A stretch of 64,000 nt of DNA from Amycolatopsis thailandensis. Lineage in GTDB: Bacteria; Actinomycetota; Actinomycetes; Mycobacteriales; Pseudonocardiaceae. A program made the position numbers and the translations under genes. Under the pieces are notes generated by a model. That model was not told the DNA's origin. It searched no databases and saw only the letters and a program-made list of their open reading frames with translations. Every line of letters starts with the position of its first letter. Positions within the stretch are counted from its first letter, which is position 1. This document shows positions 1-64,000 of the stretch, one piece after another. The DNA lies in NCBI RefSeq assembly GCF_002234405.1, contig NZ_NMQT01000032.1, positions 1 through 64,000 of the forward strand. The letters run 5' to 3'.

Positions 1-77
1 GGGGGCCTTCATGTACTGGGGAAGGTGTGAAGGTCGAGTTCCCTTGGCTGAGCCGCGGGAAGGGGGCCTTCACGCGC
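1..77. repeat. degenerate GGGGGCCTTCA-type inverted repeat
   Basis: GGGGGCCTTCATG at the left edge faces GGGAAGGGGGCCTTCAC near 57-73, with AAGG/CCTT-rich sequence between. It resembles the better preserved GTGAAGGCC repeats elsewhere in the window and looks like a decayed copy. The 1-335 interval holds only this element and the two repeats listed next. I see no gene in it. Confidence 0.45.
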
Positions 78-126
78 GGCCACTGTGGCCGCTGGTGCAT
101 GTGGGGTGAAAATGGTGATCACGAGA

Positions 127-179
127 TCCGTGAAGGCCTCCTTCACTACCTTCAGGGTAGGGAAGGAGGCCTTCACGGA
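127..179. repeat. type A repeat: GTGAAGGCCTCCTTCAC inverted repeat
   Basis: The left arm TCCGTGAAGGCCTCCTT and right arm AAGGAGGCCTTCACGGA are exact reverse complements separated by CACTACCTTCAGGGTAGGG. The same unit recurs at 54997-55049 and 57116-57162, and as a half copy at 46036. It lies 62 bp from a type B tandem hairpin, a pairing also seen at the 57 kb copy. It could work as a bidirectional terminator or be a non-autonomous mobile repeat; sequence alone does not decide. Confidence 0.85.
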
Positions 180-240
180 CCGGACTTGCGCTCCGCCGCA
201 GCTCATACCTCGGCTCGGCGCGGTCTGGCGGGTCGGCGGC

Positions 241-293
241 GTTGCGAAAGCCACTTTCGCAACGTTGAAGGTTGTGAATGTGGCTTTCGCAAC
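241..293. repeat. type B repeat: 53-bp tandem hairpin
   Basis: Two hairpins follow each other. The first has arms GTTGCGAAAG and CTTTCGCAAC around CCA. The second is GTTGTGAATG...CTTTCGCAAC and is imperfect. They are joined by a short spacer containing TTGAAG. Two other 53-bp copies with the same architecture lie at 45845-45897 and 57012-57064. Confidence 0.85.
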
Positions 294-335
294 ATCCCAA
301 GTAGGAAGCGAACAGGACACCTTTGCCCCTGCGAG

Positions 336-1628
336 CTACCCGAGGGGCTTGTCCAGTACCGCCTTCACATGGCTGAAGTTGTCGATCGAATAGCGACCGT
401 GATAGCGGCCCATCCCGCTCTCGCCCACTCCCCCGAACGGCAGTTCGGGCGCCGCGAGGTGGATGATCGCCGCTCCGAACACCAGCCCGCCGGACGACGT
501 CTCCGTCTCGACCCGGCGCTTCGTTTCGTCCGACTCGGTGAAGGCGTACAACGCCAGCGGCTTGTCGCGTTCGTTGACGAACGCCAGCGCCGCGTCGAGG
601 TCGGGAACCTCGATGATCGGCAGGATCGGGCCGAAGATCTCGTCCTTCATCACCGGGGCGTCCGGGGAAACGCCGGTGAGCACGGTCGGCGCGATGTACT
701 TTTCGTCCCGGTCGGCCTTTCCGCCGACGACCGCGGTCCCGTCGTCCAGCAAGGCGGCGAGCCGGTCGTAGTGTCGGGTCGAGATGATCCGGCCGTAGGA
801 CTCGCTGGTCGCCGGGTCCTCGCCGAACATCGCCTCGACGGTCTCGGCGAGGTGCCGCGCCAGCTTCGGGCCGGTGTCGCCGATCGCGAGGACGTAGTCG
901 GGCGCGACGCAGGTCTGGCCCGCGTTGGCGAACTTGCCGTAGGCGAGCCGCTGCGCGGTCACGGCGAGATCCGCGCCCGGCTCGACGATCGCCGGGCTCT
1001 TCCCGCCCAGTTCGAGCGTGACCGGCGTGAGATGCTTCGCCGCGGCGGTCATCACGATCCGGCCGACGGTCCCGTTCCCGGTGTAGAAGATCGTGTCGAA
1101 CTTCTGCTCCAGCAACGCCGTCGTCTCCGGGATCGCCCCCTCGACGACGCGGACGCCTTCGACGTAGGTCGGCAGATGTGCCGCGATCGCGGCCGAGGTG
1201 TTCGGCGACAGCTCGCTCGGCTTCACGACCGCGCAGTTCCCCGCCGCCAGCGCTCCGACCAGTGGCGCGAGCACCAGCTGCAGCGGGTAGTTCCACGGCC
1301 CGATGATCAGTGCGACGCCGAGCGGTTCGCGGACGACCCGGCCGTCGCCCGGTCGCAGCGGCCGCGGGATGTCGGCCGGCTCCGGGTTCAGCCAGGAGTC
1401 GAGGTTCTCCAGTGTGTGGTCGATCTCGTTCCGCACGAGCGCGATCTCCGCGCGCTTGGCCTCGACGGCGTTCTTGCGCAGATCGGCGTAGAGCGCCTTC
1501 AGGAAGACGTCCTCCTGCTCGCTCAGGAGCGCACGTAAGCCCGTGAGCTGCTTCCGCCGCCAGGCCACCGGCTTCGTGACGCCGGAACGGAAGAGTTCGC
1601 GCAGGTCACCGACTTCTTTGCTGATCAT
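336..1628 (-). CDS. NAD(P)-dependent aldehyde dehydrogenase
   Basis: A 430-residue aldehyde dehydrogenase that would oxidise an aldehyde to the acid with NAD(P)+. The catalytic set is present: Asn113 in PWNYPL, the general base Glu206 in LELGGKSP, and the nucleophile Cys240 in FANAGQTC. The short length and the absence of the extended N-terminus of the 480-500 residue classes place it near the ALDH3/coniferyl-aldehyde dehydrogenase branch. The substrate cannot be read from sequence. The start is ATG at 1628 with only a weak ribosome-binding site. The gene stands alone, bounded by repeat elements on both sides and with no obvious operon partner. Confidence 0.9.
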   Translation of the reverse strand: MISKEVGDLRELFRSGVTKPVAWRRKQLTGLRALLSEQEDVFLKALYADLRKNAVEAKRAEIALVRNEIDHTLENLDSWLNPEPADIPRPLRPGDGRVVREPLGVALIIGPWNYPLQLVLAPLVGALAAGNCAVVKPSELSPNTSAAIAAHLPTYVEGVRVVEGAIPETTALLEQKFDTIFYTGNGTVGRIVMTAAAKHLTPVTLELGGKSPAIVEPGADLAVTAQRLAYGKFANAGQTCVAPDYVLAIGDTGPKLARHLAETVEAMFGEDPATSESYGRIISTRHYDRLAALLDDGTAVVGGKADRDEKYIAPTVLTGVSPDAPVMKDEIFGPILPIIEVPDLDAALAFVNERDKPLALYAFTESDETKRRVETETSSGGLVFGAAIIHLAAPELPFGGVGESGMGRYHGRYSIDNFSHVKAVLDKPLG

Positions 1629-1703
1629 GGACCCGAGCCTAACCGCGAACCGAAATCGCTGCCTGACGCCGGGCAGTATAGGTCGTTATACATCAAGGAC
1701 GAA

Positions 1704-1758
1704 GTCCGTGAAGGACTCCTTGAGGGACTCTGGGTCCCTCAAGGAGTCCTTCACGGAC
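1704..1758. terminator. 25-bp perfect hairpin between two genes
   Basis: The left arm (1704-1728) begins GTCCGTGAAGGACTCC and its exact complement occupies 1734-1758, around a 5-nt TCTGG loop. There is no T-run on either side. It sits downstream of the secreted glucan-binding gene and upstream of the aldehyde dehydrogenase start, where it would end transcription of the former. The GTCCGTGAAGG arm relates it to the type A repeat family. Confidence 0.7.
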
Positions 1759-1769
1759 AGAGGTGAGCG

Positions 1770-4103
1770 CTACGGGTAGCTCACCAGGTTGCTCGGCCGC
1801 GTGTCCGGCGGCGTCACCGCCCCCGCGTCGTTGATCACGTGGGTGATGGTCCCCTTGTAGTTCAGCGAGACCGTCACCATGTTGTGGAACCGGACGCCGG
1901 AGCGGTTCGGCACCTCGAACGCGTGGTACAGGTTCACCGCCGGGTTGTCGTTGAAGAAGCAATAGCTGCCCAGGCCCCACGCCTCGTGCGTGGTCACGTT
2001 GTCCCCCACCTTGTAGGCGGCGTACCCGTTGAGCCCATTGGGGCTCTTCCAGCCCGCTTGGTTCGGGACGTCGTAAGGGATCTCGTTCTGGAAGAAGATC
2101 GTCCTGCCGTTCTGGCCGTTCCAGATCACCTGGTACTTCTGGTAATGCTCGACGAACAGGCCGGTCGCCAGCACATTGTCGCCGTTGACGACCACGCCGG
2201 TGTCGCCGGTGTTGATCGTCCAGCCGTAGGTCCCCGCGTTGCCGTGGTCGGCCCGCCAGGCCCAGATGTGGTCGATGATCGTGTCACGGCTGTTGACGAT
2301 CAGGCTGTTCGTCGCCTTCCCGGCGATCTGACCGCCGATCCGGAAGAACACGTCCTGCAACGTCGTCGGGTTGGCCGAGTGGTTCGCCGTCGAGCCGGCC
2401 GGGCCGACGGTGAGCAGCGACTGCGAGTTGGTCGTCCCGGCGTCGAACAGCAGACCCTTGAGCCGGACCCCGTCCACATCGGCGACCTTCATCGCGTCGA
2501 CACCGTTGTCCGGCACCAGCGTCGGGTAGCCGACACCGAGGACGACCGTGTTGGCCTTGGTCACGTTCAGCGTCTGGCTGAGGTGGTAGACGCCAGGCGT
2601 GAAGAACAGGTTGCAGCCCTGGGAGAGGGCGTTGTTGATCGACGACGCCGTGTCCCCCGCCTTGACGACGTAGAACTGGCTCATCGGCAGCGAGCTGCCC
2701 TGGGTGCCGCCGTTGGCCCAGCTCGGCCCGGAAGCGTTGGTACGCAACGAAGGCAGGAACACGCGGTACTTGCCGGACCCGTCCAGGTACAGGTACGGGA
2801 CGTCGCGGGAGACCGGCGTGGTGCCGAGCGTCGTCTCCGGCGGGTTCGGGAAGGTGTTCGCCGGGGCGCCGTTAGTCCCGGAGAACACCATGTTCCAGAC
2901 GCCGCCCTCCCAGCTGCCGTAGCTGCTGTCCCGGGTGTACCACTGCTGCTGCGAGATCGACGCGGTCTTGCCCGAGACCTTGCTGTCGGCGGTATAGCCG
3001 CCGCTGGCGAAGCCGTAGCTGGCCGGGAAGAGGTTCAGTCCGCCGCGGATGTCCATCCGGCGGAACGGCGCGGCCTGCGCGACGGCCCAGCGGGTCGCGC
3101 CGCTGCTCGGCACGACGGCCAGGTTCTCCGTCGAGCGCCAGAAGTTCTGCAGCGCCACACCCTTGTCCGACTCGTTGAACGCGTCGACGGTCACGTCACC
3201 GTTGATGACGACGTCGCCCGGGTTCTGGCCGAGCCCCGCGACAGAGGTGTAGTAGCCGACGTCGTCGTGGATGCCGTTGTACACACCGGGCTTGAACAGG
3301 TGCGCGTACCGGCGTTCGGTGAACTGCGCGGTCAGGGTGTCCTTCTGCGCGTTGAAGTCCGCGTCGAGCTTGGCCTGGATCGACGACGCCGACATGCCCG
3401 GGTCGAAGATCCGCACGTTGGGACCGAAGTCGGGGACCTCGGCCTGAGCCGGGCAGGTCGCCTGCGTCGATCCGATCGTGTAGCTCGCCGACACCACCGG
3501 GGAGTTCGCGGAGCCGGACTTGAGGGCGATCGCGGAAATCGTCGAGGACGCCGAGACGGTGATCGGGCCGGTGTACACAGTGGACGACGCGGTCGGCGTG
3601 GAACCGTCCACCGTGTACCGGATGGTCGCGCCCGCGGTCGCGGACGTCAGCGTCACCGAACGGGCGCTCGGATAGCTGCCGCCCGGCGGGTCGAACGTCG
3701 GCGAAGCGACGGTCGTGCCGCTGCCGCCATGGGTGTAGCCGAAGTGCGGGGTGTCGTACTGCGGCCCGTTCTTCTCGTAGGTGAACCAGTAGTCGAGCAC
3801 CGTGCCGGCCGCGAGCGAACCGACGGTGTGCCGCCACGTGCCCCCGCTGTCGGTCATGCGGACGTTCTGCTGTCCCACTCCCGGGACGCCGGTGTAGTGG
3901 ATGTCCACGTACCGCGCGGCCGTCGCTGGCGTGAAGGAGAACTGCGCCTGGCTCGCGTTCAAGGACGCGGCGCTCTGGCTGTAGTCCGCGGCCGCGGCGG
4001 TGGCACCGCCGAGACCCGCGGCGATCAGGAGCGCGGAAAGGCCTAGGGCGAGCGCGCCCCGGACCCCTTTCCGCCGTTTGGGCTGCACAAAGATCCGGTC
4101 CAC
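1770..4103 (-). CDS. secreted beta-helix protein (GH55-like) with CBM56-like and chitobiase C-terminal-like modules
   Basis: A secreted protein of 777 residues. A basic N-terminus plus a hydrophobic stretch ending in ATAAAA forms a signal peptide. Next is a module with YWFTYEKNGPQYDTPHFGYT, typical of CBM56 beta-1,3-glucan-binding domains. Then comes a chitobiase-C-terminal-like Ig module (FDPPGGSYPSARSVTLTS; IRYTVDGSTPT), followed by a large domain rich in beta-helix repeats (LFFTPGVYHLSQTL, VVLGVGYPTLVP). Glucan binding is a family-level prediction; hydrolysis (GH55-like exo-beta-1,3-glucanase) is inference. The GTG start at 4103 is chosen because GGAGGTG lies 7 nt upstream at 4111-4117. 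The ATG at 4133 has no such site. A DasR-like palindrome lies further upstream. Confidence 0.8.
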   Translation of the reverse strand: MDRIFVQPKRRKGVRGALALGLSALLIAAGLGGATAAAADYSQSAASLNASQAQFSFTPATAARYVDIHYTGVPGVGQQNVRMTDSGGTWRHTVGSLAAGTVLDYWFTYEKNGPQYDTPHFGYTHGGSGTTVASPTFDPPGGSYPSARSVTLTSATAGATIRYTVDGSTPTASSTVYTGPITVSASSTISAIALKSGSANSPVVSASYTIGSTQATCPAQAEVPDFGPNVRIFDPGMSASSIQAKLDADFNAQKDTLTAQFTERRYAHLFKPGVYNGIHDDVGYYTSVAGLGQNPGDVVINGDVTVDAFNESDKGVALQNFWRSTENLAVVPSSGATRWAVAQAAPFRRMDIRGGLNLFPASYGFASGGYTADSKVSGKTASISQQQWYTRDSSYGSWEGGVWNMVFSGTNGAPANTFPNPPETTLGTTPVSRDVPYLYLDGSGKYRVFLPSLRTNASGPSWANGGTQGSSLPMSQFYVVKAGDTASSINNALSQGCNLFFTPGVYHLSQTLNVTKANTVVLGVGYPTLVPDNGVDAMKVADVDGVRLKGLLFDAGTTNSQSLLTVGPAGSTANHSANPTTLQDVFFRIGGQIAGKATNSLIVNSRDTIIDHIWAWRADHGNAGTYGWTINTGDTGVVVNGDNVLATGLFVEHYQKYQVIWNGQNGRTIFFQNEIPYDVPNQAGWKSPNGLNGYAAYKVGDNVTTHEAWGLGSYCFFNDNPAVNLYHAFEVPNRSGVRFHNMVTVSLNYKGTITHVINDAGAVTPPDTRPSNLVSYP

Positions 4104-4209
4104 GTCGTGACACCTCCGGCGTTGGAAATCCACGGGCGAAGCAATTCGTTGCGCGCCACAACAAAGTAACGGTCCGCGAGATATGTCCAGATCACGCTTC
4201 GGTAACAGT

Positions 4210-4225
4210 GGTGGTCCAAACCACT
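4210..4225. promoter_or_regulatory. DasR-type (dre-like) palindrome
   Basis: GGTGGTCCAAACCACT matches the DasR response element A(C/G)TGGTCTAGACCA(C/G)T at 13 of 16 positions. It is part of a longer symmetrical stretch, CAGTGGT...ACCACTG. It lies about 107 bp upstream of the glucan-binding secreted protein, a plausible position for repression of a polysaccharide-degradation gene. No DasR gene is in the window, so the assignment rests on motif similarity. Confidence 0.45.
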
Positions 4226-4292
4226 GACTGGGCCTGTCAGCCGACAGGAAGGCGGCCGTTCGGCGTCACCGAACGGCGCGATCGGACGTGTC

Positions 4293-4748
4293 TCAGCTTT
4301 CCGGGACGACGTACAGCGTCGACGCTTCCCCGCCGTGCATGGCCCTCAGGCTGGTCCGGCAGGCCAGGAGCACCTCGCGGTTCGCGACCGTGTCCGGCGG
4401 GACACCGCAGCCGTCACACGAGAGCTCGACCGATCCCGGGAAGGTCTCGTCGATCTCGACGTCGACGGTGCGATCGCAGCGGCGGCACCACCGGTGCCCG
4501 GTGACGATCAGGACGTGCATCGGATCCGAGACGCACTGGTGCACCCAGCAGCGGTGGACGTAACAGGTCGTCCGGACGTGGGCGCTCAACCCGTGTTCCT
4601 CCGCCACGTCTTCGGCGGCGAGGATCGCGGCCAAGCGACGGTCGGCGATCTCGGCGTACAAGTCCCGGCGCCGGGCCGGCGGGGCCGCGTCGGCCTCCGC
4701 GAGCAGTCTGAGATGAGCCCTAGAGGGTGGCGAAGTACGAAGCACCAT
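4293..4748 (-). CDS. small Cys/His-rich, probably zinc-binding protein (copy 1)
   Basis: A 151-residue protein I cannot assign to a named family. Its C-terminal half carries closely spaced metal-ligand candidates: TCYVHRCWVHQCV, then HRWCRRC, then SCDGCG. These resemble a compound zinc ribbon. The N-terminal half is helical and Arg/Ala-rich without a membrane segment. A divergent homologue lies at 27772-28149 and shares the frame TCxVHxxWxHQCVxxPMHV...HRWCRxC...SCxxCG. The start is ATG at 4748 with an AAAGG-type site upstream. It is divergent from the secreted peptidoglycan-binding gene. Confidence 0.75.
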   Translation of the reverse strand: MVLRTSPPSRAHLRLLAEADAAPPARRRDLYAEIADRRLAAILAAEDVAEEHGLSAHVRTTCYVHRCWVHQCVSDPMHVLIVTGHRWCRRCDRTVDVEIDETFPGSVELSCDGCGVPPDTVANREVLLACRTSLRAMHGGEASTLYVVPES

Positions 4749-4921
4749 GGGATCTCGACCTTTCGGCGTCCACCGAGAGTCTTATCAGGTCACCCCGGGT
4801 TTCGCCGGAGCGACACCCGACCGGGCGACAACGCGGACGCGAGAGAAGTTCGTTTGTATGGCCCTTGTATTCGCCCTGCCCATGCTGGCCGGACAAACGA
4901 AGTCCGTTCAGGAGGCAGGAA

Positions 4922-5752
4922 TTGTTGACCAAGGTTGCCGTGGTCGCGACAGCGGCCGCGCTCTCCTTCGGCGTGGCCGCACCGGCCAGTGCCGAAGTGA
5001 CCGCGGCCGCGTTGCCCGCGGCCAGCATGGAAGCGGTGCTCAAGGCCGCGCAGATCGACCCGCGCCGGGCCGACAGCGCCTTGACTCCGGGTGCCAAGGA
5101 CAGTGTGCTGCTGGTGGAGCAGGCGCTGGCCGCCAAGGGACTGCTCGACCAGCAGTACGTCGACGGTCATTTCGGCACGTCGACGATCACGGCGTATTCG
5201 AGCTACCAGAAGTCGCTGGGCTACACCGGGATCGACGCTTCCGGCCTGCCCGGCAAGACGTCGCTCGAGAAGCTGGGCGACGGCCGGTACACCGTGACCG
5301 CGACGGTCGCGGCGGGTAGCCGGCTGACCTACCACGGCAAGACGATGAACACCCGCACCAAGGCGATGCTGGTGAAGGCCGAGGGTCTGCTCGGCAGGCA
5401 GCTCACCATCACGCAGGGCTCGTACAACCCCGGCGGCGTCGGCGCTTCGGCCGGTACGCACGACGGTGGCGGCGCGCTGGACATCGGCGTCGAAGGCATG
5501 TCCTCGACCACGCGGACCGACGTCGCGCGGAAGCTCCGCCAGGTGGGCTTCGCGGCTTGGGTCCGGACTCCGGCCCAGGGCTTCGCCTACCACATCCACG
5601 CCATCGCACTGTCCGATCCGGACCTCTCGTCCGGCGCGCAGCACCAGGCCGGTGACTACTACCTCGGCTACAACGGTCTCGCCGGCCGGGGCTCCGACGA
5701 CGGCCCCGCCGTCTCCCCGAAGCTCACTTGGGAGGAGTACCAGCGGTCCTGA
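4922..5752 (+). CDS. secreted peptidoglycan-binding protein with M15-like peptidase domain
   Basis: About 276 residues. The start is one of two consecutive TTG codons (4922 or 4925), chosen because GGAGG at 4911-4915 precedes them and a clear signal peptide (VAVVATAAALSFGVAAPASA) follows. Residues about 25-100 form a PG_binding_1-like helical domain (LLVEQALAAKGLLDQQYVDG). The C-terminal half carries GTHDGGGALDIGV and a downstream YHIHAI, matching the H...D...H zinc-ligand pattern of M15 carboxypeptidases. It probably trims or remodels cell-wall peptides outside the membrane. Enzymatic activity is inferred from the motif, not shown. Confidence 0.75.
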   Translation: MLTKVAVVATAAALSFGVAAPASAEVTAAALPAASMEAVLKAAQIDPRRADSALTPGAKDSVLLVEQALAAKGLLDQQYVDGHFGTSTITAYSSYQKSLGYTGIDASGLPGKTSLEKLGDGRYTVTATVAAGSRLTYHGKTMNTRTKAMLVKAEGLLGRQLTITQGSYNPGGVGASAGTHDGGGALDIGVEGMSSTTRTDVARKLRQVGFAAWVRTPAQGFAYHIHAIALSDPDLSSGAQHQAGDYYLGYNGLAGRGSDDGPAVSPKLTWEEYQRS

Positions 5753-5763
5753 CCCCGCTGCCC

Positions 5764-5807
5764 GAAGGCCACCTTCACCGGCGTCGATCGTCGCGAAGGT
5801 GGCCTTC
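5764..5807. terminator. stem-loop after the M15-like gene
   Basis: GAAGGCCACCTTC (5764-5776) is the exact reverse complement of GAAGGTGGCCTTC (5795-5807), with an 18-nt GC-rich loop and no T-run. It lies directly after the stop codon at 5752 and before the folate gene pair. It belongs to the same style of GAAGG palindromes found elsewhere in the window. Confidence 0.6.
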
Positions 5808-5873
5808 AGGCTGCCCGGGAACACCCGGGTAGGCTTCGGCGCGACGGCAAAACCAGCGGGAAGGGAACAACGC

Positions 5874-6497
5874 GTGGAGGCTCAACCGGTCGGTCAGTGG
5901 CTCGACGAGCTGGCTTCGAAGGCCTCGACGCCCGGTGGTGGCGCGGGTGCCGCGATGAACGCCGCGGTCGGTGCCGCCCTGGTCTCCATGGTGTGCAACC
6001 TGACCATCGGCAAGCCGAAGTACGCCGAGCACGAAGCCACCATGACCGAGGCGCTGGGCAAGGCCGAGGACCTCCGGACGCGCGCGCTCGGCCTCGCCGC
6101 CGACGACGCCGCCGCGTTCGACGCGGTGGTCGCCGCGTACAAACTCCCGAAGGCCACCGACGAGGAGAAGAAGGCCCGCACCGCCGCGATCCAGGCCGCC
6201 CTGGTCGGCGCCGCCGAGGTCCCGCTGCGCACGGCCGCTCTCGCCGCCGAGGTCGTCGACGTCGCCGCCTCGATCCTCGAAGGCGCCAACGTCAACGTCA
6301 TCTCCGACATCGCGGTCGCGGCGTCCTCCGCCAAGTCGGCACTCGAGTCGGGCGTGGTCAACGTCGAGGTCAACCTCGCGTCCATGTCGGACGAGCAGCT
6401 CCGCAAGGAGACCGAGGCCCGCCTCGCCGAGTACCTCCCCGCCGCCGGGCGCGCCGACGCCCTCATCTCCCAGGTTCGCGAAAGGCTCGCCCGATGA
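5874..6497 (+). CDS. fchA: FchA/FTCD-type methenyl-THF cyclohydrolase or cyclodeaminase
   Basis: A 207-residue, almost wholly alpha-helical protein of the formiminotransferase-cyclodeaminase/FchA superfamily, which acts on formimino- or methenyl-tetrahydrofolate in the cytoplasm. Family signatures include STPGGGAGAAMNA near the N-terminus, the internal DDAAAFDAV and NVISDIAVAA. The GTG start at 5874 follows GGGAAGGG (5858-5865). Its stop overlaps the ATG of the FolD-like gene by 4 nt (ATGA), so the two are translationally coupled. Since its partner FolD lacks the lysine needed for cyclohydrolase chemistry, a cyclohydrolase role is the likelier reading. Cyclodeaminase remains possible, but no histidine-degradation genes are nearby. 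Confidence 0.8.
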   Translation: MEAQPVGQWLDELASKASTPGGGAGAAMNAAVGAALVSMVCNLTIGKPKYAEHEATMTEALGKAEDLRTRALGLAADDAAAFDAVVAAYKLPKATDEEKKARTAAIQAALVGAAEVPLRTAALAAEVVDVAASILEGANVNVISDIAVAASSAKSALESGVVNVEVNLASMSDEQLRKETEARLAEYLPAAGRADALISQVRERLAR

Positions 6498-7327
6498 CCT
6501 TGATCGACGGGCGCGCGATCGCCGCCGCCATCACCGCCGAGGTCACCGAGACCGCCGCCAAGCTGCGTGAATCGGGCACCGTCCCGACGCTGGCCGTGCT
6601 CGTGCCGACCGACGACGACGCGACCGCCTGGTACGTGCGCTCGATCGAGCGCGCCGCGAAGAAGGTCGGCGTCGACTGCCGGGTGGTCCAGCTCGAGAAG
6701 CCGACCGGCGAAGACGTCACCCGCGAGCTCGACAAGCTGTCGGCGGACCCGGCGGTCCACGGCATCATCTGCCAGACCCCGCTGCCCGAAGGTGTGACGC
6801 TCGACGACGTCGGCGCGCACATCGACCCGCGCAAGGACGTCGACGGCGCCAACCCGGTCAGCCTCGGCCGTCTCGCCGCGGGCCTCCCGACCTACGCGCC
6901 CGCCACCGCCGCCGCGGTGCTGGAGATCCTGAAGCGCGAGCAGGTCGCCCTGACCGGCGCCCAGGTCGCCGTCGTGGGCCGCTCGACCGTCGTCGGCAAG
7001 CCCGCCGCGCTGCTGCTGCTCGGCGAGAACGCGACGGTGACCGTCTGCCACTCCCGCACCAAGGACCTCGCGGCGGTCACCAAGACCGCGGACGTCCTGG
7101 TCGTGGCCGTCGGCCGCGCGCATTTCGCCGGCGCGGACCACGTCAAGCCCGGCGCCGTGGTGATCGACGTCGGCACCAACCCGACGCCCGAAGGCGGGCT
7201 CGTCGGCGACGTCGACCAGGCCGCGGTCGAGGGCATCGCGGGCTCGATCACGCCGGTCCCCGGCGGCGTCGGCCCGGTCACGACGTCGCTGCTGCTGCGG
7301 CACACCGTCACCGCCGCGCAGTCCTGA
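6494..7327 (+). CDS. folD: FolD-family methylene-THF dehydrogenase lacking the cyclohydrolase lysine
   Basis: 277 residues, the normal FolD length. Conserved FolD features are CQTPLP with Gln94, KDVDGANP with Asp117, the NADP-binding VVGRSTVVGKP, and ITPVPGGVGPVT. Aligned with E. coli FolD, Tyr50 is kept (Tyr47 in AWYVRSIERAAKKVG), but the catalytic Lys54 is replaced by Ile51. The PCTPRG segment is also changed, to TYAPAT. In characterised FolD proteins that lysine is essential for cyclohydrolase activity. This protein is therefore probably a dehydrogenase only, with the hydrolysis step supplied by the coupled gene directly upstream. Confidence 0.88.
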   Translation: MTLIDGRAIAAAITAEVTETAAKLRESGTVPTLAVLVPTDDDATAWYVRSIERAAKKVGVDCRVVQLEKPTGEDVTRELDKLSADPAVHGIICQTPLPEGVTLDDVGAHIDPRKDVDGANPVSLGRLAAGLPTYAPATAAAVLEILKREQVALTGAQVAVVGRSTVVGKPAALLLLGENATVTVCHSRTKDLAAVTKTADVLVVAVGRAHFAGADHVKPGAVVIDVGTNPTPEGGLVGDVDQAAVEGIAGSITPVPGGVGPVTTSLLLRHTVTAAQS

Positions 7328-7340
7328 CACACCGGCAGAA

Positions 7341-7372
7341 GCGGCGAGTCCACTGAGGACTCGCCGCTTTTT
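7341..7372. terminator. intrinsic terminator after folD (bidirectional stem)
   Basis: The 11-bp perfect stem GCGGCGAGTCC/GGACTCGCCGC surrounds an ACTGA loop and is followed on the + strand by TTTTT. It is the clearest rho-independent terminator in the window. It ends the fchA-folD operon and also lies just beyond the 3' end of the convergent TetR gene. Confidence 0.9.
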
Positions 7373-7944
7373 CATGCCCCGATCACCGTTTCCACCACCT
7401 TCCGCACCTGCGCCGTCTCGGGCGCGGGCGCGGTGCGGTCGGCGAAGAGCAGATGCGTGGCGCCGATGAGCGTGGCCGCGAGCGTCTCGACGTCGGCGTC
7501 CTCGGCGATCCTGCCCTGGCCTCGTTCCTCTTCGAGGTAGCCGCCGATCATCACGGCGGCCTGGGTCAGCACCGGGACCCCGGCAGGCCACTCGCGGCGC
7601 AACCGGGCGCGCAGCTCGTCACGGAAGATCACGAGCGGGACGATGGCGACCGCGACCGACTCGAAGACCGCGGTGAGCGCCGCCGTGAGGTTGTCCACGA
7701 CGGTCCCGGTGCCGACGGCCTCCCGAAGCCCTTTCTCGTCCAGCTTGTCTATCCGGTCGAGGACGAACTCGGCGAGGAACCCGTCGAAGTCGTCGAAATG
7801 CCTGTGCAGCACGCCTTTCGCGCAGTCCGCCTCCGTGGTCACGGCGCGGCTGGTGAGACCGCTCGGCCCGTCCCGCAGCAGAACACGTTCGGCGGCGTCG
7901 AACAACTGCGCGCGGACGGCGCGCAGGGCTACCCCGGTCGGCAT
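7372..7944 (-). CDS. TetR-family transcriptional regulator
   Basis: A 190-residue repressor-type protein. The N-terminal HTH spans about residues 8-55 (LFDAAERVLLRDGPSGLTSRAV...KGVLHRHFDDFDGFLAEFV), followed by an all-helical ligand domain with no recognisable inducer signature. The ATG at 7944 is preceded by AAGGGAG. It is divergent from a SAM-dependent methyltransferase. Two GTGGGC-type palindromes lie between them, one at the methyltransferase start codon, so it probably represses itself and the methyltransferase. Confidence 0.9.
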   Translation of the reverse strand: MPTGVALRAVRAQLFDAAERVLLRDGPSGLTSRAVTTEADCAKGVLHRHFDDFDGFLAEFVLDRIDKLDEKGLREAVGTGTVVDNLTAALTAVFESVAVAIVPLVIFRDELRARLRREWPAGVPVLTQAAVMIGGYLEEERGQGRIAEDADVETLAATLIGATHLLFADRTAPAPETAQVRKVVETVIGA

Positions 7945-7964
7945 ACGGCTCCCTTGCGTTGACG

Positions 7965-8002
7965 AGTGGGCACGTGCCCACTTAAGGTGGGCGCATGCCC
8001 AC
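7965..8002. promoter_or_regulatory. two TetR-type operator palindromes
   Basis: AGTGGGCACGTGCCCACT (7965-7982) is a perfect 18-bp palindrome. A second copy, GTGGGCGCATGCCCAC (7987-8002), matches in its outer six bases on each side and contains the methyltransferase ATG. The pair shares the core GTGGGCRYRTGCCCAC. Placement between the divergent tetR and methyltransferase genes makes it the likely operator. A repressor on site 2 would block initiation directly. Confidence 0.75.
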
Positions 8003-8798
8003 TCTACCTTCGGGGCAGGAGCCTCACCGGTATCGACAGGCCGCGGAGTCCTTCGGCGCGGACGTCGAGCGCTACGACCGGACCCGGCCCGCCTATCCCC
8101 CGGAACTCATCGGCCACCTCATCGCCGCCGCCCCCGGCCGCGACACCCTCGACGTCGGTATCGGCACCGGGATCGAAGCGCGCCAGTTCCAGTCGGCGGG
8201 CTGTCACGTCCTGGGCGTCGAACCAGACCCGCGGATGGCCGAATTCGCCCGCCGGAGCGGGATCGACGTCGAAGTCGCGAAGTTCGAGACCTGGGATCCC
8301 GCCGGGCGCCGATTCGATCTGCTCGTCTCCGGCCAGGCCTGGCACTGGGTCGACCCGGTGGCCGGCGCCGCCAAGGCCGCCGAAGTGCTACGCCCTGGCG
8401 GACTCCTGTCCGTGTTCTGGCACGTACCCGAACCGCCGGAAGAGGTCGCGGACGCCTTGGCGGACGCTTACCGGCGGCTCGTGCCGGATGCGCCGATCGA
8501 CCTCAAGAGCGTGCCGAAACAGCCCTCTGACCCGTATGAGCCACTCATCGTGAAGATCGCCGACGGCCTGCGTGAAGCGGGCGGGTTCGGCGGGCCGGAA
8601 CGAAGCCGCTACGACTGGGACCGGGTCTACACCCGTGACGAATGGCTGGACCAGCTCCCGACGTTCGGCTCGCTGACGTGGGTCGAATCCACAGTGCGAC
8701 AAGAGATCCTCGCTGAAGTCGGAGCGGCGATCGACCGAATGGGCGGCCGGTTCACCACCAGGTACGCCACCGTCGCGCTCACCGCGGTCCGGAACTGA
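7995..8798 (+). CDS. class I SAM-dependent methyltransferase
   Basis: 267 residues. Motif I is DTLDVGIGTGIEARQF, followed by the acidic end of beta2 (VLGVEPDPRMAEFAR) and a later FDLLVSGQAWHWVDP. The last is characteristic of UbiE/COQ5-like and trans-aconitate-type methyltransferases. The acceptor cannot be predicted. The ATG lies inside an operator palindrome, with AAGGTGG four bases upstream. It is divergent from, and probably repressed by, the TetR gene, an arrangement common for small-molecule response genes. Confidence 0.88.
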   Translation: MPTLPSGQEPHRYRQAAESFGADVERYDRTRPAYPPELIGHLIAAAPGRDTLDVGIGTGIEARQFQSAGCHVLGVEPDPRMAEFARRSGIDVEVAKFETWDPAGRRFDLLVSGQAWHWVDPVAGAAKAAEVLRPGGLLSVFWHVPEPPEEVADALADAYRRLVPDAPIDLKSVPKQPSDPYEPLIVKIADGLREAGGFGGPERSRYDWDRVYTRDEWLDQLPTFGSLTWVESTVRQEILAEVGAAIDRMGGRFTTRYATVALTAVRN

Positions 8799-8801
8799 CT
8801 C

Positions 8802-8837
8802 GCCGGTGGCGGGAGCCGCGCCGCTCCCGCCACCGGC
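8802..8837. terminator. 15-bp hairpin between convergent genes
   Basis: GCCGGTGGCGGGAGC and GCTCCCGCCACCGGC form a perfect stem around a CGCGCC loop. There is no T-run, so this is likely a shared bidirectional terminator for the methyltransferase (+) and the beta-helix gene (-). Confidence 0.7.
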
Positions 8838-8842
8838 ATCCG

Positions 8843-9922
8843 TCACGGCGTGACGGGTACGTTGGTCAGCCCGTTCACCGCCCTCGACACGGTGTTGGAC
8901 GCATAGACCACGTTGGGCCGTTCCGAGCACTTCGACGTCGACGTGATCTTGATGGCGTACTGGCCAACACCGCCGAGGTCGGACTTGTTGTCCCGCCAGA
9001 CGTTCCCACAGCCGTTGGGGAACGACGGCGTGGTCCCGGGGTTGTGCGTCTCGTAGCCGTTCGCGAACGTCCCCGGCGAGGCGAAGGTGCCGGTGTTGCC
9101 CTCGATGACGTAGCCGAATCCCTTGACGTCGACCCAGGAATCGGCCGAGTTCTGCCCGGAAACCCCTTGGCCGTCGAAGGTGTTGCCCCGGATGACGCCG
9201 CCCTCGGTGCCTTCCTTGACGTCGATGCCTTCCGCGGCGACGTACGGTCCGATGTGGTTGCCGAGCACCTGGATCCGGTCGCTACGGTCGACCCCGCCGG
9301 AGTTGCCGTGACACTTCCAGTTCGAGTTCGCCGAGCCGAGGTAGACGCCCTCGCCGTATCCCGCCTGCACGAGACCCGTGTGACTGATCGTCGAGTCACG
9401 GAGGACGCTGTCGGCCGAGGAACGGCGGAAGTGGACGGCCTCCTCGTCGATCCGGTGGACTCGCACGCCTTCGATCACGGTGTGGTGCGAATCGTCGGCG
9501 ACGATGCCCTTCTTGGACTCCTGCACGGTGAAGCCCTGCAGATGCCAGTACGGCGCGCCGTAAAGCCAGAGTCCGTACCCGGAGTCCCAGCCCGCCGTCG
9601 GTGCCGGGCAGGAAGGCGCCTCACCCGACGGGCCGTCGTTGATCAGGACCGCCGTCGACGGCCCGGTCACCGTGATCGGAGCGGTCGCCGTCCCGGGTTT
9701 CGTGGCCACGAACGAACCTCGGTAGGTTCCGGCGCCCAGCCGGATCGTCTGGCCGGGGCTCGCGGCGGCTAGCGCGGCTTGCAACTGCGCCGCGGTGCCC
9801 ACATCGACGACGTCGCCGTCCGGGACCGAACCCTCGGCGAACGCGGCGGTGACGGCGGCGCCGAACAGACCCGCCGCGGACGCCATGGCCGCGAAAGCGG
9901 CGAGCAGTCGTTTCCTCGTCAT
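8843..9922 (-). CDS. secreted right-handed beta-helix protein (polysaccharide lyase-like)
   Basis: 359 residues with a signal peptide (MTRKRLLAAFAAMASAAGLF...AFA). The rest is a run of beta-helix coils marked by recurring G-N-x-I/F motifs (VLGNHIGPYVAAEGIDVKEG, VIRGNTFDGQG). An opening segment, AALAAASPGQTIRLGAGTYRG, is typical of PL6/PL9/pectate-lyase-like folds. The ATG at 9922 has GGAGG at 9929-9933. It overlaps the stop of the preceding secreted gene by 4 nt, so the two exported proteins are made together. A carbohydrate-lyase or epimerase role is inference; catalytic residues cannot be assigned. Confidence 0.8.
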   Translation of the reverse strand: MTRKRLLAAFAAMASAAGLFGAAVTAAFAEGSVPDGDVVDVGTAAQLQAALAAASPGQTIRLGAGTYRGSFVATKPGTATAPITVTGPSTAVLINDGPSGEAPSCPAPTAGWDSGYGLWLYGAPYWHLQGFTVQESKKGIVADDSHHTVIEGVRVHRIDEEAVHFRRSSADSVLRDSTISHTGLVQAGYGEGVYLGSANSNWKCHGNSGGVDRSDRIQVLGNHIGPYVAAEGIDVKEGTEGGVIRGNTFDGQGVSGQNSADSWVDVKGFGYVIEGNTGTFASPGTFANGYETHNPGTTPSFPNGCGNVWRDNKSDLGGVGQYAIKITSTSKCSERPNVVYASNTVSRAVNGLTNVPVTP

Positions 9923-12255
9923 TCCGTGCCTCCGCATTTCGTTCCGGCGATCGTGCACGCGACCGGGAGTCCCTGACCGGCGGCGTTGAAGCCGAACGTC
10001 GCCGTGCCACCGGGTTTGACGCTGCCGTTGTGGGTCGCGTTCCCGAACCGGTAGTGCTGGCCGGTCTTGGTCAGCACCGAGCTCCAGGAACTGGTCACCG
10101 ACGTCCCGGCGGGCAGGTCGAACTCGACCGTCCACGAACCCACCGCGGCCGAACAGGTGTTGGTGACGGTGAACCCGCCGCCGTAGCCGCTGTCCCACAC
10201 CGATTTACGGACGAATGCCGCCGTCAGGCACGCGCCAGGGTTCGACGAGGTCGCGGTGGTCGGAGTCGTCGAGGTGGGCGTGGTCGTGGTGGAGGTCTGC
10301 CCCGTCGACGACGGCGGCGGGGTTCCGTCGACGGACTTCAGGAACAGCGAAGCCGCGGCGTCGGTCTTGGACGCGTCGACCCCGTGACCGCCGCTGTAGT
10401 CCCGTTGCTCGTTCTTCGCCCAGTCGGCGATCGGCGTGCCGCCGACGTCGAGGTGCTTGTACGCGGTGCCGTCCCACCCGAAGGCGTAGACGCGGTGCCG
10501 GTCGGCGTAGAAGTCGTTATACGGGCCGTTGTCCGCGAGCTGTTTGGTCATGGCGTTGTTGAAGAAGACGTTGCGCGGACCGGACGCGCCCGACCATTTG
10601 ACGGCCTTCTTGCCCGCACCCCACCAGATCGGGAACCAGTTCGAGTCGTCGGGACCGCCGCCGCCCTCTTCACCGCAGTTCGCCCGGCAGTTCCCGGAGC
10701 GATGCGCGTACGGGACCTTGACCGTGTTGAGTTCGAAGAGGTTGTTGCGTTCCCAGCCGCCGTGCAGGTTCAGGTCGGAGTCGAACGAGTTGCCGATCAC
10801 CACGTTGCCCGAAGCGGACCACTGGAAAGTGAAGTGCCGCATCAGGGTCGAGGTGTTGCCGGCGTAGAGCGAGTCCCAGACCCGGGAGCCGCGGAAGTAG
10901 CCGTTGCCGCCCTTGCCCTTGTTCCAGGAGCCGTTGAGTTCGTTGTCGACGATCTGGAGGTTCTTGGCCTCCTCGGTGACGATCGGATGCGAACCGGTCA
11001 TATCCGCGCGGATGCCGCGCACCCACGAGTTCGCCGCCCACTTGAACACGATCCCGTGCATCTCCGCGGCGGGCGCCATGTTCCCGTAGTTGTTGTTCGC
11101 CTCCGGCGGGTTCAGGCCTGGCATGTCCTGGGTGAAACCGAGGTTCTCGAACCCGACACCGAGCACCGGGTCGACCAGCGGGGCCGCTTTCGAGTCGTAG
11201 GTGGCGCCGTCGATCGGCGCCGAACCGTCCGAGGTGGAGTTCACCGGGACGTCGTACTCGAGCGGTTTGTCGAGGGTGATCGTGCGCGCGGCGGTGTCGA
11301 GCGCCGTGATCGTGAAGATCTGCTGGCGCATGTGCATGTTCAGCAACGGGAACGTGGTCGGCGTGGCCTGTTGCTGCTCGTAGAACTTCAGCGAGTTGGC
11401 CGCGCGGATGTTGACCAGGTTCCCGGCGGCGAGCGAGGTCAGCGCGCCGCTGCTCGCCAGGTGGACGACCTTGTCCCCCGTCCTGGCGGCGAACGCGGTG
11501 TCCCCCGGCTTGCCGCGCAGCTTCACCCCGGCCTTCCAGTGGACGTTGACCGTGCCCTCGAAGATGTCCTTGCGGTTGGCGGGCGCCGACGCGTAGTCGC
11601 TCGCGTACGACGAATTCACCCCCCTGGACTGGACGCGGAACAGACCGCGCCCCGGCCAGAGCCAGCCGCCCTTGCCCGCACCCGAGGTCATCCCGTCCTC
11701 GTCCCAGTCGGAGCCGTCCGGGGTGAGAGTGTCGTAAAGGGTGTTCGCGTCGGGTTTGTAGACGAACTTGGTCGCCTCCTTGCCCGCGCCGCGCAGGATC
11801 AGGTAGTCGGCGTCGACGTGGATCTCGTGCGTGACGTCGAACCGGCCGGCTGGGAAGGTGATCGTGCTCAGTCTGCTGTAGCTCCCGGACGGCGAGCACG
11901 CGCTCTTGATGCCGTCGATCGCCGCCTGGATCCCGTTCGTGTCGTCGGCGCCGTCACCGGGTTTGACGTTGTACTGGCTCGCCAGCTCCGCCGCGGTGAC
12001 CTGACAGGTCGCGTCAGGGTTCACTTCGGCGGAGCCGGGCAGCGCGGCGCCGCCCCGATATCCGGCCTTGGACCAGTCGTAGAGCCCCGCGACCGGCGCG
12101 CGGCGATTGGCCGCGCCGACGTCGAGACCGGGCAGCGCGCCGGGTCCCGGCGCCGCGTCCGCCACATCGGGCGGTACCTGCAAGAGCGCGGCGGTGGCGA
12201 CCACGGCGGCGGCCGCCGGTAGGACGGCACGACGAAGAGGACTTTTTCGGGACAC
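9919..12255 (-). CDS. secreted beta-helix glycosidase/lyase-like protein with C-terminal CBM2
   Basis: 778 residues. A signal peptide (RRAVLPAAAAVVATAALLQV) is followed by a pectate-lyase-3-like start (NVKPGDGADDTNGIQAAIDGI, ITFPAGRFDVTHEIHVDADY) and a long beta-helix body. A Thr/Ser/Pro linker near residue 660 leads to a cellulose-type CBM2 (about 685-775) with conserved Trp residues (VWDSGYGGGFTVTN; VGSWTVEFDLP). The GTG start at 12255 is supported by GGAGG at 12262-12266. The next gene starts within its stop codon. It probably binds insoluble plant or fungal polysaccharide through CBM2; the substrate of the helix domain is unknown. Confidence 0.82.
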   Translation of the reverse strand: MSRKSPLRRAVLPAAAAVVATAALLQVPPDVADAAPGPGALPGLDVGAANRRAPVAGLYDWSKAGYRGGAALPGSAEVNPDATCQVTAAELASQYNVKPGDGADDTNGIQAAIDGIKSACSPSGSYSRLSTITFPAGRFDVTHEIHVDADYLILRGAGKEATKFVYKPDANTLYDTLTPDGSDWDEDGMTSGAGKGGWLWPGRGLFRVQSRGVNSSYASDYASAPANRKDIFEGTVNVHWKAGVKLRGKPGDTAFAARTGDKVVHLASSGALTSLAAGNLVNIRAANSLKFYEQQQATPTTFPLLNMHMRQQIFTITALDTAARTITLDKPLEYDVPVNSTSDGSAPIDGATYDSKAAPLVDPVLGVGFENLGFTQDMPGLNPPEANNNYGNMAPAAEMHGIVFKWAANSWVRGIRADMTGSHPIVTEEAKNLQIVDNELNGSWNKGKGGNGYFRGSRVWDSLYAGNTSTLMRHFTFQWSASGNVVIGNSFDSDLNLHGGWERNNLFELNTVKVPYAHRSGNCRANCGEEGGGGPDDSNWFPIWWGAGKKAVKWSGASGPRNVFFNNAMTKQLADNGPYNDFYADRHRVYAFGWDGTAYKHLDVGGTPIADWAKNEQRDYSGGHGVDASKTDAAASLFLKSVDGTPPPSSTGQTSTTTTPTSTTPTTATSSNPGACLTAAFVRKSVWDSGYGGGFTVTNTCSAAVGSWTVEFDLPAGTSVTSSWSSVLTKTGQHYRFGNATHNGSVKPGGTATFGFNAAGQGLPVACTIAGTKCGGTE

Positions 12256-12314
12256 CCGAAACCTCCGTGACGGACTGACGGAAGGTGTTGCGGCGTGTAC
12301 ACCCGGACTCACTC

Positions 12315-12344
12315 TTTATAGTTCACGTGCCTGTCACCCGTCAA
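12315..12344 (-). promoter_or_regulatory. sigma70-type promoter of the beta-helix operon
   Basis: Read on the minus strand, TTGACG (12339-12344) and TATAAA (12315-12320) are separated by 18 bp, a good housekeeping promoter about 60 bp before the GTG start. Upstream of the -35, the heptamer TTCACAT occurs twice (12348-12354 and 12367-12373) at a 19-bp period, a possible regulator site. Confidence 0.7.
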
Positions 12345-12378
12345 CGGATGTGAATAGCGTCCACGTATGTGAACGAGA

Positions 12379-12744
12379 TCAGTTCTCTCCCGACCGGAAA
12401 CGGTCGAGCACCCGGCGCTCCCGTTTGGTCGGCCGGCCCGCACCCCGTTCCCGTCGCGCGACCGGCACGGCGGACTCGGACGGCGGCGCGGGCGTCCGGT
12501 CGATGAAACAGGTCGCCGCGTCGGCGGCGCCGACACGTTTCTGGATCACCCGCGTCACTTCCAGGATCCGGGTGGTGTCGTGGACCCGAGCGCGCACCTC
12601 GTCACCCGCCACGACCGTGGTGGCGGGTTTGGCGGGTTTGCCGTTCACGCGGACATGGCCGCCGCGGCAAGCCGCCGCGGCATCCGGGCGCGTCTTGGTG
12701 AGCCGGACGGCCCACAGCCAGCGATCAACTCGAGTGGACTCCAC
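12379..12744 (-). CDS. S4-domain RNA-binding protein (Hsp15-like)
   Basis: About 121 residues. The first 70 form an S4 domain (RVDRWLWAVRLTKTRPDAAAACRGGHVRVNGKPAKPA...VVAGDEVRARV), as in Hsp15, which binds the 50S subunit carrying stalled nascent chains. A basic C-terminal tail follows (RRERGAGRPTKRERR). The GTG at 12744 is preferred because the S4 domain begins a few residues later; a GTG at 12774 would add ten residues. Neither has a clear ribosome-binding site. It is divergent from cholesterol oxidase. Confidence 0.85.
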   Translation of the reverse strand: MESTRVDRWLWAVRLTKTRPDAAAACRGGHVRVNGKPAKPATTVVAGDEVRARVHDTTRILEVTRVIQKRVGAADAATCFIDRTPAPPSESAVPVARRERGAGRPTKRERRVLDRFRSGEN

Positions 12745-12756
12745 AGCAGTACATAG

Positions 12757-14561
<1,805 letters not shown>

Positions 14562-14623
14562 TTTGCTTACCCGCTGGGGTGGCCTGGTGCGCCTCGTCTG
14601 TCACCGGACGTGACCGGTACGAC

Positions 14624-14748
14624 CTTGATCAACGGAGGATGGGGACGTTGAGTGTCCCGGATCTTCCGTTGATCAAGATCCGGAACCGGGCGCCCTGGCG
14701 ACGGTGAAGGAATCGGGACATTCAACGTCCCGATTCCTTCACCGTCGC
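14624..14748. repeat. composite of two large palindromes in a 399-bp gene-free stretch
   Basis: The first palindrome (14624-14677) has CTTGATCAACGGAGGAT facing ATCTTCCGTTGATCAAG, with one mismatch. The second (14698-14748) has a perfect 22-bp stem beginning GCGACGGTGAAGGAATCGGG around an ATTCAAC loop. A decayed copy of both, in the same order, is visible at 54818-54915. Further right, 14805-14860 holds an AAGGCC/GGGACGTC stem-like stretch. No gene is seen between 14506 and 14904. Confidence 0.75.
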
Positions 14749-14904
14749 CCCAGCGCACGCGGACGCCTCCCGCGCAGGTCAGGCGTAGGTACACAAATGC
14801 AAGGCCTCCTTCGGGACGTCTGATGTCCTGAAAGGGGCTTTCGCGACGTCGGGTTCTGGGTGGAGCGCATCGGAGCGTGGAGCCCGGGACACTCCCCGCC
14901 GGGC

Positions 14905-15384
14905 TCAGAACTTCGGGAGCACGCAGACCGTGTCGATCCCCAGGACGTGATTCAGCCGCCCGAAGGCGAGCCAGGAACCGATGCTCATGCTCAGTTCCAC
15001 GATTTCCTTCTGGCTGTAGTGCTCGGCCATCCGCTTCCAGAACTCGTCGTCGATTCCGTGGTGGTCGATGGCGTAGCGTTCGGCGTACTCGGCGGCCAGC
15101 CGGGTCCGCTCGTCGAACGCGTCGGTGGTGCGCCATTCGGTCACCGCGTCGGCGAACTCTTCTTCGACCTTCACGCCGTCGCGTTCGGTCCTCCAGTCCA
15201 GGCAGAAGACGCAGCCGTTGATCTGCGCGATCCGCAGCCGCGCCGCCTCGAACTCGCGAAGTCCCAGCGTGGTGTGCGCGTACACCGCGAGCGAGAGATT
15301 CGACGCCGCGACACCGATCCCGGGCACCATCTCGCCCCATACGTAGCCGATCGGGTCCTTGCCCTCGGGAATGTTGATGTTCAT
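14905..15384 (-). CDS. carboxymuconolactone decarboxylase family / AhpD-like protein
   Basis: 159 residues, all helical, with the redox CxxC signature in RLRIAQINGCVFCLDWRTE. This is typical of AhpD-like alkylhydroperoxidase-core proteins, which use the cysteine pair and a nearby histidine to reduce peroxides or exchange disulfides. The ATG at 15384 is chosen for the strong GGAAGGAG at 15391-15398. It overlaps the stop of the upstream dehydrogenase-like gene by 4 nt, so the two are coupled. The physiological substrate is not predictable. Confidence 0.88.
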   Translation of the reverse strand: MNINIPEGKDPIGYVWGEMVPGIGVAASNLSLAVYAHTTLGLREFEAARLRIAQINGCVFCLDWRTERDGVKVEEEFADAVTEWRTTDAFDERTRLAAEYAERYAIDHHGIDDEFWKRMAEHYSQKEIVELSMSIGSWLAFGRLNHVLGIDTVCVLPKF

Positions 15385-16460
15385 CGCGCGCTCCTTCCGA
15401 GCTTGCCGGTGGCCGGTCGCAGGGGGACGTCGAGTGCGTCGTAGAGGCCGGGTTTGGCGTCCGCGAGCCAATCGATGGCGCCGACCAGCCTGCCGACCGC
15501 GGTCGCGTTGCCGCCGGCCGACCGGTTTTCGCCCTCGTCGGTGGCCTCGACCGAGACTTCGATCCGGGGACGGCCTTCGATGATCACCCGATGCGCCCCG
15601 TCACCGCTGGGCGGCGTCGGCCAGTCCGGCGCGCACGACGCGTGGATACGGGTGACGTGCTCGATGACGATGCGGGGTTCTCCGTCCACGATCCCCTGCA
15701 CTTCGAATCGGACCGCGCCCTGTGTACCCGCCTCGAACTCCCCCATCGCCCGCGTGGTCACGGTTTCGTCGAGCGGACGGCGGTCGAGCGTCTCGCGGAT
15801 CTCGTCCAGTTCGACACCGAGGCCGCGGGCGATCAATCGCACCTGCCCGCCCCACACCATCGTCGGGACCGACGGGGCCAGCATCGGCGGCTGATAGTCC
15901 ATCGGCTGTCCCATGCCGACCAGGTAGCGAACCGAGTCCGGCTGGTCGTAGGTGGAGTAGTCGAAGATCTCCTGGCAGCGGACCGCGTCCACGGTGGTGC
16001 CGAGCCCGCTGATCAGCAAGGGGAGGATGTCGTTGCCCCAGCCCGGATCGACACCGGAGACGAACAGCGAGCCGCCGCCCTCGGCGATCGCCGCGAGCAC
16101 CGGCTCCCGCAGTTCTTCCGGCGCGTTTCGCTGGTCGTACAACGCGTAGAGCGCGGGTGTCACCACCACCGCCCCCGCCCGGATCGCGCGGACGATGTCG
16201 GCCAGCGCCTCCGCTGGCCGGATGTCACCGGAAGCCGCGTACACCACCGCCCGCGGACCCGCCGCCAGAACCGCTTCGACGTCATCGGTCGCCGCCACAC
16301 CCAGTTCGCCGTCGACTCCCGCGAGCGCGGCCGCGTCGCGACCGACCTTCGCGGAGTCGTGTACGAGCACACCGGTGAGTTCCAGCGCCGGATGCGCTTC
16401 GACGGCCCGGATGGAGGCACGGCCGATGTTGCCTGTACCCCAGACAACTGTGGGAATCAT
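15381..16460 (-). CDS. NAD(P)-dependent amine dehydrogenase-like oxidoreductase
   Basis: 359 residues. The Rossmann start (IPTVVWGTGNIGRASIRAVEAHPALELTGVLVHD) belongs to the DHDPR-like/2,4-diaminopentanoate dehydrogenase group. It is followed by the family's GVDPGWGNDILPLL segment and a C-terminal substrate domain. Related proteins in actinomycetes are annotated only as hypothetical dehydrogenases. The ATG at 16460 is directly followed by the Rossmann strand; its ribosome-binding site is weak. It forms an operon with the AhpD-like gene through a 4-nt overlap. Confidence 0.8.
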   Translation of the reverse strand: MIPTVVWGTGNIGRASIRAVEAHPALELTGVLVHDSAKVGRDAAALAGVDGELGVAATDDVEAVLAAGPRAVVYAASGDIRPAEALADIVRAIRAGAVVVTPALYALYDQRNAPEELREPVLAAIAEGGGSLFVSGVDPGWGNDILPLLISGLGTTVDAVRCQEIFDYSTYDQPDSVRYLVGMGQPMDYQPPMLAPSVPTMVWGGQVRLIARGLGVELDEIRETLDRRPLDETVTTRAMGEFEAGTQGAVRFEVQGIVDGEPRIVIEHVTRIHASCAPDWPTPPSGDGAHRVIIEGRPRIEVSVEATDEGENRSAGGNATAVGRLVGAIDWLADAKPGLYDALDVPLRPATGKLGRSAR

Positions 16461-16655
16461 GAAGTCGAGGTTAACCGAATCCCGGATCGGTTCCCAGTAC
16501 CGAAACAATCACGAAAACCGCAGGTCAGAGTGCATTACTCGGGTTCATTCGAGGCGGCAACGAAAGCGTTCCGGCACGCGGAACGAGCGCCGTTTTCGTC
16601 GGTGAGCGGCAATCCTCTCGACGGCCACCGACGGCCCTGTGTAGTGTGCGGTCTC

Positions 16656-16727
16656 GTGACGAGCCCTGAGTCGGACAGAACCTCGCCGCCGGTCATCCGG
16701 CGGCGTGTCGTCCTGTCCGGCCGTTAG
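16656..16727 (+). CDS. putative 23-residue leader peptide
   Basis: GTG at 16656 opens a 23-codon frame ending in TAG at 16725-16727. It lies nine bases after a TAGTGT -10-like hexamer (16642-16647), a spacing expected for a leaderless actinobacterial transcript. The frame spans a nested hairpin, and its stop codon lies in the loop of a second hairpin. It is upstream of a chloramphenicol-exporter-type gene, a class known for leader-controlled expression. Translation of this frame is inference. Confidence 0.4.
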   Translation: MTSPESDRTSPPVIRRRVVLSGR

Positions 16728-16740
16728 GTAGCGGCCTTCT
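16672..16740 (+). promoter_or_regulatory. attenuator-like structured leader of the drug-efflux gene
   Basis: A perfect hairpin CGCCGCCGG-TCAT-CCGGCGGCG (16684-16705) is nested inside a 7-bp outer stem CGGACAG/CTGTCCG (16672-16678 with 16713-16719). Next is a small stem GGCCG/CGGCC (16719-16736) followed by TTCTT, resembling a weak terminator. The outer stem and small hairpin share one base. The 16461-16856 interval holds this leader, the -10-like TAGTGT and nothing else I can support. Confidence 0.45.
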
Positions 16741-16856
16741 TCGCTTTCCGATGACCCGCTTTCCGATGACCGAGCGCTGTTCCGTGCGCCCGGCCGGGTT
16801 TCCTCCTGTCCCGTGCACGGCTTCCTCCTGCTCGTCTTCTGTTGGGGAGTCGTCCG

Positions 16857-18002
16857 TTGCCTCTGTTCGTCTATGTCCTCGGCCTTGCCGTTTTCGCGCA
16901 AGGCACCTCCGAATTCATGGCCTCCGGTCTCGTGCCGGGGATCGCCGGTGAGCTGTCCGTCCCCGTGGGCGCGGCGGCCGCGCTGACGTCCGCGTACGCC
17001 GTCGGAATGATCGTCGGCGCTCCCGCCATGGCCGTACTCAGTGCGCGCTGGCCTCGCCGCCGGGCCTTGGCCGGGTTTCTGACCGCCTTCGTCGCGGTGC
17101 ACGTCGTCGGCGCCGTTACGACGAGCTTTCCGGTGTTGTTCGGCACGCGGATCGTCGCGGCGATCGTCAACGCCGGGTTTCTCGCCGTCGCCATGCCTGT
17201 CGCGGTCGCCTTGGCGCCACCGGGAAAACAGGCACGAGCGACCTCGGTACTGCTGGCAGGCATCACGCTGTCTTGCGTCGCCGGCGTACCCGCCGGAGCC
17301 ATCTTGGGCGATCTCGCGGGCTGGCGATCCGCGTTCTGGGCGGTCGCCGCGTTGTGCCTACCCGCGCTGGTGCTGGTGTTCCGTTCGGCGCCCGCCGACG
17401 CGGCGGGCCCGCATGACGTCTCCATCAGGCGCGAAGTACGCGAGGTGAAGGCGCCTCCCGTCCGGCGTGCGATGATCCTCGCGGCCTTGGTCAACGGCGC
17501 GACCTTCGCGACGTTCGCGTTCCTCGCGGTGATCGCGACGGAGGTCGCCCATCTCCCCGCCGGCGCGGTTTCCGCCTTGCTGGCGGCATTCGGTGTCGGC
17601 GCGTTCGTCGGGGTCACCGTGGCCGGCCGTACGGGCGATGGTGAACTCAAGCGCGGCTTGGTCGTCGCGTTGTGCGCCCTGCCGGTCGGCTGGGCGGTGC
17701 TCGCCGCGACCGGAGCACATCCGGTCGCCCTGTTCGCCATGGCGACCGTCCAAGGTGGACTGTCCTTCGGTTGCGGTTCCGCGCTCGTGGCGCGGGTCAT
17801 GCACGTGGCTCCGGGCGCGCCGACACTCGGTGGTTCGTTCGCGACGGTCGCGCTCAACGCGGGCGCGTTCCTGGGGCCGGTCCTCGCCGGTTTCGTCACG
17901 GAAGCGACAGGCGACTATCGCCACGCGGTCTGGATCAGCGCGTCGATCGCCCTCGTTCCGCTTCTGCTCGTCCGACGGAAGGAAGTACCACTCTCTGGGT
18001 AG
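16857..18002 (+). CDS. MFS drug exporter, chloramphenicol-resistance (Cmx/CmlR) type
   Basis: 381 residues with 12 predicted membrane helices (DHA1 family). The opening LPLFVYVLGLAVFAQGTSEFM...GLVPGIAGEL is the hallmark of Cml/Cmx/CmlR chloramphenicol exporters. GMIVGAPAMAVLSARWPRR matches the loop 2-3 motif A region. The start is TTG at 16857, with GGGGAG (16844-16849) 7 nt upstream; a TTG at 16842 would lack any site. A structured leader with a possible short peptide lies upstream. Drug specificity is a family-level prediction. Confidence 0.85.
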   Translation: MPLFVYVLGLAVFAQGTSEFMASGLVPGIAGELSVPVGAAAALTSAYAVGMIVGAPAMAVLSARWPRRRALAGFLTAFVAVHVVGAVTTSFPVLFGTRIVAAIVNAGFLAVAMPVAVALAPPGKQARATSVLLAGITLSCVAGVPAGAILGDLAGWRSAFWAVAALCLPALVLVFRSAPADAAGPHDVSIRREVREVKAPPVRRAMILAALVNGATFATFAFLAVIATEVAHLPAGAVSALLAAFGVGAFVGVTVAGRTGDGELKRGLVVALCALPVGWAVLAATGAHPVALFAMATVQGGLSFGCGSALVARVMHVAPGAPTLGGSFATVALNAGAFLGPVLAGFVTEATGDYRHAVWISASIALVPLLLVRRKEVPLSG

Positions 18003-18014
18003 CATCGGCGGATC

Positions 18015-18614
18015 ATGGAGATGATCACCGTGCCGGCGGGCGAGGTCACGCTTTCGGACCGGCGGACGCAGCGGAGCTGGACTGTCGGCGTCGAGTCCTA
18101 CCTGCTCGCGCCCTGTCCGGTCACCCGCGGGTCCGGCCGTTTCCCCCTCGTCGAGGTCTCCTGGGAAGACACCCTCCGGTTCTGCAACACGGTGTCCGAA
18201 CGTGAAGGGCTGACTCCGGCTTACCGGCTGGAGCCCGAGGTGACCTGGGACCGGACCGCGAACGGCTACCGCCTCCCCACCGAGGCGGAGTGGGAGCACG
18301 CCTGCCGCGCCGGCACGACCGGACCTCGCTACGGTCCGCTCGACGAGATCGCCTGGTACCGCGAGAACTCGGCGGAGTCCGTGCACGAGGTCGGCGGGAA
18401 GACGCCCAACGCCTGGGGCCTGCACGACATGCTGGGCAACGTCTGGGAATGGTGCTGGGACGTGTACGACGCGGAGGTGTACGGCGAGTACCGGGTGCTG
18501 CGGGGCGGTGGCTGGTTCGACGAACAGTGGAGTTGCCGGGCATCGGTGCGGCGCCGTAGTCACCCGACCTTCCACGTCGACGACGTCGGCTTCCGTCTCG
18601 CCAGATCACTGTGA
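18015..18614 (+). CDS. compact formylglycine-generating-enzyme-like (SUMF fold) protein
   Basis: 199 residues versus about 280-300 for true FGE. The fold markers FPLVEVSWEDTLRFCN, YRLPTEAEWEHACRAG, GNVWEW and DDVGFRLA are present. The segment between PVTR and FPLVEVSW is almost absent. At the active site, GGGWFDEQWSC aligns with FGE GGSYMCHRSYC: the second Cys is kept but the first is Asp. It should therefore not form formylglycine, and may be a ligand-binding or non-FGE oxidase relative. It starts 12 bp after the efflux gene and is probably cotranscribed. Confidence 0.85.
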   Translation: MEMITVPAGEVTLSDRRTQRSWTVGVESYLLAPCPVTRGSGRFPLVEVSWEDTLRFCNTVSEREGLTPAYRLEPEVTWDRTANGYRLPTEAEWEHACRAGTTGPRYGPLDEIAWYRENSAESVHEVGGKTPNAWGLHDMLGNVWEWCWDVYDAEVYGEYRVLRGGGWFDEQWSCRASVRRRSHPTFHVDDVGFRLARSL

Positions 18615-18695
18615 CCCCGGCTGGAGTCCTTGATGATCACGCGATTGAATGACGTCACGGACACCCCGCCGGGGTGCCGGAACCTGGAGGAAACC

Positions 18696-18953
18696 GTGAC
18701 CGCTCCCCGAGACGTCGAACGCGTCTATTCCACCGCCGACGTCGTCGCGAAACTGCGCCGGCTCGCCGACGCTCTCGAGTCCGAGACCTCGTTCCGTATC
18801 CAGATCGCCGGAGAACGGTTCCGCGTCCCCGCCCGCGCGCAGTTCTCGATCGAGCACGAGCGCGGCGACGGCGAGGAAGAGGTCGAGTTCCAGCTGAAGT
18901 GGAAGATCGAGGAGACCGACTCGGACGACGACTCCGAAGGCACCGTCGTCTGA
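18696..18953 (+). CDS. amphi-Trp domain protein
   Basis: 85 residues with the amphi-Trp domain layout: helix (TADVVAKLRRLADALES), FRIQIAGERFRVPA, FSIEHERGDGEEEVEFQLKWK, then an acidic tail. The family is small and of unknown function, widespread in archaea and bacteria. The GTG at 18696 is selected by GGAGG at 18686-18690. It follows the SUMF-like gene by 81 bp and is closed by a GC-rich hairpin. Confidence 0.8.
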   Translation: MTAPRDVERVYSTADVVAKLRRLADALESETSFRIQIAGERFRVPARAQFSIEHERGDGEEEVEFQLKWKIEETDSDDDSEGTVV

Positions 18954-18982
18954 CTTTCCGTCCACAAAGGACCGGAACCGGG

Positions 18983-19019
18983 CGGGCCCGCATTTCCATC
19001 GCGGGCCCGTCCTTCTTCT
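18983..19019. terminator. terminator between convergent genes
   Basis: CGGGCCCGC and GCGGGCCCG form a perfect 9-bp stem around ATTTCCATC, followed on the + strand by the pyrimidine tract TCCTTCTTCTCT. It would stop transcription from the amphi-Trp gene before the convergent XRE regulator. Confidence 0.75.
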
Positions 19020-19796
19020 CTAGGTCGGCCTCGCGACCAGCTCCATCCAGAAGTCGGGCGCGTACTTGCCGATCTTCGAGAACTCGATCTTGCCCGCCGG
19101 GCAAGCCCGTTTCGACGAGTCGACGATGCCGTTGCTCCAGTGCACGATCGCCCAGACGCAGCGGCCGTCCTTCATGTGGTCGGTCACCCAGATCTCCAGG
19201 TAGTCCTGGCACTCGCGGTACCAGATCGACCCGGCAGTGTCGTCGCGGTGATCGCGGACATCGGTGCTCCGCTGTGGGCAGGTGCCCTGCGCGTCGGCAC
19301 CGTTCGGGCGTCCGACGTTCACCTGGAGTTCGCCCTCGTAGGAGATGAGCGTCCACGGCCATACCCCGGCGACGCCGGTCGCGATCAGCACCCCCGCCAC
19401 CGCGCCGGACAGCAGCAGCAAGAGCCGATGACCGAAGCCGATCCGGTGAGGTGCCGGGGGCGGCTGCCGCACGGGATCGCCGAAAGCGAGTTCGACGACG
19501 TCGCCTTCCGGTGGCTGAGTGGCAGTCCCGGCGAGGAGGCCCTGCAATCGCCTTACCGTCTCTTCCGTTTGCCCAAGGCCGAGAAGAATGGCCCGCAACT
19601 CGCGTTGGGTCGGCGGTTCGCGTCTGCCGTTCTCGATTTCCGAAATTCGTTCACGCCTGATCCGGAGACCGTGTTTCGCCGCGCGGCCCGCGAGGTTGTC
19701 CTGGGTCAGGCTCCGTTTGTCCCGGAGCCGTTTGATCAGTGCACCGAGCTCTTCGACGTCGGCGATGTCACCGGAATCGCCGCCCCGGACTTCCAT
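19020..19796 (-). CDS. membrane-anchored XRE-family regulator
   Basis: 258 residues. The cytoplasmic XRE helix-turn-helix (about 18-75: LGALIKRLRDKRSLTQDNLAG...RRERISEIENGRREPP) is followed by a linker and one transmembrane helix (LLLLLSGAVAGVLIATGVAGV). An outside domain follows with four cysteines (GTCPQR, RECQDYL, GRCVWA, RACPAGK) that could pair. This topology suggests a one-component sensor. The ATG at 19796 has AGGGGAG upstream. It is divergent from a DUF397 gene, with two GTCGCGAC palindromes between them. Confidence 0.82.
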   Translation of the reverse strand: MEVRGGDSGDIADVEELGALIKRLRDKRSLTQDNLAGRAAKHGLRIRRERISEIENGRREPPTQRELRAILLGLGQTEETVRRLQGLLAGTATQPPEGDVVELAFGDPVRQPPPAPHRIGFGHRLLLLLSGAVAGVLIATGVAGVWPWTLISYEGELQVNVGRPNGADAQGTCPQRSTDVRDHRDDTAGSIWYRECQDYLEIWVTDHMKDGRCVWAIVHWSNGIVDSSKRACPAGKIEFSKIGKYAPDFWMELVARPT

Positions 19797-19906
19797 GGCG
19801 CTCCCCTGTCCCTCAGCGCTTGCGCGACCGCGCAGAGGTAGGTTAGCGACACCGCGAACGGTGGGCATTCGCGGCCAGGTTTCCGCTGGTGAACAAGTTG
19901 TGCGCT

Positions 19907-19935
19907 GTCGCGACAAAGTTCCCCGACGTCGCGAC
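19907..19935. promoter_or_regulatory. pair of GTCGCGAC palindromes, 21 bp apart
   Basis: TGTCGCGACA (19906-19915) and CGTCGCGACG (19927-19936) share the core GTCGCGAC with a centre-to-centre spacing of exactly 21 bp, two helical turns. They lie between the divergent XRE-membrane regulator and the DUF397 gene. They are good candidates for that regulator's own operator. Confidence 0.5.
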
Positions 19936-19992
19936 GGCGGAGTATTCCACGCTCTTTCCTCATCCGGAGAAACAAATGAGGGAGGAACTCCT

Positions 19993-20211
19993 GTGACACA
20001 GGATCTCACCGGCGCTGCATGGTTCAAGAGCAGTCGATGCGGAGGCGGACCGACCTGCGTGGAAGTCGCCTTCTTGGAATCGGGGGTCGGCGTCCGGGAC
20101 TCGAAGGATCCCGGCCCCGCGTTCGTGGTCTCCCCGGGGAGCTGGTCGTCTTTCGTCCGCCATTGTTCCGGGACGGCGGACGGTCAGGGATGCGACTCCG
20201 CCACCTCGTGA
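19993..20211 (+). CDS. DUF397 protein
   Basis: 72 residues matching DUF397 throughout: AAWFKSSRCGGGPTCVEVAF...VGVRDSKDPGPAFVVSPGSWSSFV. Such proteins are encoded next to XRE/DUF5753 regulators in Streptomyces and relatives (WhiJ/AbaA-type sets) and are thought to modulate them. The GTG at 19993 is preceded by GGAGGA (19981-19986). Its last 28 bp overlap the 3' end of the opposing DUF5753-HTH gene. Confidence 0.9.
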   Translation: MTQDLTGAAWFKSSRCGGGPTCVEVAFLESGVGVRDSKDPGPAFVVSPGSWSSFVRHCSGTADGQGCDSATS

Positions 20212-21026
20212 ATCAGTTCGACCGAGTCCGCGGGCGCCAGCGCCAGCTCTTGGACCCGATCGAACGCGGTGAGGTACTGCTTCACCCGGTCGGCATCCTG
20301 GGTGAGTCGTCCCTCGGTCAGGTCGTCGGTGTAGACGACGTCCGGATCCTCGGGACGCGGGAAGCCCAGGATGATGAACCCGCCCGCCTGGGCGGGGTGC
20401 ATTCCCACGGACGACGGCAGGACCCGCACGGTGACGTGCGGGTCCCCCGCCGCGTCGGCCAGACGCAGCAGTTGCGCTGCCATCAGTCCCGGCTCGGGCA
20501 CCGGACAGCGAAGCGCCGTTTCGTCGATGACGACCGACAGGTGCGGCGGCTTCTCCCTGCGGAGGAGCGCCTGACGATCCATCCGCAGGGCGACCCGGCG
20601 CTCGGCGACCTCGGGTGTCGAGCCGGCGGCGAGCGAGAGCGCGTGCGCGTACTCGCGCGTCTGCAGCAAACCGGGGATCCACTGCGGCTGGTACTCGCGG
20701 ATGTCACCGGCCTCTTCCTCGTAGCCGAGGTAGAGGTTGTAGCCGTCGTAGATGACACCGTCGAGGTCCGGCCGTTTGCCCCGCTGCCTCGACACCGCGA
20801 GCATCGCCGCCCGGCGGGCACCGGCCACCGCGTAGAAGTCCAGGAGTTCGCGCAGGTCCAGCGGCCGGACGGCAACCTGGCCGGTCTCGATCCGGCTGAT
20901 CTTGGCGGCCGAGCATTCCAGCCGCGCGGCGGCCTCGTCGAGCGTCCGGCCCGCCTGCTCGCGCAGACGCCTGAGTTCGCGACCGAACCGGCGACGATCT
21001 TCCACCGCGTCAGACGTCTCTGGCAC
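20184..21026 (-). CDS. XRE-family regulator with DUF5753 domain
   Basis: 280 residues: an N-terminal XRE HTH (about 12-70: FGRELRRLREQAGRTLDEAAA...CSAAKISRIETGQV) and a C-terminal DUF5753 domain (QPQWIPGLLQTREYA, ALRCPV, VRVLPSSVGMHPAQAGGFIIL, VVYTDDLTEGRLT). These WhiJ-type regulators pair with DUF397 partners in differentiation and antibiotic control in Streptomyces. The GTG at 21026 is chosen by TAGGAG upstream. Two AATGCAANNNTTGCAC sites lie between it and the divergent membrane-protein gene. Confidence 0.9.
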   Translation of the reverse strand: MPETSDAVEDRRRFGRELRRLREQAGRTLDEAAARLECSAAKISRIETGQVAVRPLDLRELLDFYAVAGARRAAMLAVSRQRGKRPDLDGVIYDGYNLYLGYEEEAGDIREYQPQWIPGLLQTREYAHALSLAAGSTPEVAERRVALRMDRQALLRREKPPHLSVVIDETALRCPVPEPGLMAAQLLRLADAAGDPHVTVRVLPSSVGMHPAQAGGFIILGFPRPEDPDVVYTDDLTEGRLTQDADRVKQYLTAFDRVQELALAPADSVELIHEVAESHP

Positions 21027-21055
21027 TCGAACTCCTATCGAAGCAAAAACTACAC

Positions 21056-21118
21056 AATGCAAATCTTGCACTACTGGCCGCCACTCGCTAGCGTCCATGC
21101 AGAATGCAATATTTGCAC
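21056..21118. promoter_or_regulatory. two AATGCAANNNTTGCAC operator-like sites
   Basis: AATGCAAATCTTGCAC (21056-21071) and AATGCAATATTTGCAC (21103-21118) are 16-bp copies with identical arms. Their cores TGCAA/TTGCA are perfectly symmetrical and their centres lie 47 bp apart. They occupy the divergent promoter between the DUF5753-HTH gene and the membrane pair. The obvious candidate binder is the adjacent HTH protein. Confidence 0.65.
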
Positions 21119-21131
21119 GAGGGGACAGGTC

Positions 21132-21878
21132 ATGGCCGATGGGCTGCACAAACTGATCGACGAGGGTGTCCCGGAGGTGGTCGATCGCCTCGGCAGATGG
21201 CTGCTGTATCCCGTCTTCTGGCTGACGACGGCGATCCTCGCCCTCTGGTTCCTGCAAACGGGACTGGTCTACGGAGTCTTGGTCATCGGCCCCCCGCTGA
21301 TCCTGCTCCTCAGCTCCAGGTTCCACGGCCTGGGCCGCGTCTCGACCGCTCTGCTGGTGATCGCCGGACTGGCGGCACTGGTGCCCACCTTCTTCCTCGG
21401 GAAGTACAAGGCGGCCGAAGACGGTCACACCGGCTTGATCCTCGTCGGCTTCCTCGTCTTCCTGATCTGGGGCGCCGCCTACCCGGCGATGCTCGACAAG
21501 TTCGACGAACGGTTTCAGCTCTCCCAGTATCCGGCTGATACGCGGCGCAAGCTCCCGAAGGATGAACGAAACGAGCTCGCCCTGCTCCGCGTACTCCTGG
21601 TCAAGATCGTCATGGCGACCGTGACGATGCTGGTCGTCGACGCCACCATCGCCGTGATCCTCAGTCTGATCGCCCTCCTTCTTCGCAATCGCTGGTCCGC
21701 AGCTGTCGTCGGTGTGGCCTGCCTGGTCGAATCCGTCGCTGAACTCGACGACCTGAACCTCGTCTTCCGCTTCGACCCGATGGAGATCGCGGCCGGGCTG
21801 CTCGCCGCGCTGATGTGGTGGGACGCGGTCAAGAACCCGTTGTGGGACAGGCGAGTGCGGCCGGGGATGGGACGATGA
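21132..21878 (+). CDS. multi-pass membrane protein of unknown function
   Basis: 248 residues. Hydrophobic segments near 20-45 (LLYPVFWLTTAILALWFLQTGL), 48-62, 70-90, 100-120, 170-195 and 200-235 suggest about six membrane passes. A charged cytoplasmic stretch near 135-155 (RRKLPKDERNELALL) interrupts them. I do not recognise a family. The ATG at 21132 follows GAGGGGACAGG. It overlaps the RDD gene by 4 nt (ATGA). Control by the divergent DUF5753-HTH regulator is likely from the shared operators. Confidence 0.8.
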   Translation: MADGLHKLIDEGVPEVVDRLGRWLLYPVFWLTTAILALWFLQTGLVYGVLVIGPPLILLLSSRFHGLGRVSTALLVIAGLAALVPTFFLGKYKAAEDGHTGLILVGFLVFLIWGAAYPAMLDKFDERFQLSQYPADTRRKLPKDERNELALLRVLLVKIVMATVTMLVVDATIAVILSLIALLLRNRWSAAVVGVACLVESVAELDDLNLVFRFDPMEIAAGLLAALMWWDAVKNPLWDRRVRPGMGR

Positions 21879-22684
21879 TCCAGCCGCCGGGGACACTGTT
21901 CCCGCCACATCCGACGTCGGCCCGCCGGTGGGGAGCCCGCTGGATCGACTGGCTCGTACCCTGGCTGGTCACCTCGCCACTCTGGTTCCTGACCGCCGAA
22001 AAGATCCAGACCGAAGCCACGAAACACGGCTTCACGCTGGCGGGCAAGGGAATCTTCAAGTCCGTGTTCGGTGATTGGGGCGCGCTCGGTGACGCCGCCG
22101 GCGACGAGGCGGGCGAACTGTGGAGCGACATCGTCTTCTACATCGCCCTGACACTGGCCGTCCAGGTTCTGCTGATCATGGCGTACGAGGTTCTCCTCAC
22201 CCGCCTTTGGGGACGCACCCTGGGCAAGGCGGCCTTCGCGCTGACGGTGCGCGGCGCCGACGGTGGACGGCTGAGCTTCGGCCGGATCTGTGCGCGGTCC
22301 ACCATTACGGTCCTCGTCCCCGGCCTCGGCTGGGTGCTGCTCATCGCGGCCGTCCTCACCTTGAGCGTGCTGCTCATGCTGGCGGGCGTCGCGCTCTTGA
22401 TCTTCTCGGCCGTCGAATGCGCCGTCCTGCGGATGTCACCGGCGGGCAAGACCTCCTGGCACGATCGGCGGACCGGTTCGGTCGTGGTGCCCAAGACCTG
22501 GACGGAACAACTGCGGCAAGCCCGCGAGTTCCAGCAGCGCGCCCTGGACAGTGGAGTGGCGCGCGCTCGCCAAGCCTGGCAAGCGCCGCAGGTCCAACAG
22601 CTCTCCCAGCAGGCTCAGGCGACCTTCCAGCAGGTGCGGGAACGAGGCCGTCAGGCGATAAGGCGCGACGACGAGCCGTCATGA
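21875..22684 (+). CDS. RDD family membrane protein
   Basis: 269 residues. The RDD domain begins RRWGARWIDWLV and continues through several membrane segments, with the conserved TRLWGRTLGKAAFALTVRGADG and the closing KTSWHDRRTGSVVVP. RDD proteins are integral membrane proteins, some linked to ion exchange. The C-terminal 65 residues form a Gln/Ala/Arg-rich coiled helix outside the domain. It is translationally coupled to the preceding membrane protein. Its 3' end overlaps the opposing SDR pseudogene by 6 bp. Confidence 0.88.
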   Translation: MIQPPGTLFPPHPTSARRWGARWIDWLVPWLVTSPLWFLTAEKIQTEATKHGFTLAGKGIFKSVFGDWGALGDAAGDEAGELWSDIVFYIALTLAVQVLLIMAYEVLLTRLWGRTLGKAAFALTVRGADGGRLSFGRICARSTITVLVPGLGWVLLIAAVLTLSVLLMLAGVALLIFSAVECAVLRMSPAGKTSWHDRRTGSVVVPKTWTEQLRQAREFQQRALDSGVARARQAWQAPQVQQLSQQAQATFQQVRERGRQAIRRDDEPS

Positions 22685-22895
22685 ACGGGCGGGTCGCAGC
22701 AGGTCTTCGAGCCCGATCCGCTTCAGGAACCGCTCGCGGATCCGGTCTGCCACGGCACTGACCTCCCCGGAACCGTCGTTCGACGGATCGATGTGCACGC
22801 GGAACGGACGCTCACCGCGTCGGGCGCCTGGACGACGCGGTGAGCGCGCCGAAGCCACTGGACGCGCCGGTGATGACGATGATCTTTTCGCTCAC
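22679..22895 (-). pseudogene. internally deleted short-chain dehydrogenase remnant
   Basis: The strand keeps both ends of an SDR gene. GGAGGTC and GTG at 22895 open a frame reading VSEKIIVITGASSGFGALTA, which hits a stop after SSRRPTR. In another frame the sequence continues ERPFRVHIDPSNDGSGEVSA and ends RFLKRIGLEDLLRPARS with TGA at 22679. Those are the characteristic first and last residues of one SDR subfamily of roughly 300 residues, so about 600-700 bp are missing, with a frame change at the junction. It lies 13 bp after the intact SDR gene. Confidence 0.8.
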
Positions 22896-22908
22896 GACGA
22901 GACCTCCC

Positions 22909-23634
22909 TCAGACGATTCCGCCGTTGGCGCGGAGAACCTGACCGTTGACCCAGCGGGCCGGGCCCGCGAGGAACGAGACGACCTCGGCGATGTCTGTCG
23001 GCGTACCGAGGCGTTCGAGCGGCGGCTGCGCGGCCATGCGCGCGACGGTCTCTTCGTCCTTGCCGTCGAGGAACAGCGCCGTGGCTGTAGGACCGGGGGC
23101 CACCGCGTTCACCGTGATGTCGCGGCCGCGCAGTTCGCGGGCGAGGACCAGGGTGATCGCCTCGACCGCACCCTTCGTGGCGGCATAGGCCGCGTACCCG
23201 GGAAGGGCGAGACCGAGCACCGAGGTGGAGAAGTTGACGATCGCGCCGCCGTCGCGCACGCGGCGCGCGGCCTGCTGGTCGACCACGAAGGTGCCGCGGA
23301 TGTTGGTGCGGTGCAACCGGTCCAGCCGGTCGAGATCCAGTTCGGCCACCGGCGCCAGATACATGGTCCCGGCGGCGTGGACGACGACGTCGATCCCGCC
23401 GAAGGTCTTCTCGGCGGTGTCGAACAGCGCCGAGACGGCGTTCTCGTCGGCGACGTCGGCCTGCGCCGCGATCGCCTGGCCGCCCGAAGCGGTGATCGCG
23501 TCGACCGCGGCCCGCGCCTCGTCCTTGTTGCCGCCGTATCCGACGACGACCGCGAATCCGTCGGACGCCAGCCGCTCGGCGGACTCCCTGCCGATGCCCC
23601 GCGATCCGCCGGTGACGATCGCTACGCGTGTCAT
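22909..23634 (-). CDS. short-chain dehydrogenase/reductase (FabG-like)
   Basis: 241 residues of the classical SDR type. The cofactor motif is VTGGSRGIG, followed by HAAGTMY. The catalytic Ser/Tyr/Lys are in FSTSVLG and YAAYAATKGAVE, and the C-terminus is GQVLRANGGIV. It should reduce or oxidise a carbonyl/alcohol with NADP(H); the substrate is unknown. It is divergent from a TetR gene with GATA-type palindromes between, so it is probably that repressor's target. The deleted SDR follows it in the same direction. Confidence 0.92.
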   Translation of the reverse strand: MTRVAIVTGGSRGIGRESAERLASDGFAVVVGYGGNKDEARAAVDAITASGGQAIAAQADVADENAVSALFDTAEKTFGGIDVVVHAAGTMYLAPVAELDLDRLDRLHRTNIRGTFVVDQQAARRVRDGGAIVNFSTSVLGLALPGYAAYAATKGAVEAITLVLARELRGRDITVNAVAPGPTATALFLDGKDEETVARMAAQPPLERLGTPTDIAEVVSFLAGPARWVNGQVLRANGGIV

Positions 23635-23659
23635 GATGCGCTCCCATCAGGTGTTTCCA

Positions 23660-23726
23660 TTGATAACGCTATCAAGATATCACCGATACAGAACCAGTGC
23701 TACCCGATGAGTGTTATCGTTGATAC
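23660..23726. promoter_or_regulatory. TetR operator candidates in the SDR/TetR divergent promoter
   Basis: TTGATAACGCTATCAA (23660-23675) has perfect 6-bp arms TTGATA/TATCAA. A related GTGTTATCGTTGATAC (23711-23726) abuts the TetR start codon. Both contain TATC/GATA half-sites. One lies on each side of the shared promoter region, as expected for joint repression of both genes. Confidence 0.6.
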
Positions 23727-24401
23727 ATGACGTTGACGACGAAGGACCGGCTGGTCCGCGCGGCGGCGGAACTTCTGCTGGAGGGCGGGCGAGACGCGTT
23801 GTCGACGCGTGCGGTCAGCGCCGCCGCGGGAGTGCAAGCACCCACGCTCTACCGCACTTTCGGTGACAAGGACGGCCTCCTCGACGCTGTCGCCACATAT
23901 GGCTTCCAGAGTTACCTGTGCGAGAAGCACCATCTCGGCGAGACCGAGGACCCGGTGGACGACCTCCGGCGCGGCTGGGATCTGCATGTCGAGTTCGGTC
24001 TGTCCCAGCCCGCGTTCTACATGCTCATGTACGGCGAACCCCGCGTCCGCGAAGCACGCCAGGAGGCGGACGCGATGCTCCGCCGGATCGTCGAACGCAT
24101 CGCCGAGGCCGGAAGACTGCGCGTACCGGTCGAACGAGCCGCCCAGTTGGTGCATGCGACCGGGATGGGCGTGATTCTCTCGCTCATCGCGAGCCCACCC
24201 GAAGAGCGCGACGCGGACCTGATCACCGCCGCGCGCGAACACGTCATCGCGACCATCACCGCCGAAAGTTTGGAGGCCGCTTCGGACATCCCCAGTCGTG
24301 CGATCGCGCTCAAAGCCGCCCTGGAGAAGGATCCCGGGGACGCGCTGACCCCGGCAGAGCACGCGATGCTCGCCGAGTGGCTCGATCGCGTCGCGCGGTG
24401 A
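23727..24401 (+). CDS. TetR-family transcriptional regulator
   Basis: 224 residues. The HTH lies in the first 55 residues (LVRAAAELLLEGGRDALSTRAVSAAAG...PTLYRTFGDKDGLLDAV), followed by a helical TetR_C-type ligand domain (YMLMYGEPRVREARQEAD). It is divergent from the SDR gene. The operator-like palindromes directly before both starts suggest it represses the SDR and itself. Its 3' end is 1 bp from the end of the opposing kinase gene. Confidence 0.9.
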   Translation: MTLTTKDRLVRAAAELLLEGGRDALSTRAVSAAAGVQAPTLYRTFGDKDGLLDAVATYGFQSYLCEKHHLGETEDPVDDLRRGWDLHVEFGLSQPAFYMLMYGEPRVREARQEADAMLRRIVERIAEAGRLRVPVERAAQLVHATGMGVILSLIASPPEERDADLITAAREHVIATITAESLEAASDIPSRAIALKAALEKDPGDALTPAEHAMLAEWLDRVAR

Positions 24402-24402
24402 G

Positions 24403-25260
24403 CTACCGGCCGACGGCCCTTGCCGCCGCGACGGCCTGCCCGGCGTAGGACCGTCCGAAAAGGACGGTGTGCACCAGGAGCGGGAACAGTTGATGCGCGC
24501 CGATCCGGTCGGTCCAGCCCTCGGCGAGCGGGGCGACCTCCTGGTAGGCGGCCAGCACCCGGTCGAGCAGCGGACAGCCGAACAACTGCAGCATCGCCAG
24601 ATCGGTCTCACGATGACCGCCGTGCGCGGCCGGGTCGATCAGGGCCGCCTCGACGGCACCCCACAGCACGTTGCCGTTCCACAGATCCCCGTGCAGACGG
24701 GCAGGAGGTTCGGCCGGTCCGGAAATCCCCGGTAGCCGCGTGCAAGCCTGTTCGATCGCGGCCGCTTCGTCGGCGTCCAACGTGCCCTCGTCGACAGCGC
24801 GGCGGACATACGGCAGGACGCGGTGCTCGGCATACCACCGCGGCCAGTCCTCCTCCGGTGCGTTCTCCATCGGAGCGACACCGATCCACGCGTCGACGGG
24901 CCCCTCCGGCGGAGCCGCGCCGAACGCGGGTGCTCCGGCCGCGTGCAACGCCGCGAGCCCCCGCCCCAGCCGTTCCGCCGCGTGGTGTGTCGGCCGACCT
25001 CCGCCGACCAGTTCCGTGACGAGCCATTCGTCGTCGTGGCCGCGGACCTCTGGCACCCGGACGGCTTCGGCCTCACCCAGCCACCGCAGTCCCGCCGCCT
25101 CCGCGGACGTCGCGTTCCGGGCATGCCCCCGTTTGACGACCACCGTGTCGCCGCTGTCCAACACCACTTCGGTGACCGCGCCCGAGAGCCCCCTCTCCTC
25201 GGCGACCGCTCGTCCGGTGATCCGCATGGCCGCCTCGGCAGGCATCGAAACCTGGGTCAT
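24403..25260 (-). CDS. fructosamine kinase family protein
   Basis: 285 residues of the APH-like kinase fold. Features include the N-lobe lysine in TVVVKRGH, LHAAGAPAFG, the catalytic loop PARLHGDLWNGNVLW, the metal site LIDPAAHGGHRETDLAML, and a C-terminal HQLFPLLVHTVLFG typical of fructosamine-3-kinases (YniA). These phosphorylate protein- or amino-acid-bound ketoamines to reverse glycation. The ATG at 25260 is preferred over TTG at 25269. GGAGG sits 13 nt upstream, a rather long spacing. No operon partner is seen. Confidence 0.88.
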   Translation of the reverse strand: MTQVSMPAEAAMRITGRAVAEERGLSGAVTEVVLDSGDTVVVKRGHARNATSAEAAGLRWLGEAEAVRVPEVRGHDDEWLVTELVGGGRPTHHAAERLGRGLAALHAAGAPAFGAAPPEGPVDAWIGVAPMENAPEEDWPRWYAEHRVLPYVRRAVDEGTLDADEAAAIEQACTRLPGISGPAEPPARLHGDLWNGNVLWGAVEAALIDPAAHGGHRETDLAMLQLFGCPLLDRVLAAYQEVAPLAEGWTDRIGAHQLFPLLVHTVLFGRSYAGQAVAAARAVGR

Positions 25261-25357
25261 GCCCAGCAACCTACCTCCGCCGATCGGGTGAACGCTCGTT
25301 GTCTAGGGTGCTTTCAGGGGAACTCAAGGTGTTTTCGTTTCCGAGGGGAGATCGGCC

Positions 25358-26050
25358 GTGCCCGAACGTCCGAGAATTCGTCATGCCGTCATCGCCGTGA
25401 TGGCCGGCGTCGCGCTGGTCGGCTGCACGCCACCGTCGAATATCGGCCAGGCCAGAAGCGCCGCCGCCACGACGCCCGGAGAGGCGCCCGCCGGCCCGTC
25501 GCCGACGACGACTGCGATGCCGTACCTGACCACCACCCCCACGCTGGAAGTCACCGGCGACGCGGTCAAACCGGGTACGAAACTCAAATTCGGTGAGCAG
25601 GCGATCATCCCGTTCTACAGCCGGTACGCCAAGGGCGTCGTCGGGCTCACCGTCACCGTCGAATCGGTGAAGGCACCCGACGCCGACATCGACGGTCTGC
25701 CGCTCAAGGACGAAGACAAGGCCAAACTGCGCGGAAAGAACTTCTTCTTCGTCCACGAGAAGCTGACGAACGTCGACGGCGCCAACCTCGCCGAAGTGAC
25801 CGCGCCGATCCTCACCGCCAAGACCAGGAGCGGCGGCTGGCCGGGTTCACTCCTCGGCATGGGGAAGACCGACGTCACCGGCTGCGAGGACCAGAACTTC
25901 GCGCCGAAGGACTTTTCGGTCAAGGGGGCGGTCTTCGAGTCCTGCCGCCTGCACTTCGGCGTCGCGTCGGACCCGATCGCGTCGCTGGCGTACACGACCC
26001 AGCCCTACGAAAGCGCCGATTCACGCGCCGTGACCTGGCGGAACAAATAG
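25358..26050 (+). CDS. putative secreted lipoprotein of unknown function
   Basis: 230 residues. The lipobox VALVGC places a lipidated Cys near residue 23, followed by a Pro/Thr/Ala-rich linker (TTPGEAPAGPSPTTTAMP). The folded domain has a beta-rich pattern (LTVTVESVKAPDADIDG; FVHEKLTNVDGANLAEV) resembling the DUF4352/Telokin-like accessory domains found on actinobacterial lipoproteins; I do not assign it firmly. GTG at 25358 follows GAGGGGAG. The last 30 bp overlap the 3' end of the opposing AraC-type gene. Confidence 0.75.
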   Translation: MPERPRIRHAVIAVMAGVALVGCTPPSNIGQARSAAATTPGEAPAGPSPTTTAMPYLTTTPTLEVTGDAVKPGTKLKFGEQAIIPFYSRYAKGVVGLTVTVESVKAPDADIDGLPLKDEDKAKLRGKNFFFVHEKLTNVDGANLAEVTAPILTAKTRSGGWPGSLLGMGKTDVTGCEDQNFAPKDFSVKGAVFESCRLHFGVASDPIASLAYTTQPYESADSRAVTWRNK

Positions 26051-26857
26051 TCCGGCCGGTTTCCCGACCTCGGTCGGACTGCACCCGGTCAAAGCGCGGA
26101 ACTCGCGGATGAGGTGCGCCTGGTCGCTGTAGCCGCCCAGGTGCGCCACCTCCGCCCAGGAGAGGGACGACGCCCGGTTCACCAGCGCCATCACGCGGTT
26201 GAGCCGGGTGATCCGCCCGACAATGCTGGGATTCAGGCCGATCTGCTCGCGGAAGCGGGTATTGAGATGCTGCCTGCTCCAGCCGATCTCCTCCGCGAGG
26301 GCGTCGATACGGACCGGGCCCGCCGCGAGCCGGTCCCACGCGAACCGGACCGCCGGCGCGAGTTCGGGACCGCGAGCGAGCCTCGAAATCAGGTATTCGT
26401 CCAGCGGCCGGAACCTCTCCGGCCAGTCCGCCGCCTCCGCGAGCCGTTCGGTCAGCGGCCCGGACGGCATCAGGTCGGCCGCCGCGATCGCCGAATTCGT
26501 CAACTCGCGCAACGGGATCCCGAACAATCCGTACGCACCGAGAAGGGTCAGGGCGACGGCGATCCCTCGCGAGACCCCACCTTGCTCCGCGAGCAGTGGC
26601 CGGTCCCGCAATCCCAGTACGGGTGATTCCGGGATCGAGTCTTCCCCGTCCGGACGGCTCGGGACTTCGAGGTCGATCACCCAGATCAGGACGGACAACG
26701 GAGTGATCTGCCACGAAGTCGGCCCGGCGTCGGGCAGGTCGTGCGCGACGTAACTCGAGACGTGGGCGGCGAGGCCGGGATGCGGCGACCGGAGAACCCG
26801 TTCACCGGGCGCGCGGACGATGTCCCGTCGCGGCACCACGAGACCCCACCCGCCCAT
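26021..26857 (-). CDS. AraC-family transcriptional regulator
   Basis: 278 residues. The C-terminal double HTH is clear (about 180-260: VRIDALAEEIGWSRQHLNTRFREQ, ...SSLSWAEVAHLGGYSDQAHLIREFRALTGCSPTE). The N-terminal half is a variable ligand domain. It is divergent from an alpha/beta hydrolase, with only 57 bp between starts, so it probably controls that gene. The start has no ribosome-binding site, but TAAGAT lies six bases upstream, compatible with leaderless expression. Confidence 0.9.
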   Translation of the reverse strand: MGGWGLVVPRRDIVRAPGERVLRSPHPGLAAHVSSYVAHDLPDAGPTSWQITPLSVLIWVIDLEVPSRPDGEDSIPESPVLGLRDRPLLAEQGGVSRGIAVALTLLGAYGLFGIPLRELTNSAIAAADLMPSGPLTERLAEAADWPERFRPLDEYLISRLARGPELAPAVRFAWDRLAAGPVRIDALAEEIGWSRQHLNTRFREQIGLNPSIVGRITRLNRVMALVNRASSLSWAEVAHLGGYSDQAHLIREFRALTGCSPTEVGKPAGLFVPPGHGA

Positions 26858-26914
26858 GCGGTCATCTTACTTTCGTTCAAGACCGGGAACGTGGCTCTGC
26901 CTAGCGTTCCATCC

Positions 26915-27775
26915 ATGAACAAGATCGGGAGCTTCAGAAGTCCCGCGGCCGAAATGCGTTACTTCGCCGCCTACGACCGAGCCATGGCCGAATGCCCGGA
27001 GCCGGGCGCGGTCTTCAATATCAGGACACACCATGGCATCACTCGCGTCTACCGCTACGGCGACGGCCCGCCGATCGTCCTGCTTCCAGGGCTCATGGCG
27101 ACTTCCGCCTGTTACGCGGCACTGCTTCCGGCCCTGGCCGAGCGGCACACGGTCTACGCGATCGACACTCTCGGCGAGGCGGGCGGAAGCGTGCAGAAGG
27201 CGCCGTTCAAAGACATCCGCGAACGCGCCAGTGCTCTCGACGACGTCTTCGACCGCCTCGGTCTGTCCGAGGTACACGTCGTGGGCGGCTCGACCGGGGG
27301 CTGGCACGCGGTCAATCAGGCGATCCACTTTCCCGGCAGGCTGGCGTCCATCGGGCTCCTGGACCCGACGACCGTTTCGGCACCGTTCGCGCGGAAAGTG
27401 TTCTGGTACGGCCTGCCCGCCGCCGTACTCGACAGCGAACGCCTGTGGCGGCGTTTCGTGACGTGGTCCGCCGGGGAGGACATTCTCGACCAGCCCGCCG
27501 CCCGGCTGATTCTCGCCGGGATCCGGTGTTATCGGGCACGAGTGCCGTTCCAGGTCTGCCCGGGCGAGGAGGCGTTGCGGTCCCTTGAAGTCCCCACGCT
27601 CGCCTTGTTCGGCGGGCGAAGCGCCGTGCACGATTCGGCCGACGCCGCGGCACGGCTGGAAAGTCTGCTCCCCCAGGCCGACGTCGAAATCCTGCCCGAC
27701 GCGGGCCACTACCTCTACCTGCGGCCGGAGGATCGCGACCGGATCGTCGACCGCGTCCTCGAGTGGGTCGCTTAG
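26915..27775 (+). CDS. alpha/beta hydrolase
   Basis: 286 residues. It has an oxyanion-loop strand (PPIVLLPGLMATSACY), the nucleophile elbow VVGGSTGGW with Ser126, a late acid (LALFGGRSAVHDS) and a His in LPDAGHYLYL, so the triad is complete. Esterase or lactonase activity is likely, with unknown substrate. The ATG lies seven bases after a TAGCGT -10-like hexamer and lacks a ribosome-binding site. It is divergent from, and probably controlled by, the AraC-type gene. Confidence 0.88.
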   Translation: MNKIGSFRSPAAEMRYFAAYDRAMAECPEPGAVFNIRTHHGITRVYRYGDGPPIVLLPGLMATSACYAALLPALAERHTVYAIDTLGEAGGSVQKAPFKDIRERASALDDVFDRLGLSEVHVVGGSTGGWHAVNQAIHFPGRLASIGLLDPTTVSAPFARKVFWYGLPAAVLDSERLWRRFVTWSAGEDILDQPAARLILAGIRCYRARVPFQVCPGEEALRSLEVPTLALFGGRSAVHDSADAAARLESLLPQADVEILPDAGHYLYLRPEDRDRIVDRVLEWVA

Positions 27776-28149
27776 GCCACCCGTGCGGCGGCCTGCGCAC
27801 GCGCGGCGGCCAGGCTGGCCTGGCACGCGACGATCAGCCGGTCCGAAGCCGCGCTTTCGCCATGGCCACACCCGGGGCAGGACATCGTGACGATGCCGGA
27901 CAGTTCGTCGACCGAAACGGTCAGCGCGATCGCGCACGAACGGCACCACCGATGCCGGGTGATCGGGTTGACGTGCATCGGGGAGGCGACGCACTGGTGG
28001 ATCCAGCGGCCGTGCACGTGACAGGTCATCCGGTCGTCCGGGGACAGGCGGCCGACGTCTTCCGCGTCGTCCTCCATCGCCAGCAGAACCGGCAGAGTGC
28101 GGCTCACCGGGTTCAGCCGCGTGATCGAGGCCAGTGTCGTGGTGTTCAT
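27772..28149 (-). CDS. small Cys/His-rich, probably zinc-binding protein (copy 2)
   Basis: 125 residues, homologous to the protein at 4293-4748. The shared core is TCHVHGRWIHQCVASPMHV, then HRWCRSC, then VSVDE...SCPGCG, then a closing (V/L)ACxxSLxA. All cysteines and histidines of the core are conserved between copies, while the N-termini differ. This supports a metal-binding role, but no function is known to me. The ATG at 28149 has GGAGAAAG upstream. The stop overlaps that of the convergent hydrolase by a few bases. Confidence 0.75.
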   Translation of the reverse strand: MNTTTLASITRLNPVSRTLPVLLAMEDDAEDVGRLSPDDRMTCHVHGRWIHQCVASPMHVNPITRHRWCRSCAIALTVSVDELSGIVTMSCPGCGHGESAASDRLIVACQASLAAARAQAAARVA

Positions 28150-28311
28150 CGCTTTCTCCTTCCGGCTCTTATCAGGACGTCGATCGGGGAGCGCCAGATA
28201 CGACACGGCCGGGCGGCCTTTCGCGAAATACCTCCCCCTGCCGGGTGAGTCGATCTTGGTCGATTCCAAACCGTTACCCCATTCGGGTTAACGACGCGTA
28301 TCTTTCGGATC

Positions 28312-29067
28312 ATGACGGCCATCCTCGCCAAACTGTCCACATCGGACGGTGGTGGCCGCCCCTACCTACTGCTTCCGCCCGCCGGCGGGACAGTCCGGGC
28401 GTTCGGCCCGCTCGCCGGAACAGCCGGTGCGGACGTCTGGGGCGTCGAATATCCCGGGCACGGGGACCAGCTCGCAGAGCCGCCGGCATCGTCGATCGAG
28501 GAACTCGCCACGCTTCTGGCCGGTGCGACGTCGAAGGACTGGTTTTCCCGCGCCGTGACGATCGGTTTCGGAATGGGTGCCTTCGTCGCTCTGGAAATGG
28601 CGCAGCGGCTGGGCGTCTCCCCGGGTGCGCTGATCGTCGTGGACGCGTGTGCTCCTCAACGGCGCTCGCCGGACAAGAACGCCAAGGCGGGCGCGTCGGC
28701 CATGGGGCGGGTGTTCGGCCGCACGGGGCTCACCCCCGTCGCGGGCTACCGCGACTCGCCCGAGAGCTGGGAGTACGCGCTCGACCTGCTGCTCGGCGAT
28801 CTCCAGCTGGTGAACGCCTACCGCGGGCCCGCCAGGACACGGCTCGCGTGCCCGCTCGCGGCGATGCGCGGCACCGACGATCCGGCGTCCGCCTCGGGCG
28901 ACGACGCCACGGGCGGCTGGCGGGTGTGGACGTCCGGTCCGTTCGTGGGCCGGGTCGTCCCCGGCGGGTATCTCGGCGTACTCGAATCCGGCCGGGAGAT
29001 CGAGTTCTGGGGCCGGATCCACCGGCTGGAAGCCGCCTTCCTCGACGTCCAGCCGGACGTCGCCTAG
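28312..29067 (+). CDS. type II thioesterase-like protein lacking the nucleophile
   Basis: 251 residues with the layout of GrsT/TEII thioesterases: LLLPPAGGTVRAFGPL, then VWGVEYPGHGDQ, then IEELATLL. Where TEII enzymes have GHSMGA, this protein has GFGMGA, so the nucleophilic Ser is Gly87. The usual C-terminal PGGH is replaced by PGGYLGVL. Both triad residues are therefore missing, and it is probably a non-catalytic, binding-only relative. No PKS or NRPS gene is in the window. An inverted repeat CGTTACCC-CATTC-GGGTTAACG lies just upstream. Confidence 0.75.
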   Translation: MTAILAKLSTSDGGGRPYLLLPPAGGTVRAFGPLAGTAGADVWGVEYPGHGDQLAEPPASSIEELATLLAGATSKDWFSRAVTIGFGMGAFVALEMAQRLGVSPGALIVVDACAPQRRSPDKNAKAGASAMGRVFGRTGLTPVAGYRDSPESWEYALDLLLGDLQLVNAYRGPARTRLACPLAAMRGTDDPASASGDDATGGWRVWTSGPFVGRVVPGGYLGVLESGREIEFWGRIHRLEAAFLDVQPDVA

Positions 29068-29178
29068 GTTGCGTCCCAGCCGGATGACGTACAGCGGTGA
29101 CGTCGTCCGACAGTCGCCGCGCCCCGCACCGCGCCCCTAATTTCATCCCGTACCAGGCGTTACGCGGGAGGAATCAGG

Positions 29179-30195
29179 ATGCTCAGCAGGAGAAGGTTCG
29201 CACAGGCCGTCATCGCCGCGTCGGCGGGAGCCACCGTGGCGGGCTGCTCGGCCCAGCCCGCGGCAGCCCCGGCGGCGGCACCTGCCACCACCGGCGGGAA
29301 CACCTCGTTCGGCCCCCTCAAGCAGATCGACGCCGGGGAACTGAGCATCGGGTACGCCGAAGCCGGTCCCGCCGACGGTCCGGTGGTCGTCCTCCTGCAC
29401 GGCTGGCCCTACGACATCCACAGCTACGTCGACGTCACCCCGCGCCTGGTCGCGGCCGGATACCGGGTGATCGTGCCGTTCCTGCGGGGCTACGGGCCCA
29501 CCCGGTTCCTGTCGAAGGATACTTTCCGCAACGGCCAGCAGTCCGCGATCGCCGCCGACGTCGTCGCCCTGCTGGACGCCCTCAAGATCGAGAAGGCCGT
29601 CTTCGGCGGCTTCGACTGGGGTGCCCGCACGGCCGTGATCATCGCCGCGCTGTGGCCCGAGCGATGCAAGGCGCTCGTCTCGGTGAGCGGCTACCTGGTC
29701 ACCAACCGGGAGACGAACAAGGAGCCGCTGTCCCCGGCCGCCGAACTCGGCTGGTGGTACCAGTACTACTTCGCCACCGAGCGCGGGATCCTCGGCTACA
29801 CGAAGAACCGCCACGATTTCAACAAGCTGATCTGGAAGATCGCGTCGCCGAAGTGGACCTTCGACGACGCGACCTACGACCGTTCGGCGGCCTGTTTCGA
29901 CAATCCGGACCACGTGGCCATCGTGATCCACAACTACCGCTGGCGGCTCAGTCTCGCCGAAGGCGACCCGAAACTCGACGCCCTCGAACAGAAACTCGCG
30001 CAGGGGCCGTCGGTTTCGGTGCCCACCATCACGATCGGCAGCGACTTCGACGGCCCGAACACCGACGGCAAGGCCTACCGGTCGAAGTTCTCCGGCAAGT
30101 ACGAACACCGGATCCTGAACGGGATCGGCCACAATGTGCCGCAAGAGGCGCCGGTGGAGTTCGCCAAAGCGGTCATCGACGTCGACAAGTTCTAG
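29179..30195 (+). CDS. exported epoxide hydrolase/haloalkane dehalogenase-like lipoprotein
   Basis: 338 residues. The N-terminus [10 protein letters not shown] is a twin-arginine signal and VAGC (Cys23) a lipobox, so it may be a Tat-exported lipoprotein. The alpha/beta-hydrolase core shows [14 protein letters not shown]. The elbow is [10 protein letters not shown] with Asp146 as nucleophile, as in epoxide hydrolases and dehalogenases. His lies in [11 protein letters not shown]. Substrate is unknown. ATG at 29179 follows GGGAGGAATCAGG. The stop overlaps that of convergent xylA. Confidence 0.88.
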
Positions 30196-31361
30196 CGACC
30201 ACTGGTGAGGTGTTCGAGGGCCAGCTGCGACAGGCGGATGAAGCCGTACCCGCGTTCCGCCGCCTTGTCCGGGTCGAAGTCCTCGAACGCCGACCGGTCC
30301 GCCAGCAGATCCGCGGCCGTCTCTCCCTCGTTGAGCGTCGGCGTCGCCAATTCCGGGACGAGGGCGGCTTCGAGTGCGGCCCGCACCTCGGGATCGGCAC
30401 GGAAGGCCCGCGAGCGTTCGGCGAACAGCAGGTAACTGGCCATGTTGGCCTCGGCGCTGGCCCAGACGCCGTCCATGTTCTCCGTGCGCAACGGCTTGTA
30501 GTCGAAGTGGCGCGGCCCGTCGTAGCCGCCGTTCTCCAGCAGGTCGACCAGGAAGAAGGACGAGAGCACGTCGCCGTGCCCGAACACGAGGTCCTGGTCG
30601 AACCGCGGACCGCGCTGGCCGTTGAGGTCGATGTGGAACAGCTTGCCCTGCCACAGGGCCTGCCCGATGCCGTGGACGATGTTGAGCCCGGCCATCTGCT
30701 CGTGCCCGACCTCCGGGTTCACGCCGACGATCTCGTGGTTGTCCAGCGTGGAGATGAACGCGAGCGCGTGCCCGACGGTCGGCAGCAGGATGTCGCCGCG
30801 CGGTTCGTTCGGCTTCGGTTCGAGCGCGAGGCGAAGGCCGTAGCCCTGGTCGATGACGTACTGCGCGAGGAAGTCGATGCCCTCGCGGTAGCGGTCCATC
30901 GCCGCGCGGACGTCCTTGGCGGCGTCGGTCTCACTGCCTTCGCGACCGCCCCAGAGCACGAAGGTCGACGCGCCGAGCTCCGCCGCGAGGTCCAGGTTTC
31001 GCAGCACCTTCCGCAGCGCGTAGCGGCGGACGTCGCGATCGTTGCTGGTCAGGCCGCCGTCCTTGAAGACGGGGTGGCTGAACAGGTTCGTGGTCACCAT
31101 CGGCACGACGAGTCCGGTCTCGGCGAGCGCGCCCTGAAAGCGCTTCAGGTGCCGCGCGCGTTCCGCGTCGGCCGAGCCGAACGGGACGAGGTCGTCGTCG
31201 TGGAAGGTGATGCCCCAGGCGCCGAGTTCCGAGAGCCGGTGCACGGCTTCGACCGGGTCGAGCGGTCCCCGGCTCGCCGGACCGAACATGTCGTTCGCCT
31301 GCCAGCCCACGGTCCACAACCCGAAGCTGAACTTGTCCTCACGCGTCGGTGCCTGAGCCAT
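30192..31361 (-). CDS. xylA: xylose isomerase
   Basis: 389 residues, the class I (short) xylose isomerase length typical of actinomycetes. It interconverts D-xylose and D-xylulose (and glucose/fructose) using two divalent metals. [14 protein letters not shown] supplies the catalytic His54 and Asp57; [21 protein letters not shown] and [16 protein letters not shown] carry the metal ligands. The ATG at 31361 is set by GGAGG (31366-31370). It is divergent from a ROK repressor, with an inverted-repeat operator between. No xylulokinase or xylose transporter is adjacent. Confidence 0.97.
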
Positions 31362-31382
31362 CTCGCCTCCACCAATTAGTTT

Positions 31383-31438
31383 GATGCCTGAACTTATCGA
31401 CGCGTCCGGCGGCGGGTCAAGCCTTTCGTTCAGGCATC
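31383..31438. promoter_or_regulatory. XylR-type inverted-repeat operator
   Basis: GATGCCTGAAC (31383-31393) and its exact complement GTTCAGGCATC (31428-31438) are spaced by 34 bp in the xylA/xylR divergent region. One is next to each gene. Two ROK dimers could bind them and possibly loop the DNA, repressing both genes without xylose. Confidence 0.7.
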
Positions 31439-31457
31439 GAACGAATACAATCGCGCG

Positions 31458-32633
31458 ATGATCGGCACGCGCCCGGCTGGACAGCACACCGTGCGGCAGC
31501 ACAACTCCGCCCTCGTCCTGCGCGCGATCGCGGACGGCCCCGGCACTTCACGGGCAGGTCTCGCCGCCGCCACCGGGCTCACGAAGGCCACCGTGTCGAA
31601 CGTGGTCGACCGCTTGATCGCGGCCGATCTCGTGGCCGAAGGCGAGCCGGAACAGCGGGTCGGGCCCGGACGGCGCGGCACCGTCGTCTCCCTCTCCCCC
31701 ACCGGCCCGCACGGACTCGGCATCGAGATCGGCGTCGACTACCTGGCGTCCTGCCTGGTCGATCTGACCGGCGCCGTCCGGGCGGAAGAGGTCCGGTACG
31801 CGGACAACCGGACCCCGCGCGTCTTCCAGCGCGTGTCGGCGTTCCTGCGCCGGGCGAGGAAGCAGGCGGAGGAACTGGGTGTGACCGTCGGCGGTGTCGG
31901 CATAGCGGTTCCCGGGCTGGTCGAATCCGGTCTCGTGCGGCTCGCCCCCAACCTGGCCTGGCGCGACGTCGACCTCGCGGACCGGCTCGGCGGCACCTTC
32001 ACCGTCGCCAACGAAGCCAACTTCGCCGCTCTCGCCGAACTTTGGCACGGTTCGGCGTTGCCGGATTTCGTCCACGTGTCCGGGGAGATCGGGATCGGCG
32101 CGGGAATCGTGCTCGACCGCGCGCTCTTCGAGGGCGTCCGGGGCGCGGGCGGCGAGATCGGCCACCTGCCGGTCGCGCCCGGCGGTCCGCCGTGTTCCTG
32201 CGGCGCGAACGGCTGCCTGGAACGCATGGCCGGGCAGGAGGAGATCCTGCGGCTGGCGGGCACCGAAACCGTGGACGCCCTGATCTCCGCGCTGGAGTCC
32301 GGTGACGACACGGCGCTTTCGGCGATCACCATCGCCGCCGGGCACCTCGGCGTCGGACTGTCCACTGTGGTCAATCTGATGGACGTTCCGGCCGTGGTGC
32401 TAGGCGGAACGTACGCGCGACTCGAGCCGTGGCTTCGTGAGCCACTCCTCGCCGAACTCGAGCGCCGCGTGCCCAGCACGGCATGGTCGCCGGTGCGGGT
32501 GATCCGATCGGCTCTCGGCACTGGTGCCGCCGTACGCGGCGCGGCCGGCTCGGTGATCCGCGGCATCCTCGCTGATCCCGAGCACCATCTCACGACTCAC
32601 TGGCCATCCGATCAGGACGTTCCGGGTCGCTGA
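31458..32633 (+). CDS. xylR: ROK-family transcriptional repressor of xylose genes
   Basis: 391 residues. The winged HTH lies at the N-terminus ([36 protein letters not shown]). The ROK sugar-kinase-like domain follows, with [33 protein letters not shown] and the zinc motif [10 protein letters not shown]. Divergence from xylA identifies it as the likely XylR, releasing DNA when xylose binds. Its last 44 bp overlap the 3' end of the opposing small gene. Confidence 0.92.
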
Positions 32634-33051
32634 CGTCAGGCAGCAGCGGCGCGATCGCCTGCGCCCGCTGTTCGATATCGGGTCGCTCGACGCGCCGCGC
32701 GTAGTCGATGAGGGCCTCCCGGTCCGCCAGCGGAAGCCACCCCTGCTCGCTCCCGGTCTCCAGCCGCACGAGGTGCTGCACCAGCTCCACCGACTCGGCA
32801 CCGAACTCCCGCATGCGGCGCGTCAGCAGCTCCGCCGCGGCGAGGTAGCCGTTGTTCCACGCGTGGACGGCCAGCAAGTGCGCTGTCGCGGCGAGGATGT
32901 CGCCGAGGTGGAAACCGCCCTCCGCGGCGAGGTGCCCGGCGAGCCGGAAGCTGCGTCTGCCCTCGCCGACCGGCCCCTCCTCGCGAATCGCTTCGAGCAG
33001 TGCCCCGATCTGCCGTGTCAGGTAGTCCTGACCCGCGCCCTCCACCGTCAC
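32590..33051 (-). CDS. hypothetical helical protein
   Basis: 153 residues, mostly alpha-helical and acidic, without membrane segments or motifs I recognise. The pattern LVQHLVRLETGSEQGWLPLADREALIDYARR is regular enough for a folded protein. GTG at 33051 has GGAGGA upstream, supporting translation. Its 3' end overlaps xylR on the other strand by 44 bp. Confidence 0.6.
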   Translation of the reverse strand: MTVEGAGQDYLTRQIGALLEAIREEGPVGEGRRSFRLAGHLAAEGGFHLGDILAATAHLLAVHAWNNGYLAAAELLTRRMREFGAESVELVQHLVRLETGSEQGWLPLADREALIDYARRVERPDIEQRAQAIAPLLPDVSDPERPDRMASES

Positions 33052-33275
33052 CGCATTCCTCCACCCAGTCGCCGCGATCGTAGGAAGGTGTCAATGGGGA
33101 GTAGATCAGATACATCGAATGCCGAACCGTTACCACCCGAATGGAGTGGCCGGCGATGCCTCTCGGTCAGCACGGCCACCCGTCCGCCGACATCAGGAGC
33201 AGGACACGCGCCACGATTCCTCCGCCTCCGCCATGGGACCCGCCTGTATTCGGCGAGAAGGCGGTGAGCGTTACA

Positions 33276-33314
33276 GGGTCCCGGGCAACGTCTGCGAGAC
33301 GTCACCCGGGACCC
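33276..33314. terminator. nested hairpin downstream of the GH18-like gene
   Basis: GGGTCCCGGG (33276-33285) pairs with CCCGGGACCC (33305-33314), and the loop contains a second CGTCT/AGACG stem. It lies 18 bp beyond the stop of the minus-strand gene, without a T-run. The rest of 33064-33275 shows no gene I can support. Confidence 0.65.
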
Positions 33315-33331
33315 ACTGGCGCGGCAAGGGA

Positions 33332-34258
33332 TCAGCTGGCGGTGGCGGTGTTGATCGCCCGTGCGTAGTCGGCGGCCGTGCCCTGCGCCGAGCACTTCTT
33401 CATGTCGTCGTACAACCACATGAAGCCGCCGGGGATGCCCGCGGACGACTTCCACGACCGCATCTTGCTCTCCACTTGCGCGGGCGAGTCTCCCGACGAG
33501 CAGCCGGAGCCGTTCTTGCTCCACAGTCCCGGATCCACCGGCATGCCGAGCGACCGCGACCACGTCGCCGGGTTGTTGCCGCTCCCGCCCGCGTAGGCCT
33601 GCAAGTACACGCGATCGACCAAGGCGCCGAGGCCGTTCTTCACGCCCTGCCAGTACGAAACCGCGGTGTACGGCGCGAGGGTGAAGTTCCGGTAGCCCAT
33701 GGCGTTCGCCATCCGCGCGAAGGTGACGGTGGAGTCGACGTCGTAGTGCGCTTCGTCGTCGTTGTTGATCGCGTCCGCGCCGGTGGCGTTCTTCAACGCC
33801 AGGAAGTTGCGGTACAGGATCGTGCCGCTGCCGGTGCCGTCGCGGGTGATCAGCTTGTCGATGGCTTCCCAGTCCGGCGTTCCCCAGGCGCCGACCGAGA
33901 CCTCGATGCGGTTGACCGACGTCGGCGCCTGCTTCAGCGTCCGCAGCCGCGCGGGCCAGCCGGCGTCGCCGACGTACCGGCCGCCTGCGACCACCAGGTG
34001 GTCGTTGTAGTACAGATCGCCGTTGTCGTGGACGTGGATGCTCCACAGGATGACCGTGGTGAAACCGGACGAGCGGAGGGTGTCCATGACGCCCTGTCCG
34101 TCCTGATAGAACGGTCCCCCGCCGTAGATCGCGGATCGCCCGGCCGCGGCGGGGGTCGCCGGGGCTTCGGCGGCACTCGGCCGGCCCGTCGGGACGATCG
34201 CGAGACTCGCCGCGGCGACCACCATGGCCACCGTCGCACGCACCCAGGTCCAGCTCAT
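33332..34258 (-). CDS. secreted GH18-like TIM-barrel protein
   Basis: 308 residues with a signal peptide (WVRATVAMVVAAASLAIVPTGRPSAA). The barrel-type pattern includes VILWSIHVHDNGDLYYND, GADAINNDDEAHYDVDS, FTLAPYTAVSYW and GIPGGFMWLYDDM. The acidic strand-4 segment resembles the DxxDxDxE site of GH18 chitinases but is not a clean match, so chitinase activity is uncertain. A DasR-like site lies 80 bp upstream, which fits a chitin or GlcNAc connection. Confidence 0.68.
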   Translation of the reverse strand: MSWTWVRATVAMVVAAASLAIVPTGRPSAAEAPATPAAAGRSAIYGGGPFYQDGQGVMDTLRSSGFTTVILWSIHVHDNGDLYYNDHLVVAGGRYVGDAGWPARLRTLKQAPTSVNRIEVSVGAWGTPDWEAIDKLITRDGTGSGTILYRNFLALKNATGADAINNDDEAHYDVDSTVTFARMANAMGYRNFTLAPYTAVSYWQGVKNGLGALVDRVYLQAYAGGSGNNPATWSRSLGMPVDPGLWSKNGSGCSSGDSPAQVESKMRSWKSSAGIPGGFMWLYDDMKKCSAQGTAADYARAINTATAS

Positions 34259-34337
34259 CAGGTCAGCTCCCTTCGGCCCGACTCGGAGAGTATGAGATTT
34301 TCCAACGGCGGAGCCAGAGTTGTTCGGTGACCTGTCC

Positions 34338-34353
34338 GGTGGAATAGACCATT
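34338..34353. promoter_or_regulatory. DasR-type (dre-like) site, weak
   Basis: GGTGGAATAGACCATT keeps the TGG...TAGACCA core of the DasR response element (11 of 16 positions). It lies 80 bp before the GH18-like secreted protein on the minus strand. It is weaker than the sites at 4210 and 42248. Confidence 0.35.
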
Positions 34354-34402
34354 CAGCTCACGCCATCAGGACGACCGTGGTGTAACGACCGCATTCAGAG
34401 GA

Positions 34403-34939
34403 CTAAATGCGGGTGCCGCCGCCCTGCTGTTCCTCGAAGATCAGCCAGGTCCGGGTCGACCGCACGCCGTCCAGCGCCTGAAGCCGTTCCAGGACGACGT
34501 CCCGCAACGACGCGTTGTCCGGCGTCCGCACCAGCAGCAGGATGTCGAAATCGCCACCGACCAGTGACACGTGCTCGACGAACGGGATCTCCCGCAGCTC
34601 GGCGGACATCGTGCGCCACGACGTCTGCTCGACGGTGATCAGGATGTACGCGCTCGTCCCGAGTCCGGCCCGGCGCGGGTCGATCCGGGCGTGGAAGCCG
34701 GTGATGACGCCTTCGGACATCAGCCTGTCGAGCCGCGCGTAGGCGTTGGTGCGCGAGATGTGCAGTCGTTCCGCCAGCGCGCGGATCGCGAGCCTGCCGT
34801 CGGCGGACAGTTCGGCGAGGATCGCGCGGTCGATGTCGTCGAGGGCAAGGACCGTTCGTCCCGGATCCGGCCCGTGAGCCACGCCACTGTTGGACGTTTG
34901 GCTCGACTGAACCGATCCTTCGGACAGTTTGTCGCTCAT
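34403..34939 (-). CDS. bkdR: Lrp/AsnC-family regulator of the bkd operon
   Basis: 178 residues. The winged HTH spans about 33-85 (DDIDRAILAELSADGRLAIRALAERLHISRTNAYARLDRLMSEGVI). The RAM/ligand domain follows (FHARIDPRRAGLGTSAYILITVEQ, VEHVSLVGGDFDILLLVRT). A disordered 30-residue N-terminus precedes the HTH. It is divergent from the branched-chain dehydrogenase genes, the usual place for BkdR, which senses branched-chain amino or keto acids. No clear symmetrical operator is visible in the 77-bp gap. Confidence 0.88.
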   Translation of the reverse strand: MSDKLSEGSVQSSQTSNSGVAHGPDPGRTVLALDDIDRAILAELSADGRLAIRALAERLHISRTNAYARLDRLMSEGVITGFHARIDPRRAGLGTSAYILITVEQTSWRTMSAELREIPFVEHVSLVGGDFDILLLVRTPDNASLRDVVLERLQALDGVRSTRTWLIFEEQQGGGTRI

Positions 34940-35016
34940 TTCGCCTGCCTCTTGAACACCAGGACTTCGGAAACCACCATCTCAGCATCATATGTCTGCG
35001 AAAGGTGGTGCTGCGC

Positions 35017-36114
35017 ATGTCGCGTGAGACCCATGCCGCCGCGTTGCTGCCGTCCGGAATCCCGGTGCGGTTCCTCGCCGAGGACGGCACGCGCGTCGAC
35101 GAGCACGGCGGCTACGCCGAGCCGCCGTCCGACCGGCTCGTCGAGGCCTACCGGCTGATGGTGCTCGGCCGCCGGTTCGACGCGCAAGCGACCGCGCTGA
35201 CCAAACAGGGCCGTCTCGCGGTTTACCCGTCGAGCGCCGGCCAGGAGGCCTGCCAGGTCGCGAGCGCGCTGGCGCTCACCGAAGCTGACTGGCTCTTCCC
35301 CACCTACCGCGACTCGGTCGCGCTGGTCGCCCGCGGGCTCGAACCGGGCGAGATCCTGACGCTGCTTCGCGGCGACGCGCACTGTGGCTACGACCCCGCC
35401 AAGACCCGTGTCGCACCGCAGTGCACCCCGCTGGCCACCCAGACCCTCCACGCCGCCGGGCTCGCGCACGCGATGCAGCGCCGCGGCGAAGACGCCGTCG
35501 CGTTCGCGCTCATCGGTGACGGCGCCACCAGCGAGGGCGACTTCCACGAGGCGCTCAACTTCGCGGCCGTGTTCAAGGCGCCGGTGGTGTTCTTCGTGCA
35601 GAACAACGGCTTCGCGATCTCGGTGCCGTTCGAGAAGCAGAGCGCCGCACCGGCGCTGGCCTACAAGGGCGTCGGCTACGGCGTCCGCTCCGAGCAGGTC
35701 GACGGCAACGACGCCGTCGCGGTCCTGTCCGTGCTGGACGACGCCGTCGCGCACGCGCGCGCCGGTCGCGGGCCGGTCCTGGTCGAGGTGCACACCTACC
35801 GCATCGACGCGCACACCAACGCCGACGACGCCACCCGCTACCGAGACCAGGCCGAGGTCGAGAAGTGGCGCGCGGCCGACCCGGTCCGCCGCCTCGAAAC
35901 CTACTTGACCGGCCGGAACCTGTTGTCCGAGAACGATATCGAGCGGTTCCGGGCGGAGGCTGAGACGTTCGCGGCCGGGGTGCGCGACACCCTGAACGCC
36001 GACGTGGAGCCGGATCCGATGTCGCTGTTCGAGCACGTGTACGCCGTTCCGACCCGCCAACTGGCCGCTCAGCGCGCGCTGGTCGCGGCCGAGCTGGAAG
36101 CCGTGGAGGGCTGA
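35017..36114 (+). CDS. bkdA: branched-chain 2-oxoacid dehydrogenase E1 alpha
   Basis: 365 residues. This thiamine-diphosphate subunit decarboxylates 2-oxoisovalerate and related keto acids. The ThDP/Mg motif is IGDGATSEGDFHEALNFAAVF...NNGFAIS; PTYRDSVALVARG and YRIDAHTNADDATRYR (phospho-loop region) are also E1-alpha marks. ATG at 35017 follows AAAGGTGG with good spacing. The stop overlaps the E1-beta start (TGATG). It supplies branched acyl-CoA for fatty acids and for polyketide precursors. Confidence 0.95.
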   Translation: MSRETHAAALLPSGIPVRFLAEDGTRVDEHGGYAEPPSDRLVEAYRLMVLGRRFDAQATALTKQGRLAVYPSSAGQEACQVASALALTEADWLFPTYRDSVALVARGLEPGEILTLLRGDAHCGYDPAKTRVAPQCTPLATQTLHAAGLAHAMQRRGEDAVAFALIGDGATSEGDFHEALNFAAVFKAPVVFFVQNNGFAISVPFEKQSAAPALAYKGVGYGVRSEQVDGNDAVAVLSVLDDAVAHARAGRGPVLVEVHTYRIDAHTNADDATRYRDQAEVEKWRAADPVRRLETYLTGRNLLSENDIERFRAEAETFAAGVRDTLNADVEPDPMSLFEHVYAVPTRQLAAQRALVAAELEAVEG

Positions 36115-37112
36115 TGACCGACATCTCTATGGCACAGGCGCTCAACGCCGCCTTGCGTGACGCGGTCAAGGACGACGATCGCGTGCTGATCTTCGGCGAG
36201 GACGTCGGCCCGCTCGGCGGCGTGTTCCGGGTGACCGACGGCATCACCACCGACTTCGGTGAGGAACGCTGTTTCGACACGCCGCTGGCGGAGTCCGGCA
36301 TCGTCGGTTTCGCGGTCGGGATGGCGATGGGCGGGTTCCGCCCGGTGGTCGAAATGCAGTTCGACGCCTTCGCCTACCCCGCTTTCGAGCAGATCACCTC
36401 GCATGTCGCGAAGCTCCGGAACCGCACCCGCGGCGCGCTGTCGCTGCCGATGGTCATCCGGATCCCTTACGCGGGCGGGATCGGCGGCGTCGAGCACCAC
36501 TGCGATTCGAGCGAGGCCTACTACACCCACACACCGGGCCTGCGCGTCGTCACGCCGGGTGCTCCTCAGGACGCCTACGACCTGCTGCGCGATTCGATCG
36601 ACTCACCGGACCCGGTGATCTTCCTCGAACCCAAATGCCGCTACTGGTCGAAGGAAACCGTGTCCTTCACCAGGAACGGCGCGGCGATGGACCGCGCGGT
36701 CGTGCGCCGCAAGGGTAAGGACGTCACGCTGATCGCGTACGGCCCGATGGTCGCCACGGCGCTGGAGACCGCGGAAGCCGCGAAGGCCGAGGGCTGGGAC
36801 GTCGAAGTGGTCGATCTCCGGTCACTGAGCCCGTTCGACGACGAGACCGTCGTCGCTTCGGTGCGCCGTACCGGGCGCGCGGTCGTCGTCCACGAGGCCG
36901 CCGGGTTTGGCGGCTACGGCGCCGAAGTGGTCGCGCGGGTCACCGAGCAGTGCTTCCACCAGTTGCACGCGCCCGTCCTGCGGGTCACCGGGCTCGACAT
37001 CCCTTATCCGCCACCGAAGCTGGAGCGCCATCAGCTTCCGGACGTCGACCGGATCCTGGACACCGTCGCCCGGCTGCAGTGGAACGACGAACCGGTGGTG
37101 GCCGGTGCCTGA
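36114..37112 (+). CDS. bkdB: branched-chain 2-oxoacid dehydrogenase E1 beta
   Basis: 332 residues, the transketolase-like beta subunit that completes the E1 active site. The start MTDISMAQALNAALRDAV, then IFGEDVGPLGGVFRVTDGI, DTPLAESGIVGFAVGMA and VVHEAAGFGGYGAEV, are standard. It overlaps E1-alpha by one base and the E2 gene by 8 nt, giving a tightly coupled three-gene operon. Confidence 0.95.
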   Translation: MTDISMAQALNAALRDAVKDDDRVLIFGEDVGPLGGVFRVTDGITTDFGEERCFDTPLAESGIVGFAVGMAMGGFRPVVEMQFDAFAYPAFEQITSHVAKLRNRTRGALSLPMVIRIPYAGGIGGVEHHCDSSEAYYTHTPGLRVVTPGAPQDAYDLLRDSIDSPDPVIFLEPKCRYWSKETVSFTRNGAAMDRAVVRRKGKDVTLIAYGPMVATALETAEAAKAEGWDVEVVDLRSLSPFDDETVVASVRRTGRAVVVHEAAGFGGYGAEVVARVTEQCFHQLHAPVLRVTGLDIPYPPPKLERHQLPDVDRILDTVARLQWNDEPVVAGA

Positions 37113-38301
37113 CTTCCTGCTCCCGGACCTCGGCGAAGGGCTCACCGAGGGCACCATCGTCACCTGGCTCGTCGCGGAAGGCGACACCGTGGGAGTCGAC
37201 CAGCCCGTCGCGGAAGTGGAGACCGCGAAGGCGGCGGTCGAGGTGCCGGTGCCGTTCGCCGGTGTCGTCACGCGCCTCCACGGCGAACCCGGTCAGTCGC
37301 TGCCGGTGGGCGCTCCCCTGCTCACCATCGGACCCGCGTTCACCGAACCCGGAGTGACGACCGCGAGCGAAGGCAGCGGCAACGTCCTCATCGGCTACGG
37401 CACGACCACCACGACGAGGCGCCGCCGGACGCGCACCGTCGTCACGGCCACTCCCGAGAAGCCGTCGAAAGCGCCGGGCGTGATCTCGCCGTTCGTCCGC
37501 AAGATGGCCTCGGACAACAAGATCGACCTGACGAGGCTGACCGGCAGTGGCCCCGGCGGCATCATCCGGCGCGCCGACGTCGAAGCGGCGCTCACCGTTC
37601 CCGAGCAGCGTGACGGCGAGACCCGGATCCCGCTGACGGGAGTCCGGAAGGCCGTCGCCGACAAGCTGACCACCTCGCGGCGCCAGATCCCCGAGGCGAC
37701 GGTCTGGGTCGACGTCGACGCGACCGAACTCGTCACCGCGCGCAAGGCACTGAACGCGTCGGAACCGGATCGCCCGGTGAGCCTCCTCGGCCTCGTCGCG
37801 CGGTTCGCCGTCGCGGGCCTGCGGAAGTTCCCCGAGCTGAACTCGCGGGTCGAGGGCGACGAAATCGTCCAGCTGCGGGACATCAACCTCGGCTTCGCGG
37901 CGCAGACCGATCGTGGCCTCGTCGTCCCGGTCGTCCGTGACGCGGGTTCGCTGTCCACAAGGGAGCTTTCGGCGGCGATCGGCGAGCGGACCGGACAAGC
38001 CAGAGACGGAAAGCTCGGCCCGGCGGGCCTCACCGGCGGCACGTTCACGGTTAACAACTACGGCGTGTTCGGAGTCGACGGCTCCGCCGCGATCATCAAT
38101 CACCCGGAGGCGGCGATCCTCGGCATCGGCCGGATCATCGACCGCGCCTGGGTGGTCGACGGCGCGCTGGTGGCACGGAAGATCTGCGAGCTCACCCTGG
38201 CTTTCGACCACCGGGTGTGCGACGGCGGGACGGCAGGCGGATTCCTGCGGTTCGTCGCGGACTGCGTCGAGTCGCCGGTGACCGCGCTCGGAGATCTCTG
38301 A
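37105..38301 (+). CDS. bkdC: 2-oxoacid dehydrogenase E2 (dihydrolipoamide acyltransferase)
   Basis: 398 residues. One lipoyl domain carries the lipoylated Lys in EVETAKAAVEVP. A basic Thr/Arg-rich linker (TTTTTRRRRTRTVV) follows, then the E1/E3-binding domain (ISPFVRKMASDNKIDLTRLTGSGPGGIIRRADV). The acyltransferase core has the active site FDHRVCDGG. GTG at 37105 is chosen because the lipoyl domain starts at the next residues. No E3 (lipoamide dehydrogenase) gene is adjacent, so E3 must be shared from elsewhere. Confidence 0.95.
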   Translation: MPDFLLPDLGEGLTEGTIVTWLVAEGDTVGVDQPVAEVETAKAAVEVPVPFAGVVTRLHGEPGQSLPVGAPLLTIGPAFTEPGVTTASEGSGNVLIGYGTTTTTRRRRTRTVVTATPEKPSKAPGVISPFVRKMASDNKIDLTRLTGSGPGGIIRRADVEAALTVPEQRDGETRIPLTGVRKAVADKLTTSRRQIPEATVWVDVDATELVTARKALNASEPDRPVSLLGLVARFAVAGLRKFPELNSRVEGDEIVQLRDINLGFAAQTDRGLVVPVVRDAGSLSTRELSAAIGERTGQARDGKLGPAGLTGGTFTVNNYGVFGVDGSAAIINHPEAAILGIGRIIDRAWVVDGALVARKICELTLAFDHRVCDGGTAGGFLRFVADCVESPVTALGDL

Positions 38302-38332
38302 GCGGGCCGCACAACCCACGGTTGTGACCCGC
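38302..38332. terminator. hairpin after the bkd operon
   Basis: The outer stem GCGGG/CCCGC encloses CACAACC-CAC-GGTTGTG. It starts just after the E2 stop codon, without a T-run. Confidence 0.65.
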
Positions 38333-38382
38333 CAACGACACGTTGTTCGACTCGCGCGTCGCGGCTTGCTTTGATCTCGCGC

Positions 38383-39771
38383 GTGAGTGGGAGATCGCTG
38401 GGACGACGATTCGGCTGGCTTTGGGCGGCATACGCGGCGAGCGCGTTCGGTACGAGGTTCGCGTTCGACGCGTTCAGCCTGATCGCCATCGTGGCGCTGG
38501 GCGCGGGCACCACCGAGGTCTCGCTCTTGGCGTCCGCCGGTCTCGTCGTGGGCGCGGTGGTCGCGCTGCCGCTCGGCCCCTGGGTCGAGTTCCGCCGCAA
38601 GCGGCCGGTGATGATCGCGATGGACCTGATCCGCTGCGTCGCGCTGCTGACCGTCCCTGTGGCGTACGTGCTGGGGTTGCTCGGTTTCTGGCAGCTCCTC
38701 GCGGTGTCGGTCGTCGTCGCGGCGGCCGACATCACGTTCCTCGCGGCCAGCGGGGCGTTCCTGAAAACGCTGCTGCCGCGCGAGGATCTGCTCCTCGCGA
38801 ACGCGCGGTTCGAATCGACCACCTGGACCGCGACCGTGCTCGGCCCGCCGCTCGGCGGTTTCGCCGTCGGCCTGTTCGGACCGGTGATCACGATCGCGGC
38901 CGACGCGGTCAGCTACCTGCTGTCCGCGGCCGGGATCCGCGCCGTCGGCGGTGCGGAACCGCCACCCGCGAAACCGGACGGCCCTCGGCCGACCGGCCGT
39001 GACCTGCGGGAAGGCTGGCGATTCATCCTCACCCATCCGCTGTTGCGGCCCCTGTTCGTCAACACGATCGTGGTCAACGGCCTGATCATGGCGACCGCGC
39101 CCCTGATGGCCGTGCTGATGCTCGGACAACTCGGCTTCGCCCCATGGGAGTACGCCGTGGCCTTCGCCGTTCCCTGTCTGGGCGGCCTGATCGGATCGAG
39201 GCTCTCCCGGAGTGCCGTCGCCCGGTACGGCCGGGACCGGGTCCTCTTCGTCACCGGTTGGCTGCGCGTCTGCTGGCCCGTCGGGCTCGTCTTCATCCAG
39301 CCCGGTGTTCCGGGGCTGGTCCTGGTCATCGTCGTCGAATTCGCGCTGATCACCTGCATCGGCGTGTTCAATCCGGTGCTCTCCACCAGCAGGCTCGAAC
39401 TCGTGCCCCTCGACCGCGCGGCACGCACGCTGTCGGCCTGGTCGATCGCCGGGAAGCTCACCACCGCGGGCCTGACCGCGCTGTGGGGCCTGCTCGCCGC
39501 GTTCACCGGCCCGCGCGCCGCCGTCGGCATCGCCGGGGTGCTCATGCTCGCGACGCCGCTCCTGCTCCCCCGAAAGCGTCGGACCCCTGTGCCAGGATCG
39601 GAGCATGTCGATCAAGAGAGTGGTCACGGACCTCGAAACCCGGACGCTGGAGCAGACGAAAGCCTTCTACGTGCGGGTTCTCGGCTTCGAGGTGGTGATG
39701 GACCACGGCTGGATCGTGACACTGGCGGATCCGGACCGGCCGGAGGTCCAGCTGAGCCTCATGACCCATGA
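38383..39771 (+). CDS. MFS transporter (macrolide/siderophore-exporter type)
   Basis: 462 residues. Twelve membrane helices end near residue 405 (GIAGVLMLATPLLLPRKRR). The sequence resembles MefA/EntS-like MFS_3 exporters (FGTRFAFDAFSLIAIVALGAGTTEVSLLASAG; PLGPWVEFRRKRPVMIAMDLIR). A polar tail of about 57 residues follows, overlapping the VOC gene by 167 bp in another frame, which is unusual. GTG at 38383 has no ribosome-binding site; TTCGAC and TTTGAT at proper spacing upstream allow a leaderless message. Confidence 0.82.
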   Translation: MSGRSLGRRFGWLWAAYAASAFGTRFAFDAFSLIAIVALGAGTTEVSLLASAGLVVGAVVALPLGPWVEFRRKRPVMIAMDLIRCVALLTVPVAYVLGLLGFWQLLAVSVVVAAADITFLAASGAFLKTLLPREDLLLANARFESTTWTATVLGPPLGGFAVGLFGPVITIAADAVSYLLSAAGIRAVGGAEPPPAKPDGPRPTGRDLREGWRFILTHPLLRPLFVNTIVVNGLIMATAPLMAVLMLGQLGFAPWEYAVAFAVPCLGGLIGSRLSRSAVARYGRDRVLFVTGWLRVCWPVGLVFIQPGVPGLVLVIVVEFALITCIGVFNPVLSTSRLELVPLDRAARTLSAWSIAGKLTTAGLTALWGLLAAFTGPRAAVGIAGVLMLATPLLLPRKRRTPVPGSEHVDQESGHGPRNPDAGADESLLRAGSRLRGGDGPRLDRDTGGSGPAGGPAEPHDP

Positions 39772-39952
39772 CGAGACGGCGCCCGTCGTGCCGGTCGCCT
39801 CGATCGAGGTCGAGGACGTCGACGCGGCGTACGCGGCGGCCAAGGCCTCCGGAGCGGAGATCGTGCACGAACTGACCGACGAGGAGTGGGGCGTCCGGCG
39901 ATTCTTCGTCCGGGATCCCAGCGGCCATGTGGTCAACGTGCTCTCCCACTGA
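39605..39952 (+). CDS. VOC (glyoxalase/bleomycin-resistance) family protein
   Basis: 115 residues with paired beta-alpha-beta-beta-beta modules: EQTKAFYVRVLGFEVVMDHGWIVTLADP and VEDVDAAYAAAKASGAEIV...RFFVRDPSGHVVNVLSH. VOC proteins are metal-dependent lyases, dioxygenases or binding proteins for small molecules; no substrate is predictable. It begins within the MFS coding tail, so the two are cotranscribed. A hairpin follows immediately. Confidence 0.88.
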   Translation: MSIKRVVTDLETRTLEQTKAFYVRVLGFEVVMDHGWIVTLADPDRPEVQLSLMTHDETAPVVPVASIEVEDVDAAYAAAKASGAEIVHELTDEEWGVRRFFVRDPSGHVVNVLSH

Positions 39953-39988
39953 CCGCCGTTCGGCCCAGTTCGTTGGGCCTGACGGCGG
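39953..39988. terminator. stem-loop after the VOC gene
   Basis: CCGCCGT (39953-39959) pairs with ACGGCGG (39982-39988), and GGCCCA pairs with TGGGCC inside. It starts directly after the stop codon and has no T-run. Confidence 0.7.
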
Positions 39989-40055
39989 GTTTCATCAAAA
40001 TTTCATGACGCATCCCTAACGTTCGAACACGCACCGTAGTCGAACTGAAGGGACG

Positions 40056-40838
40056 ATGAATGTGAAGAAGTTCAGGGGGGTCCTGGCGGCGGCCGCACTG
40101 GCCACCGGGCTGATCGGCGCCATCGCGCCGTCCGTCCAGGCCGAGACGGCCGACCAGGCGCGTTACTACATCCTCATCGGCGGCACCTGCGACGGAGCCG
40201 CGACCGTCTACAACGACGCCTGGTTGCGAGGCGGGATCAAGAAGGTGGTCCACTACCCGGCAGGGGCCGCCGGAGCACCCAACTGCGACCAGACACCGAT
40301 GGACCAGAGCGTCGCGCGCGGGCACGAAGAGGCCCGTCGCGTCGTCCAGAGTTCCTTCGACGAAAACCCCGGCGCGGAGTTCGTCGTCGTCGGCTACTCG
40401 CAGGGCGCGCTGGTCGCGAACAAGGTGCTGAACGACATCGCCGACGGGAGACTGGCCGTCGACAGGTCCCGCTTCAGGGCGAAGATCTTCGCCGACCCGA
40501 TGCAGCCCGTCGGTCCGCCCGGACGCGGGATCAGCGCGGTGCTCCCGGCGGGCACCGGGGCGCCGTCGCCGTTCGGCGGCTACGTCTCGTTCGGACCGGG
40601 TCGCACCGATTTCGGCGGTATCCCGTACATCCGCTACTGCATCGAGACCGACGGCGTCTGTCACTTCGACACCTTCGAAGCACCCGGCGGGTATTTCGCC
40701 CAGCACCTTTGCTACCAGTGGGCCCGTCCCACCGATCACCGCTCGATCATGGAGGACACGATCGCGGACGGCGTGTACACCAACGGTTCGCACGCGCTTC
40801 CGCGGCAGAACTGCCGTCCACCGCATCCCGTGGCGTGA
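40056..40838 (+). CDS. secreted PE-PPE-type/cutinase-like serine esterase
   Basis: 260 residues with a signal peptide (FRGVLAAAALATGLIGAIAPSVQA). The alpha/beta hydrolase domain contains ARYYILIGGTCDGA, VVHYPAG and the nucleophile elbow VVGYSQGALVANKVL with Ser115. It ends VCHFDTFEAPGGYF...CYQWARPTDHRSIMEDT, as in the PE-PPE C-terminal (PF08237) esterases of mycolic-acid bacteria. It probably acts on lipids or esters outside the cell. ATG at 40056 is preceded by AAGGGACG. Confidence 0.85.
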   Translation: MNVKKFRGVLAAAALATGLIGAIAPSVQAETADQARYYILIGGTCDGAATVYNDAWLRGGIKKVVHYPAGAAGAPNCDQTPMDQSVARGHEEARRVVQSSFDENPGAEFVVVGYSQGALVANKVLNDIADGRLAVDRSRFRAKIFADPMQPVGPPGRGISAVLPAGTGAPSPFGGYVSFGPGRTDFGGIPYIRYCIETDGVCHFDTFEAPGGYFAQHLCYQWARPTDHRSIMEDTIADGVYTNGSHALPRQNCRPPHPVA

Positions 40839-40899
40839 CCGGCTGAAGACCGGTGTCGCCCGGCGCCCGATCGCCGGACGACAGCGAATCGGCGGAGCC

Positions 40900-40925
40900 G
40901 CCCGGGCCGGAGATCCGGCCCGGGC
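40900..40925. terminator. bidirectional hairpin between esterase and serine hydrolase
   Basis: GCCCGGGCCGG-AGAT-CCGGCCCGGGC is a perfect 11-bp stem between two convergent genes, just beyond the minus-strand stop codon. No T-run is present. Confidence 0.75.
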
Positions 40926-40931
40926 ACTCCT

Positions 40932-42068
40932 TCACTTGCAGAAGGCAGTGTCCACAGTGGCCATGACGGCCTTCGAACCCTTCTCCGCGTCGCCGAAGGT
41001 TCCTGGCATCGCTGTCACCGCGAGCCCGACGGTGCGGCCGTCTTCCGTTGCGCCGCCCCGTGTTTCGAAGCCGTGGATGTCCCCGCCGTGACCCCAGTAC
41101 ACCCCTCCGCAGCTGAGCGGGTTGCTCATCAGGCCCAGGCCGTACTTCGTCCCCGGAAACAGGGGCGCGTCGACCGTCTTGCGCATCTCGGCCAGCTGCG
41201 CGGCGGGCAGCAGCTTCCCTTCGAGCAGCACCCGGAAGAACTTGCCGAGGTCGCCCGGCGTCGAGATCAGCTGACCGGCGGCACCGCCCCAGGACGGATC
41301 CAGCTCGGTCGCGTCGATCACCTTGCCGGTGGCGGCGTTGCCGACGGCGTATCCCTGCGGGTGCCGCCCCTGGATGGTCTGGTCGCCGATCAGCGGCCAG
41401 TAGGTGTTCTTCAGCCCGGCCTTCTTGATCACCCGTTCGGTGATCTGCTCGTGGAGCGGGCGTCCGGTCACCTTCTCGATCACCATGCCCGCCAGCAGAT
41501 AGCCGGTGTTGCTGTACTCCCAGTTGGCGCCGGGTGCGAACTTCGCCGGATGGCTCAGCGCCGCGGCGAGCAGTTCGTGGTTCGGGACGTACCGGTGCTG
41601 CACCTTCTCGAAGTCCTCGAGCCCGAGGTACTCGGTGTAGTTCGGCAGTCCGCTCGTGTGCTGGAGGAGGTGCCGGATGGTGATCTTGCCGGCGTCGATG
41701 CCCTCCCCGCGCACGATCCCGGGAAGGTACTTCTCGATCGGCGCGTCCAGTTCCACTTTGCCTTCGGCCACCAGCTGCAGGACCGCGACCGCGGTGAACG
41801 TCTTGGTGTTGCTGCCCGCCCGGACCGTGCCGTCCCGGGGGACGGGGACCTGGCGATCGATCCGCGAGGACCCCGCGACCAGCGACGTCGTACGGCGCCC
41901 GCCGGTCACGGAGGCCAGCGCGGCCGGGAACTTCTCCTGGCGCACCAACGAGTCGAGGCTCTTCTGAAGCTCTTGTCCCTTGGTCGGGGCCGCGTCCGCC
42001 GTGGTGGTCCACACGGTGCCCAGCAGCCCCGCCACCGTCAGGACCACAACCCCCTTGCGTACTGTCAT
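40932..42068 (-). CDS. secreted serine beta-lactamase-like hydrolase / D,D-peptidase (S12)
   Basis: 378 residues. A signal peptide (VVVLTVAGLLGTVWTTTADA) is followed by an S12-family domain. The nucleophile motif is SNTK (Ser86-Lys89 in VRAGSNTKTFTAVAVLQL), the second motif YSN (EYSNTGYLLAGMVIEKVTG) and the third HGG (YWGHGGDIHGFE). D-alanyl-D-alanine carboxypeptidase or esterase activity is likely; class C beta-lactamase is less so. The ATG at 42068 is fixed by AAGGAG and the signal peptide that follows. Confidence 0.9.
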   Translation of the reverse strand: MTVRKGVVVLTVAGLLGTVWTTTADAAPTKGQELQKSLDSLVRQEKFPAALASVTGGRRTTSLVAGSSRIDRQVPVPRDGTVRAGSNTKTFTAVAVLQLVAEGKVELDAPIEKYLPGIVRGEGIDAGKITIRHLLQHTSGLPNYTEYLGLEDFEKVQHRYVPNHELLAAALSHPAKFAPGANWEYSNTGYLLAGMVIEKVTGRPLHEQITERVIKKAGLKNTYWPLIGDQTIQGRHPQGYAVGNAATGKVIDATELDPSWGGAAGQLISTPGDLGKFFRVLLEGKLLPAAQLAEMRKTVDAPLFPGTKYGLGLMSNPLSCGGVYWGHGGDIHGFETRGGATEDGRTVGLAVTAMPGTFGDAEKGSKAVMATVDTAFCK

Positions 42069-42247
42069 CCGTACTCCTTGCTCGATCGGTTCGACACCGA
42101 CGACACTGGTCGAATCGGGCACGAAGGTCAGGAGTGCAGGCTGCCGAATATCGGGTAGCGCTGGCGCTACCGGAGCGAATATTTTCGGACCGGAATTCGT
42201 CCCACCATTGTCCGCACGGGACGCGGCTCGCTAAAGTCAGTTCGATA

Positions 42248-42263
42248 AGTGGACTAGACCACC
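42248..42263. promoter_or_regulatory. DasR-type (dre-like) site, strong match
   Basis: AGTGGACTAGACCACC fits the DasR response element A(C/G)TGGTCTAGACCA(C/G)T at 14 of 16 positions. It lies 18 bp before the ATG of the small protein at 42282, a position that would block transcription or initiation. Confidence 0.5.
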
Positions 42264-42281
42264 CGAGGCCGGGAGGCGACG

Positions 42282-42776
42282 ATGCCCCTCGACGAACAGC
42301 AGACCTGGGCACTACTGCGAGAGCTGGACGAACCCGGCCACTGGGAAGTGCCCCACGACTTCGACGGACCGGCCGCGCGGGCGCGCTTCGAGCGGCTGTC
42401 CGAACGGCTCGACCTGCGTTTCGACTGCACGTGCGAAGTCGATCGCCACGTCCAGGACGCCAGTCATCTCGGCAGGATCGTGATCCCGGCGAGCGCGACG
42501 TCCGCGCAGGACCAGGTGACCGTCACGGTCAGCAACTTCGGCGGACTCGTCGCGGTGACACTGGGGAATCCGGGCAGCTACGACGAAGACGAGGAGCGGG
42601 AGCTCTTCCCGGCGCGGGATCGAAGACGGGTCGAGGACGAACTGGAAGCGCTCGGCTACCTGCCCGTCCCCGAACACCCGCTATGGACCAAGTACACCGG
42701 GATCAGCGGATTCGACGCCCTCTATCCGCCGGACCGGCCACCGTCGTGGTGGGACCGGTTCTTCGACTATCTCTAG
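42282..42776 (+). CDS. hypothetical cytoplasmic protein
   Basis: 164 residues, acidic, no signal or membrane segments. DQVTVTVSNFGGLVAVTLGNPGS suggests a beta-rich core, and the C-terminus PPSWWDRFFDYL is aromatic. I do not recognise a family. GGGAGGCG precedes the ATG. A DasR-like palindrome sits directly upstream. The stop overlaps the stop of the convergent small gene. Confidence 0.75.
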   Translation: MPLDEQQTWALLRELDEPGHWEVPHDFDGPAARARFERLSERLDLRFDCTCEVDRHVQDASHLGRIVIPASATSAQDQVTVTVSNFGGLVAVTLGNPGSYDEDEERELFPARDRRRVEDELEALGYLPVPEHPLWTKYTGISGFDALYPPDRPPSWWDRFFDYL

Positions 42777-43135
42777 ACGTTGCTCGGCACGAGCGCGCCG
42801 GCGAGTTCCGCCGCGTTCCGCGCACTGACGAGCACCTCGTCGAAGGGGAGCCCGGCGGCCTCGCGATCGATCGCGATCCGCAGCGCCGGGACTCCCCTGC
42901 GCACCGACACGAGCTGCCGGACTCCTGTCCCCAGCCCCCAGTAACCCACCTTCAGCACTCCGCTGACCAGCACTCCGGCCCGGCCTCCCCGCGCCCGCCC
43001 CACCGGCGCGTCGACGAGTTCGACGGCCCTGATCGCCGCCCGCGGCACGACCGCTTCCTCGCGCCACACGGCCAGCCTCTCCCAACCCGGGAACCGCACT
43101 CGTACGCCGCCGTCGGCGATGTCGATCGTCGCCAT
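42773..43135 (-). CDS. hypothetical protein, possible PH-like fold
   Basis: 120 residues. The pattern ADGGVRVRFPGWERLAVWREEAVVPRAAIRAVELVD and the later LRIAIDREAAGLPFDEVLVSARNAAELAGAL match the strand-rich core plus C-terminal helix seen in bacterial PH-like proteins. This is a fold-level guess. The ATG at 43135 follows GGAAGGTGG. It is divergent from the YtrA-type GntR gene and may be under its control. Confidence 0.65.
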   Translation of the reverse strand: MATIDIADGGVRVRFPGWERLAVWREEAVVPRAAIRAVELVDAPVGRARGGRAGVLVSGVLKVGYWGLGTGVRQLVSVRRGVPALRIAIDREAAGLPFDEVLVSARNAAELAGALVPSNV

Positions 43136-43140
43136 CCTGA

Positions 43141-43206
43141 CCACCTTCCCATGATAGCTAGCTGATGTAGTTGTTATAGCAAGTGTATAGCAGATATCCT
43201 TGACGG
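43141..43206. promoter_or_regulatory. AT-rich divergent promoter with repeated TATAGCA
   Basis: TATAGCA occurs at 43175-43181 and 43186-43192 (11-bp period). A related GATAGCTAGCTGATG lies near 43153. The stretch is markedly AT-richer than its surroundings and sits between the PH-like and GntR genes, so it is likely the operator of the GntR repressor. Confidence 0.5.
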
Positions 43207-43602
43207 GTGTTGCTGACTCTCGACCTCGACAGCGAGGTTCCGATCTACCAGCAGATCCGCGACCGGATCGTCGAAGCCGTCGCCGACGGCGCACTGGCCG
43301 AGGGCACCGCCCTGCCCTCCACCCGGCAGCTCGGCGCCGATCTCGGGATCAACTTCCACACCGTCAACAAGGCGTACGACCTGTTGCGGACACAGGGGTT
43401 CATCCGGATCAACCGCAAGACCGGCGCCGTCGTCCGGCGGGACGCGTCGTCCGGTCCGGCGGAGGACGGCTACGCGGACGAGTGGCAGGAACGCCTGCGC
43501 ACCCTGCTCGCCGAGGCCGTCGCGCTCGGCCTCGGCCCGCGCGAGGTGACGAGCCGGTGCGAAACCGTGCTGGACTCCTTCGCGGTGAGCGCGCGGCGAT
43601 GA
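43207..43602 (+). CDS. GntR-family regulator, YtrA subfamily
   Basis: 131 residues. The winged HTH is VPIYQQIRDRIVEAVADGALAEGTALPSTRQLGADLGINFHTVNKAYDLL. It has only a short helical C-terminus, the YtrA hallmark. Such regulators usually repress the membrane or transport genes they are cotranscribed with. Here the stop overlaps the ATG of the DUF5808 membrane gene (ATGA), and a possible operator lies just upstream of the GTG start. Confidence 0.9.
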   Translation: MLLTLDLDSEVPIYQQIRDRIVEAVADGALAEGTALPSTRQLGADLGINFHTVNKAYDLLRTQGFIRINRKTGAVVRRDASSGPAEDGYADEWQERLRTLLAEAVALGLGPREVTSRCETVLDSFAVSARR

Positions 43603-44624
43603 CCGGACCGGTTTGGCCGCACCTGGCCCTGATCGCGTTCGTCTCGGCCGCCTTCAGCTCGGGCCCCGCACTGGCTCGGCCGACGCTTCCCTTCGGTGTC
43701 CGGATTCCCGCTGGGCGCGCCGGCGAACCCGCCATCGCCCTCGCGCGCCGTCGCTACAACCGGGGCATCGCGGCGGGCGCGGTCATCGCCTGCGCCGTCG
43801 TCCTGACCGGCTGGACCGCGCGAATCGACCTCGTCATCGCCGGTCTCGGCGTGCTCTACGCGCTGCTCGGCGGCCTGGCGCATCGTTCGATCGTCGTCGC
43901 GAAACGCGATGGCGGCTGGTATGCCGGGACACGGCAGGCTGTCGCCGCCGACACCTCGCTGCGCTCGGACCCGGTTCGTCCACAGTGGATCCTTCTGACG
44001 CCGTCGGTGTTGCTGGCCGTGGTCACGGCCGTCATCGGCCTGGTCAAGGGCACGACGAGCTTCTCCACCGTCTTCGCGCAGGCCCTGATCGCCGTCCTGG
44101 TGGCGCTGCTGACCGTCGCGATCTCCCGCGCCCGTCCCGAGATCGACGCCGCGCAGCCTGCCGCGTCGGCGTCGCGCTATCGGGAGTATCTGCACGGCGT
44201 GCTCAGCCTGCTGCTGGTGTCCGCCGGCTGCGCCAACGCGACGTTGCTCGTCGTTTCGCTCCAGCTGTGGGAGGTCGTCGAAACGACCGTGCCGGTCACG
44301 ATCGTGGCCTATCTTCCCCTGCTCGCCGCCTTCATCGCCTGGATCGGTTTCTCGGTCAGGAGCGGCGACGCCGGGCACCGGCTGTCCCCCACCGCCGACG
44401 AACCCGAAACCCGGTACGAACAACGCGACGACGACCGCCACTGGTACGCGGCCGGGATGGTCTACCTGAACCGGAACGATCCGGCGCTGCTGGTGCACCG
44501 GCGGGTCGGGACCTACTGGACGCTCAACCTCGGGCGTCCGGTGGCCTGGCTGGTTCTCGCCGCGGTCGCCGTCATCGGGGTGCTCGCCGGATTCGGTGTC
44601 GTGACCCTCCCGGCGAAAGGCTGA
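43599..44624 (+). CDS. DUF1648/DUF5808-type membrane protein
   Basis: 341 residues with about eight hydrophobic segments. The soluble C-terminal motif DDRHWYAAGMVYLNRNDPALLVHRRVGTYWTLNLGRP is typical of DUF5808 and precedes a last membrane helix. This family commonly accompanies YtrA-type GntR regulators and is thought to sit in the envelope-stress response; no activity is known. It is coupled to the GntR gene by a 4-nt overlap. Confidence 0.85.
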   Translation: MTGPVWPHLALIAFVSAAFSSGPALARPTLPFGVRIPAGRAGEPAIALARRRYNRGIAAGAVIACAVVLTGWTARIDLVIAGLGVLYALLGGLAHRSIVVAKRDGGWYAGTRQAVAADTSLRSDPVRPQWILLTPSVLLAVVTAVIGLVKGTTSFSTVFAQALIAVLVALLTVAISRARPEIDAAQPAASASRYREYLHGVLSLLLVSAGCANATLLVVSLQLWEVVETTVPVTIVAYLPLLAAFIAWIGFSVRSGDAGHRLSPTADEPETRYEQRDDDRHWYAAGMVYLNRNDPALLVHRRVGTYWTLNLGRPVAWLVLAAVAVIGVLAGFGVVTLPAKG

Positions 44625-44672
44625 TCACCGGGTGTGATCGGAGGTGCCCGGGCCGCTCGTTACCCTGAGGCA

Positions 44673-45050
44673 ATGACGTCGCAGAAAACCCCTCAAACGA
44701 TGAAGCCCGCGACAGCGGCGAAGAAGCTGGGTGTGTACCTCGAAGCCACCCCGGCGGAGTTCCAGGAGGGTGTCGTCTCCCGCGACGAGTTGAACGCGTT
44801 GCAGACCGAACCGCCCGAATGGCTGCGCGACCTGCGCCGCAACGGGCCGCACCCGCGTCCGGTCATCGCGGCGAAGCTGGGCATCTCCATCAGCGGCCTC
44901 GCGCGGGGCGGCATCACCGACGCCCTCACCACCGAGCAGATCGACGCGGTCAAGACCGAGAACCCCGACTGGCTGAAGCGGGAGCGCGAGACCCAGGCCG
45001 AGGTCCGCAAGGAAGAGGCCCGGGTGAAGGCCTCCCGCGGCGAGGGCTAG
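44673..45050 (+). CDS. DUF5997 family protein
   Basis: 125 residues, soluble, matching the actinobacterial DUF5997 pattern: MKPATAAKKLGVYLEATPAEFQEG, SRDELNALQTEPPEWLRDLRRNGPHPRPVIAAKLGISISGLARGG, LTTEQIDAVKTENPDWLKRERE. The middle part resembles an HTH-like repeat occurring twice. Function is unknown. Its stop overlaps that of the convergent LysR-effector-domain gene, a neighbour it appears with in related genomes as far as I recall. Confidence 0.82.
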   Translation: MTSQKTPQTMKPATAAKKLGVYLEATPAEFQEGVVSRDELNALQTEPPEWLRDLRRNGPHPRPVIAAKLGISISGLARGGITDALTTEQIDAVKTENPDWLKRERETQAEVRKEEARVKASRGEG

Positions 45051-45778
45051 CGGCGGCGTTTCCCGCCCTTGGGAGCGCCACGCCGCCCGGGCGGCGGCTT
45101 CCGGCCGCCTGCCTGGGGGCGGTTGCTCTTCGCCGGGGTCTTCTTCTCCGGCTTTTCCTGGACCTGCTGCCTGCCCCGGGTGCTGTTGACGGTGCGGCCG
45201 CGGACGATCCCGATGAACTGCTCCATCAGGTCGCTGGTCTCCTCGTCCGGCCAGGACAACGCGACCCCGGACTCCGGCGTGCCGGAGATCGGGCGGTAGG
45301 TCAGGTCACGCCGGTGGTGCAGCCGCGCGAGGGATTGCGGGACCACGAGGAGCCCGACACCGGCGGCGACCAGCTCGATGGCGTCCGCCGTGGTGGCGGG
45401 GCGCTCCAGCGCGGGTTTCCCGGGCGGGGTGTCCCAGTCCAGCGTGTCGTCGAGCGGATGCAGCACGACGTCGTCGGCGATGTCGTCGACGGAGACCTCG
45501 TCCGCGGCGGCGACCAGGTGGTCCTTGGGGACGACCACGACGGTCGTCTCGGTGTAGAGCGGGATCGCGTGCAGGCCCTCGCGGTCGATCGGGAGGCGCA
45601 GCAGGACGGCGTCCACCTCGCGGTCCCGGACGAGCGCCCGGGCGTCGGCGGCGGTCGTCTGGACGAGGTCGAGCGGGACGTCGGGCGACCGCTCGGCCCA
45701 GATCCGGACCCACTTCGAGGGCGTCACGCCGGGGACGTACGCGAGTTTGAAGGAGGCGGGGGTGTCCGGGCCGGTCAT
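45047..45778 (-). CDS. LysR substrate-binding domain protein without DNA-binding domain
   Basis: 243 residues. Residues about 8-190 form a LysR-type periplasmic-binding-like fold (FKLAYVPGVTPSKWVRIW; DAVLLRLPIDREGLHAIPLYTETTVVVVPKDH; ELVAAGVGLLVVPQSLARL). There is no N-terminal HTH: the start at 45778 lies directly before the first strand and no HTH is encoded upstream. The last 45 residues are Lys/Arg/Pro-rich (GGRKPPPGRRGAPKGGKRRR), which might bind nucleic acid non-specifically or a partner. Confidence 0.85.
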   Translation of the reverse strand: MTGPDTPASFKLAYVPGVTPSKWVRIWAERSPDVPLDLVQTTAADARALVRDREVDAVLLRLPIDREGLHAIPLYTETTVVVVPKDHLVAAADEVSVDDIADDVVLHPLDDTLDWDTPPGKPALERPATTADAIELVAAGVGLLVVPQSLARLHHRRDLTYRPISGTPESGVALSWPDEETSDLMEQFIGIVRGRTVNSTRGRQQVQEKPEKKTPAKSNRPQAGGRKPPPGRRGAPKGGKRRR

Positions 45779-45844
45779 GGGGGCAAGGCTACCGGGCGTG
45801 ATCCGCCGCCACCTTGACCCCGCGCGGTCCGACGAGGCGGCGGC

Positions 45845-45897
45845 GTTGCGAAAGCCACTTTCGCAACATTGAAGGTTGTGAAAGCCACTTTCACAAC
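45845..45897. repeat. type B repeat: 53-bp tandem hairpin with compensatory change
   Basis: GTTGCGAAAG-CCA-CTTTCGCAAC is followed, after ATTGAAG, by GTTGTGAAAG-CCA-CTTTCACAAC. The two hairpins differ only by a C:G to T:A swap on both arms, so pairing is kept. The copy has the same 53-bp length as those at 241 and 57012. It opens a 562-bp gene-free stretch (45779-46340) filled by the repeats listed next. Confidence 0.88.
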
Positions 45898-45916
45898 ATC
45901 CCAAGCAGGCACGCCG

Positions 45917-45970
45917 GTACATGATGGCCCCTTCCTTGCGCCTAGCGCAGTGAAGGGGGCCATCACGTAC
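45917..45970. repeat. large imperfect palindrome
   Basis: GTACATGATGGCCCCTTCC faces GAAGGGGGCCATCACGTAC, with an inner TTGCG-CCTAG-CGCAG hairpin. It is one of several unrelated long palindromes grouped in this gene-free stretch. Confidence 0.7.
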
Positions 45971-46035
45971 TTCGCCGAGGCGTCGTGACTGCTGTGACTG
46001 CTGGTGCTTCTGGGACGAACATGGCGATCCGCAAG

Positions 46036-46072
46036 TCCGTGAAGGCCTCCTTCACTACCTTCACGGTCAGGG
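46036..46072. repeat. half copy of type A repeat
   Basis: TCCGTGAAGGCCTCCTTCAC plus TACCTTCA matches the left half of the type A unit, including the same preceding CGATCCGCAAG found at the 54997 copy, but the right arm is missing. It is probably a truncated element. Confidence 0.7.
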
Positions 46073-46235
46073 TCTCGGCAAAGTCGAAAGAACGCAGGCC
46101 GATGCCGCTCTTGATGATTCGAACGGGACCTCCGGACAGGGCAGACGACCTGAGAGCCTGAACTGTGGTGTCCACAAAGGACCCCGGATCACCGAAGTGT
46201 GCCCACTTGAAGCATATATGTCCGGTTTTATCGGT

Positions 46236-46285
46236 GGGTCGTGAGTGGTAAAGAGGGTTCTAACCCTCTTTACCACTCACGACCC
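46236..46285. repeat. 50-bp perfect palindrome
   Basis: A 24-bp arm beginning GGGTCGTGAGTGGTAAAGAG is followed, after CT, by its exact complement. Short relatives of the arm (GTCGTGAG/CTCACGAC) recur at 54777, 56963 and 57210. It lies 55 bp beyond the GH2 stop codon. A smaller ACCCTG/CAGGGT stem at 46292-46312 comes between. Confidence 0.85.
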
Positions 46286-46340
46286 TTTGCCGGGACCCTG
46301 ACCGCCAGGGTAGGTAAGGGGCCCTCACGGACAGGACCGG

Positions 46341-49064
46341 TTACGGAGCCCAGGCCGCCGAGACCGCCCACGTGACGTCCTGGTCGTACGAGACCGGGTT
46401 GTCGAACGGGTGGCCACCGCCGCTGGTGGCGACGAAGACCTCCTCGGCGTAGTGCCGCATGTTCGTGCCGAGCTCGTTGACCGACGCCAGCCGGACCCCA
46501 CCGGCACCCGGCTGGGCGCAGAAGGTCGCGTCCCTCCGGAACAGGTCGGTGTTGTCGTTCGCTCCCAGCCGCACCCGGAAGTCCGCGTGCCGCAGGAACC
46601 GGCCCGGATAGTTGCGCGCCTCCAGCGAGTAGCACGACGGATCCGCGAGGCCACGCCGCACGACGAACGTCGCGTCCGCCTTGAGCAGCGCCGCGCTCGA
46701 CGCGTTCACCACGTCCGTCCGCGCGAGGCCGTCACGGTGCCGCAGGAAACGGTCGGTGAAGCCGGGCGTGGTCACCTTGAACGATCGCGCCTGGTCCAGC
46801 GGCAGGTCGGCGCCGCTGCGCCAAAGCGGGACCGAAGCCGCCCACGTCGTGTCCTCCGCGAAGCTCGACGGCGTGTCCCAAGGGTTCGCCCCGCCGCTGC
46901 GCGCGAGATAGACGGTCTCGGCGTAATGGCGGAGGTAGGCGCCACGCTGGTTGAAGGACTCCAGCGCCGTTCCGCCCGCGCCTTCGCGAGCGCAGAAGGT
47001 CGCGTCCCCGGCGAACAGGGCCGAGCCGTCGTTCGCGTCCTTCCGGATCCTCGACGACGCGTGCCGCAGGAACTGCCCGGGGTAGTTGCGCGACTCGAAC
47101 GACAGGCACGACGCGTCGGCCAGCCCTTGCCGGACCCAGAAGGTCGCGTCCTTCTGGGCGACGTCAGGGCTGCCTTCGCCGAGTACGTCTGTCCGGACGA
47201 AGTCGTCCTGGTGTCGCAGGTACCGGTCCGTGTACCCGGGCGTCGTGACCCGCAGCGACACCAGTTCGCCCCGGCCCACCTCGGTGCCCTTGGCGATGGC
47301 GAGCACCTTCTGGTTGATCTCGCGTACCCGCGCCTCGGTCATCTTCAGCACGCGACGGTCGTAGGTGTAGAAGCCGTTGACCTCGTTCTCGACGTCGTAC
47401 GGCTCGGTGTAGACCGACGCGGAAAGCCCGCGGCCGTGCACCATCCGCCCGACCTGCTTGGTGATCTCGACGTACCGGTTCGTCAGCGACGTCTCGTCCG
47501 GGTACAGCGCGCCGTACGCGAAACCTTTACCCGGCTCCCATTCGTGCCCGGTGACGCGTCTGCCCAGGCCGCCGTACTCCCCCAGCACCGCGACCCGTCT
47601 CGCGTCGGGTTGCCTGGTGCCGGTGGAGATCTGGTAGGCGTGGTCGTCGATCACATCGCCGTTGCCCGGATCCGGATCGGACACGCAGCAGTTGGAGCCC
47701 GAGTTGTGGTTGATCAGCCGGGTGTCGTCGATCGACCGGACCAGGTCGACGATCCGGCCGGCGTCGTACTCGCCCCAGCCTTCGTTGAACGGCACCCACT
47801 GCACGATCGAGGTGATGCCCTTGTGCTGCTCGATCATCCGCCGCAGTTCGGATTCGTAGTTCGCATGCCCGTTCGGGACCTCGTCGACGGCGTCCAGCGC
47901 GGGCATGTCCTGCCAGACCATCAGCCCGAGTTTGTCGGCGTGGTAGAACCACCGCGCCGGTTCGACCTTGATGTGCTTGCGGACCATGTTGAAGCCCAAG
48001 GCCTTCTGGCGTTCGAGGTCGAACCGCAGCGCCGCGTCGGTCGGCGCGGTGTAGATGCCGTCCGGCCAATAGCCCTGGTCCAGCGTGCCGATCTGGAAGA
48101 CGAACTTGCCGTTGAGCAGCGGCCTCATCACGCCGCCGACCATCGCCTTGCCCAGCGACCGCATCCCGAAGTACCCGGTGACGACGTCACCTCCCGGCAG
48201 CCGCACCCGCAGGTCGTAGAGGAAAGGATCGTCCGGTGACCACAGCCGCGCGTTCGGGACCGGGACCCGCAGGTGGGATCCGACGGCGCCGGTGGCGGTG
48301 CCGACGACTTGACCGCCGGAAAGCACTTCGGCGGTCGCCTGCTGCCCGGCCGTGCCCTGGACGACGAGGTCGAGCGCGCCGCCCGGGACGTCGGGTGTGG
48401 TGTCGAGCCGGGTGATGTGCTCCGCCCGGACCGGTTCCAGCCACACGGTCTGCCAGATCCCGGACGCCGCCGTGTAGAAGATGCCACTGGGCGTCCTGCG
48501 CTGCTTCCCGACCGGGTAGCGGCTGCCGTCGACCGGTGAGGCGACGCCGACGACGATCTCGTTCTCCCCCGCCTTCAGCGCCGGGGTGATGTCGAACGAG
48601 AAAGCGTCGAAGCCGCCGGTGTGGCTCCCGATCGACGTCCCGTTGACCCAGACCCTGGTCTCCCAGGTGACGGCGCCGAAGTTGAGTTTCACCCGCCGAC
48701 CGTCCCAAGTGGACGGAACGGTGAACGTCCGGCGATAGAACATGTTGTCCTCGTGCCGTTTGACCCCCGACAGCATCGACTCGATCGGGTAGGGCACGAG
48801 GACGTTCTCGCTCAGCGGCCTGCCGATCGGCGGCGAGTTCAGGTTGGGCGCGCCGGTGAACCCCCAGGTCCCGTTGAGGTTGAGCCATTCCGAGCGCACC
48901 AGTTGCGGGCGCGGATACTCGGGCAGCGCGTTCGACGGCGAGACCTGGTCCGTCCACGGGGTGGGCAGCGGGACCGGTGCGGCTTGGGCGATGGGGACGA
49001 GCGTCGTCGCGGCGGCCAGCAGACCGGCCACGACGCTCAGGGCGCGCGCGGTTCTTCGGTGCAT
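46341..49064 (-). CDS. secreted GH2 glycosidase with two C-terminal AbfB (CBM42) domains
   Basis: 907 residues. A signal peptide (LSVVAGLLAAATTLVPIAQA) is followed by the GH2 sugar-binding domain (LVRSEWLNLNGTWGFTG), an Ig-like domain and the TIM barrel. The barrel carries acid/base Glu in WVPFNEGWGEYD and probable nucleophile Glu in VLGEYGGLG. Two AbfB repeats follow (about 605-745 and 765-905), each with YTDRYLRH or FTDRFLRH and YPGxFLRHA motifs that bind arabinofuranose side chains. It is transcribed after a furanose-type ABC importer, so it probably frees sugars from arabinan or galactofuran polymers. Confidence 0.88.
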   Translation of the reverse strand: MHRRTARALSVVAGLLAAATTLVPIAQAAPVPLPTPWTDQVSPSNALPEYPRPQLVRSEWLNLNGTWGFTGAPNLNSPPIGRPLSENVLVPYPIESMLSGVKRHEDNMFYRRTFTVPSTWDGRRVKLNFGAVTWETRVWVNGTSIGSHTGGFDAFSFDITPALKAGENEIVVGVASPVDGSRYPVGKQRRTPSGIFYTAASGIWQTVWLEPVRAEHITRLDTTPDVPGGALDLVVQGTAGQQATAEVLSGGQVVGTATGAVGSHLRVPVPNARLWSPDDPFLYDLRVRLPGGDVVTGYFGMRSLGKAMVGGVMRPLLNGKFVFQIGTLDQGYWPDGIYTAPTDAALRFDLERQKALGFNMVRKHIKVEPARWFYHADKLGLMVWQDMPALDAVDEVPNGHANYESELRRMIEQHKGITSIVQWVPFNEGWGEYDAGRIVDLVRSIDDTRLINHNSGSNCCVSDPDPGNGDVIDDHAYQISTGTRQPDARRVAVLGEYGGLGRRVTGHEWEPGKGFAYGALYPDETSLTNRYVEITKQVGRMVHGRGLSASVYTEPYDVENEVNGFYTYDRRVLKMTEARVREINQKVLAIAKGTEVGRGELVSLRVTTPGYTDRYLRHQDDFVRTDVLGEGSPDVAQKDATFWVRQGLADASCLSFESRNYPGQFLRHASSRIRKDANDGSALFAGDATFCAREGAGGTALESFNQRGAYLRHYAETVYLARSGGANPWDTPSSFAEDTTWAASVPLWRSGADLPLDQARSFKVTTPGFTDRFLRHRDGLARTDVVNASSAALLKADATFVVRRGLADPSCYSLEARNYPGRFLRHADFRVRLGANDNTDLFRRDATFCAQPGAGGVRLASVNELGTNMRHYAEEVFVATSGGGHPFDNPVSYDQDVTWAVSAAWAP

Positions 49065-49073
49065 GCGATCTCC

Positions 49074-50066
49074 CTATCTCCGGGCGGTCGTGCGGGCCAA
49101 TGACCGTTGCAGCACAACGACCACCAAGAGGAACGCACCGCTGACCACCGATTGGTAGTTGCTGTCGAGAGTTCCTATCTGGTTGATGACGTTCTGGATG
49201 ACCGTTCGGATGCCCACGCCGATGACCGTTCCGAGAATCGTGCCCATCCCGCCGGTCAGCAGGGTGCCGCCGATGACGACGACGGAGATGGCGTCCAGTT
49301 CGAGGCCGACCCCGATCACCGTGACGCCGGATTGCAGGTAGGCCGCGGTGAGCGCGCCCGCGAGACCGGAAAGGACGCCGCTCATCACGTAGACGGTGAC
49401 CTTGGTGCGCGCCACCGGAAGTCCCATCAGCTTCGCGGACTGTTCCGAGCCGCCGGTCGCGAACACCGACTGGCCGAACCGGGTCCGCCGCAGCAGGAGC
49501 CCGCCGATCAGGCACAGCGCCGCGGCGATGAACACCGGATAGCCGAACCCGAAGAGCGTGCCCCGGCCGAGTTCGACGAACGCCTCCCCCGCCGGGATCT
49601 TGTACGTCGTCGCGCCCTCGCTGGTGATCGCGAGCAGCAGCCCGCGGGCGAACAGCAGGGACGCCAGCGTGACGATGAACGGCGCCATCCCGGTTTTCGC
49701 CACGAGAAGCCCGTTGATCAGCCCGATCAGCCCGCATACGGCGAGCGGCAGCAGCAACGCGACAAGGAAGCCCCATTGCGACCCGTACGCGGCGAGGACG
49801 CCGCCGAGCGCGTAGACCGAACCCACCGACAGGTCGATCCCGCCGGTGATGATCACGAACGTCATCCCGAGCGCGATGATCGCGAGGAACGAGCTCTGCA
49901 AGGCGATGTCGCGCAGGTTGTCCAGGCTGCCGAAGCGCGGGAACAGCAGCCACGCGACGGCGACCATGAGCACCAGCGCGATCGCCGCGCCTTGTTTCTG
50001 CAGGACCCCGGTCATCAGCTCGCGCCGGGTGGAGTCCTGGGCGGCCATCGTGGGCGCCGCGGTCAT
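49074..50066 (-). CDS. sugar ABC transporter permease (YjfF/RbsC type)
   Basis: 330 residues, about ten membrane helices. Signatures of the ribose-type permease family are IIALGMTFVIITGGIDLSVGSVYALGG, INGLLVAKTGMAPFIVTLA and VVVIGGTLLTGGMGTILGT. It is the second permease of the importer. The ATG at 50066 overlaps the stop of the first permease (ATGA). The GH2 gene begins 10 bp later. Confidence 0.93.
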   Translation of the reverse strand: MTAAPTMAAQDSTRRELMTGVLQKQGAAIALVLMVAVAWLLFPRFGSLDNLRDIALQSSFLAIIALGMTFVIITGGIDLSVGSVYALGGVLAAYGSQWGFLVALLLPLAVCGLIGLINGLLVAKTGMAPFIVTLASLLFARGLLLAITSEGATTYKIPAGEAFVELGRGTLFGFGYPVFIAAALCLIGGLLLRRTRFGQSVFATGGSEQSAKLMGLPVARTKVTVYVMSGVLSGLAGALTAAYLQSGVTVIGVGLELDAISVVVIGGTLLTGGMGTILGTVIGVGIRTVIQNVINQIGTLDSNYQSVVSGAFLLVVVVLQRSLARTTARR

Positions 50067-51061
50067 CGGCTGCTCCGTTCCCGTGCGACGTACACCGCGC
50101 CGACGATGATCGCGGCCTGGATCATCTGCGCGGTCGAATCCGGCAGGTTGTGCTTGATGAGCGTGGCGCGAACGAGCTGCATGAGCAGGACGCCCATCAC
50201 CGTGCCGAGGATGCGGACGCGCCCGCCGGTCAGCGGGGTGCCGCCGACCACCACCGCGGTGATCGCGGACAGTTCCATCAGCAATCCGGCGTCCGCGGGG
50301 TCGCCGGCGCCGAGCCGGGCGGTGGAGAGCACCCCGGCCAAGGCCGCGAGCAGACCGCAGATGGCATAGACGCCGACGAGGACGCGGTTCACCGGCAGAC
50401 CGGCGAGCACACTGGCCCGCCGGTTGCCGCCGATCGCGACCAGCCGCCTGCCGAACGTCGTCTTCCCGACCAGCGCTGCCATCAGCACCGCCAGCACGGC
50501 CGCGATGAGGACGCTCACCGGGATCCCGAGCACCTCGCCGGTGCCCAGCGCCAGGAAGTCCGGATCGTGCAGCTGGACGAGCTGGCCGTCGGCGAGCACC
50601 AGCGCGAGCCCGCGCCCGCCGACCAGTAACGCGAGGGTCGCCACGATCGGCTGGATCCCGATCCTCGCCACGAGGACACCGTTCAGCGTCCCGGCGGCCA
50701 GCCCCGCGACGAGCGCGATGGCGACCGCGGGCAGCGTCCCGGCTCCGAGGTACAACGGGATGATCGCCGCCGACAGCGCCATCACCGCGCCCACCGACAG
50801 GTCGACGCCCTCGGTGCCGATCACCAGCGCCATCCCGAGCGCGACCACCAGTACCGGCGCGGCCTGGATGAGCTGGGTCCGGAAGTTGCCGACGGTCAGG
50901 AAGTTCGCGGTGAACGCGATGTTGAACAGCACGAGCGCCACGACGGCGACGTACACGCCGTACTCCTGCAGCCACCGCGCTACCTTGGTCCGGTCCACCG
51001 TTTTCGCCGTGTCCGTCATGGTGGTTCCCGGTTCCTCTGTTCTGCGCTGGGTACTGGTCAT
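50063..51061 (-). CDS. sugar ABC transporter permease (YtfT/RbsC type)
   Basis: 332 residues with the ribose-type permease motifs LVVALGMALVIGTEGVDLSVGAVMALS, LNGVLVARIGIQPIVATLALLVGGRG and ITAVVVGGTPLTGGRVRILGT. It pairs with the following permease, as in the YtfT-YjfF galactofuranose system. The ATG at 51061 overlaps the ATPase stop by 4 nt. An internal ATG 14 codons later (MTDTAKTVD) is a possible alternative start. Confidence 0.93.
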   Translation of the reverse strand: MTSTQRRTEEPGTTMTDTAKTVDRTKVARWLQEYGVYVAVVALVLFNIAFTANFLTVGNFRTQLIQAAPVLVVALGMALVIGTEGVDLSVGAVMALSAAIIPLYLGAGTLPAVAIALVAGLAAGTLNGVLVARIGIQPIVATLALLVGGRGLALVLADGQLVQLHDPDFLALGTGEVLGIPVSVLIAAVLAVLMAALVGKTTFGRRLVAIGGNRRASVLAGLPVNRVLVGVYAICGLLAALAGVLSTARLGAGDPADAGLLMELSAITAVVVGGTPLTGGRVRILGTVMGVLLMQLVRATLIKHNLPDSTAQMIQAAIIVGAVYVARERSSR

Positions 51062-52530
51062 TCCGCGCCGCCCGAGGCGATCGCGGCCAGCACGTGGTCC
51101 TGGGTCAGCCGGTCACCCGCCAGCTCGCCGACCACCGCGCCGTCCTTGAGCACGACCAGCCTGTCGGCGCCGTCGAGGAGTTCCTCCATCTCGGACGAGA
51201 TGAGCAGGACGGCGAGTCCGTCCTTGGCGAGTTCGTCGATCAGCGCCTGTACCTCCGCCTTCGCGCCGACGTCGATGCCCCGGGTCGGCTCGTCGAGCAG
51301 CAGCACCTTCGGTTCGGTGCACAGCCAGCGAGCCAGCAGCACCTTCTGCTGATTGCCGCCGGACAGTTCGGCGACCTTCTGATCGGGACTGGACACCTTG
51401 ATCCGCAGGCGTTTCACGAACGTGTCGACGATCCGGTCCTGCCGGGCGCGGCTGACCAGGCCGAAGCGGGACAGCTTCGGCAGCGCGGCGAGCACGATGT
51501 TCTCCCGCACCGAAAGATGCGGAATGATCCCCTCGGTCTTGCGGTCCTCGGCGAGCATGCTGACGCCCGCGCGCATCGCGGCGGCCACATTCCCCTGCGG
51601 CACTTGCCTTCCGCCGACGAGCACCGTGCCGCCGGAGAGCGGCAGGTCGCCCACGATCGCCCGCGCGGTCTCGGTCCGGCCGGAGCCGAGCAGCCCGGCC
51701 AGCCCGACGATCTCGCCTGGCTTGATGTCCACCGAGACCCCGGCCAGCCGGTTGCCGCTGGTGAGGTTCTCCGCGCGCAGCACCGGTTCCCGGCCCGCCT
51801 CGTGGTCGCCTTCGAAGGCCGTCGCGCCGTGCGAGCGGATGTCGCCGACGCTGCGGCCGAGCATCATCGACACCAGTTCCAGGCGCGGCAGGTCGGCGAG
51901 TGGTCCCGTGTGGACCCGCTTGCCGTCCCTCAGCACCGTCACCCGTTCGCAGATCCGGTACAGCTCGTCCATCCGGTGACTGACGTACACGATCGCTATC
52001 CCGCGTTCGTGCAGCCTGCCGATGACCTCGAACAGCGTCTCGACCTCACGCGGTTCCAGTGAGGACGTCGGCTCGTCCATGATCACGACGTCGGCGTCGA
52101 CCGACACCGCGCGGGCGAGCGCGACCATCTGCTGGGCGCCGACGCCGAGTGTCCCGAGTGGACGGCGGACGTCGGCTTCGATGCCGTAGTCCGCCAGCAG
52201 GGCCGCCGCGTCGGAGTTCATCCGCGCCCAGTCGACCAGACCGAACCTCTTCCTCGGCTCGCGGCCGAGGTACACGTTGCTCGCCACGCTCATCAGCGGG
52301 ATGAGGTTGACCTCCTGGTAGATCGTGGAGATCGCGCCCCGCGCGTGGATCGTGCCGGAATCCGGCTTGTGCACGCCGGTGAGCACCTTGATCAGCGTCG
52401 ACTTGCCGGCGCCGTTCTCGCCCACCAGCGCGTGCACCTCGCCCGGCCGCAGCGCGAACGACACGTCGTCGAGCGCGCGCACCCCGGCGAACGTCTTCGT
52501 CACGCCTTCGACCTCGAGAACCGGTTCCAT
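51058..52530 (-). CDS. sugar ABC transporter ATP-binding protein (double-domain)
   Basis: 490 residues with two ATPase halves. The first has Walker A GENGAGKST and a Walker B region VIMDEPTSSLEPRE. The second has a degenerate Walker A (GLLGSGRTE), an intact signature LSGGNQQKVLLARWL and LLLDEPTRGIDVGAK. This asymmetry is normal for AraG/RbsA/YtfR importers. It is cotranscribed with the binding protein upstream and permeases downstream, with overlapping starts. Confidence 0.95.
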   Translation of the reverse strand: MEPVLEVEGVTKTFAGVRALDDVSFALRPGEVHALVGENGAGKSTLIKVLTGVHKPDSGTIHARGAISTIYQEVNLIPLMSVASNVYLGREPRKRFGLVDWARMNSDAAALLADYGIEADVRRPLGTLGVGAQQMVALARAVSVDADVVIMDEPTSSLEPREVETLFEVIGRLHERGIAIVYVSHRMDELYRICERVTVLRDGKRVHTGPLADLPRLELVSMMLGRSVGDIRSHGATAFEGDHEAGREPVLRAENLTSGNRLAGVSVDIKPGEIVGLAGLLGSGRTETARAIVGDLPLSGGTVLVGGRQVPQGNVAAAMRAGVSMLAEDRKTEGIIPHLSVRENIVLAALPKLSRFGLVSRARQDRIVDTFVKRLRIKVSSPDQKVAELSGGNQQKVLLARWLCTEPKVLLLDEPTRGIDVGAKAEVQALIDELAKDGLAVLLISSEMEELLDGADRLVVLKDGAVVGELAGDRLTQDHVLAAIASGGAE

Positions 52531-52532
52531 CG

Positions 52533-53603
52533 TCAGTACGCGTTCCCGAGCTTCTGGGCCGCGTTCGCCGAGTCGTACTGGTCGTCGGAGATGACCACGG
52601 TCGCCGGGATCTCCTTGCCGGCGGCGAAGTCCGCCAAGGTGGAGAAGGCCAGCGGGCCGAAGCGCGGGTTGGATTCGATGACCGCGTTGTAGCTGCCGTC
52701 GGCGATGAGCTGGACGGCGTTGCGGGTGCCGTCGATCGAGACGACCTTGACGTCCTTGCCCGGCGTCTTGCCCGCGGCCTTGAGCGCGGTGACCGCGCCG
52801 ATGCCCATCTCGTCGTTCTCGGCGTAGACGGCGGTGATCTCGGGGTTGCTCTGGATCAGCTGCTCCATGACCGCCTGCCCCTTGGAGCGGTCGAACTCAC
52901 CGGTCTGCTCGGCGACGATCTGGATGCCCGCCGTGGCGGCGATCTCGTCCTTGAAACCCTTGGTGCGGTCGGTGGTCACGTTGTTGCCGGACGCGCCGAG
53001 CAGGATCGCGACCTTGCCGGTGCCGCCGGTCGCCTTCACCATCTCCTGCGCCGCGCGCTTGCCCTGCTCGACGAAGTTCGAGCCGATGAAGGTCAAGTAG
53101 TCCGAGCACGGCTGCGAAGTCACCTTGCGGTCGATCGTGACGACCGGGACCTTCTTGGCCTTCGCCGCGTCGAGGGCGGGCTGCAGGCCGTCGGAGTTCA
53201 GCGGCGCGACGATGAGCAGCTGCGCGCCCCGGTCCAGCAACGACTTGATGTCGCTGACCTGCTTGTTGAGATCGCTCTGCGCGTTGGTGACCAGGAGTTT
53301 GTCCGCCGGGATGCCGAGTTTCGCGGCTTCGTCCTTAATGGACTGCGTCTCCGCGATCCGGAACGGGTTCGCCTCCTTCTCCGACTGGGAGAAACCGACG
53401 ACCGCGTTCTTCACGTCCACCTGCGGGTAGCCGGTCTTCTCGCGGGCGCATCCCGGTCCGGCGGCGGCCTGGCTCGGCGCCGCCGAAGCGGCCGGCCCCG
53501 CCCCGGACGGGGCGGATTGCTGGGTCTCACGGCTGGTGCAGGCCGTCAGCGCGAGCGCGAGGCCGGTCACCAGGAGCAGGGTGCGGCGGATGGGCAGGGA
53601 CAT
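52533..53603 (-). CDS. sugar ABC transporter substrate-binding lipoprotein (YtfQ-like)
   Basis: 356 residues. The lipobox LALTAC is followed by a Ser/Ala/Pro linker and a periplasmic-binding-protein I domain: VVGFSQSEKEANPFRIAETQSIKDEA, LVTNAQSDLNKQVSDIKSLLDRGAQLLIVAPLNSDGL, TIDRKV. The GFSQ...NPFR pattern is close to the galactofuranose-binding YtfQ group. The ATG at 53603 is set by GAGGAGCG. It is the first gene of a five-gene operon ending with the GH2 enzyme. Confidence 0.92.
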   Translation of the reverse strand: MSLPIRRTLLLVTGLALALTACTSRETQQSAPSGAGPAASAAPSQAAAGPGCAREKTGYPQVDVKNAVVGFSQSEKEANPFRIAETQSIKDEAAKLGIPADKLLVTNAQSDLNKQVSDIKSLLDRGAQLLIVAPLNSDGLQPALDAAKAKKVPVVTIDRKVTSQPCSDYLTFIGSNFVEQGKRAAQEMVKATGGTGKVAILLGASGNNVTTDRTKGFKDEIAATAGIQIVAEQTGEFDRSKGQAVMEQLIQSNPEITAVYAENDEMGIGAVTALKAAGKTPGKDVKVVSIDGTRNAVQLIADGSYNAVIESNPRFGPLAFSTLADFAAGKEIPATVVISDDQYDSANAAQKLGNAY

Positions 53604-53673
53604 CGATCGCTCCTCGGGAAAGTCGAGCACACGGATCTGCGGTGACCCATGTCACTCATAGGGACGATGCCAG

Positions 53674-53702
53674 ATTTACATCGTTGGTACAACGTTGTAA
53701 AT
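53674..53702. promoter_or_regulatory. LacI-type operator in the ABC/LacI divergent promoter
   Basis: The 29-bp near-perfect palindrome starts ATTTACATCGTTGG and ends ACAACGTTGTAAAT, centred on GTA. Its right part contains ACAACGTTGT, the usual CG-centred LacI-family symmetry. It lies 71 bp upstream of the ABC operon start and 62 bp before the regulator start, so it should control both. Confidence 0.75.
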
Positions 53703-53764
53703 CCGCCGTTCGCGCGGCTAGGCTGTGCCGGATCTGTGCCGGACCACTGCAGAGGGGAGCGAGG

Positions 53765-54763
53765 GTGGCCACGCTCAAGGACGTCGCCAAGCTTGCGGGC
53801 GTCTCCGTCAAGACCGTGTCGAACGTGGTCAACGGCTACGACTTCGTCAAGCCGGAGAACCGCAAGCGCGTCGAGGAGGCACTGGCGTCGACCGGCTACC
53901 GGCCCAATCTCGGTGCCCGCAACCTCCGTCGCGGCCGCACCGGGTTCCTCGGGTTGATGCTGCCCGAACTGAGCATCCCGTACTTCGGCGAACTGGCGGG
54001 CCTCGTGCTCCAGGCGGCGCAGGAGCACGAGTGGAACGTGCTCATCGAGCAGACCCTCGGCACCAGGGAGCGGGAGCGCAACACGTTGTCCGCGCTGGGC
54101 CCGCATCTGATCGACGGCGCAATCATCAGCCCGGAAGCGTTGCACACCAACGACTTCGAAGACCTCGCACCGGGTGTCCCGCTGGTGATGCTCGGCGAGC
54201 ACGTCGTCGACGTCCCGATAGATCACGTCGGCATCGACAACGTCCAGGCCGCCCGGATCGCGGTGCGGCACCTGCTCTCGCTCGGCAGGCGGCGGATCGC
54301 CGCGATCGGCGCGCATCCGCAGCGCCACACCGCCGCGCAGCGCCTGGAGGGTTACCACTCTGCGCTCGAGGAGGCTGGGCTCGCGCCCGTTCCGGAACTG
54401 GTCCTGCCCGCGCTGCGCTACCACCGCGCCAACGGCGCCGAGGCGATGGCGCATCTCCTCGCACTGCCGGAGCCGCCCGACGCGGTCTTCTGCTTCAACG
54501 ACCTCCTCGCCATCGGCGCCCTTCGCGCCGCGGCCGAACGCGGGGTCCAGGTGCCGTCGGACATGGCGATCGTCGGTTTCGACAACAACGAGGAGAGCGC
54601 GTACAGCCTCCCCTCGCTGACGACGATCGCGCCGGACAAGGCGGCGATCGCGCGGACGGCGGTCGATCTGCTGCGGCGGCGCATCGCGGGCGGCAGCGAC
54701 ATCGAACCCGAGGACGTCCAGACGCCGTTCTCGCTGGAGATCCGGAACAGCACCGTCGCCTGA
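53765..54763 (+). CDS. LacI-family transcriptional regulator
   Basis: 332 residues. The N-terminal HTH is LKDVAKLAGVSVKTVSNVVNGYDFVKPENRKRVEEAL, with the hinge YRPNLGARNLR. The sugar-binding domain follows (LGLMLPELSIPYFGELAG; GAIISPEAL; AIVGFDNNEESAYSLPSLTTI). GTG at 53765 follows GAGGGGAGCGAGG. Divergence from the furanose ABC operon, and the shared operator, make it the operon's likely repressor. Confidence 0.93.
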   Translation: MATLKDVAKLAGVSVKTVSNVVNGYDFVKPENRKRVEEALASTGYRPNLGARNLRRGRTGFLGLMLPELSIPYFGELAGLVLQAAQEHEWNVLIEQTLGTRERERNTLSALGPHLIDGAIISPEALHTNDFEDLAPGVPLVMLGEHVVDVPIDHVGIDNVQAARIAVRHLLSLGRRRIAAIGAHPQRHTAAQRLEGYHSALEEAGLAPVPELVLPALRYHRANGAEAMAHLLALPEPPDAVFCFNDLLAIGALRAAAERGVQVPSDMAIVGFDNNEESAYSLPSLTTIAPDKAAIARTAVDLLRRRIAGGSDIEPEDVQTPFSLEIRNSTVA

Positions 54764-54817
54764 CTCCCGCCTCGGGTCGTGAGCGGCGATTCGGGTTGGA
54801 GCGGACGGGTACTTCGG

Positions 54818-54915
54818 GCGTCGAGTGTCCGGATTCTTCCCCGCTCGGCTGTCGGTAGGGGTTGATCAAGCTCGCCGGCCGGGTCGCGCTCGTGACGATG
54901 TAGGAATCGGGACGT
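54818..54915. repeat. decayed copy of the composite palindromes at 14624-14748
   Basis: GTCGAGTGTCCGGATTCTTCC and GTTGATCAAG recall the first palindrome, and TAGGAATCGGGACGTTCA recalls the second, in the same order. Symmetry is largely lost. The rest of 54764-55110 holds this and a type A repeat; no gene is seen. Confidence 0.5.
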
Positions 54916-54996
54916 TCACGTGGCCAGGCCGCGGCGCATCCACGCGCAGCCGCCGTGACATCTGGTGCGCCTGGCGCGAGCGTAGCGATCCGCAAG

Positions 54997-55049
54997 TCCG
55001 TGAAGGCCTCCTTCACTACCTTCAGGGTAGGTAAGGAGGCCTTCACGGA
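54997..55049. repeat. type A repeat, intact copy
   Basis: TCCGTGAAGGCCTCCTT and AAGGAGGCCTTCACGGA flank CACTACCTTCAGGGTAGGT. Only one base of the 53-bp unit differs from the copy at 127-179. It precedes the sensor kinase gene. Confidence 0.88.
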
Positions 55050-55110
55050 CCGGAGCGAGACGGTGCGAGCAGGTGACTACTTGCGGCGATAGCGCGGAGT
55101 CCAGCATTGT

Positions 55111-56220
55111 GTGTCCGTGAACCGGGCCCTGGCCGCGCTGACCCTCGTCGCGTACGTGACGTTGCCCCTCGGCTCGGCCAAATACGAGACGCTCGTGCTG
55201 CCGACGCTCCTCACCGGTCTGGTCTACGCGGCGATCGCGATCGCCGGCTTCCCCTGGGTCCAGAAACACGGACGCGTCCACGCGATCGCGTACGTCTGCG
55301 TTCAGTTACCGCTCGGCTTCACCCTGTTCTCGCTTTCGGGCGCCGCTGTCGGGGCCGTGCTGCTTCTCGTTGTCCTCGTCTGCCACACCGTCTTGCTGCT
55401 GCGGGTGCGTGTGGCGTTCGGGGTCGCGGTGCTGATCCCGCTGATCCACCTGCCGATGGCGCCGATGGACGGGCTCCGCGAGGGGCTCGGGACGCTCGCC
55501 GTCATGGTGTTCGCCGCCGTGGTGACCGAGCTGATCGTCCGCGAGAAGCGAGCGCGGGACGAACTGGCCGAGGCACACGAACGGCTTCGCGATCACGCCG
55601 CGCAAGCCGAGCAGCTCGCGACGATCCAGGAACGCAACCGGCTCGCGCGCGACATCCATGACGGGCTCGGTCATCACCTCACGGTGGTGCAGATGATGCT
55701 GCAGGCCGCCCGCGCGGTGATCGGCACCGGCGACACGGAACGCGCCGACGGGATGCTCGCCAAGGCACAGGATCAGTCGCGGGAGGCGCTCGCCGAGGTC
55801 CGCCGGTCGGTGTCGGCGTTGCGGGAGCCACGTTCCGAACCACTGGCGGACGCGTTGCGCGCCTTGACGGAAGAGGCGTCCGCGGCGGGCGTGCCGACCG
55901 GGCTGGAGGTCAAGGGCACCGCGCGGGACACGCGCGTCGAGGTGGAAGAGTCGCTGTTCCGGGCGGCTCAGGAGGGACTGACCAACGTGCGCAAGCACGC
56001 CCGGGCCCAGGCCGCGACCGTGGTGCTCGACTACGCCGGAGCCGACCGGGTCCGGCTCGAAGTCCGCGACGACGGCCTCGGACTCACGAGGGATTCCCCG
56101 CCGGACAAGGGTTTCGGGCTCGTGGGGCTTCGAGAGCGGGTCGCCGGGCTCGGCGGCCGGGTCTCGGTCGACTCGGCGGAAGGCCAGGGCCTGACGCTCA
56201 CCGTGGAGGTGCCGGGATGA
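55111..56220 (+). CDS. two-component sensor histidine kinase (NarL-type, HisKA_3)
   Basis: 369 residues. Four to five membrane helices within 1-140 are followed by a coiled linker, the HisKA_3 dimer domain with phosphoacceptor His183 in RLARDIHDGLGHHLTVVQ, and a HATPase_c domain (EGLTNVRKHARA, VRDDGLGL, GFGLVGLRERV). The signal is unknown; there is no large extracellular loop. GTG at 55111 or 55117 starts the protein; neither has a ribosome-binding site. It is coupled to the response regulator by ATGA. Confidence 0.92.
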   Translation: MSVNRALAALTLVAYVTLPLGSAKYETLVLPTLLTGLVYAAIAIAGFPWVQKHGRVHAIAYVCVQLPLGFTLFSLSGAAVGAVLLLVVLVCHTVLLLRVRVAFGVAVLIPLIHLPMAPMDGLREGLGTLAVMVFAAVVTELIVREKRARDELAEAHERLRDHAAQAEQLATIQERNRLARDIHDGLGHHLTVVQMMLQAARAVIGTGDTERADGMLAKAQDQSREALAEVRRSVSALREPRSEPLADALRALTEEASAAGVPTGLEVKGTARDTRVEVEESLFRAAQEGLTNVRKHARAQAATVVLDYAGADRVRLEVRDDGLGLTRDSPPDKGFGLVGLRERVAGLGGRVSVDSAEGQGLTLTVEVPG

Positions 56221-56864
56221 GCGTCCGTGTCCTGATCGTCGACGACCAGGCGTTGTTCCGCGAGGCGTTGGCGACGTTGCTGGAGGTCCAGCCGGAGATC
56301 ACCGTCGTCGGTGAGGCCGCCGACGGCGAGGAAGCTGTCCGGCTCTGCGCCGAACTCCACCCCGACGTCGCGTTGATGGACTTGCGGATGCCGGTGCTGG
56401 ACGGGATCGCGGCCACCACCCGGCTCCGGGCCGAGCAACCCGGCGTACAGGTGCTGGCGCTGACCACGTTCGACGACGACGAGGACGTCTTCGCCGCGCT
56501 GCGAGCGGGCGCCGTCGGCTATCTGCTCAAGGACGTCTCGTCGACGCGGCTGGTGGAAGCGCTGGTCGCGGCCAAACGGGGTGAGTCGGTGTTGCAGCCC
56601 TCGGTCGCGGCGAAGCTCGTCGCCAGGGTGGCGCGGCTTCCGGCCGAAACACCTAGGCCGCAGCCTTTGGCGACCCCGCTTTCGGAGCGCGAGCTGGAGG
56701 TGGTCCGACTGCTGTCGGACGGCCACAGCAACCGCGAGATCGCGAAGACGCTGTTCCTCGCCGAGGGAACGGTGAAGAACCTCGTGACGAGCGTGCTGTC
56801 CAAGCTCCAGGTGCGGGACCGGACCCAGGCGGCCCTGCGCGCGAGGGAACTCGGCCTGTTCTGA
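56217..56864 (+). CDS. NarL/FixJ-family response regulator
   Basis: 215 residues. The receiver domain has the acidic pair in VLIVDDQ, phosphoacceptor Asp55 in VALMDLRMPVLDG, and the conserved Lys in YLLKDVSS. The LuxR-type HTH lies at the C-terminus (LSERELEVVRLLSDGHSNREIAKTLFLAEGTVKNLVTSVLSKLQV). It is partner of the kinase directly upstream. Targets are not evident from the window. Confidence 0.95.
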   Translation: MSVRVLIVDDQALFREALATLLEVQPEITVVGEAADGEEAVRLCAELHPDVALMDLRMPVLDGIAATTRLRAEQPGVQVLALTTFDDDEDVFAALRAGAVGYLLKDVSSTRLVEALVAAKRGESVLQPSVAAKLVARVARLPAETPRPQPLATPLSERELEVVRLLSDGHSNREIAKTLFLAEGTVKNLVTSVLSKLQVRDRTQAALRARELGLF

Positions 56865-57011
56865 CCTCGGGAGTGTTTCGGGTCGTTCTCATGGGGAATG
56901 ACAGGACCGGAGCAGCCGACCCGGCGGATCTCGAAGGCCACCTTTTGCCTTATCGCGACCCCGTCCTTACCACTCACGACCTCTGCGGCCCAGTGCAGTC
57001 CGGCGCCGACT

Positions 57012-57064
57012 GTTGCGAAAGGGACTTTCGCAACAGTGAAGGTTGCGAAAGTGGCTTTCGCAAC
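57012..57064. repeat. type B repeat: 53-bp tandem hairpin
   Basis: Two hairpins with arms GTTGCGAAAG/CTTTCGCAAC, having GGA and TGG as loops, are joined by AGTGAAG. The length and spacer match the copies at 241 and 45845. Confidence 0.88.
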
Positions 57065-57115
57065 GCTCTCCCACCGGGGCCGTGCCCGGCGGAAGGTGAT
57101 GGCCTGCACCAGGTT

Positions 57116-57162
57116 GTGAAGGCCTCCTTCCCTACCCTGAAAGTAGGGAAGGAGGCCTTCAC
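57116..57162. repeat. type A repeat, perfect 20-bp stem
   Basis: GTGAAGGCCTCCTTCCCTAC, loop CCTGAAA, then the exact complement ending GGCCTTCAC. Compared with other copies, the inner arm differs (CCCTAC with GTAGGG), yet symmetry is complete. Confidence 0.88.
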
Positions 57163-57351
57163 GGACTTCGCCACCCGACCCGACACCTTCGGCTTTCGGC
57201 CCAGTAGCCGTCCTTACCGCTCACGACCTCGAGTCGCCGCCCAGCTCCGGCCCCTTCAACGCGACGGGGGATGCCCCGAGCCTGGTCACATGACCCCGCG
57301 CATGACTTCCGGCACCTGCCTTCGTGCCCTCGCAGGGCAGAACATCGCTCC

Positions 57352-57750
57352 ATGAATCAAACGACGGAACCGAAGACCCGAAACCGGGCCATCCTCCACT
57401 TCACCCGGCACGCGGTGGAGATGCTCGTCGCGATGGTGGCCGGGATGATCGTCCTCGAACCGGTTTGGTCGTTCCTGTGGCCGGACCTGGCGAAGAACGC
57501 GACCGCGAGCGCGCTGGTGATGGCGACGAACATGTCGCTCGGCATGGCGCTGTGGATGCGGATCCGGCGCCACGGCTGGGCTTCGATCGCGGAGATGTCG
57601 GCCGCGATGTACCTGCCGTACGTCCTCTTCCTGCCGTTCTTCTGGACCGGTCTGGTCTCCGGGACGACCTTGATGACCGCCGGGCACGTGTTGATGGTGC
57701 CCGCGATGCTCGCCGCCATGGTCCGCCGTCGCGCCGAGTACGGGGCCTGA
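57352..57750 (+). CDS. small membrane protein (four helices)
   Basis: 132 residues. Hydrophobic segments near 22-45 (VEMLVAMVAGMIVLEPVWSFL), 55-72, 82-105 (MSAAMYLPYVLFLPFFWTGLV) and 108-125 indicate four membrane passes. I do not recognise a family. One base separates its stop from the ATG of the DJ-1/PfpI protein, so they form an operon. The start has no clear ribosome-binding site. Confidence 0.75.
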   Translation: MNQTTEPKTRNRAILHFTRHAVEMLVAMVAGMIVLEPVWSFLWPDLAKNATASALVMATNMSLGMALWMRIRRHGWASIAEMSAAMYLPYVLFLPFFWTGLVSGTTLMTAGHVLMVPAMLAAMVRRRAEYGA

Positions 57751-57751
57751 C

Positions 57752-59077
57752 ATGCGCACCTTCGCCCGTGTCACGCTGACCGCACTGGCGTTCACCGTCG
57801 CCGCACTGGCCCTGCCGCTCGCGCTGGGCGGCATCACGCTCGGCGCCAGCTTCGAAAACCGCTACACGGCGAGAACCGACGGGAGCTCACCGCGACCGGT
57901 ACCCCGGGCGCACGATCCCGCCAAGCCCACCGCCGTGATCGTCGTCGGCAACCAGGGCGCCGTCGTCTCGGACACCCTCGCCCCGTACGAGATCCTGGCG
58001 GCGAGCGGCGCGTTCAACGTCTACACCGTCGCGCCGGAGGCCCGGCCGGTCACCCTGACCGGCGGGCTCGACCTGATCCCCGACCTGGGTTTCGCCGACC
58101 TCGACAGACTGCTTTCCTCCGCCGCCCCCGAGGTCGTGGTGGTGCCCGCGCTGCCGGACCTCGGCGAGCCGACCACGCGTCCGGTGACCGACTGGCTGAA
58201 GCGGCAGTCCTCGAAGGGCGCGCTGCTCATGAGTGTCTGCAACGGTTCGGGCGTTCTCGCGTCGGCAGGGCTCCTCGACGGGCGGAAGGCCACCGCGCAC
58301 TGGATCCGCATCGGCGGCTTCGACGACGAATTCCCCGCCGTGGACTGGATTCGCGGCACCCGCTACGTCGACGACGGCACCATCGTGACCACGGCCGGGA
58401 TCCTGTCCGGGGTCGACGGGGCGCTGCGGGTGACCGAGCGGTTCGCCGGCACCGAAACCGCGCGGAAGACCGCCGAAACGATCGGCTGGAGCCACTACTC
58501 CCCCGGCTCCAGCCCGACGATGGCGCAGAACACCTTCGAAGCGGCGGACACGGTCGTCGGCTTCAACACCGCCTTCAAATGGGACAAGCCGATGCTGGGG
58601 ATCCTGCTGACCACCGGGATCCGGGAGCTGGAGCTCGCGGCGGTGTTCGACACCTACGGCCAGTCGCTGGCGGTCGAGACGACGGCGGTCGGCCTGGACG
58701 GCTCGCCGATCCGGTCCCGGCACGGACTGACCTTCGCCCCGCGCGGCACGCCGGCCGCGGGCGACCTCGACAGGCTGATCGTGCCCGGCGCCGACGCGGC
58801 CGTGCGACACGCGGCCGATCGGTACTCCGCGTTCTCGCCGGTGTATCTGCATTCCACGCCGGGTTTCCCGTTCGACGCAGTGCTCGAAGACTTGGCGCGC
58901 ACCACGGACGCCGCGACCACGCGCTGGACAGCCAGGACATTGGAGTACCGCCCCGATCATCTCGCGCTCGGCGGCGAGGCGTGGCCGTGGAAGATCGCGC
59001 TCCGGCCGTTCGGGCTGGCCGTCCTCGGACTGCTCGCGGCCTTCGGGATCCGCGCCCTCTATCGCCGCCGCGCGTGA
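57752..59077 (+). CDS. membrane-anchored tandem DJ-1/PfpI-like protein
   Basis: 441 residues. An N-terminal membrane helix (LTALAFTVAALALPLALGGITL) is followed by a DJ-1/PfpI domain with Cys163 in LLMSVCNGSGVLASAGLL and an acidic residue in LAPYEIL. Next is a second, Cys-lacking DJ-1-like half (about 275-390: GILLTTGIRELELAAVFDTYG; DLDRLIVPGADAA). A C-terminal membrane helix (FGLAVLGLLAAFGIRALYRRR) ends the protein. Anchors at both ends imply the domains act at one face of the membrane. Function is unknown; chaperone, glyoxalase-type or sensory roles are possible. Its last 19 bp overlap the opposing gene. Confidence 0.8.
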   Translation: MRTFARVTLTALAFTVAALALPLALGGITLGASFENRYTARTDGSSPRPVPRAHDPAKPTAVIVVGNQGAVVSDTLAPYEILAASGAFNVYTVAPEARPVTLTGGLDLIPDLGFADLDRLLSSAAPEVVVVPALPDLGEPTTRPVTDWLKRQSSKGALLMSVCNGSGVLASAGLLDGRKATAHWIRIGGFDDEFPAVDWIRGTRYVDDGTIVTTAGILSGVDGALRVTERFAGTETARKTAETIGWSHYSPGSSPTMAQNTFEAADTVVGFNTAFKWDKPMLGILLTTGIRELELAAVFDTYGQSLAVETTAVGLDGSPIRSRHGLTFAPRGTPAAGDLDRLIVPGADAAVRHAADRYSAFSPVYLHSTPGFPFDAVLEDLARTTDAATTRWTARTLEYRPDHLALGGEAWPWKIALRPFGLAVLGLLAAFGIRALYRRRA

Positions 59078-59796
59078 TGGACGCCGACCGCCAGTTGCGG
59101 GATCCCGGCGAGCCCGAACAGCGAGCCCCGGACCCTCGCGGGATCGAACGGGTCGGTGACGGTCACGCATCGGACGCCGGACTCGGTGGCGAGCAGCCGG
59201 AGCCGCTGCGCCACCTGTCCGGCCCGCACGAGATGGTGGCGTGACTCCGAAGCGGTGGTGATCAGGAAGGCCGACCACGCGTCCTCGGGAGCGTCGCCGG
59301 GTGGCGCGATCGTCCGGGCGAGCGCGCCGCCCACCTTCGGCAGCGCGCGGATCCGGCGCGGCGAAAGCGACTTCACGCGGACGCCGTCGGCGGGTTCCTC
59401 GTCCAGACTCAGGATGGGTGTCCCGTGGCACGAGTACGACGCGCGCCCGGACATCGCCCCGAACGAGGCGAGATCGCCCGCGCCGGGACGTTTCCGCGCG
59501 GCGGCGGTGATCCGGGCGATCCGCCGCGGATCGGCGTCGTCGTGCGAGAACTCCGTCTCCGGGATCCAGCCCAGTGCCCGCATCGCGATCTCGAGGTGGA
59601 CCAGGAGCGCACCGCACGCGATGAGTCTTCCCCGGCTGTCGCCCCCTGGCCGTTCGACCACGTCGACGCCGTCGTCCCGGATCTCCAGCGGCCATTCGCC
59701 GCGCAGCCACCGCCGGGGCGCCCAGCGCGCGGCCCGCACCAGGATCCGTGTCTCCTCGGCCGTCCAGCGGTGTGTGCCGAGTACGGCGGCGCTCAC
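59059..59796 (-). CDS. degenerate Acg-type nitroreductase homologue
   Basis: 245 residues. It resembles Acg-family putative FMN nitroreductases (GRLIACGALLVHLEIAMRALGW; FLITTASESRHHLVRAGQVAQRLRLLATESGVRC), but the usual N-terminal PSxHNSQPW segment is replaced by APRRWLRGEWPLEI. Flavin binding may therefore be altered, as in Acg itself, which sequesters rather than uses flavin. GTG at 59796 overlaps the stop of the intact Acg gene and has GGGGAG upstream. Confidence 0.75.
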   Translation of the reverse strand: MSAAVLGTHRWTAEETRILVRAARWAPRRWLRGEWPLEIRDDGVDVVERPGGDSRGRLIACGALLVHLEIAMRALGWIPETEFSHDDADPRRIARITAAARKRPGAGDLASFGAMSGRASYSCHGTPILSLDEEPADGVRVKSLSPRRIRALPKVGGALARTIAPPGDAPEDAWSAFLITTASESRHHLVRAGQVAQRLRLLATESGVRCVTVTDPFDPARVRGSLFGLAGIPQLAVGVHHARRR

Positions 59797-60761
59797 CGGT
59801 GGCTCTCCCCCGACCTGGTCCGGATGACCGCGTCGACCGGGCGACGCGGCGTGGTGGAGCCCGGGAAGCCGTAGCCGAGGCGGAAAACGACCTGTGGGTT
59901 TTCGTTCTCGCCGAGCAGTGACCGCAGGACGGCGCGAGCGGACGGGATTTCCATGGGCTGCGAGTAGAACGAGGCGCTGAGGCCGAGCGAGGTCGCCGTC
60001 AGCAGCGCCCGCTGCATCGCCCGTCCGGCGCGGATCTGCGCGAGCGGTCCGTCGGTCGGCGTGGTCAGCACCGCGACGACCGGGTCGCGTTCGAACTCCC
60101 TGGCCTGCTCGCTCTGGCCGTGGTGCCGGACCGGCAGCAACCCGCCGGAGGGTCGAGGTCCGCCGGCATAGGCCGGAACGCCCTCGCGGCTCCCGTTCTC
60201 CTTGGTCCACGCGCGGAGCTCCGCTTGGAAGCCTTCGTCGAGCGTCTGCACGTGGTCCGCCCGGCGGATGAGCCCTGTGACGGCCTCCAGCAGGCCCACC
60301 TCGTCGAGCAGGATCAGCTTCGCGCCCTCTTCACGGGCTGCCTGCCGCACCGCGTACCGGAATCCCGCCGGAACCGCGGTCGAGGCGAAGGGCCGCCGGT
60401 TGGAGTAACGCGCGCGGATCGACGCCGCCAGGCGCTGTTCCGTCGCGGTCGCCCGGTGCCGGGCCCCGACGACGACCCTGGCCAGCAGCTCCGGGCGGTC
60501 CTTGCGTGGCAGGAACTCCACGTCGCAGGACCGCCCGGCGACGGCGATCGCGAGCTGGAGGTTAAGCAACGCCGCACCACAGGACAGCCGCGCCTCCCGC
60601 CGGTCCGGGTCGCATACCTCGAGCACGCGGTCCTCGTCGAGGACGAGGTCGATGACGTCCGGCCCGAGTTCGAAGAGCCACGGCTGACTGTTGTGCGGCG
60701 AGGGCGCGCGGACGGCGGCTTCCAGCGCGGCGGTGACGACCGGTGTCTCAGTGAGGATCAT
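59793..60761 (-). CDS. Acg-family nitroreductase-like protein
   Basis: 322 residues. Its start VTAALEAAVRAPSPHNSQPWLFEL, then RLSCGAALLNLQLAIAVAGR, SNRRPFASTAVP and LLTATSLGLSASFYSQPMEIP, are typical of Acg (Rv2032)-type proteins, members of hypoxia/dormancy (DosR) regulons in mycobacteria. It is the first gene of a two-gene operon with a second Acg-like protein. Upstream lies a GGGACTTTCGGCC stretch resembling a DosR box. Confidence 0.85.
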   Translation of the reverse strand: MILTETPVVTAALEAAVRAPSPHNSQPWLFELGPDVIDLVLDEDRVLEVCDPDRREARLSCGAALLNLQLAIAVAGRSCDVEFLPRKDRPELLARVVVGARHRATATEQRLAASIRARYSNRRPFASTAVPAGFRYAVRQAAREEGAKLILLDEVGLLEAVTGLIRRADHVQTLDEGFQAELRAWTKENGSREGVPAYAGGPRPSGGLLPVRHHGQSEQAREFERDPVVAVLTTPTDGPLAQIRAGRAMQRALLTATSLGLSASFYSQPMEIPSARAVLRSLLGENENPQVVFRLGYGFPGSTTPRRPVDAVIRTRSGESHR

Positions 60762-60827
60762 CGCGGCTCCTAGCCGGAGGGGTACTCCTCAGCCTGTCGC
60801 CCGGAAGCCGGGACCGGCAGTGGCCGT

Positions 60828-60856
60828 GGTCCTTTTCGGACCGGGACTTTCGGCCT
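60828..60856. promoter_or_regulatory. DosR/DevR-box-like sequences
   Basis: GGTCCTTTTCGGACC (60828-60842) is a symmetrical GGTCC/GGACC site. CGGGACTTTCGGCCT (60842-60856) resembles the GGGAC...GGCCC/GTCCC pattern of DosR boxes. The two abut, as paired DosR boxes often do, and lie 70-95 bp before the Acg gene. The match is approximate. Confidence 0.4.
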
Positions 60857-60894
60857 CTCCGGGCCTGTGATCCTTCGACGTGTCTCCCCCGCGA

Positions 60895-61254
60895 TCAGTC
60901 ACCCGCTCGCGGGCCGGGGCCGGTCTGCCGCACGACGCGGTAGCGCGGGTTCGAGCTCACGCGCGACTCGACCTCGCCCGGCAGGCCGTCGAGTGCCGCC
61001 TGGATGGCCGCGAGCCGTCCCTCGGTGTCCGACGTCTCTTCGAAACGGCGGTAGTCCGCCTCGCTCGCCCAGCTGACGACGTTGACGACCCGCGTCCCGT
61101 CCACGCTCGCGTGGAAGCGCGCCGAGACGTAGCCCGGATAGAACCGGACCCAGCGGTCCTGGATGCCGGCGAAGGCGTCCACCAGCGCCGCCTGGGTCTC
61201 CGGCCCGTCGACCGCGTACTCGATGATCGAGTAGAAGCCTTTGTCCTCGCTCAT
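60895..61254 (-). CDS. antibiotic biosynthesis monooxygenase (ABM) domain protein
   Basis: 119 residues of the dimeric alpha/beta-barrel ABM fold: FYSIIEYAVDGPETQAALVDAFAGIQDRWVRFYPGYVSARFHASVDGTRVVNVVSWASEADYRRFE. Family members are small monooxygenases, quinone oxygenases or haem-degrading enzymes. The ATG at 61254 is favoured by GAGGAG at 61261-61266; a GTG two codons earlier is less well placed. It is divergent from the DUF1206 gene. Confidence 0.88.
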   Translation of the reverse strand: MSEDKGFYSIIEYAVDGPETQAALVDAFAGIQDRWVRFYPGYVSARFHASVDGTRVVNVVSWASEADYRRFEETSDTEGRLAAIQAALDGLPGEVESRVSSNPRYRVVRQTGPGPRAGD

Positions 61255-61394
61255 GTTCACTCCTCGAAGCAGTTCGGTGATCTCAGCATCGACCCTCGAC
61301 CTCGGTGGAGATCAAGAGTGATCTGGCCGACATATCGGACACATTGCTCCGGCCGGGCCTGGTGGAGTGCCGCGCGCTCGACAAGGATCGCCCG

Positions 61395-62162
61395 ATGCGC
61401 GACAGCAAGACGTTCGGCCTGATCGCCCGGGGCGGGCTCGTCTGCTACGCGCTCGTGCACCTGCTCGTCGCGTGGCTCGCGGCGCAGGTCGCTCTCGGTG
61501 ACCAGGCGAAGGCGGACAAGGCCGGAGCGCTCCAGATGGTGGTCGCCGAAGGGGGCGCGTGGCTGTTGTGGCTCATCGCGGCCGGGCTCGCGGTGCTGGC
61601 TTTGTGGCAGCTGAGCGAGGCGATCACCGGGCATCGGCACGTGAAGGCACGGCGACGTGTCGTTCGCCGGACCGTCAGCGGGATCGAGGTCGTGCTCTAC
61701 GGGCTCGTGTCCTACAGCGCGGTGAAGATCGCCGTCGCGGGCGCCGACGACGGCCAGGGCTCGCTCGTCGCCGAGATCCTCGCGGAGTCCTACGGCCAGG
61801 TCCTGGTGACCGTCGCCGGGATCGGCGTCGTCGTGGTGGCGGTCTTCCTCGCCCAGCGCGGAATCCGGAAGACCTTCGTACGGGAACTCGACTTCGGCGG
61901 CGCCTCCGGGCCGGCCCGGACCACGACGATCCGGCTCGGGCAGATCGGCTGGATCGCGCTTGCCGCCGCGTACGGCACCGTCGGCGTCCTGACGGTCATC
62001 GCCGCCGTCACCTTCGACCCAGCCAAGGCGAGCGGGCTCGACGCCGCGTTGAAGACGCTCGCCGCCCAGCCTTACGGGGGCCCGATGCTCCTCGCGCTCG
62101 CCGCCGGGATCGCCGCGTTCGGCGCCTTCGCGCTGCTGGACGCGCGCTTCCGCAAGATCTGA
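61395..62162 (+). CDS. DUF1206 membrane protein
   Basis: 255 residues with six membrane helices arranged as three DUF1206 repeats, each opening with an Ala/Gly-rich helix. The first is RDSKTFGLIARGGLVCYALVHLLVAWLA; the others begin VVRRTVSGIEVVLYGLVSYSAV and LGQIGWIALAAAYGTVGVL. The family is common in actinobacteria and functionally uncharacterised. ATG at 61395 follows AAGGA; an upstream in-frame ATG at 61305 would add 30 polar residues with no membrane character. Confidence 0.88.
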   Translation: MRDSKTFGLIARGGLVCYALVHLLVAWLAAQVALGDQAKADKAGALQMVVAEGGAWLLWLIAAGLAVLALWQLSEAITGHRHVKARRRVVRRTVSGIEVVLYGLVSYSAVKIAVAGADDGQGSLVAEILAESYGQVLVTVAGIGVVVVAVFLAQRGIRKTFVRELDFGGASGPARTTTIRLGQIGWIALAAAYGTVGVLTVIAAVTFDPAKASGLDAALKTLAAQPYGGPMLLALAAGIAAFGAFALLDARFRKI

Positions 62163-62213
62163 TCTGCCCGGCGAACCGACCTGTGGCACCGTGAAAGCCG
62201 TCTGGAGGTCGTG

Positions 62214-63563
62214 ATGACAGGTGTGGTCGAACGGATCCGCGAGCGGGGCGAGGACGAGCGGCAGGCGCGGATCGTCGAAGTGCTGGTGGAGGCCTTCGAC
62301 GACCTCATGCGCGCGGACGCCGACGCGTTCCGCCGCAAGTTCCGCAAGATGGCCGCCGCCCCGTTCGCCTTCTACCGGGGTTCGGCGTGCCTGTTCTACG
62401 CGGACATGGCGGACGAGGACGACCCGTGGGCGAACGACGAGACCAGCCGGGTGTGGATCCAGGGCGATCTCCACGCGGAGAACTTCGGCAGCTACATGGA
62501 TTCCTCCGGGACGCTGGTGTTCGACGTCAACGACTTCGACGAGGCCTACCTCGGCTGCTTCACCTGGGACCTCAAGCGGCTGGCGGCCAGTGTCGCGCTG
62601 CTGGCGTGGAGCAAGGCGATCTCGGACGACGACATCGAGACGTTGATCGGCACGTACCTGCGCGCTTACGTGAAGCAGGTCCGCGAGTACGCCGAGCGTC
62701 CCGGCGACGAACTCGTCCGGCTCCAGCTGGACAGCACCGAAGGCGTCCTGCACAGCGTCCTGCTCCGGGCCCGGCTCAAGACCCGGATCGACCTGCTCGA
62801 CGAGCTGACCACGGTGGTGGACTACGACCGAAGGTTCCGGCACGGTCCGGGCGTCCGGGTCCTGGAGAAGGCCGAACGCGAGACCGCGATCGCCGCCTTC
62901 GAGTCCTATTTGGACACCATTCCGGAGAACAAGCGGTTCGGCAGCATCACCTACCGGGTCAAGGACATCGTCGGCCGGACCGGCTTCGGTATCGGCTCGG
63001 CCGGGCTGCCGGCGTACAACATCCTCGTCGAAGGCCGGACCCAGGCTTTGGAGAACGACGTCGTCCTGTCCATGAAACAAGGGAACGTCGCCGCGTCGAG
63101 CAGGATCGTGTCCGAGGAGCGCATCCGCGGCTACTTCACCAACGAGGGGCACCGCACCGCCGTCTCCCAGCGCGCGTTGCAGGCGCACGCGGACCCTTGG
63201 CTCGGGTACACGGAGATCGACGGGACCGGGTTCGTCGTCTCGGAGCTGTCGCCCTACGTCGACGACCTGGACTGGTCGGAGCTGACCGAGCCGTCGGAGA
63301 TGCGGCCGGTCCTCGACTACCTCGGCCGGGCCACCGCGAAGATGCACTGTGTGTCCGATTCGGACTCCGAGCAGACGCTGGTGGATTTCCAGAGCGAGGA
63401 GGCCATCGCCGATGTCATCGGTGACCGTGAGGACGAGTTCGTCCGCGCGCTGACCGAGTTCGGGATGGCCTACGCCGAGCAGTCCCGGGAGGACCACCGG
63501 TTGTTCGTGGACGCCTTCCGCGGCGGGAAGATCCCCGCCGTCCGGCCCGCCGCGGAGGGCTGA
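62214..63563 (+). CDS. DUF2252 protein (kinase-like fold)
   Basis: 449 residues with DUF2252 signatures: FRRKFRKMAAAPFAFYRGSA, WIQGDLHAENFGSYMDSSG, VFDVNDFDEAYLGCFTWDLKRLAASV. The GDLHxxNFG and FDxNDFDE motifs correspond to the catalytic and metal loops of aminoglycoside-kinase/HipA-like folds, so phosphotransfer is conceivable but unproven. ATG at 62214 follows GGAGG (62204-62208). It is 51 bp after the DUF1206 gene and probably cotranscribed. Confidence 0.88.
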   Translation: MTGVVERIRERGEDERQARIVEVLVEAFDDLMRADADAFRRKFRKMAAAPFAFYRGSACLFYADMADEDDPWANDETSRVWIQGDLHAENFGSYMDSSGTLVFDVNDFDEAYLGCFTWDLKRLAASVALLAWSKAISDDDIETLIGTYLRAYVKQVREYAERPGDELVRLQLDSTEGVLHSVLLRARLKTRIDLLDELTTVVDYDRRFRHGPGVRVLEKAERETAIAAFESYLDTIPENKRFGSITYRVKDIVGRTGFGIGSAGLPAYNILVEGRTQALENDVVLSMKQGNVAASSRIVSEERIRGYFTNEGHRTAVSQRALQAHADPWLGYTEIDGTGFVVSELSPYVDDLDWSELTEPSEMRPVLDYLGRATAKMHCVSDSDSEQTLVDFQSEEAIADVIGDREDEFVRALTEFGMAYAEQSREDHRLFVDAFRGGKIPAVRPAAEG

Positions 63564-63581
63564 CCGGACGACGGGGGCCCG

Positions 63582-64000
63582 CTACTCGCGGAGGCCGATC
63601 GCGTCGATCGGCTTCGACCGCAGCGCCACCCTGGTGGCGAGCCCGAGCGAGACCAGGCCGAGCAGGATCGCTCCGGCGATGACCCCGCCGAAGACGGCGA
63701 CGGTGCCGGAGGGCAGCGGTGTCCCGCGCAGGCCGAGGTTCAGCAGCACCAGGGGAATCCCCGCCACCACGGTCCCCAGCAGTGCAGCGACGCCGACCGT
63801 CGCCAGCGCTTCCAGGCGCATCATCCGGATCACCTGGCGTTTCGTGGTGCCGATCAGGCGCAGCAGCGCGAACTCCCGGGAACGCTGCGCCGTGCTCATC
63901 ACCAGCGTGTTGGCCACGGAGATCACGACGTAGCCGAGGATCACGCCGACCGCGACCAGGTTCACGTAGAACTGGGCCTGCTGCTGGCCTCCCGCGGGGG
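63582..64000 (-). CDS. ABC transporter permease, FtsX type (partial, cut by window edge)
   Basis: The last 139 residues of an FtsX-family permease, open to the right end of the window. Three membrane helices are visible (LVAVGVILGYVVISVANTLVM, LATVGVAALLGTVVAGIPLVLL, VFGGVIAGAILLGLVSLGLA). The family motif RSREFALLRLIGTTKRQVIRMM and the closing RSKPIDAIGLRE are present. Such MacB-like permeases work with an ATPase in export or envelope stress. The ATP-binding partner would be beyond the edge. Confidence 0.88.
   Translation of the reverse strand, partial: PAGGQQQAQFYVNLVAVGVILGYVVISVANTLVMSTAQRSREFALLRLIGTTKRQVIRMMRLEALATVGVAALLGTVVAGIPLVLLNLGLRGTPLPSGTVAVFGGVIAGAILLGLVSLGLATRVALRSKPIDAIGLRE

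Follow-up and report, generated by a model that had tools for sequence, protein, structure and literature searches.

FolD is a housekeeping enzyme and drug target that is usually treated as bifunctional, as exemplified by the FolD/MTHFD enzymes of E. coli (1b0a), Mycobacterium (2c2x) and humans (MTHFD1, 1a4i). The division of its work between a FolD and a separate FchA is already known as a kind, from clostridia: Aluri et al., in 2016, are said to have described a Clostridium perfringens FolD that acts only as a dehydrogenase, with FchA as the cyclohydrolase and formate-tetrahydrofolate (THF) ligase (Fhs) also present. In Methylobacterium, the cyclohydrolase Fch is partnered by MtdA, and neither of two Methylobacterium/Methylorubrum genomes that we searched gave a match to the FolD domain PF00763. 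Yeast MTD1, a monofunctional NAD-dependent dehydrogenase, is eukaryotic and is not known to be paired with FchA. Arthrobacter sp. 31Y carries a FolD2-Mch-PurU cluster while keeping another FolD (PMC5023230); the accessible portion of that account makes no mention of lysine or of lost bifunctionality. The word lysine is absent from the main text of a 2024 paper that surveys this family throughout the tree of life (PMC11064299).

Here we describe an fchA-folD pair from Amycolatopsis thailandensis that can be compared with each of these systems. Its FolD shares both Pfam domains, the whole fold and the equivalents of Tyr50, Gln98 and Asp121 with the bifunctional enzymes, but has Ile for Lys54 and PATAAA for PCTPRG, and differs from them at nine positions in all. 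A predicted dehydrogenase-only FolD with a separate FchA recalls C. perfringens; in contrast to that system, no Fhs was found here, the two genes overlap, and canonical folD has been displaced within one genus. The clade of the window FolD also has Ile with Gln98, where two clostridial rows of our alignment from organisms other than C. perfringens (L302, L305; G and L numbers are our handles for genomes and loci) have Ala with Phe or Leu. The link to Methylobacterium is the FchA homologue, of the family of 7vg4, which we take to be a Methylobacterium protein, and the link to yeast MTD1 is a FolD-fold enzyme with dehydrogenase activity only. The likeness to Arthrobacter sp. 31Y lies in that strain's second, divergent FolD, next to which a methenyl-THF cyclohydrolase is encoded separately (PMC5023230). 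We consider it highly probable that the pair splits the work of bifunctional FolD, with FolD(Ile51) as dehydrogenase and FchA as cyclohydrolase, and that it replaced the ancestral folD in 19 species. The lysine-loss rule was not found among the matches listed in the open-licence literature, nor did those matches include a complete takeover of the housekeeping role that combines an excision scar, the absence of Fhs and an Ile-type clade of actinobacteria.

The fchA-folD locus

Positions refer to the window, the whole 64,000-nucleotide stretch of DNA analysed. The features discussed are the following.

5874..6497, + strand: fchA, predicted methenyltetrahydrofolate cyclohydrolase (FTCD_C fold); GTG start; 207 aa
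6494..6497, + strand: ATGA overlap of the fchA stop and the folD start, from sequence
6494..7327, + strand: folD, predicted dehydrogenase-only methylenetetrahydrofolate dehydrogenase; ATG start; 277 aa
6632..6634, + strand: Tyr47 codon (E. coli Y50), retained
6644..6646, + strand: Ile51 codon ATC, equivalent of the E. coli catalytic Lys54
6773..6775, + strand: Gln94 codon (E. coli Q98), retained
6842..6844, + strand: Asp117 codon (E. coli D121), retained
6899..6916, + strand: PATAAA, the diverged PCTPRG segment, from alignment to E. coli FolD
7337..7371, + strand: intrinsic terminator-like hairpin with a U run directly 3' of folD, from folding

An earlier note on this DNA had described folD as fused by an ATGA overlap to a gene of the FchA/FTCD fold, and both parts of that description hold: the genes share bases 6494-6497 and the upstream product matches PF04961. 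The hairpin behind folD has a 15-bp stem and a folding energy of -28.1 kcal/mol (z -7.6), and none of 200 shuffled sequences was as stable. Given the overlap and this terminal hairpin with its U run, fchA and folD look like a two-gene unit. Among 108 fchA/folD pairs in the fetched loci, where several genomes are counted more than once, 106 have the order fchA>folD on a single strand and 80 have the 4-nt overlap (FolD and FchA matches below 50 bits dropped). This conservation supports coupled synthesis, and the translation of folD would accordingly be coupled to that of fchA.

A simple consensus scan of 5600-7600 returned no sigma-70-type promoter, and its output did not include the hairpin at 7337-7371 that folding detects. 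The window has no Rfam match that would indicate a riboswitch or other structured RNA control, and no tRNA. Separately, the palindrome GAAGGNNNCCTTC occurs nine times in the window, against a mean of 0.05 in 20 mononucleotide shuffles. Its copies lie at 5764-5807 and at 59, 132, 162, 46041, 55002, 57118 and 57148, and they include three pairs with a spacing of about 30 bases, one of which lies upstream of fchA.

The FolD and FchA proteins

Membership of the window FolD in the THF dehydrogenase/cyclohydrolase superfamily is clear from both domains and fold. PF00763 (101.1 bits) and PF02882 (191.6 bits) score above cut-off and span its full length, while its AlphaFold model (pLDDT 96) retrieved 50 listed Foldseek matches that are all FolD/MTHFD structures (TM 0.85-0.96). 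Among solved structures it is nearest to bifunctional FolDs (4b4u, 3p2o and others). In the alignment to E. coli FolD, Y47 V R S I51 faces Y50 V A S K54 with no gap near the site, and five phmmer alignments to solved FolDs likewise place Ile51 over the catalytic lysine. The claim of the earlier note that Ile51 occupies the Lys54 site while Tyr47, Gln94 and Asp117 (E. coli Y50, Q98 and D121) are kept and PCTPRG has diverged, here to PATAAA, is thus borne out. The catalytic lysine of bifunctional FolDs is missing and their Tyr, Gln and Asp are present. Realignment, by which the earlier note had said that its reading could be refuted, placed no lysine in the active site. A relocated lysine was rejected as a candidate, since no conserved lysine was seen in the vicinity; the helix reads YVRSIERAAKKV here and SIVRTAEKV, SIKKAAEKE or SIERAAESA in relatives.

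Ile stands at the lysine position in all 19 near-identical FolD copies of the genus. A comparison of 26 pair-type with 32 canonical FolDs (matches below 30 bits dropped) revealed nine positions that are fixed differently: T39, I51, T95, N120, S123, A137, A139, A141 and V262. At A137, A139 and A141 of the pair clade, canonical FolD has C, P and G. Several of the nine adjoin catalytic residues or fall in the PCTPRG segment, which suggests that the active site has been remodelled rather than left to decay. That mutation of the lysine abolishes cyclohydrolase activity, as the earlier note had stated, has support from E. coli FolD K54N, in which about 19% of dehydrogenase activity remains and cyclohydrolase activity is not detectable (PMC5688156). 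The same source states that carolacton hydrogen-bonds to Lys54 and that K54N FolD is insensitive to it. The window FolD is probably a dehydrogenase only.

FchA (207 aa) has PF04961 as its sole Pfam match (205.8 bits) and no formiminotransferase domain. Its nearest solved chain is the methenyltetrahydrofolate cyclohydrolase 7vg4 (E 8.8e-48), placing it nearer to a solved cyclohydrolase than to formimino-THF cyclodeaminase (FTCD; 1tt9, E 5.5e-25). With the NCBIfam FchA model NF045657 it scores 212.1 bits, below the cut-off of 275. FchA is 95% identical in Amycolatopsis orientalis DSM 40040, and our alignment A1 covers 12 of 22 FchA rows. Judged by these matches, it is very probably a separate methenyl-THF cyclohydrolase.

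The only FolD in the genome and in 18 sister species

In the genome (96.8% complete; 9.35 Mb in 421 contigs), PF00763, PF02882 and PF04961 each match once, always at this locus, so the search for a second canonical folD that had been proposed returned none. It therefore combines a lysine-less FolD with an FchA, the combination by which we recognise a split pair. No Fhs (PF01268) was found in the genome either. With neither Fhs nor a second FolD found, we identified no route to 10-formyl-THF here other than the predicted one through the pair.

Profile searches of the 80 Amycolatopsis species returned by our search extend this picture. In 19 of them the pair FolD, 95-100% identical, is the only FolD, each genome has FTCD_C, and the FTCD_C gene is kept beside folD in all 19. 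Four further species (G166, G182, G183, G201) carry a relative with 56-61% identity together with another FolD that shares about 44% identity with the window's. The remaining 57 have only less similar FolDs, with the lysine present in all 12 that were read (one of them a piece); in this group G171 shows no more than a fragment close to the end of a contig, G153 shows pieces, and G177 and G199 have an additional FolD that is also lysine-less but of a different type. Four of the 80 species have Fhs, and none of these four is pair-only. FTCD_C is present in 35 of the 80, of which 12 lie beyond the 23 with a pair and match more weakly (E 2.8e-42 to 5.6e-4), so FchA-like genes do occur without the pair; FTCD_C adjoins Fhs in G150, G159 and G174.

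The ancestral folD site

In species with canonical folD, the gene lies between one for a protein of about 1000 aa and one for DUF3017. A lysine-bearing folD stands at this site in all six canonical-species loci that we inspected (G194, G197, G141, G150, G201, G152; FolD matches below 60 bits dropped), and in all six pair-only loci inspected (own genome, G207, G054, G085, G151, G219) both neighbours face each other with no folD in between. Each of the 19 pair-only species retains one copy of DUF3017, and about 120 bases separate the start codons of the two neighbours at the empty site of the window's genome. Retention of the neighbours without folD between them indicates that the ancestral gene was cleanly lost. 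Comparison of these loci supports the view that in A. thailandensis and its 18 sister species the pair has taken the place of an ancestral bifunctional folD.

A simple insertion of the pair between old neighbours was not found: the upstream peptidase was sought in 23 genomes, three of them without a match, and in 18 loci from pairless species none of the other neighbours seen in the window lay within about 1.5 kb of the peptidase homologue. We also considered and rejected an assembly gap hiding a second folD, as six of the 19 pair-only assemblies are single contigs and the old locus is intact without folD in six of six. DUF3017 itself (L350 7025-7324, contig C76 of the window's genome, G000) survives alone after the loss of folD, and its retention is thus independent of an adjoining folD.

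Lysine loss and FchA adjacency beyond the genus

The earlier note had asked whether loss of the lysine goes with an adjacent fchA across genomes, and it does. Our phylum sample comprised 110 Actinomycetota genomes, the window's own included, of which 103 have PF00763; all PF00763 matches except the window's own were read, giving 119 FolDs with flanks of about 1-1.5 kb for 30 and up to about 2.5 kb for the rest (FolD matches below 40 bits and FchA matches below 25 bits dropped). One C-terminal fragment without the lysine column (L179) was left out, its N-terminal piece being counted. FchA lay in the fetched stretch of 24 of the 32 lysine-less FolDs and of none of the 87 lysine-bearing ones (Fisher p 1.2e-18, with no correction for relatedness). 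Seven of the eight lysine-less FolDs with no nearby FchA are of the YLE subtype, in genomes that keep a canonical FolD; the eighth belongs to G272, which has neither canonical FolD nor adjacent FchA and whose only FolD is of Leu type (L279). Counted by genome (102, own excluded; FolD matches below 30 bits dropped), 71 have only lysine-bearing FolD, 20 only lysine-less FolD and 11 both. Of the 20, all except G272 (19 genomes) have an adjacent FchA.

Approaching from FchA gives a similar result. In the best 80 of at least 260 confirmed loci, fetched with the FchA alignment (FolD matches below 60 bits dropped), FolD is present in 39 and the lysine is missing from 38 of these, replaced by Ile (33), Leu (2), Val (1), Ala (1) or Thr (1), the Thr-type FolD (L160) being a weak partial match. 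The lone lysine-keeper, from Paenibacillus cremeus (L156), has Gln98 changed to Glu, which may be a different means of losing the cyclohydrolase function. In that locus FolD (3140-3955) lies upstream of FchA (4001-4552), and the genome also has a canonical FolD. Through FchA loci we reached 32 genomes, 29 of them with PF00763 (FolD matches below 30 bits dropped): 19 have only lysine-less FolD, one only the weak Thr type, eight a lysine FolD plus a pair-type or Glu98 FolD, and one only canonical FolD. The last of these, Dormiibacterota G338, has FchA with a canonical lysine FolD as its only FolD.

Related sequences dominate these counts. We dereplicated 220 rows to 165 and built a tree from 92 of these plus E. 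coli, 93 rows in total (trait columns removed, sequences below 240 aa and FolD matches below 30 bits dropped). This tree needs five changes of lysine state and eight of FchA adjacency, and its well-supported branches force only one lysine-state change; a paired sign test cannot reach significance. The lysine-less groups carry Ile with Gln98, Ile or Leu with Leu98 (Chloroflexota), Val, or Ala with Phe or Leu at 98, and these different replacements suggest that the lysine was lost several times. A Leu98/Glu121 subtype (L267, L274, L276-L278, L280, L281; L259, L260, L262, L266, L270, L282, L283; L038) occurs partly in genomes with canonical FolD and partly beside a weaker-scoring FTCD_C protein; seven of its 14 rows in the phylum sample have no nearby FchA, and those seven are in genomes with canonical FolD.

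Discussion

We propose that FolD(Ile51) would oxidise 5,10-methylene-THF to 5,10-methenyl-THF with NADP(+), giving NADPH, and that FchA would then hydrolyse methenyl-THF to 10-formyl-THF. The pair would be the only route found from methylene-THF to 10-formyl-THF, which is needed for purines and formyl-methionine. The two separate activities and the NADP(+) cofactor are what we infer from the proteins' relatives and residues. The suggestions of the earlier note that the pair is a split version of the bifunctional enzyme, and that FchA could supply the missing step, both gain support: no second folD was found, the best solved match of FchA is 7vg4, and lysine loss tracks an adjacent fchA. The earlier note's further idea of a complex that channels methenyl-THF is conjectural, gene coupling being the evidence for it.

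Spontaneous hydrolysis of the methenyl-THF made by FolD(Ile51) could instead supply 10-formyl-THF, leaving FchA as a minor helper or with another job. E. coli K54N lives with undetectable cyclohydrolase activity, which its authors attribute to spontaneous turnover (PMC5688156), so FchA need not be essential, and the Ile-type FolD of plasmid pYJN5-2 has no neighbouring FchA. However, the K54N strain grows very slowly (PMC5688156), and the near-invariable company of FchA, in every pair-only Amycolatopsis species and in all but one of the phylum-sample genomes with only lysine-less FolD, makes this account improbable. We give least credence to the idea that FchA acts in histidine breakdown as a formimino-THF cyclodeaminase, its position next to folD being a matter of chance or of regulation. 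The two do share a fold family (1tt9), but the best solved relative of FchA is a cyclohydrolase, its order and overlap with folD are conserved, and the neighbouring FolD is without exactly the cyclohydrolase lysine.

It is also very improbable that the pair serves here as a catabolic module for methyl-group oxidation and not as a housekeeping enzyme, despite the company it keeps elsewhere. By Pfam/NCBIfam, its neighbours are an FAD oxidase/GcvT fusion, SoxG and serine ammonia-lyase in Amycolatopsis G182 (L286); PurU, an FAD oxidase/GcvT fusion, a MoeA-like protein and FdhD in Pseudarthrobacter (L147); and PurU and an Fdh-like molybdoprotein in Arthrobacter (L144). The fusions at L286 and L147 are presumably of the dimethylglycine-oxidase kind. 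Such neighbours fit oxidation of methylene-THF to formate, and each of the three genomes has another FolD too. Arthrobacter sp. 31Y likewise has its second FolD with a separate cyclohydrolase and PurU (PMC5023230). On the nicotine plasmid pAO1, FolD and PurU are induced (PMC6214936). In contrast, reading the leading 16 kb of the window by eye, we saw no evident C1 cluster around the pair, and neither another FolD nor Fhs was found in the window's genome or its 18 sisters, so here the pair must at least serve biosynthesis too. With gene starts judged by eye, no C1-oxidation cluster was seen at Kutzneria L046, where another FolD is present, or Glycomyces L090. Plausibly, a catabolic module was promoted to sole housekeeping enzyme.

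More speculatively, and in our judgement unlikely as a whole, the split may have been selected because Ile51 and the remodelled site escape natural products that target bifunctional FolD, with FchA restoring the lost step, in a module that arose in methyl-oxidation operons and only later became the sole housekeeping enzyme. If this were true, actinomycetes of the soil would possess a form of an otherwise widespread target that works at full speed and is insensitive to the inhibitors. Whatever its cause, 19 of 80 Amycolatopsis species have lost canonical FolD and run on the putative split pair, with the empty site still readable, which offers a natural experiment on the reasons for keeping both steps in a single enzyme and on the conditions that favour a split.

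The label bifunctional is probably wrong for many FolD genes. The sole annotated copy that we read, on the Paenarthrobacter conjugative plasmid pYJN5-2 (L389 4923-5804), is an Ile-type FolD that bears this label, so annotation-based models and target lists are probably wrong for such genomes. It lies a few genes from an aminobutyraldehyde dehydrogenase, and no FchA was found in the 10.8 kb read around it. Conversely, a Streptomyces globisporus plasmid carries a lone FchA homologue (L390 4001-4648), one gene away from folP, with no FolD in the stretch read. In Nocardia sienata (L320, L165), the sole FolD is of Leu type and FchA is encoded at a separate locus, indicating that the pair can come apart.
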